In this document: one piece after another, positions 1 to 50,122 of the stretch
How positions within the stretch are numbered: the first letter of the stretch is position 1
How the letters are laid out: each line of letters begins with the position of its first letter
Assembly (NCBI RefSeq): GCF_014859525.1
Contig: NZ_JACUUB010000014.1
Span: 1 to 50,122, forward strand
DNA: 50,122 bases
Direction: 5' to 3'
DNA from: Marinobacter sp.
Lineage (GTDB): Bacteria > Pseudomonadota > Gammaproteobacteria > Pseudomonadales > Oleiphilaceae
Made by a program: the position numbers and the translations under genes
The notes under the pieces: generated by a model
The model's database searches: none
Told to the model about the DNA's origin: nothing
The model's input: the letters and a program-made list of their open reading frames with translations, nothing else

Positions 1-1041
<1,041 letters not shown>

Positions 1042-1042
1042 T

Positions 1043-1621
1043 ATGCCCCGGGCGGCCTCGTTACTGAAAGTACTTCGTGTTCCGTTGGTAACGGTACTGG
1101 CCGTGATCACGTTCACGGGGTGCGGTTTTCAGTTACGGGGCACTTCGCCGGTGCCGACCGCGTTGCAGCCGCTGGCCGTGGATTGCCCCGACGCTTTGCC
1201 CGGGCGGTTCTGCCAATCGGTACGCGACCAGCTGACACTGGGTGGCATTGAGCTCCAGGATCCGGCCCAAGCTGATTATGTGTTGCGCCTGCGGAACTAT
1301 CAGCAGGATCGCCGGGCCTCAGCCATAACTGCCCAGGCGGCTGCTGCCGAGTACCTTCTGCGCCATACCGTTACCATCGAACTGTTCACCGCCAACCGGG
1401 TTCCGCTTATCGCTGCAACCGACCTGAGCGCCAGTGAGACCTATCGTTTTGACGAAACCAATGTGCTCGCCAAACAGCGGGAAGAGGAAGAGCTCCGCCA
1501 GCAACTGGGGAACCGTCTGGCTCAACAGGTTATCTTCCGACTGGCTCCAATGACCCGTGAGCGCATAGAGGCTGCCATTGAGTCGCATTCAGCCAGCCAG
1601 GGCACCGAAGAGTCACCATGA
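1043..1621 (+). CDS. lptE: LPS-assembly lipoprotein LptE
   Basis: LptE is the outer-membrane lipoprotein that plugs the LptD barrel and helps insert lipopolysaccharide into the outer leaflet. The 192-residue product has a hydrophobic N-terminal signal and a lipobox-like FTGC, with the acylated cysteine at about residue 27. This is followed by GFQLRG, the usual start of mature LptE/RlpB. The rest is the expected small alpha/beta domain of about 160 residues. The gene starts two bases after leuS stops, and its last four bases (ATGA) overlap the holA start, so translational coupling is likely. The leuS-lptE-holA order is widespread in gammaproteobacteria. Confidence 0.92.
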   Translation: MPRAASLLKVLRVPLVTVLAVITFTGCGFQLRGTSPVPTALQPLAVDCPDALPGRFCQSVRDQLTLGGIELQDPAQADYVLRLRNYQQDRRASAITAQAAAAEYLLRHTVTIELFTANRVPLIAATDLSASETYRFDETNVLAKQREEEELRQQLGNRLAQQVIFRLAPMTRERIEAAIESHSASQGTEESP

Positions 1622-2631
1622 AAACCCAACCTGGCCAGCTCCCTCAGCTACTGAAGAAAGGCTTGGCGCCGGTGTACCTTGTCTCCGGTGATGAGCCCCT
1701 GCTGGTCCAGGAGTGCTGTGATCAGATTCGAAAAGCGGCCCGCGAGGCGGGTTATCAGGATCGAATCACCTATCACGCTGACAACCAGTTGAGCTGGAAC
1801 GCCGTCGCGGACGAATGTAACGCCCTGTCGCTGTTCGCGGAGAAGCGCCGCATCGAAATCCACCTGCCCAGCGGTAAACTGGGCGACGGGCGTAAAGTTA
1901 TGGAGCAGCTGTTACAGGCGCCACCAGAAGATGTGATTCTCTTGCTGATCAGTGCGAGGCTGGATGCGGCCGAAACCAAACGCAAATGGTACAAGGAGCT
2001 TCAGGGCACCGGTGTTCATGTGCCGATCTGGCCGGTAGAGCCCGAAAAATTTTCAGGCTGGCTCCAGCAGCGCGCCAGTAATCAGGGCCTGAGCCTGACC
2101 CGGGGTGCCCTGGCCATGCTGGTTGAGCGACTGGAGGGCAATCTTCTGGCCGCCAGCCAAGAGCTGGATCGACTGGCACTGCTCACCGATGGCAAGACCA
2201 TTAACGAAGAAACCATTGAGCAGGCGGTTCAGGACAGCGCCCGTTTTAACGGTTTTGAACTGGTCTCGGAATTGCTCTCCGGCAAGGCAGCCCATGCCGG
2301 AAAGATCATCGGCATACTGCAACAAGAGGGTGAAAACCCACTGGGCCTGCTGAGTGTTCTGGTACGGGATATTCATCTCATTATCGAGCTGCAATCCGCG
2401 CTGCCTCACGGTGAAAACCCCTCGGCTTTCCTTAAAAAGCGCGGGGTATTTCAACCCCGTCGCGCGTCAGCCATCCAGCAAGCAGCTCGGCGCTTGAACC
2501 TGACGCAACTGCACCAGGCCATCAGCCTTTGCAATACAACTGATCGTTCAGCAAAGGGTTTTGACGATTTGTCGCCCTGGCACCACCTCAGAGACCTGTC
2601 CCTTGTGTTGGCAGGCGCCCGTCTCAGCTGA
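1618..2631 (+). CDS. holA: DNA polymerase III subunit delta
   Basis: HolA is the delta subunit of the DNA polymerase III clamp loader, which opens the beta sliding clamp. The 337-residue length matches the family. The N-terminal PVYLVSGDEPLLVQE is the characteristic start of the delta AAA+-like domain, followed by the central helical region and the C-terminal collar domain. As in other delta subunits there is no convincing Walker A lysine motif. The start overlaps the lptE stop by four bases. No clear rho-independent terminator is visible in the roughly 50 bases after the stop codon, before the next promoter-like sequence. Confidence 0.95.
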   Translation: MKTQPGQLPQLLKKGLAPVYLVSGDEPLLVQECCDQIRKAAREAGYQDRITYHADNQLSWNAVADECNALSLFAEKRRIEIHLPSGKLGDGRKVMEQLLQAPPEDVILLLISARLDAAETKRKWYKELQGTGVHVPIWPVEPEKFSGWLQQRASNQGLSLTRGALAMLVERLEGNLLAASQELDRLALLTDGKTINEETIEQAVQDSARFNGFELVSELLSGKAAHAGKIIGILQQEGENPLGLLSVLVRDIHLIIELQSALPHGENPSAFLKKRGVFQPRRASAIQQAARRLNLTQLHQAISLCNTTDRSAKGFDDLSPWHHLRDLSLVLAGARLS

Positions 2632-2679
2632 CCTGAATCAATATCCGATCAGATCAAGCAGCCCGACCCCGCCCACTTC

Positions 2680-2710
2680 TTGACACTTTTTTACAATTAG
2701 GCGCATTGTA
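2680..2710 (+). promoter_or_regulatory. Candidate promoter/operator upstream of the 87-residue coiled-coil gene
   Basis: A perfect TTGACA lies at 2680-2685. Just downstream is the inverted repeat TACAAT-N7-ATTGTA (2692-2697 and 2705-2710). No good -10 sits at 16-18 bases from the TTGACA (best is CATTGT), so the exact promoter is uncertain. The symmetric element could be an operator. No regulator can be named from this. Confidence 0.4.
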
Positions 2711-2748
2711 GCCTTTCCAAATCACTGTATCAGGGAAGGAGATTCGCT

Positions 2749-3012
2749 ATGAACCTGCAAGACGATTTCAAAAAACTGTCCGAAAAAATCAAGCAGTACC
2801 GCGATGAAGCAAAGGTTCAGTTGCACCTTGCCAAGGAAGATGTGAAAGACGAATGGGATGACCTGGAGCAAGAATGGGGCAAGGTTCGTCAGAAGCTCGA
2901 TCAGGTCATCCATGATGCTGAAGATGCCAGTCAGGAAGCCCGCGAAACAGCTCGAAAACTGGGCGAAGAGGTGAAGACGGGCTATCAGAACATCCGAAAC
3001 AAACTGAAATAA
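2749..3012 (+). CDS. Small charged coiled-coil protein of unknown function
   Basis: The product is an 87-residue, highly charged, almost entirely helical protein rich in K, E, D and Q, with no signal peptide, no cysteine and no membrane segment. Heptad-like spacing of hydrophobic residues runs across most of the length (for example KKLSEKIKQYRDEAKVQL), which suggests an amphipathic coiled coil of the apolipoprotein or LEA-like kind. It has its own strong Shine-Dalgarno (GGAAGGAG at about -15 to -8) and is preceded by a promoter-like TTGACA, so I take it as a real monocistronic gene. A perfect palindrome follows directly after the stop codon. I do not recognise a named family, and a surface-lipid, envelope or stress role is only a guess. 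Confidence 0.8.
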   Translation: MNLQDDFKKLSEKIKQYRDEAKVQLHLAKEDVKDEWDDLEQEWGKVRQKLDQVIHDAEDASQEARETARKLGEEVKTGYQNIRNKLK

Positions 3013-3034
3013 ATTGTTAACCAGTTAACAATTT
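3011..3034. repeat. Perfect 11-bp-arm palindrome after the coiled-coil gene
   Basis: The arms AAATTGTTAAC and GTTAACAATTT are separated by only CA and overlap the stop codon at 3010-3012. The A-rich left side and T-rich right side fit a weak terminator. The 2-base centre and the TGTTAACC/GGTTAACA-like core also resemble a dyad operator. No long U-run follows. Confidence 0.6.
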
Positions 3035-3202
3035 CCTACAGGAAAGACTGGCACAGGGGCTCAACTTGCGCTACCGCTGTGCCATACTTCACATTAAAGA
3101 GTGAACAGGTCGTCATACTTTTGTCGGGCTGTTCATTTTGCCATCAACCGCTCGTCGCGGTGGCCACGGCCTTTGGCATACGATGTGAGGTAAAACGGTC
3201 TT

Positions 3203-3838
3203 ATGAAAAAAATAATTGCTGTTCCGATAACCCTTGCACTTGCCCTGTCAACAAGCCTGGTGATTGGCCAGAACATTCGCTTCAGTGATCCTGAAACGGT
3301 TGTTCGTGACCAGTTCTGGGGCAACCTCTACGCTGACGGTGGCAGTTCCTTTTTCTGTGACACGCCCTTTACCAGTAAGGGTTTCGTGATGACCGATGGG
3401 TATGTTTACCCATTGTCAGACGTCCGTACTGCACTGGATTGCGGCACATCAAGGCAGTGCTTGCAAGATAACCGCTACCGCCAGATCAGTTCTGATCTTC
3501 ATAATATCGTACCGGTACGAACGCGGGTCGAGATGCGACGCCGGAGCGTTCGCTACGAGGATCTGGGCCATTCGGTCAGGAGTGATGAATGTGGCATACG
3601 TGAGAGTGCGCAGTTTTTCGAGCCCCCTGAGCAGGTAAAGGGCGATGTCGCTCGTACTGTCGCGTATATGGTTGATACTTACGGGCTTCCCTGGATTGGG
3701 GCAACGTCGGTGTTTCAAAGCTGGAATGAACTCGACCCACCCGATGACAAAGAGCTTACCCGGCATCGCGAGATAGCCGAACTGCAGGGTAATGAGAATC
3801 CGTTTGTGACCAATCCAGGGTTGATGGATCGGTTTTAA
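3203..3838 (+). CDS. Secreted endonuclease I family nuclease (divergent)
   Basis: The 211-residue product has a signal peptide (MKKIIAVPIT..., likely cut near residue 22) and the layout of the EndA/NucM/Vvn endonuclease I family: FWGNLYADGG (residues 38-47) with a cysteine pair region, SDLHNIVPV (97-105) holding the expected catalytic histidine H100, EPPEQVKGDVARTVAYM (about 140-156), and WNELDPPD...QGNENPFV (174-202). These enzymes cut DNA non-specifically in the periplasm or outside the cell. The stretch after the histidine, where the family usually shows an N-x-D-R-S-N-like metal-binding segment, reads RVEMRRRSVRY here, so the metal-ligand asparagine is not obvious. The usual RN near the end is RH. 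It may be a divergent or weakened nuclease. It appears monocistronic and ends before a strong terminator. Confidence 0.82.
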   Translation: MKKIIAVPITLALALSTSLVIGQNIRFSDPETVVRDQFWGNLYADGGSSFFCDTPFTSKGFVMTDGYVYPLSDVRTALDCGTSRQCLQDNRYRQISSDLHNIVPVRTRVEMRRRSVRYEDLGHSVRSDECGIRESAQFFEPPEQVKGDVARTVAYMVDTYGLPWIGATSVFQSWNELDPPDDKELTRHREIAELQGNENPFVTNPGLMDRF

Positions 3839-3915
3839 GCTATTGATCTGACCTACGGTGCAAGCGGGAATGCAGATACAGCTTTCCCGCGCTAACTTTT
3901 GAGTTGCCCTTAAAC

Positions 3916-3947
3916 AAAAAAAGCAGGCCATTCTGGCCTGCTTTTTT
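3916..3947. terminator. Bidirectional rho-independent terminator
   Basis: A 10-bp GC-rich stem (AAGCAGGCCA / TGGCCTGCTT) with a TTC loop is flanked by A5 on the left and T6 on the right. It can therefore end the plus-strand nuclease gene and the minus-strand acyl-CoA dehydrogenase gene. Confidence 0.92.
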
Positions 3948-3971
3948 GGTGAGCGAATTAACGAAAGCTGA

Positions 3972-5762
3972 TCAGATTTCGTTGGCCGCCAGAGCCATCA
4001 TCGACTCGCTTCCGCTCCGAATGCCTTCGGCCAGAGACACGGTCTTTGGCAACAGACGATCGAAATAGAAGCGTGCAGTTTTCAGCTTGCCAGTGTAGAA
4101 GCCTGAGGTGTCACCTTCGGCTTTCGGTGCAGCCGCTTTGACCGACTTGGCCCACATGAATGCCAGGGCGGTGTAGCCGAACATGTCGAGGTAATCGACA
4201 GCCGCAGCACCGATGGCGTTGGGGCTGTCACCAGCTTGGTTAATCACGTGCTCAGTGACATCAGACAAGCGCTCCAGGGCAGCTGCCAGCGGCTCCAGAT
4301 AGGGCTTGAGGGCTGCCTCGCCGCTGTTTTCTTCGATAAACCTGGCGACGTCTTGCGCGAACAGTTCGTAGAACTTGCCCTGACTACCAACAACCTTACG
4401 GCCCATCAGGTCCATCGCCTGGATGCCGTTGGTGCCCTCGTAGATCTGGGTGATGCGGCAGTCACGCACCAACTGCTCCTGACCCCATTCCCGAATAAAA
4501 CCGTGACCACCGAAGACCTGCTGACCGATGATGGTGGTTTCCAGACCGCGGTCGGTCAGGAAGGCTTTGGCCACGGGCGTCAGCAACGCAACCATACCTT
4601 CAGCGTGCTGACGGCGCTCATCGTCTTCAGCGTACTTGGAAATATCCAGCCACTGGGCAACGTAAGTGGAGAACGTTCTGCCACCTTCAACGTAGCTTTT
4701 CATGGTCAGCAGCATACGACGCACGTCCGGGTGAACCAGGATCGGGTCTGCGGCCTTCTCAGGCTGCTGGGCGCCAGTGGGCGCGCGGCTCTGGATGCGG
4801 TCGTTGGCGTACTCGCGGGCATTTTGCAGCGAGGCTTCCGCCGCACCGATGCCCTGAATGCCAACGCCCAGTCGCTCATAGTTCATCATGGTGAACATGG
4901 CGGCCAGGCCTTTGTTTTCTTCACCAACCAACCAGCCTTTGGCGCCGTCGAAGTTCATCACGCAGGTAGCGGAGGCTTTAATGCCCATTTTCTTCTCGAT
5001 GGAACCGCAGCTGAAGCTGTTACGCTCACCCAGGGACCCGTCGTCGTTCACCATAAACTTGGGCACCAGGAACAAGGAAATGCCCTTGGGGCCTTTCGGT
5101 GCATCTGGCAGTTTCGCCAGTACCAGGTGAATAATGTTTTCCGCCAGGTCGTGCTCGCCCCAGGTGATGAAGATTTTAGTGCCGGTTACGTTGAAAGAAC
5201 CGTCATCGTTGGGCTCGGCCTTGGTACGGATAATGCCCAGGTCGGTACCTGCGTGCGGCTCGGTCAGATCCATAGCGCCGGACCAGACACCAGAATACAT
5301 GTTGGGCAAGTATTTCTCTTTCAGTTCCTGGCTGCCGTGGGCATCCAGAGCCAGGCAGGCACCAGCGGTGAGCATCGGGGCCAAACCGAAGGCCATGTTG
5401 GCGCCTTGCATCATTTCTTCAAACTGGGCCACCAGGGTTTTCGGCATGCCCATGCCGCCGAAGTCGGGGTTACCGCCCAGACCGTTCCAGCCACCTTCAA
5501 CGATGGTCTGGTAGGCTTCTTTGAAGCCTTCCGGACTGGTGACATCGCCGTTATTCCACTTACAGCCCTGCTCATCGGCTTCACGGTTGAGCGGAGCCAG
5601 GACGCCACCGGTAATTTTGCCGGCTTCTTCCAGAATCGCATCCGCTGTTTCCGGATCTACGTTGTCTGCAATCTTGGGCAGTGACGCCCAAATTGAGGGT
5701 GCATCAAACACTTCGTTGAGTACGAAACGCATGTCACGAAGGGGTGCCTGATAATCAGCCAT
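3972..5762 (-). CDS. Acyl-CoA dehydrogenase, long DmdC/FadE5-like form (paralogue 1)
   Basis: This is a flavin-dependent acyl-CoA dehydrogenase that introduces the alpha-beta double bond in beta-oxidation. At 596 residues it belongs to the long class with an extra C-terminal domain (DmdC/FadE5-like), not the 380-residue short class. Visible landmarks are MDLTEPHAGTDLG (about 164-176), KIFITWGEHD (about 196-205), and IYEGTNGIQ (440-448), where E442 is the expected catalytic base. The C-terminal extension runs from about residue 460. It is the downstream member of a tandem pair and is closely related along its full length to the gene at 5996-7795. A terminator lies between the two, so it probably has its own promoter (a TAGAAT -10 candidate is at 5898-5903). 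Chain-length preference cannot be read from the sequence. Confidence 0.93.
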   Translation of the reverse strand: MADYQAPLRDMRFVLNEVFDAPSIWASLPKIADNVDPETADAILEEAGKITGGVLAPLNREADEQGCKWNNGDVTSPEGFKEAYQTIVEGGWNGLGGNPDFGGMGMPKTLVAQFEEMMQGANMAFGLAPMLTAGACLALDAHGSQELKEKYLPNMYSGVWSGAMDLTEPHAGTDLGIIRTKAEPNDDGSFNVTGTKIFITWGEHDLAENIIHLVLAKLPDAPKGPKGISLFLVPKFMVNDDGSLGERNSFSCGSIEKKMGIKASATCVMNFDGAKGWLVGEENKGLAAMFTMMNYERLGVGIQGIGAAEASLQNAREYANDRIQSRAPTGAQQPEKAADPILVHPDVRRMLLTMKSYVEGGRTFSTYVAQWLDISKYAEDDERRQHAEGMVALLTPVAKAFLTDRGLETTIIGQQVFGGHGFIREWGQEQLVRDCRITQIYEGTNGIQAMDLMGRKVVGSQGKFYELFAQDVARFIEENSGEAALKPYLEPLAAALERLSDVTEHVINQAGDSPNAIGAAAVDYLDMFGYTALAFMWAKSVKAAAPKAEGDTSGFYTGKLKTARFYFDRLLPKTVSLAEGIRSGSESMMALAANEI

Positions 5763-5897
5763 GTAAAACTCTCCAGAAATTCAGTCAGTCTCTTTGGGGG
5801 GACTATCCGACAAGTGCCTTCCTGAACGATGAAGGCCGGTTTATGTCCACCCGCTCGGCTATGTGTCCGAAACAAGGTTGTTGTTCTGTGGCGCGCT

Positions 5898-5903
5898 ATT
5901 CTA
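5898..5903 (-). promoter_or_regulatory. Candidate -10 for acyl-CoA dehydrogenase paralogue 1
   Basis: On the minus strand TAGAAT (5 of 6 to consensus) lies about 135 bases upstream of the start codon, between the terminator of the upstream gene and this gene. The -35 region is poor. A partial PsrA-like half match (GAAAC-N3-GTTGT) lies at about 5869-5881, but I do not count it as an operator. Confidence 0.35.
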
Positions 5904-5928
5904 CCTCAAAACACGCCACCGACTCATG

Positions 5929-5965
5929 AAAAAAGCCCGCCTCCTGATGGAGCACGGGCTTTTTC
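5929..5965 (-). terminator. Rho-independent terminator after acyl-CoA dehydrogenase paralogue 2
   Basis: A stem of GCCCG (5935-5939) and CGGGC (5955-5959) is flanked by A-runs and T-runs on the two sides. It sits just after the stop codon of the 5996-7795 gene on the minus strand and could also work on the plus strand. Confidence 0.8.
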
Positions 5966-5995
5966 TGTGCCATCTGGCAGATAGCAACCCCCGCC

Positions 5996-7795
5996 TTAGA
6001 TGGCGAAGGCTTCTTCTGGCATGTCCAGAAGGCTAGCAGAACCTGCCAGCATGGTTTCTGCGTGGGTCTTGGTGCGCGGCAACAGACGCTTGAAGTAGAA
6101 GCGAGCTGTCTGGACCTTGGCGTTGTAGAACATCTCTTCCGAGGTGCCCTCTACCATCTTGTCCAGCGCTACCTTGGCCATGCGAGCCCACAGGTAAGCA
6201 AATACGGCGTAACCAGAGTACATCAGGTAGTCAACTGCAGCGGCACCGACTTCTTCGCGGTCCTTCATGGCAGTCATACCGATCTTCATGGTCAGGTCGC
6301 CCCACTCTTTGTTGATCGCAGCCAGCGGCTCGATGAACTCTTTCAGTTGCTCGTTATCTGCGTTTTCTTTGCAGAACACGTGCACCTGCTTGGTGAAGCC
6401 TTTCAACGACTCACCCTGGGTCATCAGAACCTTACGGCCCAGCAGATCCAGCGCCTGAATGCCGGTGGTGCCTTCGTAGATCATGCCGATACGGGCGTCA
6501 CGTACGTTTTGCTCCATGCCCCACTCGGCAATGAAACCGTGGCCGCCGTATACCTGCATGCCGAGGTTAGCCGCTTCGTAGCCGATCTCGGTCAGGAACG
6601 CTTTGGCGATCGGGGTCAGGAAGCCCAGGGCTTCGTCGGCCGCTTTGCGTTCTTCCGGAGTTTTTCCGCGCTGAACAACGTCAGCCTGCTGAGCCGTCAG
6701 GTAGATCAGAGCACGGGCGCCTTCGGCAACCGCCTTCTGGGTCAGCAGCATACGACGCACGTCCGGGTGAACGATGATCGGATCCGCGATGCCTTCCGGG
6801 TTCTTGGCGCCGCTCAGCGAACGCATGGCCAGACGGTCTTTGGCGTAGGTCAGAGAGCCCTGGAAGCCAAGCTCGGCCGCACCCAGACCCTGAATCGCAG
6901 TACCGATACGGGCAACGTTCATGAACGTGAACATGCAGTTCAGGCCTTTGTTCTCAGGCCCGATCAGCCAGCCCTTGGCGCCGTCGAAGTTCATTACGCA
7001 GGTGGCGTTGCCATGGATACCCATCTTGTGCTCGATCGAGCCGCAAGTAACGGCATTGCGCTCACCCGCAGATCCGTCTTCGTTCGGCAGACACTTGGGA
7101 ACGATGAACAGAGAAATACCCTTGGTGCCTTCGGGCGCGCCCGGCAAACGAGCCAGAACGATATGAACGATGTTGTCGGCCATGTCGTGTTCACCGGCCG
7201 AGATGAAGATCTTGGTGCCGGTAATCGCGTAGGTGCCATCAGCGCTTGGCTCAGCTTTTGTGCGCAGGGTGCCGAGGTCAGAACCACAGTGCGGCTCGGT
7301 CAGACACATAGTGCCGGTCCACTCACCGCTGATCAGCTTGGTCAGGTAGGTCTGCTTCTGCTCTTCGGTACCATGCTCTTCGATGGTGTTGGTGGCACCG
7401 TGGCTAAGGCCAGGATACATACCGAAAGACCAGTTACAGGTACCAACCATCTCACTCATAACCAGGCCCAGAGAGCTTGGCAGGCCCTGGCCACCGTAAT
7501 TGGGATCGGCGGTCATGGACGGCCATCCGCCGTCTACGTACTGCTGGTAAGCTTCTTTGAAGCCGGTCGGGGTCTTGACGCCATCTTGGCTCCAGACACA
7601 ACCTTCGATATCACCCACACGGTTCAGTGGAGACAATACCTGCTCACAGAACTTTGCACCTTCCTGGATAATGGCATCCACCATATCCGGAGTGGCATCT
7701 TCGGCACCTTCCAGATTGGCGTAGTGCTGCTCGCTGTTCAGCAGCTCGGTCATTACAAACTTGATATCACGCAGGGGCGCTTTGTAATCAGGCAT
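5996..7795 (-). CDS. Acyl-CoA dehydrogenase, long DmdC/FadE5-like form (paralogue 2)
   Basis: This second long acyl-CoA dehydrogenase (599 residues) has the same architecture as its neighbour: MCLTEPHCGSDLG, KIFISAGEHD, IYEGTTGIQ with the expected catalytic glutamate, and a C-terminal extension. I chose the ATG at 7795 (MPDYKAPLRD) over an in-frame GTG at 7804. It aligns exactly with the start of paralogue 1 (MADYQAPLRD) and has GAGGTGG as Shine-Dalgarno. The gene follows a sigma70-like promoter overlapped by two PsrA-like boxes. That fits fatty-acid-responsive control, as seen for beta-oxidation genes in Pseudomonas. Pairs of such genes next to the biotin operon also occur in Pseudomonas (recalled synteny). 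Confidence 0.93.
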   Translation of the reverse strand: MPDYKAPLRDIKFVMTELLNSEQHYANLEGAEDATPDMVDAIIQEGAKFCEQVLSPLNRVGDIEGCVWSQDGVKTPTGFKEAYQQYVDGGWPSMTADPNYGGQGLPSSLGLVMSEMVGTCNWSFGMYPGLSHGATNTIEEHGTEEQKQTYLTKLISGEWTGTMCLTEPHCGSDLGTLRTKAEPSADGTYAITGTKIFISAGEHDMADNIVHIVLARLPGAPEGTKGISLFIVPKCLPNEDGSAGERNAVTCGSIEHKMGIHGNATCVMNFDGAKGWLIGPENKGLNCMFTFMNVARIGTAIQGLGAAELGFQGSLTYAKDRLAMRSLSGAKNPEGIADPIIVHPDVRRMLLTQKAVAEGARALIYLTAQQADVVQRGKTPEERKAADEALGFLTPIAKAFLTEIGYEAANLGMQVYGGHGFIAEWGMEQNVRDARIGMIYEGTTGIQALDLLGRKVLMTQGESLKGFTKQVHVFCKENADNEQLKEFIEPLAAINKEWGDLTMKIGMTAMKDREEVGAAAVDYLMYSGYAVFAYLWARMAKVALDKMVEGTSEEMFYNAKVQTARFYFKRLLPRTKTHAETMLAGSASLLDMPEEAFAI

Positions 7796-7868
7796 TGGTT
7801 CCACCTCGGTTCTCGGTCTCGGCTGACGCTTAATGTCAGCCTTTGGCCTTGGGTTTGCTCAGACACCA

Positions 7869-7883
7869 TGATGCACTGCATCA
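7869..7883. repeat. Short perfect dyad in the paralogue 2 leader
   Basis: TGATGCA and TGCATCA flank a single central C. The dyad lies between the predicted transcription start (about 7902) and the start codon at 7795. It could be an operator or an RNA hairpin. I recognise no regulator for it. Confidence 0.45.
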
Positions 7884-7893
7884 CAGCCTTAAT

Positions 7894-7938
7894 TAAACAC
7901 TTGTTTGAAACATACGTTTTGCAGCACAGAATTGTCAA
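7894..7938 (-). promoter_or_regulatory. Promoter with two overlapping PsrA-like operators
   Basis: On the minus strand a perfect -35 TTGACA (7933-7938) is followed after 18 bases by TATGTT (7909-7914). Overlapping the -10 are two boxes of the pattern xAAAC-N4-GTTTx. On the plus strand these are TAAAC-ACTT-GTTTG (7894-7907) and GAAAC-ATAC-GTTTT (7907-7920), sharing one G. The published PsrA consensus in Pseudomonas is (G/C)AAAC-N2-4-GTTT(G/C). Repression relieved by long-chain acyl ligands is the inferred logic. Confidence 0.65.
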
Positions 7939-8028
7939 TAGCCTTGATTAAAAATTGTGTAGCGAAGTGTATTCAACAGAGGGGAAAAGACGCTGCAACA
8001 GCCTGGTAACGCTGAGGAACAGGGGCGC

Positions 8029-8664
8029 TCAGGCAAACACGGACGTGATCGCACCGGAAGCATCGTTCTGCATCGCGAAGACACTCTGGTAGAGTTCGCT
8101 GGCCTGCCGGCCACTGGCGGTCTGCCCGACCGGGTCAGACCCGGCCGCTGGCGAATCCGATTGTTCGTTATCGTCGCCGGCCGCCAGTTCAGACTGTGCC
8201 TGCAACATGGTTTGCATGGCCTGAGCAGCCACTGCCCGGTCCTGTGCCGAAGGTTGCGCTGGCGCCATGGCTGCAGCACGCACAATGCGCATTTTTTCGA
8301 TGGTTGCTTGAGGGTCACCGGCCACCGGCGCAACGTCGATGGGCACTTCACCACCTACCGCGTACTGGGCACCGTCAGGCCCCCGCTGAAAGGTGAATGA
8401 CATGGCTCCGGCGTATTGCCCGCCAACAGCCTGGTGCGCTGCTTCATGGGCCCGGACTTCACGGTCCCTCGCCTTGAGTTCCGCGAGCTGCTTGAGTTGC
8501 GCTTCGTCAAGCCCTTGAGGGTTCGAGCGGGCATCCTTGTCCTGGTTGTCGGCGAAGCCTGTCTCTGGCGCGGCGTCCTCCGCAGAGGAAACCGTACTGG
8601 AAACGGTGGGTGAAGCCCCCGAGACGACAGGAAAAATTGCAGGAATAGAGGAAGAAACGTTCAC
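8029..8664 (-). CDS. SprA-related putative metalloprotease (CJM1_0395-type)
   Basis: The 211-residue product has a low-complexity N-terminal third rich in S, A, P and V, followed by a conserved core: LAELKARDREVRAHEAAH, then GGQYAGAMSFTFQRGPDG and YAVGGEVPID. The HEAAH at residues 73-77 is an HExxH zinc-binding pattern, and together these motifs match the SprA-related family, annotated as putative metalloproteases of unknown substrate. The C-terminus is Q/A-rich. Translation starts at GTG 8664 with a weak Shine-Dalgarno, 17 bases after the stop of the rod-like gene upstream, so the two are probably co-expressed. There is no signal peptide or membrane helix. The identity of the third zinc ligand is not clear. 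Confidence 0.75.
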   Translation of the reverse strand: MNVSSSIPAIFPVVSGASPTVSSTVSSAEDAAPETGFADNQDKDARSNPQGLDEAQLKQLAELKARDREVRAHEAAHQAVGGQYAGAMSFTFQRGPDGAQYAVGGEVPIDVAPVAGDPQATIEKMRIVRAAAMAPAQPSAQDRAVAAQAMQTMLQAQSELAAGDDNEQSDSPAAGSDPVGQTASGRQASELYQSVFAMQNDASGAITSVFA

Positions 8665-8681
8665 GGTGCCAGCGAGGCCGC

Positions 8682-8942
8682 TCAGGCGCGGATGTCCAGC
8701 AGAGTACCGAGGGTTTCATCGGCCGTTTTGACCACTTGGGCAGAGGCTTCAACGCTGCGCTCGTACAAAATCATGTCAATCATCGGCTCAGCCAAATTGC
8801 CAACGCCAGCGGCTGTGCCCTGCGGACCATCAACACCACCCCGGGCAATTTTTTTGGCGGCATTTTCGATACCGGCCATACCGCTCTGGATGCCTTGCAC
8901 ACCCACAGACAGGCTGTTGTTAATCATGCCGAAGCTTCCCAT
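8682..8942 (-). CDS. Mini flagellar-rod/hook-like protein
   Basis: The product has 86 residues. Its N-terminal part (MINNSLSVGVQGIQSGMAGIENAAKKIARGG) resembles the N-terminal helix of flagellar rod and hook proteins. Its C-terminal part (MIDMILYERSVEASAQVVKTADETLGTLLDI) closely resembles their conserved C-terminal helix, usually EANAKVIKTADEMLGTLL-like. The large middle domain of FlgG/FlgE-type proteins is missing. It is therefore a minimal coiled-coil pair of the axial-protein ends, away from any flagellar operon. The ATG at 8942 has no clear Shine-Dalgarno. A second ATG at 8927 has GGGAAG upstream and may be the true start. It sits after bioD and before the HExxH gene, as a similar small gene does in Pseudomonas (recalled). 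Function unknown. Confidence 0.75.
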   Translation of the reverse strand: MGSFGMINNSLSVGVQGIQSGMAGIENAAKKIARGGVDGPQGTAAGVGNLAEPMIDMILYERSVEASAQVVKTADETLGTLLDIRA

Positions 8943-8977
8943 GACAAAACATTGACTCTATTTACTCACAAACCTGG

Positions 8978-9682
8978 TCAAATTTCAATCAAAGGCTTGA
9001 TATTGAGGAACGGAGCCAAGCTCCCGGGTAACCGGTCTGTTGCCGTGGAGTCTATCCAGGGCAACACGCCAAGACACGCCGCACCCAGGTGTGTACTGAG
9101 GTAGTTCAGGGTTTCCTGCTCGCAGTCCATGGATTCGGATTGGGGGTGATTGGCAACCCAACCGGCCAGAAACAGGCCATCGGCGCGAATGGCTTCGGCA
9201 GTGAGCATCGCGTGGTTAATGCAGCCCAGCTTGAGAGGTACCACCAGAATCACATCCAGCCCCAGCTCTCGGGGGACCGCAGAATAGGTTTCCCGATCGT
9301 TCAGGGGGACTCGCCAGCCACCCGCACCCTCAATCAACATTAGGTCCGCCGGGCGAATCTGGAGACCGCGACAAAAGCCGATGAGGCGTTGGGCACTGAG
9401 ACTCTTACCGGCCTGTTGCGCGGCCACATGGGGGGCGATGGCCGGCTCGAAGGCAATCGGGTTAATCGAATCGTAAGCGAGCTCTTCGGTGATAGCAGCC
9501 TGCAGCATCAATGCGTCTTCATTTCGCAGCCCTTCGTCGGTTTTGTCGCAGCCCGAGGCAATCGGTTTCATAGCGATGGTGCGCTTACCCGCGGCTTTTG
9601 CCGCCTCCAGAATCGCCGCAGCGGCAATGGTTTTGCCCACGCCAGTGTCAGTGCCGGTCACGAAAAACGTTTTCTTTGCCAT
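8978..9682 (-). CDS. bioD: Dethiobiotin synthetase
   Basis: BioD closes the ureido ring of dethiobiotin from 7,8-diaminopelargonic acid, CO2 and ATP, the step before BioB. The product has 234 residues from the ATG at 9682 (MAKKTFFVTG). The P-loop GTDTGVGKT (residues 10-18) and the KPIASGCD and IEGAGGWRVPL motifs are all visible. A longer in-frame start at 9718 would overlap bioC by 22 bases and adds residues not found in the family, so I prefer 9682, which has AGGA upstream. It follows bioC by 14 bases and is the last biotin gene of the operon. Confidence 0.95.
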   Translation of the reverse strand: MAKKTFFVTGTDTGVGKTIAAAAILEAAKAAGKRTIAMKPIASGCDKTDEGLRNEDALMLQAAITEELAYDSINPIAFEPAIAPHVAAQQAGKSLSAQRLIGFCRGLQIRPADLMLIEGAGGWRVPLNDRETYSAVPRELGLDVILVVPLKLGCINHAMLTAEAIRADGLFLAGWVANHPQSESMDCEQETLNYLSTHLGAACLGVLPWIDSTATDRLPGSLAPFLNIKPLIEI

Positions 9683-9696
9683 CTCAGTCGTCCTGT

Positions 9697-10524
9697 TCAA
9701 GGTGCAGGCTTGCACCAATACAACCAGCCCGCTTTGTAAGTCGCCAGGTATTGGTGATCACCGCCATGAGGATAGGCCCGGCACATCGCCCGAAAACGGC
9801 CCGGCGCCGTTACCGTCCGACGCCTTTCCTCGCCCTTGAACACCGCTCCCAGATGCTTGAGCTCCCGATTCAGTGCCATTGGCGAGTCATAGGGCAACAC
9901 GATAACGCCCTCCTCAAGCCCTGAACCGGGCAGAGTATCTGCCGTCAGAGCTCGCCAATGTTTGTGTGTGACGAACCGGTTAACATGAGCCTGCCCCGGA
10001 TCGGCCTTTGCCCAAGCCTGCTTGAGCTCCCGCAAGGTGCCATCCAGCAAGGTAGAAACAGCCAAAAAACCACCGGGTTTCATCACTCTCCGGCACTCTG
10101 CAAGAACAACTTCGGGGCGTGGACTCCACTGAATCATCAGGTTACTGAAAATCAGATCAACACTCTGATCCGCCAACGGTAATTGCTCGGCGTCAGCGTT
10201 GAGCCAAGTCACCGCATCTGAGCCTGCGGTTTTAGCCTGAGCCAGCATTCCCGGTGCCAGATCGGCGCCGGTGATCCCAGCATCCGGATACCTTTCCGCA
10301 AGCTTGCGAGTAAACCAGCCTGTACCGCAACCCAGGTCAAGCACAATGCCGTGGTTTAGCTCAGCCGGAATGCGCGCCAACATCGTGTCGCCCATACTTT
10401 TTTGCAAGCGGGATGCGCTGTCGTAAGTACAGGAAGCGCCGCCAAAGCCCCGGGCAATAGACTGCTTGGACCCTGTGCCACCTTCTGCACCATTGATCGC
10501 CATCAGGTCCTCAAACACACTCAT
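9697..10524 (-). CDS. bioC: Malonyl-ACP O-methyltransferase BioC
   Basis: BioC methylates malonyl-ACP so that fatty acid synthase can build the pimeloyl chain of biotin. The 275-residue product has the SAM-binding motif VLDLGCGTGWFTRKLAERYP and downstream class I methyltransferase motifs (LNADAEQLPLADQSVDLIFSN). The N-terminal segment with ARGFGGASCTYDSAS is the usual BioC lead-in. Its ATG overlaps the bioF stop (ATGA), so translation is coupled. In Pseudomonas bioH commonly lies between bioF and bioC. Here that gene is absent, and the enzyme that removes the methyl ester must be encoded elsewhere. Confidence 0.95.
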   Translation of the reverse strand: MSVFEDLMAINGAEGGTGSKQSIARGFGGASCTYDSASRLQKSMGDTMLARIPAELNHGIVLDLGCGTGWFTRKLAERYPDAGITGADLAPGMLAQAKTAGSDAVTWLNADAEQLPLADQSVDLIFSNLMIQWSPRPEVVLAECRRVMKPGGFLAVSTLLDGTLRELKQAWAKADPGQAHVNRFVTHKHWRALTADTLPGSGLEEGVIVLPYDSPMALNRELKHLGAVFKGEERRRTVTAPGRFRAMCRAYPHGGDHQYLATYKAGWLYWCKPAP

Positions 10525-11708
10525 GCCAATGCCACCGGCGGAAACTCTCTACCCGAAAGCAATTCCCGACTTTGCGCCAGAGCCACCAGCAGCTGATCCA
10601 CCTGCTCACAAGTATGGGCAGCGCTCAACGTCACTCTCAATCTTGCTTCACCTGCCGGTACGGTCGGCGGCCGGATCGCGGTCACCAGAATCCCATGCTG
10701 TTCAAGAGCCTGGCTCAGCGCCAGCGCCTCCTGATTGCCACCCACCATGATCGGCTGAATCGGCGACTGGGATGGCATCAGCTCATAGCCAAGCTGCTCG
10801 GCTCCGGCACGAAAACGAGCAATCAACTCACGCAAATGCTCGCGCCGCGACTCCTCGGCCTCAATAAGGTCCAGACTCACACAGGTCGCCGCCGCCAATG
10901 CAGGCGGCATTGCCGTGGTATAAATATAGGTTCGGGCCTTCTGCACCAGATAATCCATCAACACCGCAGGCCCGGCCACAAACGCACCACTGGTACCCAC
11001 CGCCTTACCCAGGGTACCAATCAACACCGGCACGTCGTCTTCCGACAAACCGGCCTCCAGAACACTGCCCCGGCCCTGCGGACCACACACCCCGACACCG
11101 TGGGCATCATCCACCACCAGCAGCGCGTCATGGGCTTTGCAGACCCGAGCCAATGCCTTCAGCGGCGCCACATCGCCATCCATACTGAACACCCCGTCTG
11201 TCACCACCAATTTGTGGCCCGAGGTCTCCGCCAGCATCGACTCTAACGCAGCAACGTCGCCATGGGCGTAACGCCGAACGCGCGCCCGGCTCAGAATGCA
11301 GCCATCAATAATCGAAGCATGATTAAGCCGGTCAGAAAAAATCGTATCCCCACGCCCCGCCAGCGCCGAAATCACACCCATATTGGCCATGTACCCGGTG
11401 GAGAAAAACAACGCCGCACTGCGCCGGGTAAAGTCCGCCAGGCGCTGCTCCAATTGGTGATGGGACTGATGGTGACCACAGACGAGATGCGACGCCGCAC
11501 CGCCAAGCCCGGTTTCCGGCAGGGCATGGGTCAGGGCGTCGATATTGTCTGGGTGATTGGCGAGGCCGAGATAATCATTACTGCAGAACGACAACAGCGG
11601 CTTGCCATCCGCGATCAGCTCCGGCTGCTGGGGGCCGGATACCAGCCGACGGGTCCGGTAGAGGCCGGCCTGTTTCCGTTGTTCAATTTCGTGGGCAAAA
11701 TCGCGCAT
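10521..11708 (-). CDS. bioF: 8-amino-7-oxononanoate synthase
   Basis: BioF is the PLP enzyme that condenses pimeloyl-ACP (or -CoA) with alanine. The 395-residue product carries the family landmarks SNDYLGLANHP, DRLNHASIIDG, VVDDAHGVGVCGPQGRG and IGTLGKAVGTSGAFVAG, the last holding the PLP-binding lysine. I chose the ATG at 11708 (MRDFAHEIEQ). A GTG nine bases upstream is possible, and neither has a strong Shine-Dalgarno, so translation may depend on read-through mRNA from bioB. The gene is separated from bioB by about 180 bases containing a long inverted repeat. Confidence 0.95.
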   Translation of the reverse strand: MRDFAHEIEQRKQAGLYRTRRLVSGPQQPELIADGKPLLSFCSNDYLGLANHPDNIDALTHALPETGLGGAASHLVCGHHQSHHQLEQRLADFTRRSAALFFSTGYMANMGVISALAGRGDTIFSDRLNHASIIDGCILSRARVRRYAHGDVAALESMLAETSGHKLVVTDGVFSMDGDVAPLKALARVCKAHDALLVVDDAHGVGVCGPQGRGSVLEAGLSEDDVPVLIGTLGKAVGTSGAFVAGPAVLMDYLVQKARTYIYTTAMPPALAAATCVSLDLIEAEESRREHLRELIARFRAGAEQLGYELMPSQSPIQPIMVGGNQEALALSQALEQHGILVTAIRPPTVPAGEARLRVTLSAAHTCEQVDQLLVALAQSRELLSGREFPPVALA

Positions 11709-11761
11709 TTGAAACACCGGCTACCCGATCAATGGTACCTGAAAACCCTGCCTGCGTTGGC

Positions 11762-11871
11762 GTGGAGGCCGAGGCGTGCCTTCCAGGACTGTTGAGGGCC
11801 AAGGACGGCCCGAAACAAGCGCACATGGATGTGCTCGTAGCGTGTCCTGGAAGGCACGCCTCGGTCTCCAC
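11762..11871. repeat. 110-bp composite inverted-repeat element between bioB and bioF
   Basis: The two outer 28-base arms (11762-11789 and 11844-11871) are complementary except for one position (11768 against 11865). Each contains the core GGCGTGCCTTCCAGGAC or its complement. Inside lie two more dyads: GGGCC-N6-GGCCC (11796-11811) and GCACAT-GG-ATGTGC (11821-11834). The element begins 17 bases after the bioB stop. As RNA it would fold into a long stem carrying two hairpins. The structure resembles dispersed REP- or MITE-like palindromic repeats, but no second copy occurs in this window, so its family status is inferred. Confidence 0.85.
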
Positions 11872-11888
11872 ATGCACCCTTTACACGA

Positions 11889-12947
11889 TCAGGCTGATTC
11901 TCGAGTGGCGTCATAGAACATATGCTTGGTCGCCTCATACTCGACGGCGTCTGCCAGCACTTCCTCTTCCTGAGCCTCGGTCGCACACTGCTCCCGCTGC
12001 TCAGGCCGAATACCCAGCTTGGCAAACAACTGCATATCCGCATCCGCTTCCGGGTTCGACGTGGTCAGCAGCTTCTCGCCATAGAAAATCGAATTGGCCC
12101 CGGCGAAGAAACACAAAGCCTGCATCTGCTCGTTCATCTGCTCCCGCCCGGCAGACAATCGCACATGAGACGCCGGCATCATAATCCGAGCCACCGCCAG
12201 CGTCCGGATGAAATCAAACGGTTCCAGGTCCTCAACATTCTCAAGTGGCGTACCCTTAACCTTCACCAGCATATTCACCGGCACACTCTCCGGATGCTGC
12301 GGCAGATTGGCCAGCTGCACCAACAGACCCACCCGGTCATCTTCGTCTTCGCCCATGCCCATAATGCCGCCACAGCACACCTTCATACCCGCCTTACGCA
12401 CGTTATCCAGAGTATCCAGACGATCCTGATAGGTGCGTGTGGTGATGATGTGGCTATAATACTTCTCCGAGGTGTCCAGATTGTGGTTGTAGTAATCAAG
12501 CCCGGCGCTTGCCAACTCTTGCGCGTCCTCTTCCTTCAGCATGCCCAGAGTCATACAGGTTTCCATGCCCAGCGACTTCACCTGCTTGACCATGTCCAGC
12601 ACGTACGGCATATCCTTTTTTGAAGGACTGCGCCAGGCAGCGCCCATACAGAACCGCGACGCACCTTTGTCTTTCGCTGCGCGGGCTTCCGCCACCACCT
12701 TCTCAATTTCCAGCAGCTTTTCCTTCTCCAGACCGGTGTTGTAATGGCCGCTCTGAGGGCAATACTTGCAGTCCTCCGGGCAGGCACCGGTCTTGATGGA
12801 CAACAGAGTGCTGACCTGTACTTCATTCGGATCAAAATGCTCACGGTGAATCGTTTGAGCCCGAAACAAAAGATCATTGAAGGGAAGGTTAAACAGATCC
12901 CTGGCTTCCTGAAGTGTCCAGTCGTGACGCAGTGCTGTGGCGGTCAT
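11889..12947 (-). CDS. bioB: Biotin synthase
   Basis: BioB is the radical-SAM enzyme that inserts sulfur into dethiobiotin, the last step of biotin synthesis. The 352-residue product has the radical-SAM cluster motif [13 protein letters not shown] (CxxxCxxC), the RFCMGAAWR segment, YNHNLDTS, and the [10 protein letters not shown] and RLSAGRE motifs that hold ligands of the auxiliary FeS cluster and substrate. The start ATG at 12947 has AGGA about 10 bases upstream. It is the first gene of the biotin operon, with a clear promoter and two BirA-type operators directly upstream in the divergent region shared with comF. Confidence 0.97.
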
Positions 12948-12956
12948 GGCAAAGTC

Positions 12957-12988
12957 CTGTTAACCTTCGCGAGGTTTTTGGTTTACGG
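12957..12988. promoter_or_regulatory. BirA-type biotin operator 1
   Basis: TGTTAACC (12958-12965), a 14-base spacer, and GGTTTACG (12980-12987) match the known BirA operator form TTGTTAACC-N14/15-GGTTAACAA at 14 of the 16 core positions. It lies between the predicted bioB transcription start and the bioB start codon, so BirA-biotinyl-AMP would block early transcription or translation. Confidence 0.85.
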
Positions 12989-12998
12989 ATAAACCGAG

Positions 12999-13026
12999 AT
13001 GATAAACGGACTGAATTCTCTGTCAA
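12999..13026 (-). promoter_or_regulatory. bioB promoter
   Basis: On the minus strand TTGACA (13021-13026) and TATCAT (12999-13004) are separated by 16 bases. The -35 hexamer is part of BirA operator 2, and the -10 hexamer overlaps the comF start codon on the other strand. Confidence 0.75.
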
Positions 13027-13727
13027 CCTTCATTAAACGAAAGGTTAACAGCGCCAACAAAGGCGGTCGCTGCGTGACCTGCCTCTCGCCGCACAGCCTT
13101 CAGGGCCTTTGCCTGGGTTGCCGGGGCGATTTGCCCATCAACCGCTGGCACTGCCACACGTGCGCCCTACCCCTTGCCTTTGCTCTGCCTAACATGCGCT
13201 GCGGCGAATGCCAGACTGCGCCTCCACCCTTTACCAGATCTTTGATCCCCTGGCGCTACCAGTTTCCGGTCGACGGCATGATTCGCCGTTACAAGTACCA
13301 CGGTCATCGCAAGTTTGCGCGGCCACTACTGACCGATTTCAGTGAATTTCTGGCACAGCAACTGCAGCCCGAGGATCGGCCAGATTTACTTATCCCTGCG
13401 CCCATGCATTGGCTGCGAAGATGGCAGCGGGGCTTCAATCAGGCTCAAGACATTGCAGAATTTGTTGGCACCCGGCTGGACATCCCGGTAGCGGCGCACG
13501 CTGTTCGACGAAAGCGTAGAGCGAGCACCCAGCGAGGGCTATCCCGGGCAGGCCGGCTGGCCAATCTGGCCGACGTGTTTCAAGTATGTGAAGCCATGCC
13601 CGAGCGGGTTGCTATTATTGATGACGTGGTCACAACCGGCGCGACGGTTCGGGTGCTCAGCCGCGCACTGGCTGAAGCCGGCGCCCGTGACATTCAGGTA
13701 TGGGCACTTGCCCGAACGCCCGGTTAA
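12999..13727 (+). CDS. comF: ComF/GntX family phosphoribosyltransferase-like protein
   Basis: ComF-family proteins carry an N-terminal zinc ribbon and a type I phosphoribosyltransferase fold. They are linked to DNA uptake in competent bacteria and, as GntX/YhgH, to use of DNA as nutrient. The 242-residue product shows four CxxC-type pairs in the first 70 residues (CVTC, CLGC, CHTC, CGEC) and the PRPP-binding loop VAIIDDVVTTGATV near the end. The start at 12999 is the only reasonable one, because a later GTG would split the first zinc pair. Its Shine-Dalgarno is weak. The first codons coincide with the bioB promoter and BirA operator 2, so biotin control may also affect comF. The stop overlaps that of the convergent FAD oxidoreductase. 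Confidence 0.9.
   Translation: MINGLNSLSTFIKRKVNSANKGGRCVTCLSPHSLQGLCLGCRGDLPINRWHCHTCALPLAFALPNMRCGECQTAPPPFTRSLIPWRYQFPVDGMIRRYKYHGHRKFARPLLTDFSEFLAQQLQPEDRPDLLIPAPMHWLRRWQRGFNQAQDIAEFVGTRLDIPVAAHAVRRKRRASTQRGLSRAGRLANLADVFQVCEAMPERVAIIDDVVTTGATVRVLSRALAEAGARDIQVWALARTPG
13021..13050. promoter_or_regulatory. BirA-type biotin operator 2
   Basis: TGTCAACC (13021-13028), a 14-base spacer and GGTTAACA (13043-13050) give a near-perfect BirA dyad. Its left half contains the complement of the bioB -35 hexamer, and the whole site lies inside the first 18 codons of comF. Two sites with identical 14-base spacers 63 bases apart make chance unlikely. Confidence 0.85.
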
Positions 13728-14839
13728 CCGTCATCCAGCATCGACCGGACATGCCCGGCCAGAGCCAGACATGACGTCAACCCTGGCGATTCAATGCCAA
13801 ACAGATTAACCAGACCGGCCATACCGTGTTGTGCAGGGCCGTCGATTCGAAAATCGAAGAACGCCCCCTCAGGCCCGGTCAGCTTTGGCCGGATGCCCGC
13901 ATAGGCGGGATTTAGCCGGGACGGATCAAGGCGCGGCCACCACTTCCTGATACTATCGGCAAAAGCGTGAACCCGCTCAGGGTTTACCGTGTAATCCTCT
14001 TCACTTATCCACTCCACATCCGGGCCAAAACGGGCCTGACCGGCCAGATCCAGAGTCAGATGCACACCCAGGCCCCCGGATTCCGGCAGTGGATAGATCA
14101 ATGTATTGAAGGGGTGTTTACCGCTATAACTGAAATAGACGCCCCGTGCCAGCCACTGATCAGGCCTGGCAAAATCCGGCAGGCCCAGCCAGTTGCCGGC
14201 CAGTGCCGGAGCGCCGAGGGCTGCGGCGTTAATGACCTCCTGCGCCTCCAGCACAACCGCCGACGCACCCGCCAGGCTTAGCCGGTGGCCACGTTCGGTA
14301 GATTCCCCCTGCAAGACAGGGCTGTTGAGCACCAGCGTGCCACCGGCATCCTCCAGCTCACCCAACAAAGACAGCATCAGTCCGTGACTATCAATGATGC
14401 CGGTCTCGGCCGACCACAGGCCGCCAGTCGCATTTACTCCAGGAACCCGCTGGCGGAGTGCCCTGGCATCGGCAGGTTCCAGGGCGACGCCATTACGTTC
14501 AGCTTGCTGCCAAATGTTCTCGATCTGATCAACCTGAGCCTGGTCGGTCGCAACAATCCATTTACCACACTTTTGATGGCTGACTTTGTGACTCGCGCAG
14601 TAGTCGTACAGCAAGTGACGACCGCGCACACAGAGCCTGGCCTTGAGCGAACCTTCGGGATAATACAGGCCAGCGTGAATCACTTCGCTGTTACGAGCAG
14701 AGATCCCTTCGCCGAACCGCGGCCCGGCTTCAAGTACCAGCACCTCCCGGCCGGATCTGGCCAGTTCACGACCGATGGCCAGGCCAATCACACCCGCACC
14801 AATCACCACCGTTTGCACGCTGTAGCTTTCTTTACTCAC
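13724..14839 (-). CDS. FAD-dependent oxidoreductase, L-2-hydroxyglutarate dehydrogenase-like
   Basis: This 371-residue member of the DAO/L2HGDH superfamily has an N-terminal dinucleotide-binding motif (VVIGAGVIGLAIGRELA) and the signature RNSEVIHAGLYYPEGSLKARLC, which is characteristic of L-2-hydroxyglutarate oxidases and dehydrogenases. It is shorter than E. coli LhgO (about 420), so the electron acceptor and substrate are not certain, and it could act on another 2-hydroxy acid. Translation begins at GTG 14839 with a weak Shine-Dalgarno. The stop codon TAA shares bases with the comF TAA on the opposite strand (TTAA at 13724-13727), and no terminator separates the convergent genes. Confidence 0.82.
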   Translation of the reverse strand: MSKESYSVQTVVIGAGVIGLAIGRELARSGREVLVLEAGPRFGEGISARNSEVIHAGLYYPEGSLKARLCVRGRHLLYDYCASHKVSHQKCGKWIVATDQAQVDQIENIWQQAERNGVALEPADARALRQRVPGVNATGGLWSAETGIIDSHGLMLSLLGELEDAGGTLVLNSPVLQGESTERGHRLSLAGASAVVLEAQEVINAAALGAPALAGNWLGLPDFARPDQWLARGVYFSYSGKHPFNTLIYPLPESGGLGVHLTLDLAGQARFGPDVEWISEEDYTVNPERVHAFADSIRKWWPRLDPSRLNPAYAGIRPKLTGPEGAFFDFRIDGPAQHGMAGLVNLFGIESPGLTSCLALAGHVRSMLDDG

Positions 14840-14899
14840 GATATCTGACCATTTATTCCTGCCAAACCGGGAAATTACCCTAGATAAGCCCTGACTGCA

Positions 14900-14927
14900 T
14901 TACCTGCACCCTCAGAACCGTTATACT
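14900..14927 (+). promoter_or_regulatory. Candidate promoter of the small membrane protein-srkA run
   Basis: TTACCT (14900-14905) and TATACT (14922-14927) are separated by 16 bases. A start near 14934 would leave too short a leader for the ATG at 14946, which supports the ATG at 14964. Confidence 0.5.
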
Positions 14928-14963
14928 TTACAGGAGCGCAACAGGATGCAGGGAGCTTGGGTT

Positions 14964-15386
14964 ATGTCAGACAGGAAGCAGTTCATAACGGTTATGGTGG
15001 TTGCCGCGCTGTTTGTCAGCTGGATTGGCTGGCGAGGCTTTGAGGTGATCAGCCTGAACAATCAGCTCATGGCCGACACATCGGTCGCCAGCTACCCCTA
15101 CCAACACCGGGTACTTCGGGTTGAGGGAGGCACTGCAGTGATCAGCTCGCTCCGATCCCATTCGGTATCAACACAGCAGGCAGTGTCTGCGGTTTTCCCG
15201 AGCATGCGACACCTCGCCGATACGCATCGGGACTGGCAGAAGGCTGAGCGTGAACTGGCGCAGGTTCAGGCCCGGGCCGGGGATGTAGTGCTGGCAGCAC
15301 CCGGCATTGAACGTATTCGGTGGGAACTGGACGAAAACTGGTACCACCTGCAATTCATGAAATCGAGATACGACACGGCCTTCTGA
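14964..15386 (+). CDS. Small inner-membrane protein of unknown function
   Basis: The 140-residue product has one N-terminal membrane helix (about FITVMVVAALFVSWIGW) and a periplasmic or cytoplasmic soluble part of about 110 residues rich in R, Q and V. It has no cysteine and no motif I recognise. I use the ATG at 14964 (MSDRKQF), with GGGAG eight bases upstream. An in-frame ATG at 14946 is possible but would sit very close to the predicted transcription start. It is followed after five bases by srkA, so the two are probably co-translated. Confidence 0.72.
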   Translation: MSDRKQFITVMVVAALFVSWIGWRGFEVISLNNQLMADTSVASYPYQHRVLRVEGGTAVISSLRSHSVSTQQAVSAVFPSMRHLADTHRDWQKAERELAQVQARAGDVVLAAPGIERIRWELDENWYHLQFMKSRYDTAF

Positions 15387-15391
15387 ACTCT

Positions 15392-16411
15392 ATGCAACAT
15401 GAGCCTTCTAACCTGACATCATCAACCCACCCCTACGATTCGCTGACGCCTGAAGTCATTCTGGACGCCCTTGAAGAGGCGGGCTTTGACGTAAGCGGAC
15501 GATTATTTGCCCTGAACAGCTATGAGAACCGGGTTTACCAGATAGGCCTGGAAGACAGCCCGCCGGTCATTGCCAAGTTCTACCGTCCCGGGCGCTGGTC
15601 TGAGGCCGCCATTCGGGAAGAGCATGCATTTTCCCTTGAGCTTCAACAAGCTGACATCCCGGTCATCGCGCCGCTGGTCATGCCTGGTGGCGATTCGCTG
15701 GGACAGCACAAGGATTTCCTGTTTGCGGTCTTCCCCCAACGTGGTGGCCAGGCCCCCGATACCAGCGTGACCGACACCCTGTACCGCCTTGGCCAATGGC
15801 TCGGCCAGATGCACAACTTTGGATCTCGCAGCCCCTTTGAACACCGGCCCGGGTTTGATTTGATTGACGGCATCATCAAACACAACGAACTGCTGGTCAC
15901 TGGCGGCTGGATTCCCAATGACCTGCGCCCGGCCTGGGACAGCCTGATTCCCGACCTGATTGCCGGGTGCCAGCAACGCATGACTGATGCCGGCGAGGTC
16001 GAGACCCTGAGAATTCACGGTGATTGCCACGCCGGCAACATTCTGTGCCGGGATGAGACCATGCTGTTTGTCGACCTGGATGATTGCCGCACCGGCCCGG
16101 CCGTGCAGGATATGTGGCTGTTACTGAACGGCGAATCGGTCGAGAAAGGTCATCAACTGGGCGAACTGCTGGAAGGCTATGAAATGTTCCGGGACTTCAA
16201 CCGCCGTGAGCGCCATCTGATTGAGCCGCTGCGCTGCTACCGCCAGATTGCCCATTGCGCCTGGCTGGCGCGGCGCTGGGAAGACCCGGCTTTCCCCCGC
16301 TTTTTCCCCTGGTTTGCGCAACCTCGGTACTGGTCCGACCAAATCCTGGCTCTGCGTGAGCAGTTGAGCGCCCTACAAGAACCCGCAATCAGCCTGCCCG
16401 GGCAGTTTTAA
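15392..16411 (+). CDS. srkA: Stress response kinase A (YihE family)
   Basis: SrkA/YihE is a cytoplasmic Ser/Thr kinase of the aminoglycoside-phosphotransferase fold that in E. coli opposes MazF-linked cell death under stress. The 339-residue product (from the ATG at 15392) aligns along its length with E. coli YihE: LNSYENRVYQIG near the start, AKFYRPGRW, the catalytic-loop motif IHGDCHAGNIL, and the metal-binding VDLDDCRTGPAVQDMWLLL. A longer in-frame ORF begins within the previous gene and is rejected because its extra residues have no counterpart in the family. Confidence 0.93.
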   Translation: MQHEPSNLTSSTHPYDSLTPEVILDALEEAGFDVSGRLFALNSYENRVYQIGLEDSPPVIAKFYRPGRWSEAAIREEHAFSLELQQADIPVIAPLVMPGGDSLGQHKDFLFAVFPQRGGQAPDTSVTDTLYRLGQWLGQMHNFGSRSPFEHRPGFDLIDGIIKHNELLVTGGWIPNDLRPAWDSLIPDLIAGCQQRMTDAGEVETLRIHGDCHAGNILCRDETMLFVDLDDCRTGPAVQDMWLLLNGESVEKGHQLGELLEGYEMFRDFNRRERHLIEPLRCYRQIAHCAWLARRWEDPAFPRFFPWFAQPRYWSDQILALREQLSALQEPAISLPGQF

Positions 16412-16432
16412 ACTTTTTGACAAGAGGTACCC

Positions 16433-16789
16433 ATGAGCGATAACGAAGCCCGCTACACCATCCGAAGCCTTATTGCTACCGGCATCGCGACCATCATTGT
16501 CACGGTATTGGCGCTGGAGTTCAGCGGTCGCATTGATCACACCGAACACAAGGATCATGTGCCGGTCGGTGATTTCAAAGCCATTCATGTCCAGCCCGGC
16601 GAAGGCTTCCGCATGTCTCGCAAATCATCGGAGCTGCACGCCGTCTGCGAAAATGGCTATCTGGCCATCGCCGCTGACGTTGACCCGTCGTTCCGCGGCA
16701 TACTCGTCGATTACAAAAATCGTGGAATCAGGTGCCAGCGCCCAGCCCCCACCGAGATGGGCCCGGCCTCCGAGGGCAGCGATGACTGA
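16433..16789 (+). CDS. Small membrane-anchored protein of unknown function
   Basis: The 118-residue product has one N-terminal transmembrane segment (about residues 10-28, SLIATGIATIIVTVLALEF). A soluble tail follows with two cysteines, in AVCENG and IRCQRP, that could form a disulfide if periplasmic. A good Shine-Dalgarno (AGAGG) precedes the ATG. The last eight bases overlap the start of cmoA, so it is coupled to tRNA-modification genes, although nothing in its sequence points to that process. I do not recognise the family. Confidence 0.78.
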   Translation: MSDNEARYTIRSLIATGIATIIVTVLALEFSGRIDHTEHKDHVPVGDFKAIHVQPGEGFRMSRKSSELHAVCENGYLAIAADVDPSFRGILVDYKNRGIRCQRPAPTEMGPASEGSDD

Positions 16790-17540
16790 GGGCAAAGGCA
16801 AGCCACCGGAGCAGATAACAGACCGGCTCTTTGCCACCGAACGCAATCCAGAGGACTTTCGGTTTGACGCCTCCGTCGCCCGTGTCTTTCCGGACATGAT
16901 CCGCCGCTCGGTCCCTGGCTACACCACGATTATTCCAATGATCGAGGTGATCACCGAGCAGCATGTGCAGCCTGGCTCCCATTGTTACGATCTTGGCTGC
17001 TCGCTGGGCGCTTCTACCCTGGCCATGCGCCATGGCATCCCTTACTCCGATTGCACACTGGTGGGCGTTGACAATTCCAGAGCCATGATTGAACGCTGTG
17101 AGCATTACATAGCCCTGGACGATCACGAGCTTCCGGTCATTCTGCGCTGTGAAGATCTTCTGGAAACCGAGCTGAGCCGCGCGTCGGTAACCACGCTGAA
17201 CTTCACCCTGCAATTTGTACCACCAGAACACCGGCTGAATCTGCTCACCCGAATCGCCAACGCGACACTCCCGGGTGGTGCCCTGATTCTGTCGGAGAAA
17301 ATCCGTTTTGAGTCTGACCACGAGCAAGAGATCCAGACCCGCCTGCACCATGAGTTCAAACGAGCCAACGGCTATTCTGACCTGGAAATCAGCCAGAAAC
17401 GCGCAGCGATTGAAAAAGTCCTGATTCCTGAGACTCTGACAGAACACCGAGAACGCCTGCTTGAAGCCGGTTTCGATCAGGTGCTGGTCTGGTACCAGTG
17501 CTTTAATTTTGTTTCCATACTGGCGATCAAAAACCGCTGA
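16782..17540 (+). CDS. cmoA: Carboxy-S-adenosyl-L-methionine synthase
   Basis: CmoA converts SAM and prephenate into carboxy-SAM, the donor used by CmoB to make 5-carboxymethoxyuridine at tRNA wobble position 34. The product has 252 residues from the ATG at 16782. Landmarks are RVFPDMIRRSVPGYTTII, the SAM-site motif CYDLGCSLGASTLAM, LVGVDNSRAMIERC, and LNFTLQFVPPEHR. The open frame extends far upstream inside the previous gene, but the ATG at 16782 with GAGG upstream matches the family start. cmoB follows after 20 bases. Confidence 0.96.
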   Translation: MTEGKGKPPEQITDRLFATERNPEDFRFDASVARVFPDMIRRSVPGYTTIIPMIEVITEQHVQPGSHCYDLGCSLGASTLAMRHGIPYSDCTLVGVDNSRAMIERCEHYIALDDHELPVILRCEDLLETELSRASVTTLNFTLQFVPPEHRLNLLTRIANATLPGGALILSEKIRFESDHEQEIQTRLHHEFKRANGYSDLEISQKRAAIEKVLIPETLTEHRERLLEAGFDQVLVWYQCFNFVSILAIKNR

Positions 17541-17560
17541 TTCCAGGACACGACAGACCC

Positions 17561-18553
17561 ATGGCATTTTTTGACTGGCGACAACACTTCACCCCGTTCA
17601 TCACGCACCTGCAACAATCCGATCAAAGCCGTTGGGCCGATCTGCTCACCCGGCAGCTGACTCATCGGTTTGAGGACCACCCCCATGGCGATGTGGGCCG
17701 CTGGCAGGCAGCCCTGGCGTCTCTACCGCTGATCGACGGTGCATCCGCAGCGCTCGATCGCCCGGCCGTGACCTTGACCGCGCCCGATGCTTTGACAGGC
17801 GATCAGAACGATCACCTGCAGCAAGGCCTGCGCGGATTGATGCCCTGGCGCAAAGGGCCGTTCAACTTCTTCGACACTGTTATAGACACCGAGTGGCGCT
17901 CAGACTGGAAATGGGATCGGGTTTCTCCGCACCTGGCCGACCTGAACGACCGCACCATTCTGGACGTTGGCTGCGGCTCCGGCTATCACTGTTGGCGCAT
18001 GGCCGGCGCAGGCGCCAAACGGGTGGTCGGAATTGATCCGGGCCTACTGTTCATGTTCCAGTTTCTGGCCGTCAAAAAATACCTGGGCGCGGTTCCGGTG
18101 GACCTGATACCGGTTAAGATGGAAGACCTGCCAGAGAATCTGGAGAGCTTCGATACTACCTTCTCTATGGGCGTGCTCTACCATCGTCGATCACCGCTGG
18201 ATCATCTGCTGGAGCTAAAAGGCACTCTTCGGCGCGGCGGTGAACTGGTGCTGGAAACACTGGTGGTCGATGGGCCTGAAGGCCACAGCCTTATGCCTGA
18301 AGACCGCTACGGTCAGATGCGCAATGTCTGGTTCATGCCCAGCTGCCCCACTCTGTTAAGGTGGATGGATCGAGCAGGGTTTCGTAACGTCCGCGTGGTT
18401 GACGTCAGCACAACCACCACCGAGGAACAACGGCAAACCGACTGGATGCGCTTTAACTCACTGGCGGACTTTCTTGATCCGAAGGACCCGAGCAAAACTA
18501 TCGAAGGCTATCCCGGGCCAAAACGGGCGACCATCATCGCAGAAAAGCCCTGA
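17561..18553 (+). CDS. cmoB: tRNA U34 carboxymethyltransferase
   Basis: CmoB transfers the carboxymethyl group of carboxy-SAM to 5-hydroxyuridine-34 of tRNAs to give cmo5U, widening wobble decoding. The 330-residue product matches the family length. It shows WRKGPFNFF, the SAM-type motif ILDVGCGSGYHCWRM, VVGIDPGLLFMFQF, and MGVLYHRRSPLDHL. It is the last gene of the plus-strand run and is followed by a bidirectional terminator shared with purA. Confidence 0.97.
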   Translation: MAFFDWRQHFTPFITHLQQSDQSRWADLLTRQLTHRFEDHPHGDVGRWQAALASLPLIDGASAALDRPAVTLTAPDALTGDQNDHLQQGLRGLMPWRKGPFNFFDTVIDTEWRSDWKWDRVSPHLADLNDRTILDVGCGSGYHCWRMAGAGAKRVVGIDPGLLFMFQFLAVKKYLGAVPVDLIPVKMEDLPENLESFDTTFSMGVLYHRRSPLDHLLELKGTLRRGGELVLETLVVDGPEGHSLMPEDRYGQMRNVWFMPSCPTLLRWMDRAGFRNVRVVDVSTTTTEEQRQTDWMRFNSLADFLDPKDPSKTIEGYPGPKRATIIAEKP

Positions 18554-18584
18554 CTCACGCCTTACCGATCGAGTGATGCCCGTA

Positions 18585-18632
18585 CACAAAAAAAACCGCC
18601 TGAGGCGCAGGCCGCAGGCGGTTTTTTTTGTG
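18585..18632. terminator. Strong bidirectional terminator between cmoB and purA
   Basis: A stem of about 16 bp (CAAAAAAAACCGCCTG and its complement) closes a 12-base loop. It carries A8 on the left side and T8 on the right, so it can terminate both convergent genes. Confidence 0.93.
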
Positions 18633-18639
18633 CCGGAGA

Positions 18640-19944
<1,305 letters not shown>

Positions 19945-20010
19945 TCAATTCAGACGAGCCGAAGGCTCAAATCCTGCAAATTTAAATCGAAAAAACAGTC
20001 GCCCGGCGGG

Positions 20011-21192
20011 TCAAACCAGCGTTTCGACAACCCATTTGCCATCCTGCTGGCACAACTGGCGGTCACAACCCCGATCGGCCGGGTCTACACCAGCATCGTC
20101 CGGAAGGGCACGCACCACCGTCTCGGTCATTCGTAAGCCGGAAATCACCCCTTCGAGGGATGAATCATCGACTGCAGGCGCCCAAATGGCACCAGATCGC
20201 TTGGACGGCCTTTCTCCCAAGGTTACCAGCGCGCGGATGTCCAGGCTAAAACCGGTCGCCGGACGAGCACGACCGAAATCGCTGCCAATGGCGTCATACC
20301 GACCACCTTTGCCAATCGCATCACCGTGCCCCGGTACGTAGGCCGCAAAAACCAGACCGGTGTGGTAGTTGTAACCGCGCAACTCACAGAAGTCGAAACC
20401 CAAATCCACTTCCGGAAAATCCCGGGCCAACATATCGGCTACCCGGCCCAGTTGTTCCAGAGCCGCATCCAGCGCACTCGAGGCGCCGCCGAGAATCTCG
20501 CGTGCGGTCGCCAATGCCTCAACGCCACCGCTGACCCGCGCCAATTCCCGCAATCGGGCACCGGCGGAACCTGCAGGACAAGTACCAAGCAGAGCGTCCA
20601 GCTCCGGCACAGACTTACGGGCCATGGCATCGAATACGGCGGCTTCGGTGTCACGGTCAAATCCGGCTTCATTGATCAGGCTTTCGTATATCGAGACATG
20701 GGCAAGATCAAGGTGGACCCGGCGCAAACCGGCTACCCTCAGGGCCGCCAGCATCAGGCTGATGACTTCCAGGTCGGCGGCTTCGGATGCACTGCCGAAC
20801 AGTTCACAACCGGCCTGAATGGGCGTACGGCCAGTCAGCATATGGCGCGGACGCGTATGCAGCACGTGCCCGGCATAACACAGGCGGGTAACACCCTCCT
20901 GGCCAAGTGTATGGGCATCAATCCGGGCAGCCTGGGGCGTCATATCCGCGCGCAGGCCCATCATGCGGCCGGTCAACTGATCGGTCAGCTTGAAGGTCTG
21001 CAGCTCCAGATCGTGACCCGTGCCAGTGAAGAGTGATTCGAGATATTCAATCAGTGGCGGAATCACCAGCTGGTAGCCCCAGCGTTGGCAAGTATCCATT
21101 ACATCCCGCCTAAGGGATTCGATCTGTCCGGCCAGCGGCGGCAGAATGTCTTCCACCCCGTCAGGCAGTAACCAGCGATCAGATACAGTCAT
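20011..21192 (-). CDS. hisZ: ATP phosphoribosyltransferase regulatory subunit HisZ
   Basis: HisZ is a class II histidyl-tRNA synthetase paralogue that lacks charging activity and is required by the short form of HisG for the first step of histidine synthesis. The 393-residue product starts at ATG 21192 (MTVSDRWLLPDGVEDILPP). It keeps aaRS-like motifs (MGLRADMTPQAARIDAH, FDFCELRGYNYHTGLVF) but is shorter than HisRS and lacks an anticodon-binding domain. The open frame extends 48 codons further upstream through a hairpin region and is not used. It takes the slot occupied by yjeT in E. coli. Its presence predicts a short HisG elsewhere in the genome. Confidence 0.93.
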   Translation of the reverse strand: MTVSDRWLLPDGVEDILPPLAGQIESLRRDVMDTCQRWGYQLVIPPLIEYLESLFTGTGHDLELQTFKLTDQLTGRMMGLRADMTPQAARIDAHTLGQEGVTRLCYAGHVLHTRPRHMLTGRTPIQAGCELFGSASEAADLEVISLMLAALRVAGLRRVHLDLAHVSIYESLINEAGFDRDTEAAVFDAMARKSVPELDALLGTCPAGSAGARLRELARVSGGVEALATAREILGGASSALDAALEQLGRVADMLARDFPEVDLGFDFCELRGYNYHTGLVFAAYVPGHGDAIGKGGRYDAIGSDFGRARPATGFSLDIRALVTLGERPSKRSGAIWAPAVDDSSLEGVISGLRMTETVVRALPDDAGVDPADRGCDRQLCQQDGKWVVETLV

Positions 21193-21317
21193 GAGATTCT
21201 GTCGTCCGTTTTTCCCGCGCCGGCCAAATAACCGGGGGAATGACTCAGGATTTAGGATGCCCGGGCATGAAAAAGCCCGACGCAAAACCCGCAAAATTCT
21301 ACACCTTTGACAGGCAC

Positions 21318-21351
21318 AAAAAAACCGGAATACCAAGGTATTCCGGTTTTT
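21318..21351 (-). terminator. Terminator after hflC
   Basis: A 10-bp stem CCGGAATACC / GGTATTCCGG with an AA loop is flanked by A and T runs on both sides. It lies between the hflC stop and hisZ, so hisZ-purA likely use a promoter in 21193-21317. Confidence 0.88.
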
Positions 21352-21366
21352 GATCTTCGCGAGGGA

Positions 21367-22242
21367 TCAGTTCGCGCCCATCGGGTCCTTCAGGAACCGC
21401 ATGAATGCGCTGTCTGAGTCGATAACCATGATGTCATCCTTACCCGCAAAGGTATTACGGTACGCCTGCAGACTACGGTAGAAACTGTAGAACTCCTGGT
21501 CGGAACCATAGGCGTTGGCGTAAATTTCAGCCGCCTGACGGTCACCTTGACCACGGGTTTGCTCCGCTTCCGCAAAGGCGTTCGCCAAAACGACAACCTG
21601 CTGACGATCGGCGTCTGCCCGGATGCCTTCAGCCAGCTCCTGACCGCGCGAACGGAATTCCTGGGCTAGTTTTTCACGCTCTGTCGCCATGCGGCGGAAA
21701 ACGTTTTCACTCACCTGCCCGGGAAGCTCGATACCCTTAACCCGAATGTCGAGGATTTCAATCCCGAATTCGTCGCCAACGGTTTCGTTCGTAAGGTCAC
21801 GCAAGGTGTGCATCAGCTCATCACGCTGACCCGAAACCACTTCATGCATGGTACGAATACCGAACGCGTCACGCAGACCGTTGTCTACGCGAGACTGGAG
21901 CAACGACCGAGCGCGAAACTCGTCGCCACCGGTCGCACGGTAGTATTGGTCGACGTCACGGATACGCCATGCAACGTATGAATCCACATCCAGCGGTTTC
22001 TTCTCGACCGTCAGGTACTGACGGGAAGGAAGATCCATGGTTAGAACCCGAACGTCAAACTCACGCACCTGGTCGATAACCGGGGCCTTGAAGTGAAGGC
22101 CAGCCTGAATATCGGTCTGCACAAGCTCACCGAAGCGCAGTTTCACGCCGCGATGGGTTTCCGGGATAATATACACGCTCGACAGCACAAGCAGGACAAC
22201 AATCAGAGCGCCTGCAAGGCCCACTACAGCTTTGGGTCCCAT
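21367..22242 (-). CDS. hflC: HflC, FtsH-protease modulator
   Basis: HflC is an SPFH/band-7 inner-membrane protein that with HflK forms a large cage around FtsH and limits its access to substrates. The 291-residue product begins MGPKAVVG at 22242, with GGAGGAG just upstream inside the end of hflK. It has one N-terminal membrane helix (about residues 6-23) and the family run VVDQYYRATG-like core, ELPGQVSENVFRRMATEREK and SFYRSLQAYR. The upstream ORF extension is rejected. It starts one base after the hflK stop, so the two are translationally coupled. Confidence 0.95.
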   Translation of the reverse strand: MGPKAVVGLAGALIVVLLVLSSVYIIPETHRGVKLRFGELVQTDIQAGLHFKAPVIDQVREFDVRVLTMDLPSRQYLTVEKKPLDVDSYVAWRIRDVDQYYRATGGDEFRARSLLQSRVDNGLRDAFGIRTMHEVVSGQRDELMHTLRDLTNETVGDEFGIEILDIRVKGIELPGQVSENVFRRMATEREKLAQEFRSRGQELAEGIRADADRQQVVVLANAFAEAEQTRGQGDRQAAEIYANAYGSDQEFYSFYRSLQAYRNTFAGKDDIMVIDSDSAFMRFLKDPMGAN

Positions 22243-22243
22243 A

Positions 22244-23440
22244 TTATCTGCTCCTCCGAATGTTGTTGTCCTGACGCGTGCGCAACTCCTGCAGAACCTG
22301 ATCGGCCAGAGTGCCAATCTCGGCCTGGCTGGTTCTGCCACCAGATGATCCGGTGCCACTGGCTGAGCCACTGGTACCCTGCATCAGCCGGTCGAGCGGC
22401 AGGTACATCATGTTGCTGCTGCTTTCGGTATCGATAAAGATCTTGCTGCTGTTCGCCAGCACCTGCTCGACTGTCTGGATGTACATACGCTCGCGAGTGA
22501 CCGCGGGGGCAATTTGATAGACCTCCAGCAGTTGGGTGAAACGAGCGCTTTCACCACGTGCACGTTCGACGACTTCAGACAGATAGGCGTTAGCCTCTTC
22601 GATCATCCGCTGAGCCTGACCACGGGCTTCAGGTACGATCCGGTTACGGTAAGTTTCAGCTTCTTCTTTCAGACGCTGCTCGTCTTCACGGGCCCGCTGA
22701 ACTTCACGGAACGCATCTTGTACAGCCGATGGCGGCTGGGTGCTCTCGACGTTGACCCGGACGATTTCAAGGCCGGTACCGTAGTCGCGCAAGAAGCTCT
22801 GCAAGCGTTGCTCAACCCTGACACCAAGTTCCGCCCGGCCTTCGGTCAGCACTTCATCCAGGGATGAACTGCCCACTTCATGACGCAGCGCACTGTCGGT
22901 GGCATATGCCAGTGCTTCGTTGGAATCCCGGACATTCAGCACATAATCACGGGCGTCGCCCACCCGGTACTGGACCTGCAAGTCCACGGTCACCAGATTT
23001 TCATCCATGGTCAGCATCTGGCCACTGGATTGCGCAGTACGAACATTGGTTACACCAACCTTGTAAACGCGGTCAATCAGAGGCACCTTGAAACGCAAAC
23101 CTGGATTTTCAGTGGTGCTAAACTCACCGAAACGCAGCACAACGGCGCGCTCCTGTTCGTCTACGGTGTAGAACGATTGAACCACAACGTACCCGACAAC
23201 AAGAATGGCAGCGATCGCGAGAATGGCACCAAAGCCACCCGCACTTCCGCCAGAACTGCTTCCTCCGCCAGATTTGCCAGACTTGCCGCCTTTACCCCCG
23301 AGCATCCGGTTTAGCTTATCAAGCCCTTTTTTCAGCGCCTCGTCCAAATCTGGCGGCCCCTGATCATTGCCGCGACGACCGCCACCGGTTCCCCAGGGGT
23401 CGTTGTCGTTGCGGTTTCCACCCGGTTCATTCCAGGCCAT
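22244..23440 (-). CDS. hflK: HflK, FtsH-protease modulator
   Basis: HflK is the partner of HflC in the FtsH-modulating SPFH complex of the inner membrane. The 398-residue protein starts MAWNEPGGNRNDNDPWG with a glycine- and asparagine-rich cytoplasmic tail (residues 1-75, including a GGKSGKSGGGSSSGG stretch). One membrane helix follows (about GAILAIAAILVVGYVVV), then the SPFH domain with VVLRFGEF, and a C-terminal serine/glycine-rich tail. It lies between hflX and hflC in the conserved order and has a good Shine-Dalgarno (GGAGAG). Confidence 0.96.
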   Translation of the reverse strand: MAWNEPGGNRNDNDPWGTGGGRRGNDQGPPDLDEALKKGLDKLNRMLGGKGGKSGKSGGGSSSGGSAGGFGAILAIAAILVVGYVVVQSFYTVDEQERAVVLRFGEFSTTENPGLRFKVPLIDRVYKVGVTNVRTAQSSGQMLTMDENLVTVDLQVQYRVGDARDYVLNVRDSNEALAYATDSALRHEVGSSSLDEVLTEGRAELGVRVEQRLQSFLRDYGTGLEIVRVNVESTQPPSAVQDAFREVQRAREDEQRLKEEAETYRNRIVPEARGQAQRMIEEANAYLSEVVERARGESARFTQLLEVYQIAPAVTRERMYIQTVEQVLANSSKIFIDTESSSNMMYLPLDRLMQGTSGSASGTGSSGGRTSQAEIGTLADQVLQELRTRQDNNIRRSR

Positions 23441-23518
23441 AGTTCTCTCCGTTCATATATTATCGAATGGCTGCAAATACTAGGGATTTATCAAGGCCCC
23501 GGCAACAGTTTGAGGTAT

Positions 23519-24817
23519 TCAAACTGAACGATCTTCCAATCGGATCGATTCAGCGGCTACTCCAGCACGGCTCAGCAACTGTAACCAGTCGCGGTTTTGC
23601 AGCCGCACCTCCAACACAGAATCACCGGTTTCCCGGTGCTCCTCACTAATCACCGAGCCCGCTTCGTGCAACAGTGCTCTCAATTTGCCGTCTGACGGCC
23701 CCAGCAGTACGAAGTGATGCACCACGTCCTCTGCCAGGCGCTCCACAACGGCATCGAACAATAACTCAAGTCCCTGCCCGGTCACTGCCGACACCCAGGC
23801 ACGAACCGGAACACCTTCTTCGTTTCGGTCTATGCGCGGCTCAAACCCGTCCAGCAAATCAATCTTGTTGAACACCTGCAACATGGGAATTTCGTCTGCG
23901 CCGATTTCCGTGAGCACACTTTCCACTTGTTCAATGTTGTCGTCACGGCGCGCGTCGTGACTGTCGATCACATGCAGCAAAAGCGTTGCCTGCGTGGTCT
24001 CCTCAAGGGTTGCCCGGAACGCCTCAACCAGCTTGTGGGGCAGGTGCCGAATAAAGCCCACGGTGTCGGCCACTACGACCGGTCCTATGTCCGGAAGTTC
24101 CAGCCTGCGCAACGTTGGATCCAGCGTGGCAAACAACTGATCAGCAGCATATACGCTGGCGGTGGTCATTCGGTTGAATAATGTAGACTTTCCGGCGTTG
24201 GTATAGCCGACCAGTGACAAGGTGGGAATATCCGCCCGCTTTCGCGCCCTGCGCCCCTGATCACGTTGCTTACGGACCTTCTCGAGACGTTTGTGAATGG
24301 ACTTGATGCGCTCTCTGAGCAGACGGCGATCGGTCTCTAGCTGGGTTTCACCCGGGCCGCGCAGGCCAATACCGCCTTTCTGGCGTTCAAGGTGGGTCCA
24401 GCCACGAATCAGTCGGGTAGACATGTGTTCAAGCTGGGCCAGCTCAACCTGCAACTTACCCTCGTGAGTTCTGGCCCGCTGGGCAAAGATATCAAGAATG
24501 ACTCCGGTGCGATCCAACACCCGGCACTGGAGCTCCCGTTCAATGTTTCGCTCCTGACTTGGTTTCAGGGCGTGATTGAACAGAACCACATCGGCTTCAT
24601 AGGCCGCTACAGCATCCCGAATTTCGTCAAGTTTGCCATCACCTACAAACAACTTTGGGTTTGGCTGCTTGCGCGAACCGGTCACCATGGTCATCGGCTC
24701 AACACCGGCCGACGTCACCAGCTCCCGGAACTCACCGGGGTCTTCAACATCATCGTGGGCGGTAAAATCTATGTGTACGAGAACTGCCCGTTCTCCAACG
24801 TCAGGACGTTCAAACAA
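23519..24817 (-). CDS. hflX: Ribosome-associated GTPase HflX
   Basis: HflX is a GTPase that binds the 50S subunit and splits or rescues stalled ribosomes. The 432-residue product matches E. coli HflX closely: GVEPMTMVTGSRK and FVGDGKLDEI at the N-terminus, a coiled-coil linker with GWTHLERQKGGIGLRGPGETQLETDRR, and the G domain with GYTNAGKST, DTVGFIRHLP and NKIDLL. The start codon is TTG at 24817: a stop codon in frame sits three codons upstream and no ATG is available. The Shine-Dalgarno GGAG lies 11 bases upstream, just downstream of the hfq terminator. Low initiation efficiency is therefore expected. Confidence 0.96.
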   Translation of the reverse strand: MFERPDVGERAVLVHIDFTAHDDVEDPGEFRELVTSAGVEPMTMVTGSRKQPNPKLFVGDGKLDEIRDAVAAYEADVVLFNHALKPSQERNIERELQCRVLDRTGVILDIFAQRARTHEGKLQVELAQLEHMSTRLIRGWTHLERQKGGIGLRGPGETQLETDRRLLRERIKSIHKRLEKVRKQRDQGRRARKRADIPTLSLVGYTNAGKSTLFNRMTTASVYAADQLFATLDPTLRRLELPDIGPVVVADTVGFIRHLPHKLVEAFRATLEETTQATLLLHVIDSHDARRDDNIEQVESVLTEIGADEIPMLQVFNKIDLLDGFEPRIDRNEEGVPVRAWVSAVTGQGLELLFDAVVERLAEDVVHHFVLLGPSDGKLRALLHEAGSVISEEHRETGDSVLEVRLQNRDWLQLLSRAGVAAESIRLEDRSV

Positions 24818-24827
24818 GATATATCAA

Positions 24828-24889
24828 GCTCCATAAAAACAAACACCCGCGGCCATTCGAGCTCTTCGGCTGTCCTGGAACGCGGGTGT
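24828..24889 (-). terminator. Terminator/attenuator between hfq and hflX
   Basis: On the minus strand a 9-bp GC-rich stem (ACACCCGCG at 24881-24889, CGCGGGTGT at 24843-24851) closes a 29-base loop. It is followed by TTTGTTTTTA. It should end much of the hfq transcript, giving higher hfq than hflX output. Confidence 0.8.
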
Positions 24890-24912
24890 AGAAACCGGAA
24901 AGTCTGCAAAGA

Positions 24913-25161
24913 TCAGTCTTCAGACTCACCCTCAGCCGGGTTCTGCGGCGGCAGGCGCACATTGCGCGCAGGCACGACAGTAGAGATCGCGTGCTTATAA
25001 ACCATCTGGCTGACGGTATTCTTCAGCAGAATTACAAACTGGTCAAAGGATTCAATCTGACCCTGCAGTTTGATGCCGTTGACCAAAAAGATTGAAACCG
25101 GAATGCGCTCCTTGCGCAGAGCATTGAGGTAAGGGTCTTGTAAAGAATGCCCTTTTGACAT
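24913..25161 (-). CDS. hfq: RNA chaperone Hfq
   Basis: Hfq forms a hexameric ring that helps small RNAs pair with mRNAs. The 82-residue protein carries the full Sm1 and Sm2 motifs ([21 protein letters not shown], then [10 protein letters not shown] with the KH pair), Q8 and F42 equivalents, and a short acidic tail ending GESED. The Shine-Dalgarno AGGAG is strong. It follows miaA and precedes a stem-loop terminator, as in other gammaproteobacteria. The C-terminal tail is shorter than in E. coli, as in Pseudomonas. Confidence 0.98.
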
Positions 25162-25195
25162 GTGTTTTCTCCTGTTTATGAGTAAGTGCAGATCG

Positions 25196-26242
25196 TCATT
25201 CTACTGAATTAAATGTGGTGCGAACCCCGGCTTTTTTCAAGGCATCAATCACCACTTGTGGATCACTGAGGTTCAGCCAGTGAACATTCGGCCATTTTCG
25301 TAACCAGGTGAGCTGTCGCTTGGCCAGTTGGCGGGTGGCAGCTACGCCTTTACTTACGAACGTCTCATAATCACAACAGTCCGACAGATAATCCCAGGCC
25401 TGACGGTAACCAACGCAGCGCATCGATGGCATGTCTGGATTGAGATCACCTCGCGCCATCAGGGCTTGCACTTCATTCAGGAATCCTGATTGGAGCATTG
25501 CCTGAAAGCGGCGCTGTATTCGCTGATGAAGCCAGGAACGCTCGACTGGCGCCAAGGCAAACTGGAAAACAGTATACGGCAGGCTCGGGCTTTCGTCTGC
25601 CTGCCAACGAGTAATATAGGTGTAATCCTCAATGCCTGACCGATCGCCCTGCACAGAAGTTCCCGACTGCGACTGCCAAATGTCTGAAATTGGCCTTCCG
25701 GTCAATCGGATGACCTCAAGTGCGCGCATCAAACGCTGGCGATTGTTCGGGTGAATCAACCTGGCCGCTATCGGATCATTAGCCTTCAGCTCACGGTGCA
25801 ACTGCTCCCAACCGTGTTCAGCGGCCTCTCGCTCGAGCTGTGCCCGCAGCTCAGGACTGGCTGCAGGCAGATCAGACATACCATGCAGTAGCGCTTTAAA
25901 GTACATCATGGTGCCTCCGACCAGTAGCGGAATACGGCCACGGCCTGTGATCTCAGCCATCTCAATCAGAGCATCGCGACGAAAATCTGCCGCAGAATAG
26001 GTTTCGGCGGGGTCGCAGATATCTATCAATCGGTGTGGCGCGGCTGCCAACTCGTCAGCACTGGGTTTGGCGGTGCCAATGTCCATGCCGCGGTAGATCA
26101 TCGCAGAGTCCACACTGATAATGTCACAAGGCAACCGTCGGCAAAGCTCAAGGGCAAGATCGGTTTTGCCCGAGGCGGTCGGCCCCATCAAAAAGATCGC
26201 TGGCGGAAGGGGCCCGGGGATGTGCACCTCTGATTCAGACAT
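25196..26242 (-). CDS. miaA: tRNA dimethylallyltransferase
   Basis: MiaA attaches the isopentenyl group to A37 of tRNAs that read codons starting with U. The 348-residue product shows the P-loop [30 protein letters not shown], and the family motifs [21 protein letters not shown] and [10 protein letters not shown]. It starts seven bases after mutL stops, within the mutL-miaA-hfq order. Promoters for hfq are often embedded in miaA, but I did not identify one with confidence here. Confidence 0.97.
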
Positions 26243-26249
26243 GGCCAGG

Positions 26250-28139
26250 CTAGCGCCCCCTCAGGAACAGTTTGTCGAGCTCAGAGAGTGTGACCAGGGT
26301 CCAGGTTGGACGGCCATGATTGCACTGGCCACTGCGCTCCGTGGCCTCCATGTCGCGCAGCAACGAGTTCATTTCGGGGATCGTCAGTTGCCGGTTTGCC
26401 CGCACCGAGCCATGGCACGCCATGGTCCCCAGCAATTCATGGGTAACGGCTTCAACCCGGTCGCTCTGACCGTGTTCAATCAGATCAGCCAGTACGTCAC
26501 GCACCAACTGCTCGGTATCCGCTCCCCGTAACAAAGCAGGCATTTGCCTTACCGCCAGGGTTTCCGGTCCGATTCGCTCAATCTGCAACCCCAACTGCTG
26601 CAACTCCTCACCGTGTGTCTCTGCCAGCGCAGCCTCCTTCTGGCTGACCGCCAGCGACAAGGGCACCAACAAAGGCTGACTCTTCAGGTCTTGCTCGACC
26701 AATGCACGCTTCATCCGCTCATAAGTGATGCGCTCATGAGCCGCGTGCATGTCAACAACGATCATTCCGGCCCGGCTTTGGGCGAGAATATAAACCCCGT
26801 GCAACTGGGCGATGGCATAACCCAGCGGTGGCTCATCGGCACTGTCTTGCGGGGGGGTGATCGACATAGGCTGCGGCGTATAACCGCCCGGCGCCGGTGC
26901 AACACCGCCGCCTTCATTCAGGGATTGATAGAACCCCATCTGGTCGCTGGCTTTCCATTCCTGCTGGCGCGGCAGGGGTGCGGAATGGCCAAACCCGCCT
27001 TGCGCAGACGCTTGCTCTGAAACCGGGGACGGCTGAGCGCCATAGCCTGCGAGTGCGGGTGCAGGCGAGCCCGCTGATGGCATGGCAGGCTCCCGACCAA
27101 AAGACTGGGCCGCCGCACCTCTTAGCTGATCATCTGGTCGCACATCCGCCAACGCCCGATGCAACGTCCGAAAGATAAAATCATGGACCAGGCGACCGTC
27201 ACGAAATCTGACCTCATGCTTGGTCGGGTGCACATTGACATCTACGGTGGCGGGATCAACGTCCAGGTACAGGACAAAGGCAGGATGGCGGTTGTTGTAA
27301 AGCACATCCCGATAAGCCTGGCGCACAGCATGGCCGACAAGCTTGTCGCGGATCACCCGACCATTCACAAAGAAATACTGCAGGTCAGACTGACTGCGCG
27401 AAAAAGTCGGCAAGGCCACCCAACCCCACAACCTCAGGCCAGTCGCTTCCGCATCGATAATGACGGCGTTGTCGACAAACTGCTGACCGCACAAAGAGCC
27501 AATCCGCCGCTCTTTGTCTACCGCAGACTCTGCGGGCCGTAAGCTCTGCACCACACGCTGGTTATGGCGCAACGTGAAACCCGCATCAAAGCGACTCAGA
27601 GCCTGCCTGCGAATGCACTCTTCTACATGATTGAATTCGGTTTTTTCAGTGCGCATGAACTTGCGCCGTGCCGGGGTATTGAAAAACAGGTCACGGACTT
27701 CGACGGTGGTACCAACTGGATGAGCGGCCGGGGATATTCGTGCATCCATATCACGGCCTTCCACTTCCACTCGTGCAGCGGCTTCCTGATGCTCCGTACG
27801 CGACGTCAGCGACAGGCGAGATACAGAGCTGATACTGGCAAGAGCTTCACCCCGGAATCCGAGCGTGCCAACCGCCTCAAGATCGTCCAGAGTAAGAATT
27901 TTACTGGTGGCATGCCGGCTCAACGCCAGCGGAAGATCGGATTCGTCGATACCGGAGCCGTCGTCACGAACCCGAATCAGCTTGACGCCGCCCTGCTCCA
28001 CCTCGATATCAACCCGGCTTGCACTGGCATCCAGCGCGTTCTCCACCAGCTCTTTAACCACTGATGCAGGGCGCTCCACCACCTCACCAGCAGCAATCTG
28101 GTTAGCGAGCCGGGGCGAGAGCAACTGAATGTGGGGCAT
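26250..28139 (-). CDS. mutL: DNA mismatch repair protein MutL (endonuclease type)
   Basis: MutL links mismatch recognition by MutS to strand incision. The 629-residue protein has the GHKL ATPase motifs ENALDA (34-39), DDGSGI (59-64) and GFRGEAL (94-100), and a proline/glycine-rich linker (about 345-435). The C-terminal dimerisation domain contains [12 protein letters not shown] from residue 463, which fits the DQHA(x)2E(x)4E metal-binding motif of endonuclease-active MutL. It also has ACHGSVRAN and CNHGRPTW near the end. This suggests a MutH-independent system as in Pseudomonas. It starts 21 bases after the amidase stop, with GAGG as Shine-Dalgarno. Confidence 0.96.
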
Positions 28140-28159
28140 ATCCGGGAACTACCTCTTGA

Positions 28160-29491
28160 TCAGGATGAGGGAATACGAATGGTTTGCCCTACCATAACAC
28201 GATCGTCGCTCATCCCGTTAAAGCGCATAAGCTCGCTAACGGTGGTCTGATTCTGCCTGGCAACACCCGATAAGGTGTCGCCGCGCTGAATACGATACTG
28301 ACTGACCTGACCACCGCCCCGCTGATTATCTTTCTGCCAGGCTAACAGCGTGCCAGGCGGGGGAGTCCGGTGAAAATATTCGTTGATTCCATCCATAACA
28401 GCATGGGCCAAGCGGTTCCTGTAGGCCCGAGAACCCAAGTTCTTCTCTTCTGTCGGGTTGGAGATAAAACCTGCCTCGACCAGGATGGATGGGATATCCG
28501 GAGATCTCAACACGGCAAACGCAGCTTGCTCAACCCCCGGCTTGTGAAGCTTGGCCACGTCCCCCAACTTGCCCAATACTGAGCTGCCAACACCCAGACT
28601 TGCATTGATACTGGCGGTCATGGACAAGTCCAGCAAGACACCGGCCAGCACATCATCACGACCCTCCAGCGATAAGCCGCCGGCACCACCGATCAGGTCA
28701 GATCGATTCTCGCTTTGCGCCAACCAGCGAGCGGTTTCACTGGTCGCTCCCCGTTGCGACAACGCAAACACTGAGGCACCGCTTGGCTGCGGCGTGCGAA
28801 ACGCATCAGCATGCACCGAAACAAACAGGTCGGCGTTGTACTTGCGAGCCAGCAGCGTTCGGTTACGCAGTCCGATGTAATAATCCCCGGTACGAGTCAT
28901 TTTGGCGGTAAAGCCTGGCTGCTTATTGATCAGATCCACCAAAACTTTCGACATACTCAAGACAACGTCTTTTTCTCGCGTACCCCGCGGACCAATCGCT
29001 CCCGGGTCTTCGCCACCATGGCCTGGGTCAACCACGATCACAATATCCCGCTTGCCAGCGGCATCCTGCGTCACGGTCGGGCTGGTTGCACGCTCCAAGC
29101 GACTGCCTTTTTCATCAATCAAATCAACCACCAGCCGGTGCCCGTATTGCTGATTGGGCTCCAGCACAAAGCTGCGGGGCTTGATATCACTTTTCAGATC
29201 AAGAACGACTCGCAGATCACCACCATTCCGCGGGGCGCTGCGGATGCGCTGAATCGGGCTACCACTGAGATCGACCGTGCTGAGGTCGGCCTTCAATGAG
29301 GTGTTCTTCAGATCAATCACCAACCTGGACGGCCCGGAGAGCGCAAACACATTGTGATCCACGCTACCTTCGGTATCGAGTACCAGGCGGGTATGATCCG
29401 GTGCCGGCCAAATCCGAACTCCTTCGATCTGACTACCGGCCTGCACCAGACTCGCCGCCAGGGCGAGCATTAACAGCAGAACAATTTTCAT
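28160..29491 (-). CDS. amiB: N-acetylmuramoyl-L-alanine amidase with AMIN and LysM domains
   Basis: This periplasmic zinc amidase cuts the stem peptide from muramic acid so daughter cells can separate. The 443-residue protein has a signal peptide (cleavage near SLVQA, residue 18), an AMIN domain (about 25-125) that targets septal peptidoglycan, and an Amidase_3 catalytic domain (about 150-370) with VDPGHGGEDPGA, SVHADAF and LVEAGFISNPTEE. It ends in a LysM repeat (about 398-441, YRIQRGDTLSGVARQNQTT). Its start overlaps the tsaE stop by four bases. Activation by an EnvC- or NlpD-type LytM factor is expected from the family. Confidence 0.95.
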   Translation of the reverse strand: MKIVLLLMLALAASLVQAGSQIEGVRIWPAPDHTRLVLDTEGSVDHNVFALSGPSRLVIDLKNTSLKADLSTVDLSGSPIQRIRSAPRNGGDLRVVLDLKSDIKPRSFVLEPNQQYGHRLVVDLIDEKGSRLERATSPTVTQDAAGKRDIVIVVDPGHGGEDPGAIGPRGTREKDVVLSMSKVLVDLINKQPGFTAKMTRTGDYYIGLRNRTLLARKYNADLFVSVHADAFRTPQPSGASVFALSQRGATSETARWLAQSENRSDLIGGAGGLSLEGRDDVLAGVLLDLSMTASINASLGVGSSVLGKLGDVAKLHKPGVEQAAFAVLRSPDIPSILVEAGFISNPTEEKNLGSRAYRNRLAHAVMDGINEYFHRTPPPGTLLAWQKDNQRGGGQVSQYRIQRGDTLSGVARQNQTTVSELMRFNGMSDDRVMVGQTIRIPSS

Positions 29492-29985
29492 GAATCCGGT
29501 CCTATCAACTCAATATCGTTCAAAAGCGCCGCCCCAAGCTCCGAGCGGGCGCGCAACACCACCGAACGCCCTTCACCTTGCCGCTCAAGGTGAATCTCGA
29601 TGTCCGGGTCGGGCAGCACGCCCTTGCCCCGCTCTGGCCATTCGATGAGACAAAAATTTCGGCCTGAGAAATAATCCCGGATGCCCATGTACTCCAGCTC
29701 TTCAGGATCGCCCAGGCGATAAAGGTCAAAGTGATAGGCCGGCGGGTCCAGCTCTTCGTAGGGCTCAACCAGCGTGTAAGTGGGGCTCTTTACCGCACCC
29801 TTGTGCCCCAGGCCTCGCATGACTCCGCGGCTCAGGGTCGTTTTGCCCATACCAAGATCACCTTCAAGAAACACGGTAATGCTTTGATCAGAGGATTGAG
29901 CCAGAGCTGCCAGCTCACCTCCCAGTTTTTCGGTTTCCGATTCATTCTCCAGAAACAACCGGCGTTCATTGCCAAAGACAGTCAT
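29488..29985 (-). CDS. tsaE: tRNA t6A modification ATPase TsaE
   Basis: TsaE is the small ATPase that resets the TsaBD complex during threonylcarbamoyl-adenosine (t6A37) synthesis. The 165-residue protein has the P-loop GDLGMGKTTLSRGVMRGLG, the SPTYTLVEPYE motif and HFDLYRL, all characteristic of the YjeE family. It overlaps nnr upstream and the amidase downstream by four bases each, so the three genes are tightly coupled. Confidence 0.96.
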   Translation of the reverse strand: MTVFGNERRLFLENESETEKLGGELAALAQSSDQSITVFLEGDLGMGKTTLSRGVMRGLGHKGAVKSPTYTLVEPYEELDPPAYHFDLYRLGDPEELEYMGIRDYFSGRNFCLIEWPERGKGVLPDPDIEIHLERQGEGRSVVLRARSELGAALLNDIELIGPDS

Positions 29986-31544
29986 AACCCCTCCCGGTCG
30001 TAACCACGGTCTACTTGTTCGGTTTCTCTCAGGATGCGTGGCATGGCCTCAATCACATCGCCAGGCATCAGGCCCATGTATCCGCAATCCTGGGCGGCAC
30101 GATCTGCCGCTGCCAGGTGCAGCGCTGCAGCCATCACCGCAACCTGCGAGGGGTCGCTCATCTGGCCTGCCAATGCGCCAATAATTCCCGACAAGACATC
30201 CCCCATGCCACCGGTCGCCATGCCCGGATTAGCACCAGCAATCACTGCAGGCTGACCAGAACCACCGGCCACGACGGTGCCCGCACCTTTCAAGAGCACC
30301 ACGCCACCCCAGATTGACTGAATCCGCCGGGCGGCCGCCAAGCGATCCGACTCTATCTCGCGGACATCACACCGTAAAAGCCGAGCAGCTTCACCCGGAT
30401 GCGGCGTCAAAATATGGTTATCTGCAACCACCGGCACACGGGTTGCCATCAGGTTAAGTGCGTCGGCATCGAGCACTTTGGGCTTGTCACTTGCCAGCAC
30501 CTGTTGCAGCATCTGCTGGCCCCACGCAGACTGACCTATCCCGGGGCCACAAACCACAACGTCTGCACTCGCCAACAAAGCCGGCAGTTCAGAGCCGTGA
30601 ATCACCCCGTGGGTCATCACCGATGGGCATCGAGCCAAGGCAGCGGTTACGTGCTCCGGCCGGGTCGCCAGCGATACCAGGCCTGCCCCAGCCCTGGACG
30701 CCGCCTCCGCAGCCATAATCCCGGCCCCACCAAACCCTCGATCACCCGCTACCACGAGCACATGGCCAAAATGGCCTTTGTGGGCGTTCAGCGCCCTGAC
30801 CGGCAACCAGTGGCGGCAAGCCTGCCAGTCAAAAAGCCGGGCCATCGGCTGCTCACCGCTTTCGATGACGCCGTCATCCACATCAAGCGTTTCGAAAACC
30901 ACACGGCCACACACATCGGCACCCACGCCGGTATACAAGCCTGCCTTGGCACCAATAAAGGTAACCGTCAGCTCCGCCCGAACCACGAGCCCTTCGGCTG
31001 AGCCGGTGGTGGCATTCAGCCCGGACGGAAGATCCACGGCCAGCACAGGCAGCGCAGCCCGATTAATCTGCTGTATAACCCCGGCAAATGGCTCTCGGGG
31101 CGCTCCGGTAACGCCCGTCCCCAATAATGCATCCACCACCAGCCCACACGATGACAGCTTGTGATCCAGACCGCCCTCGCTGAGCTCGCTCAAGCCGACA
31201 ATCGACACCCCCTCAGCCCGGGCCTTATCCAATGCTTTCAGCGCATCGCCTTGGAGCTTCTCAACAGGTGCAACGGCAATGCACTCCACCGGCAAACCAT
31301 GCCGGTGCGCATTGGCCGCCACCAGATAACCATCGCCACCATTGTTACCCGAGCCACAAAATATCAGTATCGGACCGGGTGTTGGCCAGCGCTTGATCAA
31401 CTGACGAAACGCCGAGCGCGCCGCCGACTGCATCAACTGAAATCCATCAACACCTTGCTGATCAATCAGATAACGATCCATCGCCCGAACCGAATCGGCG
31501 GAATACAGGGCTTCTGGTAGACTGTTCGCAAGGTGCATAGGCAT
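29982..31544 (-). CDS. nnr: Bifunctional NAD(P)H-hydrate epimerase/dehydratase
   Basis: Nnr repairs damaged NADH and NADPH hydrates. The N-terminal YjeF domain epimerises the hydrate and the C-terminal kinase-like domain dehydrates it with ADP or ATP. The 520-residue protein shows CGSGNNGGDGYLVAA in the epimerase half (about residues 60-75) and GDRGFGGAGIMAAEAA, HPGEAARLL and GMATGGMGDVLSGIIGAL in the dehydratase half. It is the first gene of the minus-strand superoperon and starts ATG 31544, divergent from queG. Confidence 0.96.
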   Translation of the reverse strand: MPMHLANSLPEALYSADSVRAMDRYLIDQQGVDGFQLMQSAARSAFRQLIKRWPTPGPILIFCGSGNNGGDGYLVAANAHRHGLPVECIAVAPVEKLQGDALKALDKARAEGVSIVGLSELSEGGLDHKLSSCGLVVDALLGTGVTGAPREPFAGVIQQINRAALPVLAVDLPSGLNATTGSAEGLVVRAELTVTFIGAKAGLYTGVGADVCGRVVFETLDVDDGVIESGEQPMARLFDWQACRHWLPVRALNAHKGHFGHVLVVAGDRGFGGAGIMAAEAASRAGAGLVSLATRPEHVTAALARCPSVMTHGVIHGSELPALLASADVVVCGPGIGQSAWGQQMLQQVLASDKPKVLDADALNLMATRVPVVADNHILTPHPGEAARLLRCDVREIESDRLAAARRIQSIWGGVVLLKGAGTVVAGGSGQPAVIAGANPGMATGGMGDVLSGIIGALAGQMSDPSQVAVMAAALHLAAADRAAQDCGYMGLMPGDVIEAMPRILRETEQVDRGYDREGL

Positions 31545-31676
31545 TCGCCGGAGCTCCGATAAAGAATCCAGTTTAAGAAAACTGGCCAGATACCTGTAAA
31601 GAATAGCAAAACAGGAAAAAAGGTCATAACTTAATCAAATTAAATCTTCGCAGGCTACACCACCAGTATCGCACTC
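31545..31676. other. Divergent nnr/queG intergenic region
   Basis: This 132-base AT-rich region must hold promoters for both divergent genes. It contains a short hairpin, CCAGTTT-AAGA-AAACTGG (31568-31585). I see no hexamer pair convincing enough to call as a promoter on either strand. Confidence 0.4.
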
Positions 31677-32765
31677 ATGACATCAACTCAGAAATCTGAT
31701 GACTCAGCGACGGAACATCCGAACCTGGCCACGCTGCCAGGCCAGATCCGGCAGTGGGCAAAAGCACTGGGCTTTGCCGACGCCGGTATTACCCATGCTG
31801 ACACCGGCCCTCATGCCGAGCGCCTGCAGCAGTGGCTGAGCGCGGGCTACCATGGCGATATGGCCTACATGGCTGATCACGGCGACAAACGCTACACCCC
31901 GGATTCTCTGGTGCCGGGTACTCTGCGGGTGATTTCAGTCCGTATGGACTACCTGACTGCCCCGGACAACCCCGGTCGAGTGCTAGCCAACCGTGAAACC
32001 GCCTATATCACCCGCTATGCCCTGGGACGGGATTATCACAAACTGATGCGCAAGCGGCTGGCCACGCTGGCCAAGCAGATTGACGCGGCGGTCAGCGGTT
32101 ACGATTACCGGGCCTTCGTTGACAGCGCACCGGTTCTGGAACGGGGACTGGCACAACGGGCCGGGTTAGGCTGGATCGGCAAGAACAATATGGTGATTCA
32201 CCCCAAGGCCGGATCGTATTTTTTTCTGGGTGAGATATTCACCAGCGCGCCCTTGCCTGTCGATCCGCCGTTTGATAGCCAACACTGCGGCTCCTGTTCG
32301 GCCTGCCTTGAGGTGTGCCCGACCGACGCTTTTGTGGGCGCTCACTTACTGGACGCACGCCGCTGCATCAGTTATCTGACCATTGAGCTCAAAGGCCCGA
32401 TTCCGGAAGAGCTGCGTTCAAAAATGGGGAACCGGGTGTTTGGCTGCGATGATTGCCAGCTCGTCTGCCCCTGGAACAAGTTCAGCAAACCAACCCGGGA
32501 ATCCGACTTTCTACCCCGTCACAACCTCAACAACTCCGCCCTTGCTGAGCTATTTTTGTGGAGCGAACAAGAATTTATGAAGCGCACCGAAGGCTCCGCC
32601 ATACGCCGAACGGGCTATGAGAACTGGTTGCGCAACCTGGCAGTGGGACTGGGCAACGCCCCGTCCACCATCCCGGTGATCGAGGCATTAAAACAGCGGG
32701 CAAACCACCCCTCTGAACTGGTGCGGGAGCATGTAGCCTGGGCCTTGCGCCAGCACGGACTGTAA
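31677..32765 (+). CDS. queG: Epoxyqueuosine reductase
   Basis: QueG reduces epoxyqueuosine to queuosine at tRNA position 34 using cobalamin and two 4Fe-4S clusters. The 362-residue product shows the family N-terminal region (YMADHGDKRYTPDSLVPGT), RALVDSAPVLERGLAQRAGLGWIGKN-type motif, and the ferredoxin-like CGSCSACLEVCPTDAF and CDDCQLVCPWNKF. The C-terminal part is a HEAT-like repeat (LRNLAVGLGN...HVAWALRQ). It converges with orn, 14 bases apart, with no strong terminator visible between them. Confidence 0.96.
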   Translation: MTSTQKSDDSATEHPNLATLPGQIRQWAKALGFADAGITHADTGPHAERLQQWLSAGYHGDMAYMADHGDKRYTPDSLVPGTLRVISVRMDYLTAPDNPGRVLANRETAYITRYALGRDYHKLMRKRLATLAKQIDAAVSGYDYRAFVDSAPVLERGLAQRAGLGWIGKNNMVIHPKAGSYFFLGEIFTSAPLPVDPPFDSQHCGSCSACLEVCPTDAFVGAHLLDARRCISYLTIELKGPIPEELRSKMGNRVFGCDDCQLVCPWNKFSKPTRESDFLPRHNLNNSALAELFLWSEQEFMKRTEGSAIRRTGYENWLRNLAVGLGNAPSTIPVIEALKQRANHPSELVREHVAWALRQHGL

Positions 32766-32779
32766 CGCCCCGCCTGGGC

Positions 32780-33322
32780 TTACAGCTTGAAGAAGTGCTC
32801 ACGGTAGTGACGCAATTCCTCAATGGAATCGCGGATGTCGTCAAGCGCCAGGTGGCTGCCTTTTTTCTTGACGCCGTCGAGGACGTCGGGGCGCCAGCGC
32901 CGTGCCAGCTCTTTTATGGTCGACACATCAAGATTCCGATAGTGGAAGAAGTCTTCCAGCTCAGCCATATACTTGACGAGAAACCGTCGGTCCTGGCCAA
33001 TGCTGTTACCGCAAAGCGGAGACTGCCCTTTCGCCAGGTGCTGCCTCAGGAAATCGAGAGTGTGTTGTTCGGCCTCGGCTTCGCTGATGGTGCTTGCTTT
33101 AACACGCTGGGTCAGCCCGCTGGCGCCGTGCGTGTTGGTGCACCATTCGTCCATACCCGCCAACACCTCGTCTGGCTGATGCACGGCAATGACCGGACCT
33201 TCCGCCACGACGTTCAGCTCTGAATCAGTGATGATTGTGGCCATCTCGATGATTCTTTCCTGCTCAGGGTCCAGCCCGGTCATTTCCAGGTCTATCCATA
33301 CCAGTCGGTCGCCGTTACTCAT
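32780..33322 (-). CDS. orn: Oligoribonuclease
   Basis: Orn is the DEDDh exonuclease that degrades RNA dinucleotides, including pGpG from c-di-GMP turnover. The 180-residue product from the ATG at 33322 ([19 protein letters not shown]) matches the E. coli length of 181. It carries the DxE motif in IDLEMTG, the central Asp region and the final HxxxxxD pattern ([14 protein letters not shown]). An in-frame TTG six bases upstream gives two extra residues and is less likely. It is divergent from rsgA. Confidence 0.96.
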
Positions 33323-33386
33323 AGTCAAACACCTGTGTCATTGCGGTTGGGTGCGGATCTGGCACCATCAAGTTCTGCCTATTGTC

Positions 33387-33404
33387 CATGATTCACGTAT
33401 CATG
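33387..33404. repeat. Small dyad in the orn/rsgA divergent region
   Basis: CATGAT-N6-ATCATG lies about 35-50 bases upstream of the rsgA start codon. A TATCAT that could serve as an rsgA -10 overlaps its right arm. Its -35 region is poor. Confidence 0.3.
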
Positions 33405-33438
33405 TGTCACACCACTTTCCCGCAACGCACGGAACCCA

Positions 33439-34494
33439 ATGGCCAAGCGCAAACTGAACAAACGCCAGCAATGGCGCATCGAGAAAATCCAGAACGAGCG
33501 GACCACCCGTATGGCTCGCCGGGAAAAAGCCGTTGAGGAACAAGCTGAGGCCGGAGAACTGGGGCCGGAGCAGGAGGGGTTAGTCATTGCCCACTACGGG
33601 CAGCAGCTGGACATTGAAGCCCTGGAAGGCGACGAGCCTGGGCGGGTATTCCGCTGTTTTGTGCGGGCCAATATTGACAGCCTGGTGACCGGAGACCGCG
33701 TAGTCTGGCGCCCGGGGAAAAGTGAGACCGGGGTCATCGTTGCCCGCTGTGAGCGAGACAACCTGCTGCAGCGGCCCGACAACTTCGGCGCACTCAAACC
33801 GGTTGCCGCCAACATCGATCACATTATTCTGGTGATTGCACCGGAGCCCGAGCCCCATGACAATCTGATCGACCGCTACCTGGTCGCCTCCGAGAGCTCA
33901 GACATTCCTGCGGTGATTCTGCTTAACAAGACCGACCTGATCAACGATCACAATCAAGAGCAGATTGACACCCTGCTGGCCCGCTATGAAGCACTCGGTT
34001 ACAAGGTTGCCAGGACCTCCGCCACGGCTGGTGACGGCAAACCCGCACCGGAGGTGGAGGCGCTGGTGCGGGATCAAACCACGGTGTTTGTGGGCCAGTC
34101 CGGAGTCGGCAAATCGTCGATTATTCAAACCCTGCTGCCGGATGAGCTGCTACGGGTGGGCGCGGTATCCGAAAGCACCGGCAAAGGCGTACACACCACC
34201 ACCACCGCAAAGCTCTTTCACCTGCCAGCCGGGGGCGACCTGATTGACTCCCCGGGCATTCGCGAATTTGGACTGTGGCACATGACGCCGCAAGAGGTAG
34301 AGTATGGCTTCCGGGAGATCCGCCCGCTGATCGGCATGTGCAAATTCCGGAACTGCCGTCATATGGGCGACCCCGGCTGTGCACTGGATGCCGCAGCCGA
34401 GGCCGGCACCGTGTCCCGGGCGCGACTGAAGAGCTTTCATCGGATCCTGCAAGGCATGGCCGAGCAACAAGCCCGGGGGCTCAAGCTGACCTGA
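33439..34494 (+). CDS. rsgA: Ribosome small-subunit biogenesis GTPase RsgA
   Basis: RsgA is a circularly permuted GTPase that assists late maturation of the 30S subunit. The 351-residue product from ATG 33439 begins MAKRKLNKRQQWRIEKIQ, as in the family. It shows an OB-fold N-terminal part (TGDRVVWRPG), the permuted G motifs in order LLNKTDLI, GQSGVGKSS and DSPGIREFGLW, and the C-terminal zinc motif with CKFRNCRH...C. A longer open frame starting at 33382 is rejected on family alignment. It is followed after 30 bases by the convergent motB stop. Confidence 0.96.
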   Translation: MAKRKLNKRQQWRIEKIQNERTTRMARREKAVEEQAEAGELGPEQEGLVIAHYGQQLDIEALEGDEPGRVFRCFVRANIDSLVTGDRVVWRPGKSETGVIVARCERDNLLQRPDNFGALKPVAANIDHIILVIAPEPEPHDNLIDRYLVASESSDIPAVILLNKTDLINDHNQEQIDTLLARYEALGYKVARTSATAGDGKPAPEVEALVRDQTTVFVGQSGVGKSSIIQTLLPDELLRVGAVSESTGKGVHTTTTAKLFHLPAGGDLIDSPGIREFGLWHMTPQEVEYGFREIRPLIGMCKFRNCRHMGDPGCALDAAAEAGTVSRARLKSFHRILQGMAEQQARGLKLT

Positions 34495-34523
34495 TCACGC
34501 CCAGGCCCGGGTGCGCGCCGGAC

Positions 34524-35483
34524 TTACCAGTTCAGCTCGCCGGGCTCGGGTTGCTGACGTTCCTGGAACCAGTCACCTCTTTCCAGCCGATCTGTCGCTT
34601 CCTGCTGTTCTTCTTCACTAGGACGTGTCAGATCAATAACGGGCTGATCGGACCGTCCCGCGCCGGTTTCTATACCGTCGGCGGTTTTCTTGTTCAGAAC
34701 AATGATGGAAATACGTCGATTGACCGGCGCGACGGGGTTTTCTTTATCGAACAGTACAGAATCACTCAACCCCACCACACGCGCAATCTGCTCCAGGCGC
34801 ACACCGCCAGCGACCAGTGCCCGGCGCGCCGTATTGGCGCGATCTGAAGAAAGCTCCCAGTTTGTATAGCCCGGCCGCCCCCTGAAAGGCGTGGCATCGG
34901 TATGACCGGTAATGCTGAGCTTGTTGTTGACCGAACCCAGGGTATTGGCCAGCTCGAACAAAATGTCCTGGGAATAATACTTGAGTTCTGGCCGCCCGCT
35001 GTCGAACATGGGCCGCCCGGAGCGATCCACAATCTGAATTCTCAGCCCTTCATCAGTAATATCAATGAGCAGCTGATCCTTGAATTCCTGCAAGGTCTCG
35101 TTTTGTTCGATTCGCTCTTGCAGCTCCTGGAACAGCTGCTGCATTCGCCGCTGTTCCAGTGTGTCTGCCAACTGATCTACCACCTCATCCTGAATCTGGA
35201 TACGGCTGGAGTCGATATCCTGAGTAGCTTCGTTAATAACCGAAGCGCTGCCACCAAGGTCCACCGGGCTGGACGAACCACCTTCCATAAAGCCGATAGG
35301 ATCTTTGAAATACCCCTCAATCGCCAGCTTCTGCTCTGGAGACGCTGTCGCCGTTAGCCAGAGCACCAGAAAGAACGCCATCATGGCGGTGGCAAAATCG
35401 GCAAACGCAACTTTCCAGGAGCCACCATGGTGCCCGGCTGCAACGACCTTTTTACGCTTGATGATGATCGGTTGTTCTTCCAC
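34524..35483 (-). CDS. motB: Flagellar stator protein MotB
   Basis: MotB anchors the flagellar stator to peptidoglycan and carries the ion-translocating aspartate. The 319-residue protein has a basic N-terminus (IIIKRKKV), one membrane helix (about residues 27-47) containing D29 in KVAFADFATAMMAFF, and a plug and linker region. A C-terminal OmpA-like peptidoglycan-binding domain follows, with ITGHTDATPF and LSSDRANTARRAL. The start codon is GTG with GGAG seven bases upstream. It follows motA by 31 bases. The pair sits outside flagellar operons, as PA4953-4954 in Pseudomonas (recalled). Confidence 0.95.
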   Translation of the reverse strand: MEEQPIIIKRKKVVAAGHHGGSWKVAFADFATAMMAFFLVLWLTATASPEQKLAIEGYFKDPIGFMEGGSSSPVDLGGSASVINEATQDIDSSRIQIQDEVVDQLADTLEQRRMQQLFQELQERIEQNETLQEFKDQLLIDITDEGLRIQIVDRSGRPMFDSGRPELKYYSQDILFELANTLGSVNNKLSITGHTDATPFRGRPGYTNWELSSDRANTARRALVAGGVRLEQIARVVGLSDSVLFDKENPVAPVNRRISIIVLNKKTADGIETGAGRSDQPVIDLTRPSEEEQQEATDRLERGDWFQERQQPEPGELNW

Positions 35484-35514
35484 ACCCTAACTCCGGCTGC
35501 CGCTGCTCCGATAA

Positions 35515-36366
35515 CTATTTGGAGCGCACGTGATCGTTCAATTCCTGGAAGCCAGGGCGTTTGTCGGTGGGTAGCGCTTTACGACCAAACTCAATGGCCA
35601 TTTGCGGCGCCTGCCCAGACACAGTTGCTACCACAGCCGACTTCACACATTCATAGGCCTTGAGCTCATATTTAGCGGAGTGTTCCATGGAGATGGACAT
35701 GGGCCCGACAAAGCCATAACCCATCCAGATACCCAGAAAGGTGCCGACCAGGGCCGCCGCCACACTCAGACCGATCTTTTCCGGACCCTCGGTCAGGAAG
35801 TTCATGGTTATGACGATGCCCAGAACCGCGGCCACAATACCAAGGCCTGGCAGGGCATCCGCAATCTTGTTCACGGCGTGGGAGGGTTCTTCCAGCTCAT
35901 GCTGACGGCTGTCGATTTCGTTTTCCATCATGCCTTCGAGCTCATGGGGCGCCATGTTGCCCGAGCTGATGATGCGCAGATAGTCGGTAATGAAATCAAG
36001 CAAATGACGCGACTTCATGATGGCCGGGTAGCGGGTGAAGATCTGGCTGTTCTCGGGGTTATCGATATCTTCCTCGATCGCCATCACGCCCTGCTTTCGG
36101 GATTTGTCGAAGACTTCATACAGCAGGCTGAGCAGGTCCATGTAATAGGACTTGTTGAACGGCGAGCCGGTGAGCAGGCGCATGACGCCCTTGCCCACTT
36201 CTTTGACGGTATGCATCGGGTTGGCAATGATAAAAGAGCCCACCGCCGCGCCGCCAATGATTAAAACCTCAGTCGGCTGCCACAAGACTGCAAGATGACC
36301 GCCATGCAGGACGTACCCGCCCAGCACACTCATTACAACTATTACCGCACCAATAATCAGCAGCAT
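35515..36366 (-). CDS. motA: Flagellar stator protein MotA
   Basis: MotA forms the ion channel of the stator with MotB and drives the rotor. The 283-residue protein starts MLLIIGAVIVVMSVLGGYVLHGG at 36366, matching E. coli MotA, and has four membrane segments. The conserved cytoplasmic loop includes HELEEPSHAVNKIADALPGLGIVAAVLGIVITM. An upstream extension of the open frame to 36495 overlaps the psd region and is rejected. No convincing sigma28-type promoter is visible upstream. Confidence 0.95.
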   Translation of the reverse strand: MLLIIGAVIVVMSVLGGYVLHGGHLAVLWQPTEVLIIGGAAVGSFIIANPMHTVKEVGKGVMRLLTGSPFNKSYYMDLLSLLYEVFDKSRKQGVMAIEEDIDNPENSQIFTRYPAIMKSRHLLDFITDYLRIISSGNMAPHELEGMMENEIDSRQHELEEPSHAVNKIADALPGLGIVAAVLGIVITMNFLTEGPEKIGLSVAAALVGTFLGIWMGYGFVGPMSISMEHSAKYELKAYECVKSAVVATVSGQAPQMAIEFGRKALPTDKRPGFQELNDHVRSK

Positions 36367-36555
36367 GGGTGAATGTACGCCTTTTGTTGTCTGGTTGACC
36401 GCTACCGCTAGCCAGGATGAGTCGTTTACGCCTGAGCACAGCACAGCGCTTTGATCATAGCAAGCCTCTGCGCCAACCGCGAAGCCATGAAACAATTTCT
36501 ATACATAGCCCAGTGTTTGCTAGACTGCCGGCTTTGTTCTGCCGAGAGCCCTTTG

Positions 36556-37422
36556 ATGTTTGATAAACTGTTTGTTCTGAGCCAATACGTTACGCCCCAG
36601 CGCACCGTCTCCCACTTGGCTGGGCGCCTGGCCGACAGCACCCGCACGCCCGCCTTGAAAAACCGTGTTATTAACTGGTTTATCGGCCGGTACGGCGTAA
36701 ACATGAGCGAAGCGGCTGAACAAGACCCGACCGTTTACCCCTCATTTAATGCGTTTTTCACCCGCGCGCTCAAGCCTGGCGCTCGCACCATTGCCGAAGG
36801 CAGTGACATCTTTGTCAGCCCCGTAGATGGCGCCATCAGCCAGCTGGGACAAGTCAGCAATGACCGGGTGTTCCAGGCGAAAGGCCAGTCATTCGGACTA
36901 ACTGAACTGCTGGGCGGAGACGACGCCGGCGCGGAACCCTTCCGGGGGGGCGAGTTTTCGACCATTTACCTGTCGCCCAAGGACTATCACCGCATTCACA
37001 TGCCAATGGCAGGTAAACTACGCGAAATGATCTACGTGCCCGGCAACCTGTTTTCGGTCAATCCGGTAACGGCACAGAATGTCCCTAACCTGTTTGCCAG
37101 AAACGAGCGGGTGGTCTGCATTTTTGATACCGATTCCGGACCCATGGCCATGGTCCTGGTGGGCGCTATGATCGTTGGCAGCATGGAAACCACCTGGGCC
37201 GGCGTGATTGCACCGAACCCGGCCAAATTAACGCGCTGGAGCTACCAGGGCGAAGAGGCTATCCAGTTTGAGAAAGGCCAGGAAATGGGTCGGTTTCGAC
37301 TGGGTTCCACCGTGGTTCTGGTGATGCCCAAAGGGGCCGTGGAATGGGGACCGGAACAAGTAGCCGGCAAAACCGTCCGTATGGGTGAGGCGTTCGGCAA
37401 GCTGGCCACTGTCGTTTCCTGA
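36556..37422 (+). CDS. psd: Phosphatidylserine decarboxylase proenzyme
   Basis: Psd makes phosphatidylethanolamine in the inner membrane. The 288-residue proenzyme starts MFDKLFVLSQYVTPQ at 36556. It contains the catalytic region VSPVDGAIS, YHRIHMPMAGKL, and the self-cleavage motif LGST in RFRLGSTVVLVMPKG, where the serine becomes the pyruvoyl group. The frame continues upstream to 36451, but those codons lie opposite the motA leader and do not match the family. It converges with epmA, nine bases apart. Confidence 0.96.
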   Translation: MFDKLFVLSQYVTPQRTVSHLAGRLADSTRTPALKNRVINWFIGRYGVNMSEAAEQDPTVYPSFNAFFTRALKPGARTIAEGSDIFVSPVDGAISQLGQVSNDRVFQAKGQSFGLTELLGGDDAGAEPFRGGEFSTIYLSPKDYHRIHMPMAGKLREMIYVPGNLFSVNPVTAQNVPNLFARNERVVCIFDTDSGPMAMVLVGAMIVGSMETTWAGVIAPNPAKLTRWSYQGEEAIQFEKGQEMGRFRLGSTVVLVMPKGAVEWGPEQVAGKTVRMGEAFGKLATVVS

Positions 37423-37431
37423 CCCTTGCCT

Positions 37432-38400
37432 TCAAGCCCGCTCTATGGGGAAAGCAAGAACCTCTTCAATGCTGGCCGCGCCCGTCTTCAGCATCAGCAA
37501 CCTGTCCAGTCCGAGCGCCACTCCGGAACACTCGGGCAGACCGGCGTCCAGCCCCGCCAGAAATGCCTGATCAACCATCATCTCCGGCTTGCCGCTGGCT
37601 CTGCGCTGGCGGTTGTCGGCGATAAAACGTTCCCGCTGCTCGGCGGGGTCGGTCAATTCCCAGTAGCCATTGCATAACTCGATACCCTTAATATAAAGCT
37701 CGAAACGATGAGCCACCGGGTAACCGTCATCTGACGACACCCTGGCGAGGGCCGCCTGGGATGCCGGATAGCGGGTGATGAAGACCGGCCGCTTCTGCCC
37801 CAGTTCCGGCTCTACCCTGAAACTCATCACCAGATCCAGGCAATCGTCGCGACTCATGCCCGCCAGCTGCTCTGGCTCCAGCCATTGTTCACAGTACTGG
37901 TAAAGATCGTGATCGGAGATTGTCATCGGATCAAAACCCGCAATAACACGCAACGCGTCACGATAGGTCAACACGTCCGGGCGTTCACAATCCAGCCAAC
38001 CACAGACCAGATCGGCCACTTCGGCCATCAATGCGGTGTCATCCAGACCAACCCGGTACCACTCCAGCATGGAGAATTCGGGATTATGACGACGACCTCG
38101 CTCGCCATTCCGAAACACTCGGGCCACCTGAAAAATAGACCCGAAGCCTGCCGCCAGCAGCCGCTTCATGTGGTATTCCGGTGACGTCTGCAACCAACCA
38201 CCGCAGACACCGGCCACCTCAACCTGCGCTGCGATACCTTCGAGGTTCACGTCCGTCACGCCGTGACGCCCCAACAAGGGTGTCTCTACCTCCAGCACCT
38301 CTCGCTCAGCAAAAAAGCCGCGCACAAACGCCAATTGTTGTGCACGGCTTTTCAGATTCTCCCGCGAGGCAGTGGGCCGCCAGACAGGCTGATTCGTCAT
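37432..38400 (-). CDS. epmA: EF-P lysine beta-lysyltransferase EpmA
   Basis: EpmA (PoxA/GenX) is a lysyl-tRNA synthetase-like enzyme that attaches (R)-beta-lysine to a lysine of elongation factor P. The 322-residue product from ATG 38400 has class II motifs (FAEREVLEVETPLL, TSPEYHMKRLLAAGFGSIFQVARVFRNGE, SGVALGLDRLLM) and lacks the anticodon-binding domain of LysRS. It follows efp by seven bases on the minus strand. The longer frame into efp is rejected. Confidence 0.95.
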   Translation of the reverse strand: MTNQPVWRPTASRENLKSRAQQLAFVRGFFAEREVLEVETPLLGRHGVTDVNLEGIAAQVEVAGVCGGWLQTSPEYHMKRLLAAGFGSIFQVARVFRNGERGRRHNPEFSMLEWYRVGLDDTALMAEVADLVCGWLDCERPDVLTYRDALRVIAGFDPMTISDHDLYQYCEQWLEPEQLAGMSRDDCLDLVMSFRVEPELGQKRPVFITRYPASQAALARVSSDDGYPVAHRFELYIKGIELCNGYWELTDPAEQRERFIADNRQRRASGKPEMMVDQAFLAGLDAGLPECSGVALGLDRLLMLKTGAASIEEVLAFPIERA

Positions 38401-38407
38401 TGCGGGA

Positions 38408-38983
38408 TCAGCTGCTCTTGACGCGGTTAACGTACTCGCCGGAGCGGGTATCGACTTTAAGCACTTCACCGATAACGATGAACAGCGGCACGTTGACGAC
38501 AGCGCCAGTGGACAGCGTTGCTGGCTTGGAGCCACCCTGAGCGGTATCGCCCTTCATGCCAGGATCGGTATCCACCACTTCCAGTTCAACAAAGTTCGGC
38601 GGGGTTACCGACAGTGGCGCACCGTTGTACAGGGTGACCGTGTAGACGTCCTGCTCCTTTAGCCATTTCACCGCATCACCCACCGCCTTGGCGTCGGCGG
38701 GGTACTGCTCAAAGGAGCCATCGGTCAGCATGAAGTGCCAGAATTCACCGTCGGTATAGAGATACTCCATGTCCTGATCCATGACATCGGCGGCTTCCAA
38801 CGTTTCGCCGGACTTGAAGGTGCGCTCCCAGACCCTGTTGGACATCAGGTTGCGCAACCTGACGCGATTGAATGCCTGGCCCTTGCCGGGTTTGACGAAT
38901 TCGTTCTCCAGGATGATACAAGGGTCGCCATCCAGCAAAACCTTGAGACCGCTACGGAATTCGTTGGTAGAATATGAAGCCAT
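38408..38983 (-). CDS. efp: Translation elongation factor P
   Basis: EF-P relieves ribosome stalling at polyproline. The 191-residue protein has the three beta-barrel domains of the family. The modification-loop sequence [12 protein letters not shown] places the modified lysine at K34, as in E. coli. This agrees with the adjacent epmA and epmB and differs from the arginine rhamnosylated by EarP in Pseudomonas. Translation starts at ATG 38983, and efp diverges from epmB with only 45 bases between start codons. Confidence 0.97.
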
Positions 38984-39028
38984 GAAATGTCCACCTGACA
39001 GACTGTCGTTAAAATTTCAAAGGTCGCT

Positions 39029-40132
39029 ATGATACAGCGAACCCCTGCCCGTATAGAAGCCCGTAACGAAGAGCCTGTTGCTGACGTTACTGTCGGGCCA
39101 GAACCATCCTGTGCCGCAGAGCAGAGCTGGCAGCAGATTCTGGCCGAGTCGGTGACCAGCCCGGCGCAGCTTCTGGCCCGGCTGGGCTTGCCCCAGGAAC
39201 CATGGTTACAGGGCGCCAATGCCGGCCATCAACTGTTTCCTGTGCGCGTGCCGGAGCCCTTTATCCGGCGAATGCAGCATGGCAACAGCAACGACCCCCT
39301 GTTAAGACAGGTGCTGCCTGTGGCCGACGAAGCGCTGCATCAGGCAGGCTATGTTCGCGATCCCCTTGAAGAAAGCTCGGCCATCCAGACCACCGGCCTG
39401 ATACGCAAGTATGAGAGCCGCGCCTTGCTGATGGTGACCGGGCAATGCGCCATCAATTGCCGTTACTGTTTTCGCCGACACTTCCCCTACGACGATCAAA
39501 GACTGGGGCCAGAGGACCGGCAACAGGTCCTGAGCAGCCTTCATGCAAGCCCGAACATCAACGAAGTCATCTTCAGCGGTGGCGATCCACTCGCAGTTAA
39601 TGACCGACTGCTGGCACAGTGGGCCAGGGCCCTGGCTGAAGTGCCACACATCAAGCGGCTTAGAATTCACTCCCGCTTACCCGTCGTTATTCCTCAGCGA
39701 GTCTGCGATGAACTGCTCAACTGGCTCAGGGAAAGCCCTCTTCAGAAGGTGCTGGTGGTACACGTCAACCACCCTGCCGAACTGGATGCACAGACCAGCC
39801 GGGCCTTTTCGCGCCTGAGAGATGCCGGTGTTACGCTACTTAACCAGAGCGTCATTCTAAAAGGCGTGAACGACTCGGTGAACACACTTGCCAAGCTCAG
39901 CGAGGACCTGTTTGCATCTGGCGTGCTGCCTTATTACCTGCACGCTTTCGACCCCGTCTCTGGAGCCCACCACTTTGATGTCAGTGACCGCAACGCCGCT
40001 GCCCTGGTCGCCGAGCTGATGACCCGACTGCCGGGGTTCCTGGTTCCGAAACTGGTGCGCGAGCTCCCGGGCAAGGCCAGTAAAACACCCATTGCCATCA
40101 ATGGCTTGCCCGTACATTACACGACGGATTGA
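39029..40132 (+). CDS. epmB: EF-P beta-lysylation protein EpmB (lysine 2,3-aminomutase)
   Basis: EpmB (YjeK) is a radical-SAM, PLP-dependent lysine 2,3-aminomutase that makes (R)-beta-lysine for EF-P. The 367-residue product shows CAINCRYCFRRHFPY (CxxxCxxC), FSGGDPLAVNDRLLAQ, RIHSRLPVVIPQRV, and the C-terminal PYYLHAFDPVSGAHHF region typical of the family. It has a Shine-Dalgarno (AAAGG) nine bases before the ATG. The short divergent region with efp suggests coordinated expression. Confidence 0.95.
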   Translation: MIQRTPARIEARNEEPVADVTVGPEPSCAAEQSWQQILAESVTSPAQLLARLGLPQEPWLQGANAGHQLFPVRVPEPFIRRMQHGNSNDPLLRQVLPVADEALHQAGYVRDPLEESSAIQTTGLIRKYESRALLMVTGQCAINCRYCFRRHFPYDDQRLGPEDRQQVLSSLHASPNINEVIFSGGDPLAVNDRLLAQWARALAEVPHIKRLRIHSRLPVVIPQRVCDELLNWLRESPLQKVLVVHVNHPAELDAQTSRAFSRLRDAGVTLLNQSVILKGVNDSVNTLAKLSEDLFASGVLPYYLHAFDPVSGAHHFDVSDRNAAALVAELMTRLPGFLVPKLVRELPGKASKTPIAINGLPVHYTTD

Positions 40133-40310
40133 CACCCGCCGGACAAGCTGGCCCGTTATGACTTGTCAAACATTGTCAACTCATGATCTTCTCGCTTTTC
40201 GTTGCCGCTTTGCTATCTTAAAGTTCGATGGCGACACAGAATAAAAGCATGTATTTTCGGCACTTTCGGTCGATACATACCTAAAGCGGCTCAGACACTG
40301 GCGTGAAAAC

Positions 40311-42125
40311 ATGGAAGGTAACATTCTGAAACCTGATTTGAAGGTTCCTGAACAGAAAACGGCAAGTCTGTCGTTCTGCGACACGACACCCAAAGCATTC
40401 CGGTTATGGGTCGATCAGTTGCCTATGGCAAACATCGGCGAGGCATCCCGCCAGCTTTACCATGCCGTCATCGAACTGAACCACCTGTTCCTGTCGCCCC
40501 AGCAGCGAATGCAGTTTCTCGAGCTCATCCGCGACAAGATCCACTTCGTTTGCAACGAGCTGTCCCGGCACTTTCTGGGGCTGGCCGTCGCGCTTCCGGA
40601 AAAGCAACGCAAAATTGCCAACCTGGCGCAGGCTCTTCAACTGCACCTCGCCAGCGGGTATAAACTGTGCGTGCTGGACTACCTCGACAACGGCGGCCTC
40701 GAAAAAAACCGCCGACAAGTAGCTACTGCGATTCACAGGGCCATTTCCGAACTGGCCGCAACCATTGTTCGTTCACATCAGCTGTACTGCCCCAGCCCCG
40801 CCCAGAGCTGGCTGGAGTGCCACAGACTGTATCGCTTTGCGCATCGGAACAAGCTGAGCACCCAAGAGGTTGACGACGACACGCTGACCCACCGACGCTC
40901 CAGCACGGTGGCAGACAGCTACAAACGGATTCTGCTTCTCGGCTGCGCGCGCCCCAACCAATTGAGGCAAGGCGAACTGGCCCTGGTGTACGAGTTGCTG
41001 GAATCCTGGACCGAACTCAGCCAGTGTGGTCCCGATATCGGCACAGACAGCCTGTTTGTCATCAATATGGAAACCGACAGCTCACCGGTATATCGGAGTC
41101 TGCTGGAGCATAAGGCCGGGGACGAAAGTTTCGGTTTTGACACTCGAGATCTCTCTACCCAGTTGTCAGAAGCTCTGCACGCCCGGCAAAACCATGGCAA
41201 GGAAGTCTCCCGGCTACAGATATCACCCAAGGTCAGCGACACCTTGCTGACACATCTGGTACAAGCATTGGGCATTCTCGCCAAACGAAACTTCAACCGC
41301 ATTGCAAGCCAGGGGACCCTTGAAATCTGTGCCGGCCTGACGGCAGCGCATTATTTTATTGCCGGGGAAAAGACCTTTGCGGAGTTTCTGGACGGCAATA
41401 ACAACAACGCCCACCCGGAGCAGGACAACCTGTTCATTCGCGACGCCAATCGCAAAAGCGACGCCTGGTCGAGCGCCCACGATGCCGGCCCCAATGAAGA
41501 CCGACTGCACTCAACAGACACACCGATAAACTTCAAAGGCAATACCGGGGCTGCGGTACCATCAGATACCGACCGCAACCGTCCGCGCGCCACTCAGGCC
41601 CTGCTGATCAACACCAGCCCCGGAGGTTACTGTGTAGCCTGGGAAAGCAACCTGCCGGCGTCCCTGCAAGCGGGTGAAATTCTGGGTGTCCGGGAGCAGA
41701 AATCGCACCCCTGGAGTATTGCCGTGGTGCGCTGGTTGCGTCAGGTACGTAATCAGGGGACACAAGTCGGCATTGAACTGCTGGCACCCAGTGCAGCGCC
41801 GTGCGGCGTTCGGCTGATACAGAAGGTTGGCAACAGCAGTGAATACCTTCGCGGCCTGTTGCTGCCGGAAATCAGCGTGGTCAATCAGGCCGCGACATTG
41901 ATCACCCCCAGATTACCGTTCCAGAATGGCAGTCGCATCTCACTGCTACACGATGGGCGTGAAGACCAGGGCCAACTTCTAAAGAAGGTGTCGGCCACGG
42001 GCAGTATCAGCCAGTTCGAACTGAAGCTGCAAAGCACGGTGGTTATGAAGGGCTCTAATGGTGGACCACCGTCCTCGCCCGGCACTACGGAAGATGAATT
42101 CGATTCTCTGTGGCCATCGCTGTAA
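40311..42125 (+). CDS. PilZ-like domain protein, PA4958-type (unknown role next to fimX)
   Basis: The 604-residue soluble protein has a largely helical N-terminal two-thirds (about 1-360) and a polar linker with an N/D-rich stretch (about 361-425). A C-terminal beta-rich domain contains ALLINTSPGGYCVAW (about 430-444), which fits the NxSxxG part of a PilZ c-di-GMP-binding motif preceded by RPRA. The same gene type lies directly before fimX in Pseudomonas aeruginosa (recalled as PA4958), where it is poorly characterised and sometimes labelled a chaperone. A plausible role is c-di-GMP-linked control of motility or pili together with FimX. The start ATG at 40311 has only a weak Shine-Dalgarno. 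Confidence 0.7.
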   Translation: MEGNILKPDLKVPEQKTASLSFCDTTPKAFRLWVDQLPMANIGEASRQLYHAVIELNHLFLSPQQRMQFLELIRDKIHFVCNELSRHFLGLAVALPEKQRKIANLAQALQLHLASGYKLCVLDYLDNGGLEKNRRQVATAIHRAISELAATIVRSHQLYCPSPAQSWLECHRLYRFAHRNKLSTQEVDDDTLTHRRSSTVADSYKRILLLGCARPNQLRQGELALVYELLESWTELSQCGPDIGTDSLFVINMETDSSPVYRSLLEHKAGDESFGFDTRDLSTQLSEALHARQNHGKEVSRLQISPKVSDTLLTHLVQALGILAKRNFNRIASQGTLEICAGLTAAHYFIAGEKTFAEFLDGNNNNAHPEQDNLFIRDANRKSDAWSSAHDAGPNEDRLHSTDTPINFKGNTGAAVPSDTDRNRPRATQALLINTSPGGYCVAWESNLPASLQAGEILGVREQKSHPWSIAVVRWLRQVRNQGTQVGIELLAPSAAPCGVRLIQKVGNSSEYLRGLLLPEISVVNQAATLITPRLPFQNGSRISLLHDGREDQGQLLKKVSATGSISQFELKLQSTVVMKGSNGGPPSSPGTTEDEFDSLWPSL

Positions 42126-42131
42126 CGCGAG

Positions 42132-42152
42132 CGTTCACAAAGAGTGTGAACG
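42132..42152 (+). other. Hairpin after the PilZ-like gene
   Basis: CGTTCACA-N5-TGTGAACG starts seven bases after the stop codon. It has an 8-bp stem but no U-run, so it is more likely an mRNA 3' stabiliser or weak terminator than a full intrinsic terminator. The rest of the gap to 42322 shows no clear promoter. Confidence 0.4.
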
Positions 42153-42322
42153 GCCACTACCGTCAGGGTTGTTATTGACCGTCAACCCCTGCATCATTCA
42201 GCGTATATGACCGCCTGGTCCTGAGCACACACAGGAACTCTACGGCAACCCCCTGCCGAGCATGAGATTTTTCCCGTGCTGTGCCGGCCAGCATCAATGC
42301 GTATCCATGAGACGTCTTACGA

Positions 42323-44407
42323 ATGCAGAAAAAAAACGCGACTGTACACCTGTTGATTCTTGATCCATCTCAAAATGATGCGGAATCAATGATCAGCCTG
42401 CTCCGCAATTCAGGCAAGGCAACCCGCGCCCACCGGATTACCTCTGAAGAGGATCTTGAAGAAGCGCTTAAAACCGGCAACTGGGATTTGTTGTTGGCCA
42501 GGGACCTGGAGCAGGATTTTGGCCCGGACGATGCGCTGGCCATGATCAAGCGAATGGATAAAGACATTCCGTTCATCCTTCTGACTGAAGAAACCAGCCG
42601 AGAACGAACCGTCAACATCATCCGCGCAGGTGGACAAGACGTTGTCCCTTTCGAATACAAAGATCTTATGGTGCTGGTGGTAAAACGCGAGCTTGCAGCA
42701 CTGGATGAGCGCCGCAAGCGCCGGCTTCTCGAGTCGCATCTGCGCGAGGCTGAACAACGCTGCCAGCTACTCCTGGAAAGCTCAAAAGACGCCATCGCCT
42801 ACATCAACGAAGGCATGCATATCTACGCCAACCAGTCCTACATGGAATTCCTTGGCTACGACGACATCGACGACCTGATCTGCATTCCGGTTCTCGATAC
42901 CCTGACCCCGGAAAGCCAGCGCAAATACAAAGACTTCATGAAGACCTTTGCGGAAAACGGCAAAGACGGCGTAACACTCAACTGCACTGCCTGCCGCAGT
43001 GACGACCAAGAGCTTAACGTCACTATGTCGGTTTCTGCTGCTACCTACGATGGCGAAGCCTGCACCCAGATTGTACTGCAACCGGAACACAGCGACGCCG
43101 AGCTGGAAGAGAAGCTCAAGCAAATCAGCAGCCAGGATCTGTTAACGGGCCTGTTCAACCGCCAGTATCTGATGGATGCACTGGCGCAGGCGGTTGCCAC
43201 GGCTGGCAAAAATAACCAGACTGGCGCCCTGGCCTACATCGCGCTGGACAACTTCATCAGCATGAAAGGCCAGGTGGGCATCTCCGGAGCTGACTTACTG
43301 CTGGGCGACCTGGCTACTTTGTTACGCGAACAGGCTGGCGACGAGATCATACTGGCCAGGTTGAGCGATGACGCGTTCTGTCTGATGTGTCTGCCGTGCG
43401 ATGAGAAAAGCATGGAAAACATTGCTGAGCGTGTCAGGAAAGCGGTTGAAGACCACTTGTTCGATATCAATGGCAAGACCGTACCGCTAACGGTCTCCAT
43501 TGGCGTTGCCGCCATCACCGAAAACTCCCCGAAAGCCGAGGAGTTAATGAGCCGGGCCCACACCGCCTCAGCAGAGGTCAAGAAACTGGAAGGCCATGAG
43601 CGTGGCAATGGTGTGGTTGTTTATAATCCGGTCGAATACGAGGCACTGGATGAGAGCAATTCGGTCGAAGCTATCCTTAAGGCTCTGGACGAAAATCGCT
43701 TCCGCCTGCTGTTCCAGCCGATCATTAACCTCAGGGGCGAAGGCGAAGAGCACTACGAAGCCTTTGTTCGGATGCTCGGCAAGGACGACGAGGAAGTCTC
43801 TCCCTACGACTTCCTGCCGCCCATGGGGCCAAGCGACACCGCCATCAAGATTGACCGCTGGGTCATTCTGCAGACCATCAAACAACTGGCCAGCCATCGT
43901 TCAAGAGGCCACGATACCCGACTATTCCTGAACATCACGGCAGAAACCCTGCAAGACAAGACGTTTACGCCCTGGCTCAGTGTTGCCTTGAAGGCCGCAC
44001 GCCTGCCCGGCGATTCATTGATCTTCCAGATTCGCGAAGGCGATGCCAACAATTACATGAAACAAGCCAAGGAGTTCACCAAGGCGGTGCACGAACTCCA
44101 CAGCAAGGTGTCGATCTCCCAGTTCGGCTGCGCCCTCAATCCGTTCAACACGTTCAAGCACATCGATGCGGACTATGTGAAGATCGACGGCTCTTTTACC
44201 GAAGAAATTCAGAAGAGCGATGACGCCAAAGAGCAGGTCAAAGAAATGGTGAAGAGCCTGCAGAGCGCCGGCAAACTCACCATCATTCCCTTGGTGGAAA
44301 ATGCTGGTGTGCTGGCCACGCTATGGCAGGCGGGTGTTAATTACATACAGGGTTACTATCTGCAGGCCCCGGTACCGGAGATGAACTACGACTTCGGCGA
44401 CAGCTAA
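42323..44407 (+). CDS. fimX: FimX-like protein: REC-PAS-degenerate GGDEF-degenerate EAL
   Basis: FimX is a c-di-GMP receptor controlling type IV pilus function. The 694-residue protein has a response-regulator-like N-terminal domain (about 7-125) without a clear phospho-aspartate (LLLARDLE at the expected strand), and a PAS domain (about 145-255). A GGDEF domain (about 265-430) follows, whose signature is RLSDDAF (346-352), and an EAL domain (about 450-690) in which EAL reads EAF (479-481). The DDFG loop of active phosphodiesterases reads SQFG, and the FEITE strand reads FQIRE. Both catalytic sites therefore look dead, as in P. aeruginosa FimX, consistent with ligand binding only. Confidence 0.88.
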   Translation: MQKKNATVHLLILDPSQNDAESMISLLRNSGKATRAHRITSEEDLEEALKTGNWDLLLARDLEQDFGPDDALAMIKRMDKDIPFILLTEETSRERTVNIIRAGGQDVVPFEYKDLMVLVVKRELAALDERRKRRLLESHLREAEQRCQLLLESSKDAIAYINEGMHIYANQSYMEFLGYDDIDDLICIPVLDTLTPESQRKYKDFMKTFAENGKDGVTLNCTACRSDDQELNVTMSVSAATYDGEACTQIVLQPEHSDAELEEKLKQISSQDLLTGLFNRQYLMDALAQAVATAGKNNQTGALAYIALDNFISMKGQVGISGADLLLGDLATLLREQAGDEIILARLSDDAFCLMCLPCDEKSMENIAERVRKAVEDHLFDINGKTVPLTVSIGVAAITENSPKAEELMSRAHTASAEVKKLEGHERGNGVVVYNPVEYEALDESNSVEAILKALDENRFRLLFQPIINLRGEGEEHYEAFVRMLGKDDEEVSPYDFLPPMGPSDTAIKIDRWVILQTIKQLASHRSRGHDTRLFLNITAETLQDKTFTPWLSVALKAARLPGDSLIFQIREGDANNYMKQAKEFTKAVHELHSKVSISQFGCALNPFNTFKHIDADYVKIDGSFTEEIQKSDDAKEQVKEMVKSLQSAGKLTIIPLVENAGVLATLWQAGVNYIQGYYLQAPVPEMNYDFGDS

Positions 44408-44428
44408 CCGGCAGCCGCGATCGAACAA

Positions 44429-44460
44429 CAAAGGGCGAGGCATCAAAACCTCGCCCTTTG
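44429..44460. terminator. Terminator between fimX and serB
   Basis: A perfect 12-bp stem CAAAGGGCGAGG / CCTCGCCCTTTG has an 8-base loop. It lies between the convergent stop codons of fimX and serB. U-runs are short (T3), so efficiency may be moderate. Confidence 0.75.
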
Positions 44461-44465
44461 TGCGT

Positions 44466-45698
44466 TCAGAGACCGGCGTTTTTCAGGGTTTGATTGGTCT
44501 CACTCTCACGAAAACCAATCAGATAAAGAATGGCGTCCAGCCCCAGCGTCGAAATGGAATGCCGCGCCGATTCCTTGACCAGAGGCTTGGCGCGGAAGGC
44601 CACACCCAACCCGGCCTGACTCAACATCGGCAGATCGTTTGCGCCATCGCCCACAGCGATAACCTGTTCCCGTGAGATGTGCTCCTTATCAGCGATCTCC
44701 AGCAACAGTTCCGCTTTACGTTTACCATCGACCACCTGCCCTTTCACCTGGCCCGTCACCTTGCCACCCACGATATCCAGCTCATTGGCGTACACGTAGT
44801 CAATGCCAAGCTTTCTCTGAAGGTGGCGAGCAAAGTAGGTAAAACCCCCAGACAATATCGCTGTCCGGTAACCCAAAGCCTTGAGACTAAGAATCAGATG
44901 CTCCGCACCCTCGGTCATACGCAGCCGGTTGGCGACGCCTTCCAGTACCGATTCGTCCAGGCCCTTGAGCAGCGCCAGGCGCTCGGCAAAGCTCTGACTG
45001 AAGTCGAGCTCACCCTGCATGGCCCGCTCGGTGATTTCGGCAACCTGCTCGCCTACACCTGCCTCATGGGCCAGCTCATCGATGACTTCTGCCTCGATCA
45101 GGGTGGAGTCCATATCGAACACCACCAGACGGCGGTTGCGCCGGAAGATGGAATCTTCCTGGAACGCAATGTCTACGTTCATTTCACCAGCAATTTGCAA
45201 AAAATCTGCCCTCAGCTGCTCCAGATCCGACGGCGTGCCACGAACAGAAAACTCGACACAGGCAATCCGGTTTTCACCAGGATTCAGCGATGGTCGGGCC
45301 GATAGACGGGTGATGTTGTCAATGTTCAGACCATGCCGGGCGGTAATGGCAGACACCCGGGCAATCTGTTCAGCCTTTATGTCCCGAGACAGCAGCGTAA
45401 CGATATAACAGGCCCGGTTGCGGGCTTCAGCCCAGGTCTGATAGTCCTCAACGGTGATCGGCGCAAATCGCACCTGCAGATCCAGAGCATGCAGCCGGAA
45501 CAGCAGATCGCGGATCACCGGAGACGACTTGGACTCGTCCGGAATCTCGATCAGGATGCCCCAGGTCAGGTGGTCGTGAATGACCGCCTGACCAATATCA
45601 AGAATCCGGACATCATACTGCCCCATGATTCCGGTTATTTCCGAGGTCAAGCCGGGCTTGTCGCGCCCGGATACGTTCACCAGAACCAGCTCACTCAC
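44466..45698 (-). CDS. serB: Phosphoserine phosphatase
   Basis: SerB hydrolyses phosphoserine in the last step of serine synthesis. The 410-residue Pseudomonas-type protein has two N-terminal ACT-like domains (about 1-180) and a HAD phosphatase domain with [16 protein letters not shown] (nucleophile Asp), LSGGFTYFA and [12 protein letters not shown] take the GTG at 45698 ([17 protein letters not shown]) as start, because it aligns with the Pseudomonas protein and has AGGAG 10 bases upstream. A GTG at 45725 would add nine residues. The chosen start overlaps the end of parC by eight bases, so the genes are coupled. Confidence 0.95.
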
Positions 45699-47985
45699 TG
45701 TCGGCACTCTCCTCTTCCTGGGCACGTGCTGCTGAGGGAATCACATCAATCCCATCTACACGCTGTAGCCCTCGCGGCAATTTGTGGCCACGACGACCAC
45801 GCTCACCCAGATAATGTTCAAGATCACCAAAGCGCAAGCCAAGCTTGCGCTTGCCGGCCTTGATCTCAAGCTGGTCTTCCTCGCCGAATACGGCGATCGC
45901 CACCACATACTCCTCACGATTCTGTACACGTGCAGACGGTATGCTGATGATTTTATTACCCTTGCCTTTGGCAAGTTCGGGCAGCTCGCTAAGCGGGAAC
46001 ACCAGCATTCGTCCTTCATTGGAAATCGCCGCCAGATAAAGCGTTGAGACCGTTTCAGGAATCATGACCGGTGGCATGATCCGGGCACCCTTGGGCACGC
46101 TGACCACAGCCTTGCCCGCACGATTCTTGCCCACCATGTCATTCAGCGACGTCACAAAACCGTAACCACCGTCGGTCACCAGTAACGTCTTACGATCTGC
46201 CGGCCCCATCAACAGCCCGGAGAAGCTGGCACCTGAAGGTGGATTGATCCGGCCGGTTAACGGCTCTCCCTGGCCCCGGGCAGAAGGCAAACTGTGCGCC
46301 ATCAATGAATAGGCGCGACCAGTCGAGTCCAGAAAAATCGCTTGCTGGTTGTTGCGACCGCAAGCCGCAAGCGCAAAGCGGTCACCGCCTTTGTAACTGA
46401 GGCCAGTCGGATCAATATCATGGCCCTTGGCCGCACGTACCCAACCTTTCTCCGAGAGCACCACCGTGACCGGGTCGTTTGTCACCAGATCTGTCTCGCT
46501 GAAGGCTTTGGCTTCTTGCCGTTCCACAATCGGTGAGCGACGATCGTCGCCAAAGCTCTCTGCGTCTTGCTCCAGCTCAGTTTTGATCAGCTCACGCAGG
46601 CGATCTTCTGACCCCAGAATCGATTGCAGTTCGTCCCGCTCTGCGGACAGTTCATCCTGCTCACCGCGGATTTTCATTTCCTCAAGCTTGGCCAAATGGC
46701 GCAGCTTCAGCTCCAGGATGGCTTCGGCCTGGTCGGTCGACAAGCCAAATCGGGCCATCAGTTCGGCTTTCGGCTTGTCTTCGGTACGAATAATCTCAAT
46801 CACTTCATCAATATTGAGATAGGCAATCAACAAACCTTCCAGCAGGTGCAGTCGCGCCAGAATCTTGTCCAGGCGATGCTGTAGCCGGCGGGTGACCGTA
46901 CTCTTCCGAAATGCCAGCCACTCGGTCAGCATCTGGTGCAAACCTTTTACGCCGGGGCGACCATCATTACCGATCACATTAATGTTAACGCGATACGTTT
47001 TCTCAAGGTCGGTGCTGGCAAACAGGTGCGCCATCAAGCCGTCGAGGTCTACCCGATTGGAGCGCGGCACAATAACCAGGCGCGTGGGGTTCTCATGGTC
47101 GGATTCATCACGCAGATCGGCCACCATAGGCAGTTTCTTGGCCTGCATCTGATGCGCAATCTGCTCCAGTACCCGATTACCCGATACCTGATGCGGCAAA
47201 TCCGTTATAACGATTTCTCCGCTCTCTCGAACCCAACGGGCCCGCATGCGCAGTGATCCACGGCCAGTTTCGTACATCTGCCGAAGATCTTTACGGGGGG
47301 TAATAATCTCCGCATAGGTTGGAAAATCCGGACCCTTGACGTGCTCCAGAAGCTGATCAACCGTTGCCCCGGGCTCATCCAGCAAGCGGATGCAGGCTGC
47401 GGTGACTTCTCGCACGTTATGGGGCGGAATATCGGTGGCCATACCCACCGCAATACCGGTCGTGCCGTTCAACAGTACGTGCGGCAAGCGAGCCGGCAAT
47501 ACCGAGGGCTCTTCCATAGTGCCATCAAAGTTTGGCACCCAGTCCACCGTGCCCTGCCCCAACTCACTCAGCAGGGCATCCGCAAAACGGGCCAATCGGG
47601 ATTCGGTGTAACGCATGGCGGCAAAGGATTTGGGATCATCCGGCGCACCCCAGTTACCCTGGCCATCCACCAGTGGGTAACGGTATGAGAACGGCTGAGC
47701 CATAAGGACCATGGCTTCATAACAAGCACTGTCACCATGCGGATGGAATTTACCCAGCACATCACCCACAGTGCGGGCAGACTTTTTGTATTTGGAGGTG
47801 GACTTCAATCCCAGCTCCGACATGGCATACACGATGCGTCGCTGAACCGGCTTAAGACCGTCGCCCACATTAGGTAATGCACGATCGAGGATGACGTACA
47901 TGGAATAATCGAGGTAGGCCTTCTCGGTATAATCGCGTACCGCTACTCGTTCGAATCCTTCATCCGTTGTCTGAAACTCTGGCAT
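45691..47985 (-). CDS. parC: DNA topoisomerase IV subunit A
   Basis: ParC is the DNA-cutting subunit of topoisomerase IV, which unlinks daughter chromosomes. The 764-residue product has the winged-helix region with [10 protein letters not shown] (81-90), corresponding to quinolone positions S80 and E84 of E. coli, both wild type here (S86 and E90). It also has the catalytic tyrosine Y126 in AMRYTESRL and a C-terminal beta-pinwheel domain. A good Shine-Dalgarno (AGAGG) precedes the ATG at 47985. serB follows with an 8-base overlap. parE is not in the window. Confidence 0.97.
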
Positions 47986-48205
47986 AGATGCCTCTTTGCC
48001 TTAACTGCCTGTTTTAAACCGTGGCTTTAACGCCGCCCGCTGCCCCCGGCACATATACCGGGCAATGTGGCGCTCATTATATGGACGCAAGCACCGATAC
48101 ACCAATTTCCAATAGCGGAATTCCCGCATGGAGACTCTGTAACGTGCCCCGTATTCTCGACATAGTGAATAGAAGGCCGTTGTATCTCCTAACATGCGGA
48201 AACCT

Positions 48206-48442
48206 ATGAAACCAAACCTCAAAGCCTGCGGGCACGCCATGGTTACTGCCCTGGTAAATGCTGCTCTGGCCGTAACCTTGATGCTTCTGGTCGAGTTTGC
48301 CATCAGCGGCACCTTTCAGGTACCGGCAGCCTATCTCTGGGCCGGCTTCCTGATCGGGGTGGTTATTTTTATTGGTCAGTTCTGGCGCCAGCGACACCTG
48401 TGCCGGACCAACCAGCAAACCGGAAACACACAGCAGCACTGA
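48206..48442 (+). CDS. Small hydrophobic membrane protein
   Basis: The 78-residue product from ATG 48206 (MKPNLKACGHAMVTAL) has two predicted membrane helices (about residues 11-32 and 41-60) and a short polar C-terminus with R, Q and N. An ATG at 48194 would add four residues, and neither start has a strong Shine-Dalgarno. It is divergent from parC, with about 220 bases between start codons, and converges on yceI with a hairpin terminator between. I do not recognise the family, and its reality rests on the membrane-protein pattern. Confidence 0.55.
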   Translation: MKPNLKACGHAMVTALVNAALAVTLMLLVEFAISGTFQVPAAYLWAGFLIGVVIFIGQFWRQRHLCRTNQQTGNTQQH

Positions 48443-48497
48443 CTCAAGCGATCAAGCCGTCAGTCTTCAGAAGGGTACACAACGGAGTTTGCAAAGC

Positions 48498-48535
48498 GGA
48501 AAACAGGTTCCGGAGCTAGGCCCGGAACCTGCTAA
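48498..48535 (-). terminator. Terminator after yceI
   Basis: A 10-bp stem CAGGTTCCGG / CCGGAACCTG (48504-48513, 48522-48531) has an 8-base loop. On the minus strand it is followed by TTTT after the stem. It can also act weakly on the plus strand. Confidence 0.8.
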
Positions 48536-48555
48536 AACAGCGTTACTCGCCTTGA

Positions 48556-49137
48556 TTACTGGCGGATGCCTTCAATAGAAATTTTGATTTCGACCGTCTC
48601 AGAGGCTTCACCAAGATCCATCGGAATGCCGTAATCTTTCAAGCGAAGCTCTGTTTCGGCGTCAAAACCCATACGGTAGCCACCCCAGGGATCCTGGCCG
48701 TGGCCGTGCATTTCTGCCTCAAGCGTGATTTCACGCGTCACACCACGAAGCGTGAAGTCGCCGATAATATCGGCCTCACCATCATCACCAAGAACCACTC
48801 GAGTGCTCTTGAAGGTGGCCTGCGGGAATTTGTTTACGTACAGAAAATCCTCATTCCGCAAGTGCCGGTCCCGCTCGGCATGATTTGAGTCTACGCTCGC
48901 GGTGTCGATGGTGACCGTTACAGAGCTGTTTTCCGGGTTTTCTGCATCGTACACAAACTCACCGTCAAAATCGTTAAACCGACCATACAACCAGCTGTAG
49001 CCCAGATGCGAGATCTTGAAGGTGACGAACTGGTGCGCACCTTCTTTATCGAACGCATAGGTACCGCTGTGCTCGTTGGCGTTCGCGGTGCCGATCAACG
49101 CAATCGATACGGCAGAGGCAAGCAATAGTTTTTTCAT
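48556..49137 (-). CDS. yceI: YceI family periplasmic protein
   Basis: YceI proteins are small periplasmic lipocalin-like barrels that bind isoprenoid or other hydrophobic ligands. The 193-residue product from ATG 49137 has a signal peptide (MKKLLLASAVSIALIGTANA, cut before NEHSGTY). It shows family motifs: HQFVTFKISHLGYSWLYGRF, VTIDTASVDSNHAERDRHLR and FTLRGVTREITLEAEMHG. A good AGGAG Shine-Dalgarno precedes it. It follows the cytochrome b561 gene by 67 bases, and the same pairing is common in proteobacteria, suggesting a link to membrane redox. The larger upstream reading frame is rejected. Confidence 0.95.
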   Translation of the reverse strand: MKKLLLASAVSIALIGTANANEHSGTYAFDKEGAHQFVTFKISHLGYSWLYGRFNDFDGEFVYDAENPENSSVTVTIDTASVDSNHAERDRHLRNEDFLYVNKFPQATFKSTRVVLGDDGEADIIGDFTLRGVTREITLEAEMHGHGQDPWGGYRMGFDAETELRLKDYGIPMDLGEASETVEIKISIEGIRQ

Positions 49138-49204
49138 GATGTTCTCCTGTTTTTCGTTCCAGACTATTTTGTGACGAACTTTTTGTGCAACGCAGTCAAC
49201 CGTG

Positions 49205-49753
49205 TTAGCCGCGCCCCAGCATGCGCTTGAGGGTTGAGTCCCGGTCGATAACGTGATGTTTGAGCGCAGCCAAAGCGTGCAGCCCTGCCAGGCTGACCAG
49301 CGCCAGGGTGCTCCAGTAATGCACAGCACCAGCGGTGTCCTCCATGCGCACAACCCTTCCGGTCACCGAGGGCACATCAAACCAGCCAAACACGCTGATT
49401 GAAGAGCCATCCGCCGTTGTAATCAGGTAACCGCTGATCATGGCTACAAACAACAATACGTACAGCAGCCCATGCACAGCGTGCGAGACAACAACTTCCC
49501 AGCGCCGATGCTCCGGCAGCGGCTTGGGTTGCGGGCTAAGCAACCGCCATAACAACCTTGCCACCATGGCGATGAACAGCAAAATACCCATACTGCGGTG
49601 AATGTCTGGCCCCCTCCGGTACCAGGGATCGTAATAGGACAGCTCTACCATCCACCAGCCGAGCCCGAACAGGCCGATTACGGCCAGAGCCACCAGCCAG
49701 TGCAGACTGATCGAGACGATCCCGTAACGGGCATGAGTGTTCAAAAATTTCAT
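49205..49753 (-). CDS. cybB: Cytochrome b561 (CybB family)
   Basis: This four-helix inner-membrane cytochrome b561 is expected to pass electrons between quinol and periplasmic or superoxide partners. The 182-residue product has four hydrophobic segments and histidines in the expected helices: ISLHWLVALAVIG, GPDIHRSMGILLF, VSHAVHGLLYVLL and HYWSTLALVSLAGLHALAALKHH. The start ATG at 49753 has GGAGG about 14 bases upstream. It heads the cybB-yceI pair. A dyad CCAGTC-N9-GACTGG at 49812-49832 lies upstream near the likely promoter. Confidence 0.93.
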   Translation of the reverse strand: MKFLNTHARYGIVSISLHWLVALAVIGLFGLGWWMVELSYYDPWYRRGPDIHRSMGILLFIAMVARLLWRLLSPQPKPLPEHRRWEVVVSHAVHGLLYVLLFVAMISGYLITTADGSSISVFGWFDVPSVTGRVVRMEDTAGAVHYWSTLALVSLAGLHALAALKHHVIDRDSTLKRMLGRG

Positions 49754-49811
49754 GGCGGGCAGGGTCCTCCATCCTTGGTATCGGGCAGGCGAGTATGCGC
49801 ACTTGCTAAGG

Positions 49812-49832
49812 CCAGTCTAGGTTCGTGACTGG
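49812..49832. promoter_or_regulatory. Dyad upstream of cybB-yceI
   Basis: CCAGTC (49812-49817) and GACTGG (49827-49832) form an inverted repeat with a 9-base spacer, about 60-80 bases upstream of cybB. A weak minus-strand -10 (TAGACT) overlaps it. It could be an operator, but no regulator is assigned. Confidence 0.35.
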
Positions 49833-49931
49833 GCGGTTAAAACCAAAATATTCTGCCGGGAAGCATCAAATTATCTGATCAAGTGGCAACGCGACTCCTT
49901 GCCCACCTTGGTCGAATACGGGTTTTACGGA

Positions 49932-49959
49932 TTGCTCCAATCTATAGCTTGGATACACT
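49932..49959 (+). promoter_or_regulatory. Candidate promoter of the right-edge short unit
   Basis: TTGCTC (49932-49937) and TACACT (49954-49959) are separated by 16 bases. A leader of about 50 bases follows with a GCCCC-N4-GGGGC hairpin (49977-49990). Confidence 0.5.
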
Positions 49960-50013
49960 TTACCCATACTTAATTCGCCCCGTCGGGGGCCTCAGTGACC
50001 GAGAGGAAACGAC

Positions 50014-50061
50014 ATGGAACTGGAATTCGACGAATCCGTTGCCGTACCCAGCAACAACTGA
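50014..50061 (+). CDS. 15-codon ORF in a compact promoter-to-terminator unit
   Basis: The ORF encodes MELEFDESVAVPSNN and then stops. It has a good Shine-Dalgarno (GAGGAAA about 7 bases upstream). A promoter-like pair lies about 60 bases upstream and a strong intrinsic terminator 12 bases downstream. The peptide is acidic at the N-terminus with no cysteine, tryptophan, tyrosine or arginine. It does not show the ExxxY core of PqqA, and I recognise no family. The unit could encode a peptide, a modified-peptide precursor, or just a small RNA in which this ORF is incidental. No following gene is in the window to test a leader-peptide role. Confidence 0.4.
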   Translation: MELEFDESVAVPSNN

Positions 50062-50072
50062 TCTTGCTTAAT

Positions 50073-50107
50073 ATGTACCCCGGCCCAAGCCGGGGTACAT
50101 TCTTTCT
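50073..50107 (+). terminator. Strong intrinsic terminator
   Basis: A perfect 12-bp stem ATGTACCCCGGC / GCCGGGGTACAT with loop CCAA is followed by TCTTTCT. It closes the short unit at the right edge. Confidence 0.88.
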
Positions 50108-50122
50108 GAAAGCTCCAAAAAT

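Follow-up and report, generated by a model that had tools for sequence, protein, structure and literature searches.

The window, a stretch of 50,122 nucleotides from Marinobacter sp. (contig NZ_JACUUB010000014.1), raises the question of why two BirA-type dyads lie around the start of the biotin synthase gene bioB, one of them inside a divergent comF-like gene, and whether they serve bioB, its neighbour or both. The dyads, termed op1 and op2, are both of the type TGTnAACC-N14-GGTTnACA and start 63 bases apart. The features of the region are listed below, with coordinates in the window.

13021-13050, minus strand: op2, TGTTAACC-N14-GGTTGACA as read on the bioB strand; arms at 13043-13050 and 13021-13028
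12958-12987, minus strand: op1, CGTAAACC-N14-GGTTAACA as read on the bioB strand; arms at 12980-12987 and 12958-12965
12999-13026, minus strand: predicted bioB promoter, with TTGACA at 13026-13021, a 16-base spacer and TATCAT at 13004-12999; 11 of 12 consensus bases
12999-13727, plus strand: comF/gntX-like gene; NCBIfam ranks GntX (143 bits) and ComF (99 bits) highest, each under its cut-off
12987-12989, plus strand: GGA, possible comF ribosome-binding site, 9 nt before the ATG and overlapping the end of op1
11889-12947, minus strand: bioB (biotin synthase), first gene of bioBFCD; TIGR00433 over cut-off
10521-11717, minus strand: bioF; TIGR00858 over cut-off
9697-10524, minus strand: bioC; TIGR02072 over cut-off
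8978-9718, minus strand: bioD; TIGR00347 over cut-off

On the bioB strand, op2 (13050-13021) with the -35 is followed by 16 bases, the -10, op1 (12987-12958), an AGGA (12958-12955) and the bioB ATG at 12947. The pattern TGTTAACC-N14-GGTTNAC was matched with 0 mismatches at 12958-12986 (plus strand) and at 13022-13050 (minus strand), and each dyad also matched on the opposite strand with 1-2 mismatches; at up to 3 mismatches, 7 matches were counted against a shuffle mean of 2.2. Inverted TGTnAACC/GGTTnACA arms with a short fixed spacer (14 bases here), placed at a promoter for biotin synthesis or transport (here that of bioB, with its -35 in op2), are the marks by which a BirA operator was recognized. 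The first-pass annotation had reported two such dyads with identical spacers, 63 bases apart, and its description of them stands except that the outer base of op1 facing the promoter, given there as T, is C.

The bioB promoter was the sole promoter-like site within 12850-13150 (mean of 0.1 in shuffled sequence). As had been noted at first pass, its -35 (13026-13021) forms part of the inner arm of op2 (13021-13028), op2 covers comF codons 8-18, and its -10 (13004-12999) overlaps the comF ATG on the other strand; since comF starts at 12999, its ATGATA is the complement of that -10. Positions 12999-13005, which would serve both the bioB -10 and the comF start, were invariant in 122/122 Marinobacter loci. 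The earlier placing of op1 in the early transcribed region was right in that op1 lies downstream of the -10, between the predicted start point and the bioB start codon; that it is transcribed would follow from the -10. In the bioBFCD cluster (8978-12947) bioF and bioC are not separated by a bioH, and none of the proteins encoded in the genome scored above the BioH cut-off of 207 (best match 66.8 bits, at C150:2421-3143).

The genome has a single BirA-like gene (L001:1048-2013), and its product has the N-terminal winged helix on which the first-pass annotation had staked the idea: HTH_11 scored 45 bits (cut-off 25), together with a ligase domain over cut-off. The protein matched E. coli BirA (1bia) over its full length (E 7.4e-53) and scored above cut-off with the NCBIfam ligase model; the biotin operon repressor model TIGR00122 (59 bits, cut-off 70) and the bifunctional BirA equivalogs (best 317 of 362 bits) were below theirs. 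A second match in the BirA search looks LipB-like.

The genome was also searched for further operators. With TGTNAACC-N14-GGTTNACA at no more than 1 mismatch, 3 sites were found in 3.2 Mb, namely op1, op2 and a stray site at C35:11827. Because about 0.5 such sites are expected by chance (an estimate), one stray is ordinary and two lying 63 bases apart are not. The stray (1 mismatch) was dropped as a chance match; it lies within a long open frame, which we take to be ribonucleotide reductase by recognition rather than by family search. At up to 3 mismatches the genome held 118 sites, against 49 for a reversed control, and these are mostly noise. Dyads with N15 spacers were uninformative (5 sites at up to 2 mismatches, 8 in the control). 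Upstream of bioA the best dyads reached a doubtful 11/14, and upstream of birA none exceeded 9/14.

Conservation was examined in 124 genomes of the genus, of which 123 contained BioB and 122 gave an upstream locus (none came from G075, which had no bioB match, or from G006, where bioB lies at a contig end). Dyads were scored out of 14; a strict pair has both sites at 11 or more, and a lax pair one at 11 and the other at 10. op2 was present in 122/122 loci, at 14/14 in 110 and 13/14 in 12, and op1 (at least 11 of 14) in 113/122, so that the idea survived the proposed check of dyad conservation in relatives. Strict pairs occurred in 113/122 loci and in 0/610 shuffled genus regions, lax pairs in 115/122 loci. 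The comF-like gene was divergent from bioB in all 122. In the 122-row alignment (one row gapped at op2), the op2 arm columns were common to 120-121 rows, the outermost to 110, and the outer arm, upstream of the -35, was as conserved as the inner; the spacer drifts, the base of the window being found in as few as 17 rows. The op1 arm columns were common to 113-122 rows, apart from position 12965 (88), with the nine rows lacking op1 included. The distance between the centres of op1 and op2 was 61-63 across the 113 loci; in the nine without op1, the bioB-comF gap was never the common 49-51. A clade of five loci (L100, L101, L103, L105, L106) has one more TGTTAACC half-site, lying 24 bases past op2; it was not counted as a third dyad, which would reuse an op2 arm. 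A scan of named genomes for the pair gave 77 stretches, 72 of them titled Marinobacter and 5 clostridial; the record of the window itself may be missing from this set.

The gene at 12999 takes its comF-like name solely from its best match and the layout. It fell short of the family cut-offs (304 for GntX, 234 for ComF), and the Pfam domains DZR_2 and Pribosyltran were also below cut-off. Its frame runs uninterrupted through op2 in 121/122 genus loci and in 34/34 family loci outside the genus. No ATG, GTG or TTG occurs within or after op2 before the Cys core in 38 of the 121 and 16 of the 34, which places the comF start upstream of op2. In the one remaining genus locus (L114, from G051, with a listed contamination of 6%) the comF frame misses op2, possibly through a frameshift or assembly error.

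Codon usage was compared in the 121 aligned comF genes, L114 excluded, with a column taken as conserved when at least 90% of rows share one residue. Codons 8, 9, 10, 16 and 17 (CTG TCA ACC and GTT AAC), which lie under the op2 arms, are frozen, each residue being written by one and the same codon in every one of the 120-121 genomes that have it, whereas in the 78 further conserved columns, not counting M, W and the anchored codon 2, the top codon accounts for 24-89%. TCA makes up 21% of the serine codons in these genes. Codon 2 (ATA, 100%) was not counted because the rows were anchored on ATGATAA; its bases are invariant independently in the 122-row alignment. The presence of op2 inside comF is thus conserved at the DNA level, and since the frozen codons lie under its arms, the LST...VN near the ComF N-terminus is in effect a translated operator.

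The account that fits the pair best is that BirA controls bioB from two sites, which would be a variant of a known switch. We hold it likely, with considerable confidence, that both dyads are BirA operators acting mainly on the bioBFCD promoter, op2 being the old site and op1 an addition, and that the overlap with comF is a constraint. According to the excerpted text of PMC4016012, BirA of B. subtilis needs biotin and ATP to bind its operators. In Marinobacter, when biotin is plentiful, a BirA dimer with biotinyl-AMP would sit on op2, over the -35, and keep RNA polymerase out. Some 62 bases from it, immediately downstream of the start point, a second dimer on op1 would add a block to initiation or early elongation; with a start about 7 bases downstream of the -10, op1 would span about +5 to +35. 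The two dimers perhaps bind cooperatively, and contact between them is possible because 61-63 bases from centre to centre make up close to six turns of the helix. The sequences, their conservation, the codon freeze, the BirA domain and the promoter match are observed; binding, repression, the start point, cooperativity and the direction of gain or loss of op1 are the parts of this scheme that we infer from sequence. comF begins on the bioB -10 and reads through op2, and the operator therefore fixes five comF codons; the overlap more plausibly constrains comF than serves to control it.

The history of the two sites was examined in the family and the order. From a family draw of 41 genomes, 6 of the window's genus and G508 (no match) were removed, leaving 34. 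An order sample of 50 genomes, 3 of them without a match, gave 44 loci, with G302 and G457 counted under the family and G154 and the second G129 copy left out; 3 of the 44 loci belong to f35, another family of the order. An op2-type dyad of at least 11 was found in 34/34 other-genus family loci (at least 12 in 33), and no second site of at least 11 was found in these 34, which keep the bioB-comF layout; a score of 11 is reached in 3.2% of shuffled regions and one of 12 in 0.2%. A dyad of at least 12 precedes bioB in 31/44 order loci and is absent in 13. Strict pairs were seen in 0/34 family loci and 0/41 order loci outside f35. Because lax pairs occurred in 2/34 (shuffles 3/680) and 4/41 (shuffles 2/820), respectively, some weak second sites are possible elsewhere. 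A pattern scan of 390 order genomes gave matches in 22, 15 of the window's genus and 7 others; among the 4 non-genus genomes examined, the matches in G309 and G219 lie just before bioB and those in G124 and G318 do not; the other three matches were in G175, G243 and G279.

This distribution marks op2, on sequence comparison, as an old site of the family. op1 is not essential, since it is missing under the strict threshold in 9/122 genus loci and in all 34 of the other genera. A ComF tree of 156 rows, built by a quick method with long-branch warnings among the other genera, requires 3 changes to account for the presence of op1; the Marinobacter loci without it are a starred clade of five near the base, L109, and L120, L124 and L125. 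op1 looks to have arisen close to the base of Marinobacter and to have disappeared about twice; a single gain with two losses fits the tree, which alone cannot separate gain from loss. In eight loci of other families (L193, L201, L209, L211, L215, L219, L242, L243) the far arm of the bioB operator contains an in-frame ATG (ATGGTTnAC), which may be the comF start there, in which case the operator would straddle it. In G503, G513 and G528 (genus code g149) the BioB match contains one in-frame TAG, which may be a normal stop near the end of the match.

Paired sites were also found in other lineages. All 18 f35 genomes of the order draw were scanned upstream of bioB (L204, L214, L218, L333-L347); a strict pair was present in 14/18 and a lax pair in 18/18, against 0/360 strict pairs in shuffles. 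The second sites are weak (10-12 of 14) and the centres lie 49-56.5 apart; with 61-63 in Marinobacter, a fixed helical phasing was rejected as a general rule. By tblastn, comF was beside bioB in 6/18 of these loci and was not found there in the other 12 with the pair. The earlier statement that one operator is usual therefore fits the other families sampled (strict pairs 0/34 and 0/41) and fails for f35. Among the clostridial stretches, tandem dyads precede bioY (PF02632 over cut-off) in 3/3 loci examined of the 5 found; the other two stretches are L319 and L330 (Oribacterium). The TTGACA that ends the first clostridial dyad was imposed by the search pattern.

L269, 7038-7118: tandem dyads before bioY
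L310, 5883-5972: tandem dyads before bioY
L327, 3520-3598: tandem dyads before bioY

From the f35 and clostridial pairs it follows that paired sites exist at biotin genes where comF was not found, and this bears on the view that BirA also controls comF, either from op1 at a comF promoter or with op2 as a roadblock, so that DNA use would follow biotin. The comF and bioB promoters would then face each other like those of E. coli bioA and bioB. Since the GGA is conserved (its three columns agree in 120, 122 and 122 of the 122 rows, its role being presumptive), the comF transcript probably starts within or beyond op1, upstream of 12987, and BirA on op1 could therefore affect comF; an extended -10-like TGTTAACCT lies at 12958-12966, inside op1, and op2 lies within comF in both genus and family. 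Against these points, no comF promoter-like site was recognized in 12850-13150, the best-scoring site shifting between genomes, and the early bioB codons, inspected by eye in 100 of 113 loci, showed no freeze that would mark a comF -35. Moreover, op2 sits at the bioB promoter regardless of comF, op1 is absent (strict) from 34/34 other-genus loci of the same layout, and 12 of the f35 loci carry the pair with no comF found beside bioB. We consider control of comF possible and rather unlikely, and marginally less likely still the fuller version in which the second operator was gained on the leaders of both comF and bioB, so that one switch would shut both and the uptake or use of DNA from the environment would be coupled to biotin sufficiency. 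The proposal of the first-pass annotation, in which BirA hinders comF elongation and so links a DNA-uptake-family gene with biotin status, is thus possible but unsupported.

Much less probable is that the dyads owe their conservation to ribosome-binding sites, to the bioB promoter or to the protein sequence of ComF, and that BirA does not bind them. The ends of op1 do abut the bioB AGGA and the comF GGA, op2 contains the -35, and LST and VN are conserved in ComF; however, the outer op2 arm lies upstream of the -35 and is conserved like the inner, the synonymous freeze affects the five operator codons and none of the 78 other conserved columns, and strict pairs were absent from the shuffled genus regions. 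That a repressor other than BirA uses the dyads seems the most improbable of these readings. It draws on the fact that BirA on these dyads is itself predicted from their letters, and it has against it a genome that encodes a BirA with HTH_11 and a half-site shared with the E. coli bio operator and with a probe bound by S. suis BirA: the MG1655 operator has the half-site TTGTAAACC with a 16-base spacer, and the predicted site in the bioY probe shifted by S. suis BirA begins TTTTGTTAACC (PMC4877710, excerpted text). Two-site BirA control of bioB remains the preferred reading.

On that reading, the locus is a clear example from nature of a probable repressor site lying within the coding sequence of a neighbour, and the codon freeze can be measured over 121 genomes. 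Two-site BirA control is suggested in at least three lineages (Marinobacter, f35 and some Clostridia) and could alter the steepness of the response of biotin genes to biotin, for which the Marinobacter loci with and without op1 provide a ready comparison. If comF were to respond to biotin, vitamin status would be joined to DNA use.

An operator inside comF, or paired operators at bioB, was described in none of the open-licence literature matches listed; Rodionov 2002/RegPrecise may already list pairs. A comF-type gene divergent from a biotin gene is known from the bioH-comFC and bioH-gntX arrangements (PMC5438404), in which the biotin partner is bioH rather than bioB; the excerpted text of that source does not mention an operator in comF. 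The closest likeness is to E. coli bioA/bioBFCD, with which Marinobacter shares the GTAAACC/GGTTTAC half-site, a winged-helix BirA, an operator at the bioB promoter and a divergent neighbour. In E. coli a single dyad, its spacer 16 bases long, lies between bioA and bioB, whereas Marinobacter has two, both with 14-base spacers; its neighbouring gene is comF, whose coding sequence contains one of them. In S. suis the half-site is of the TGTTAACC type, as in Marinobacter, and BirA binds such operators (PMC4877710, excerpted text); the Gram-positive BirA sites of S. suis and B. subtilis are single as given in the excerpts of PMC4877710 and PMC4016012, whereas those of Marinobacter are paired.
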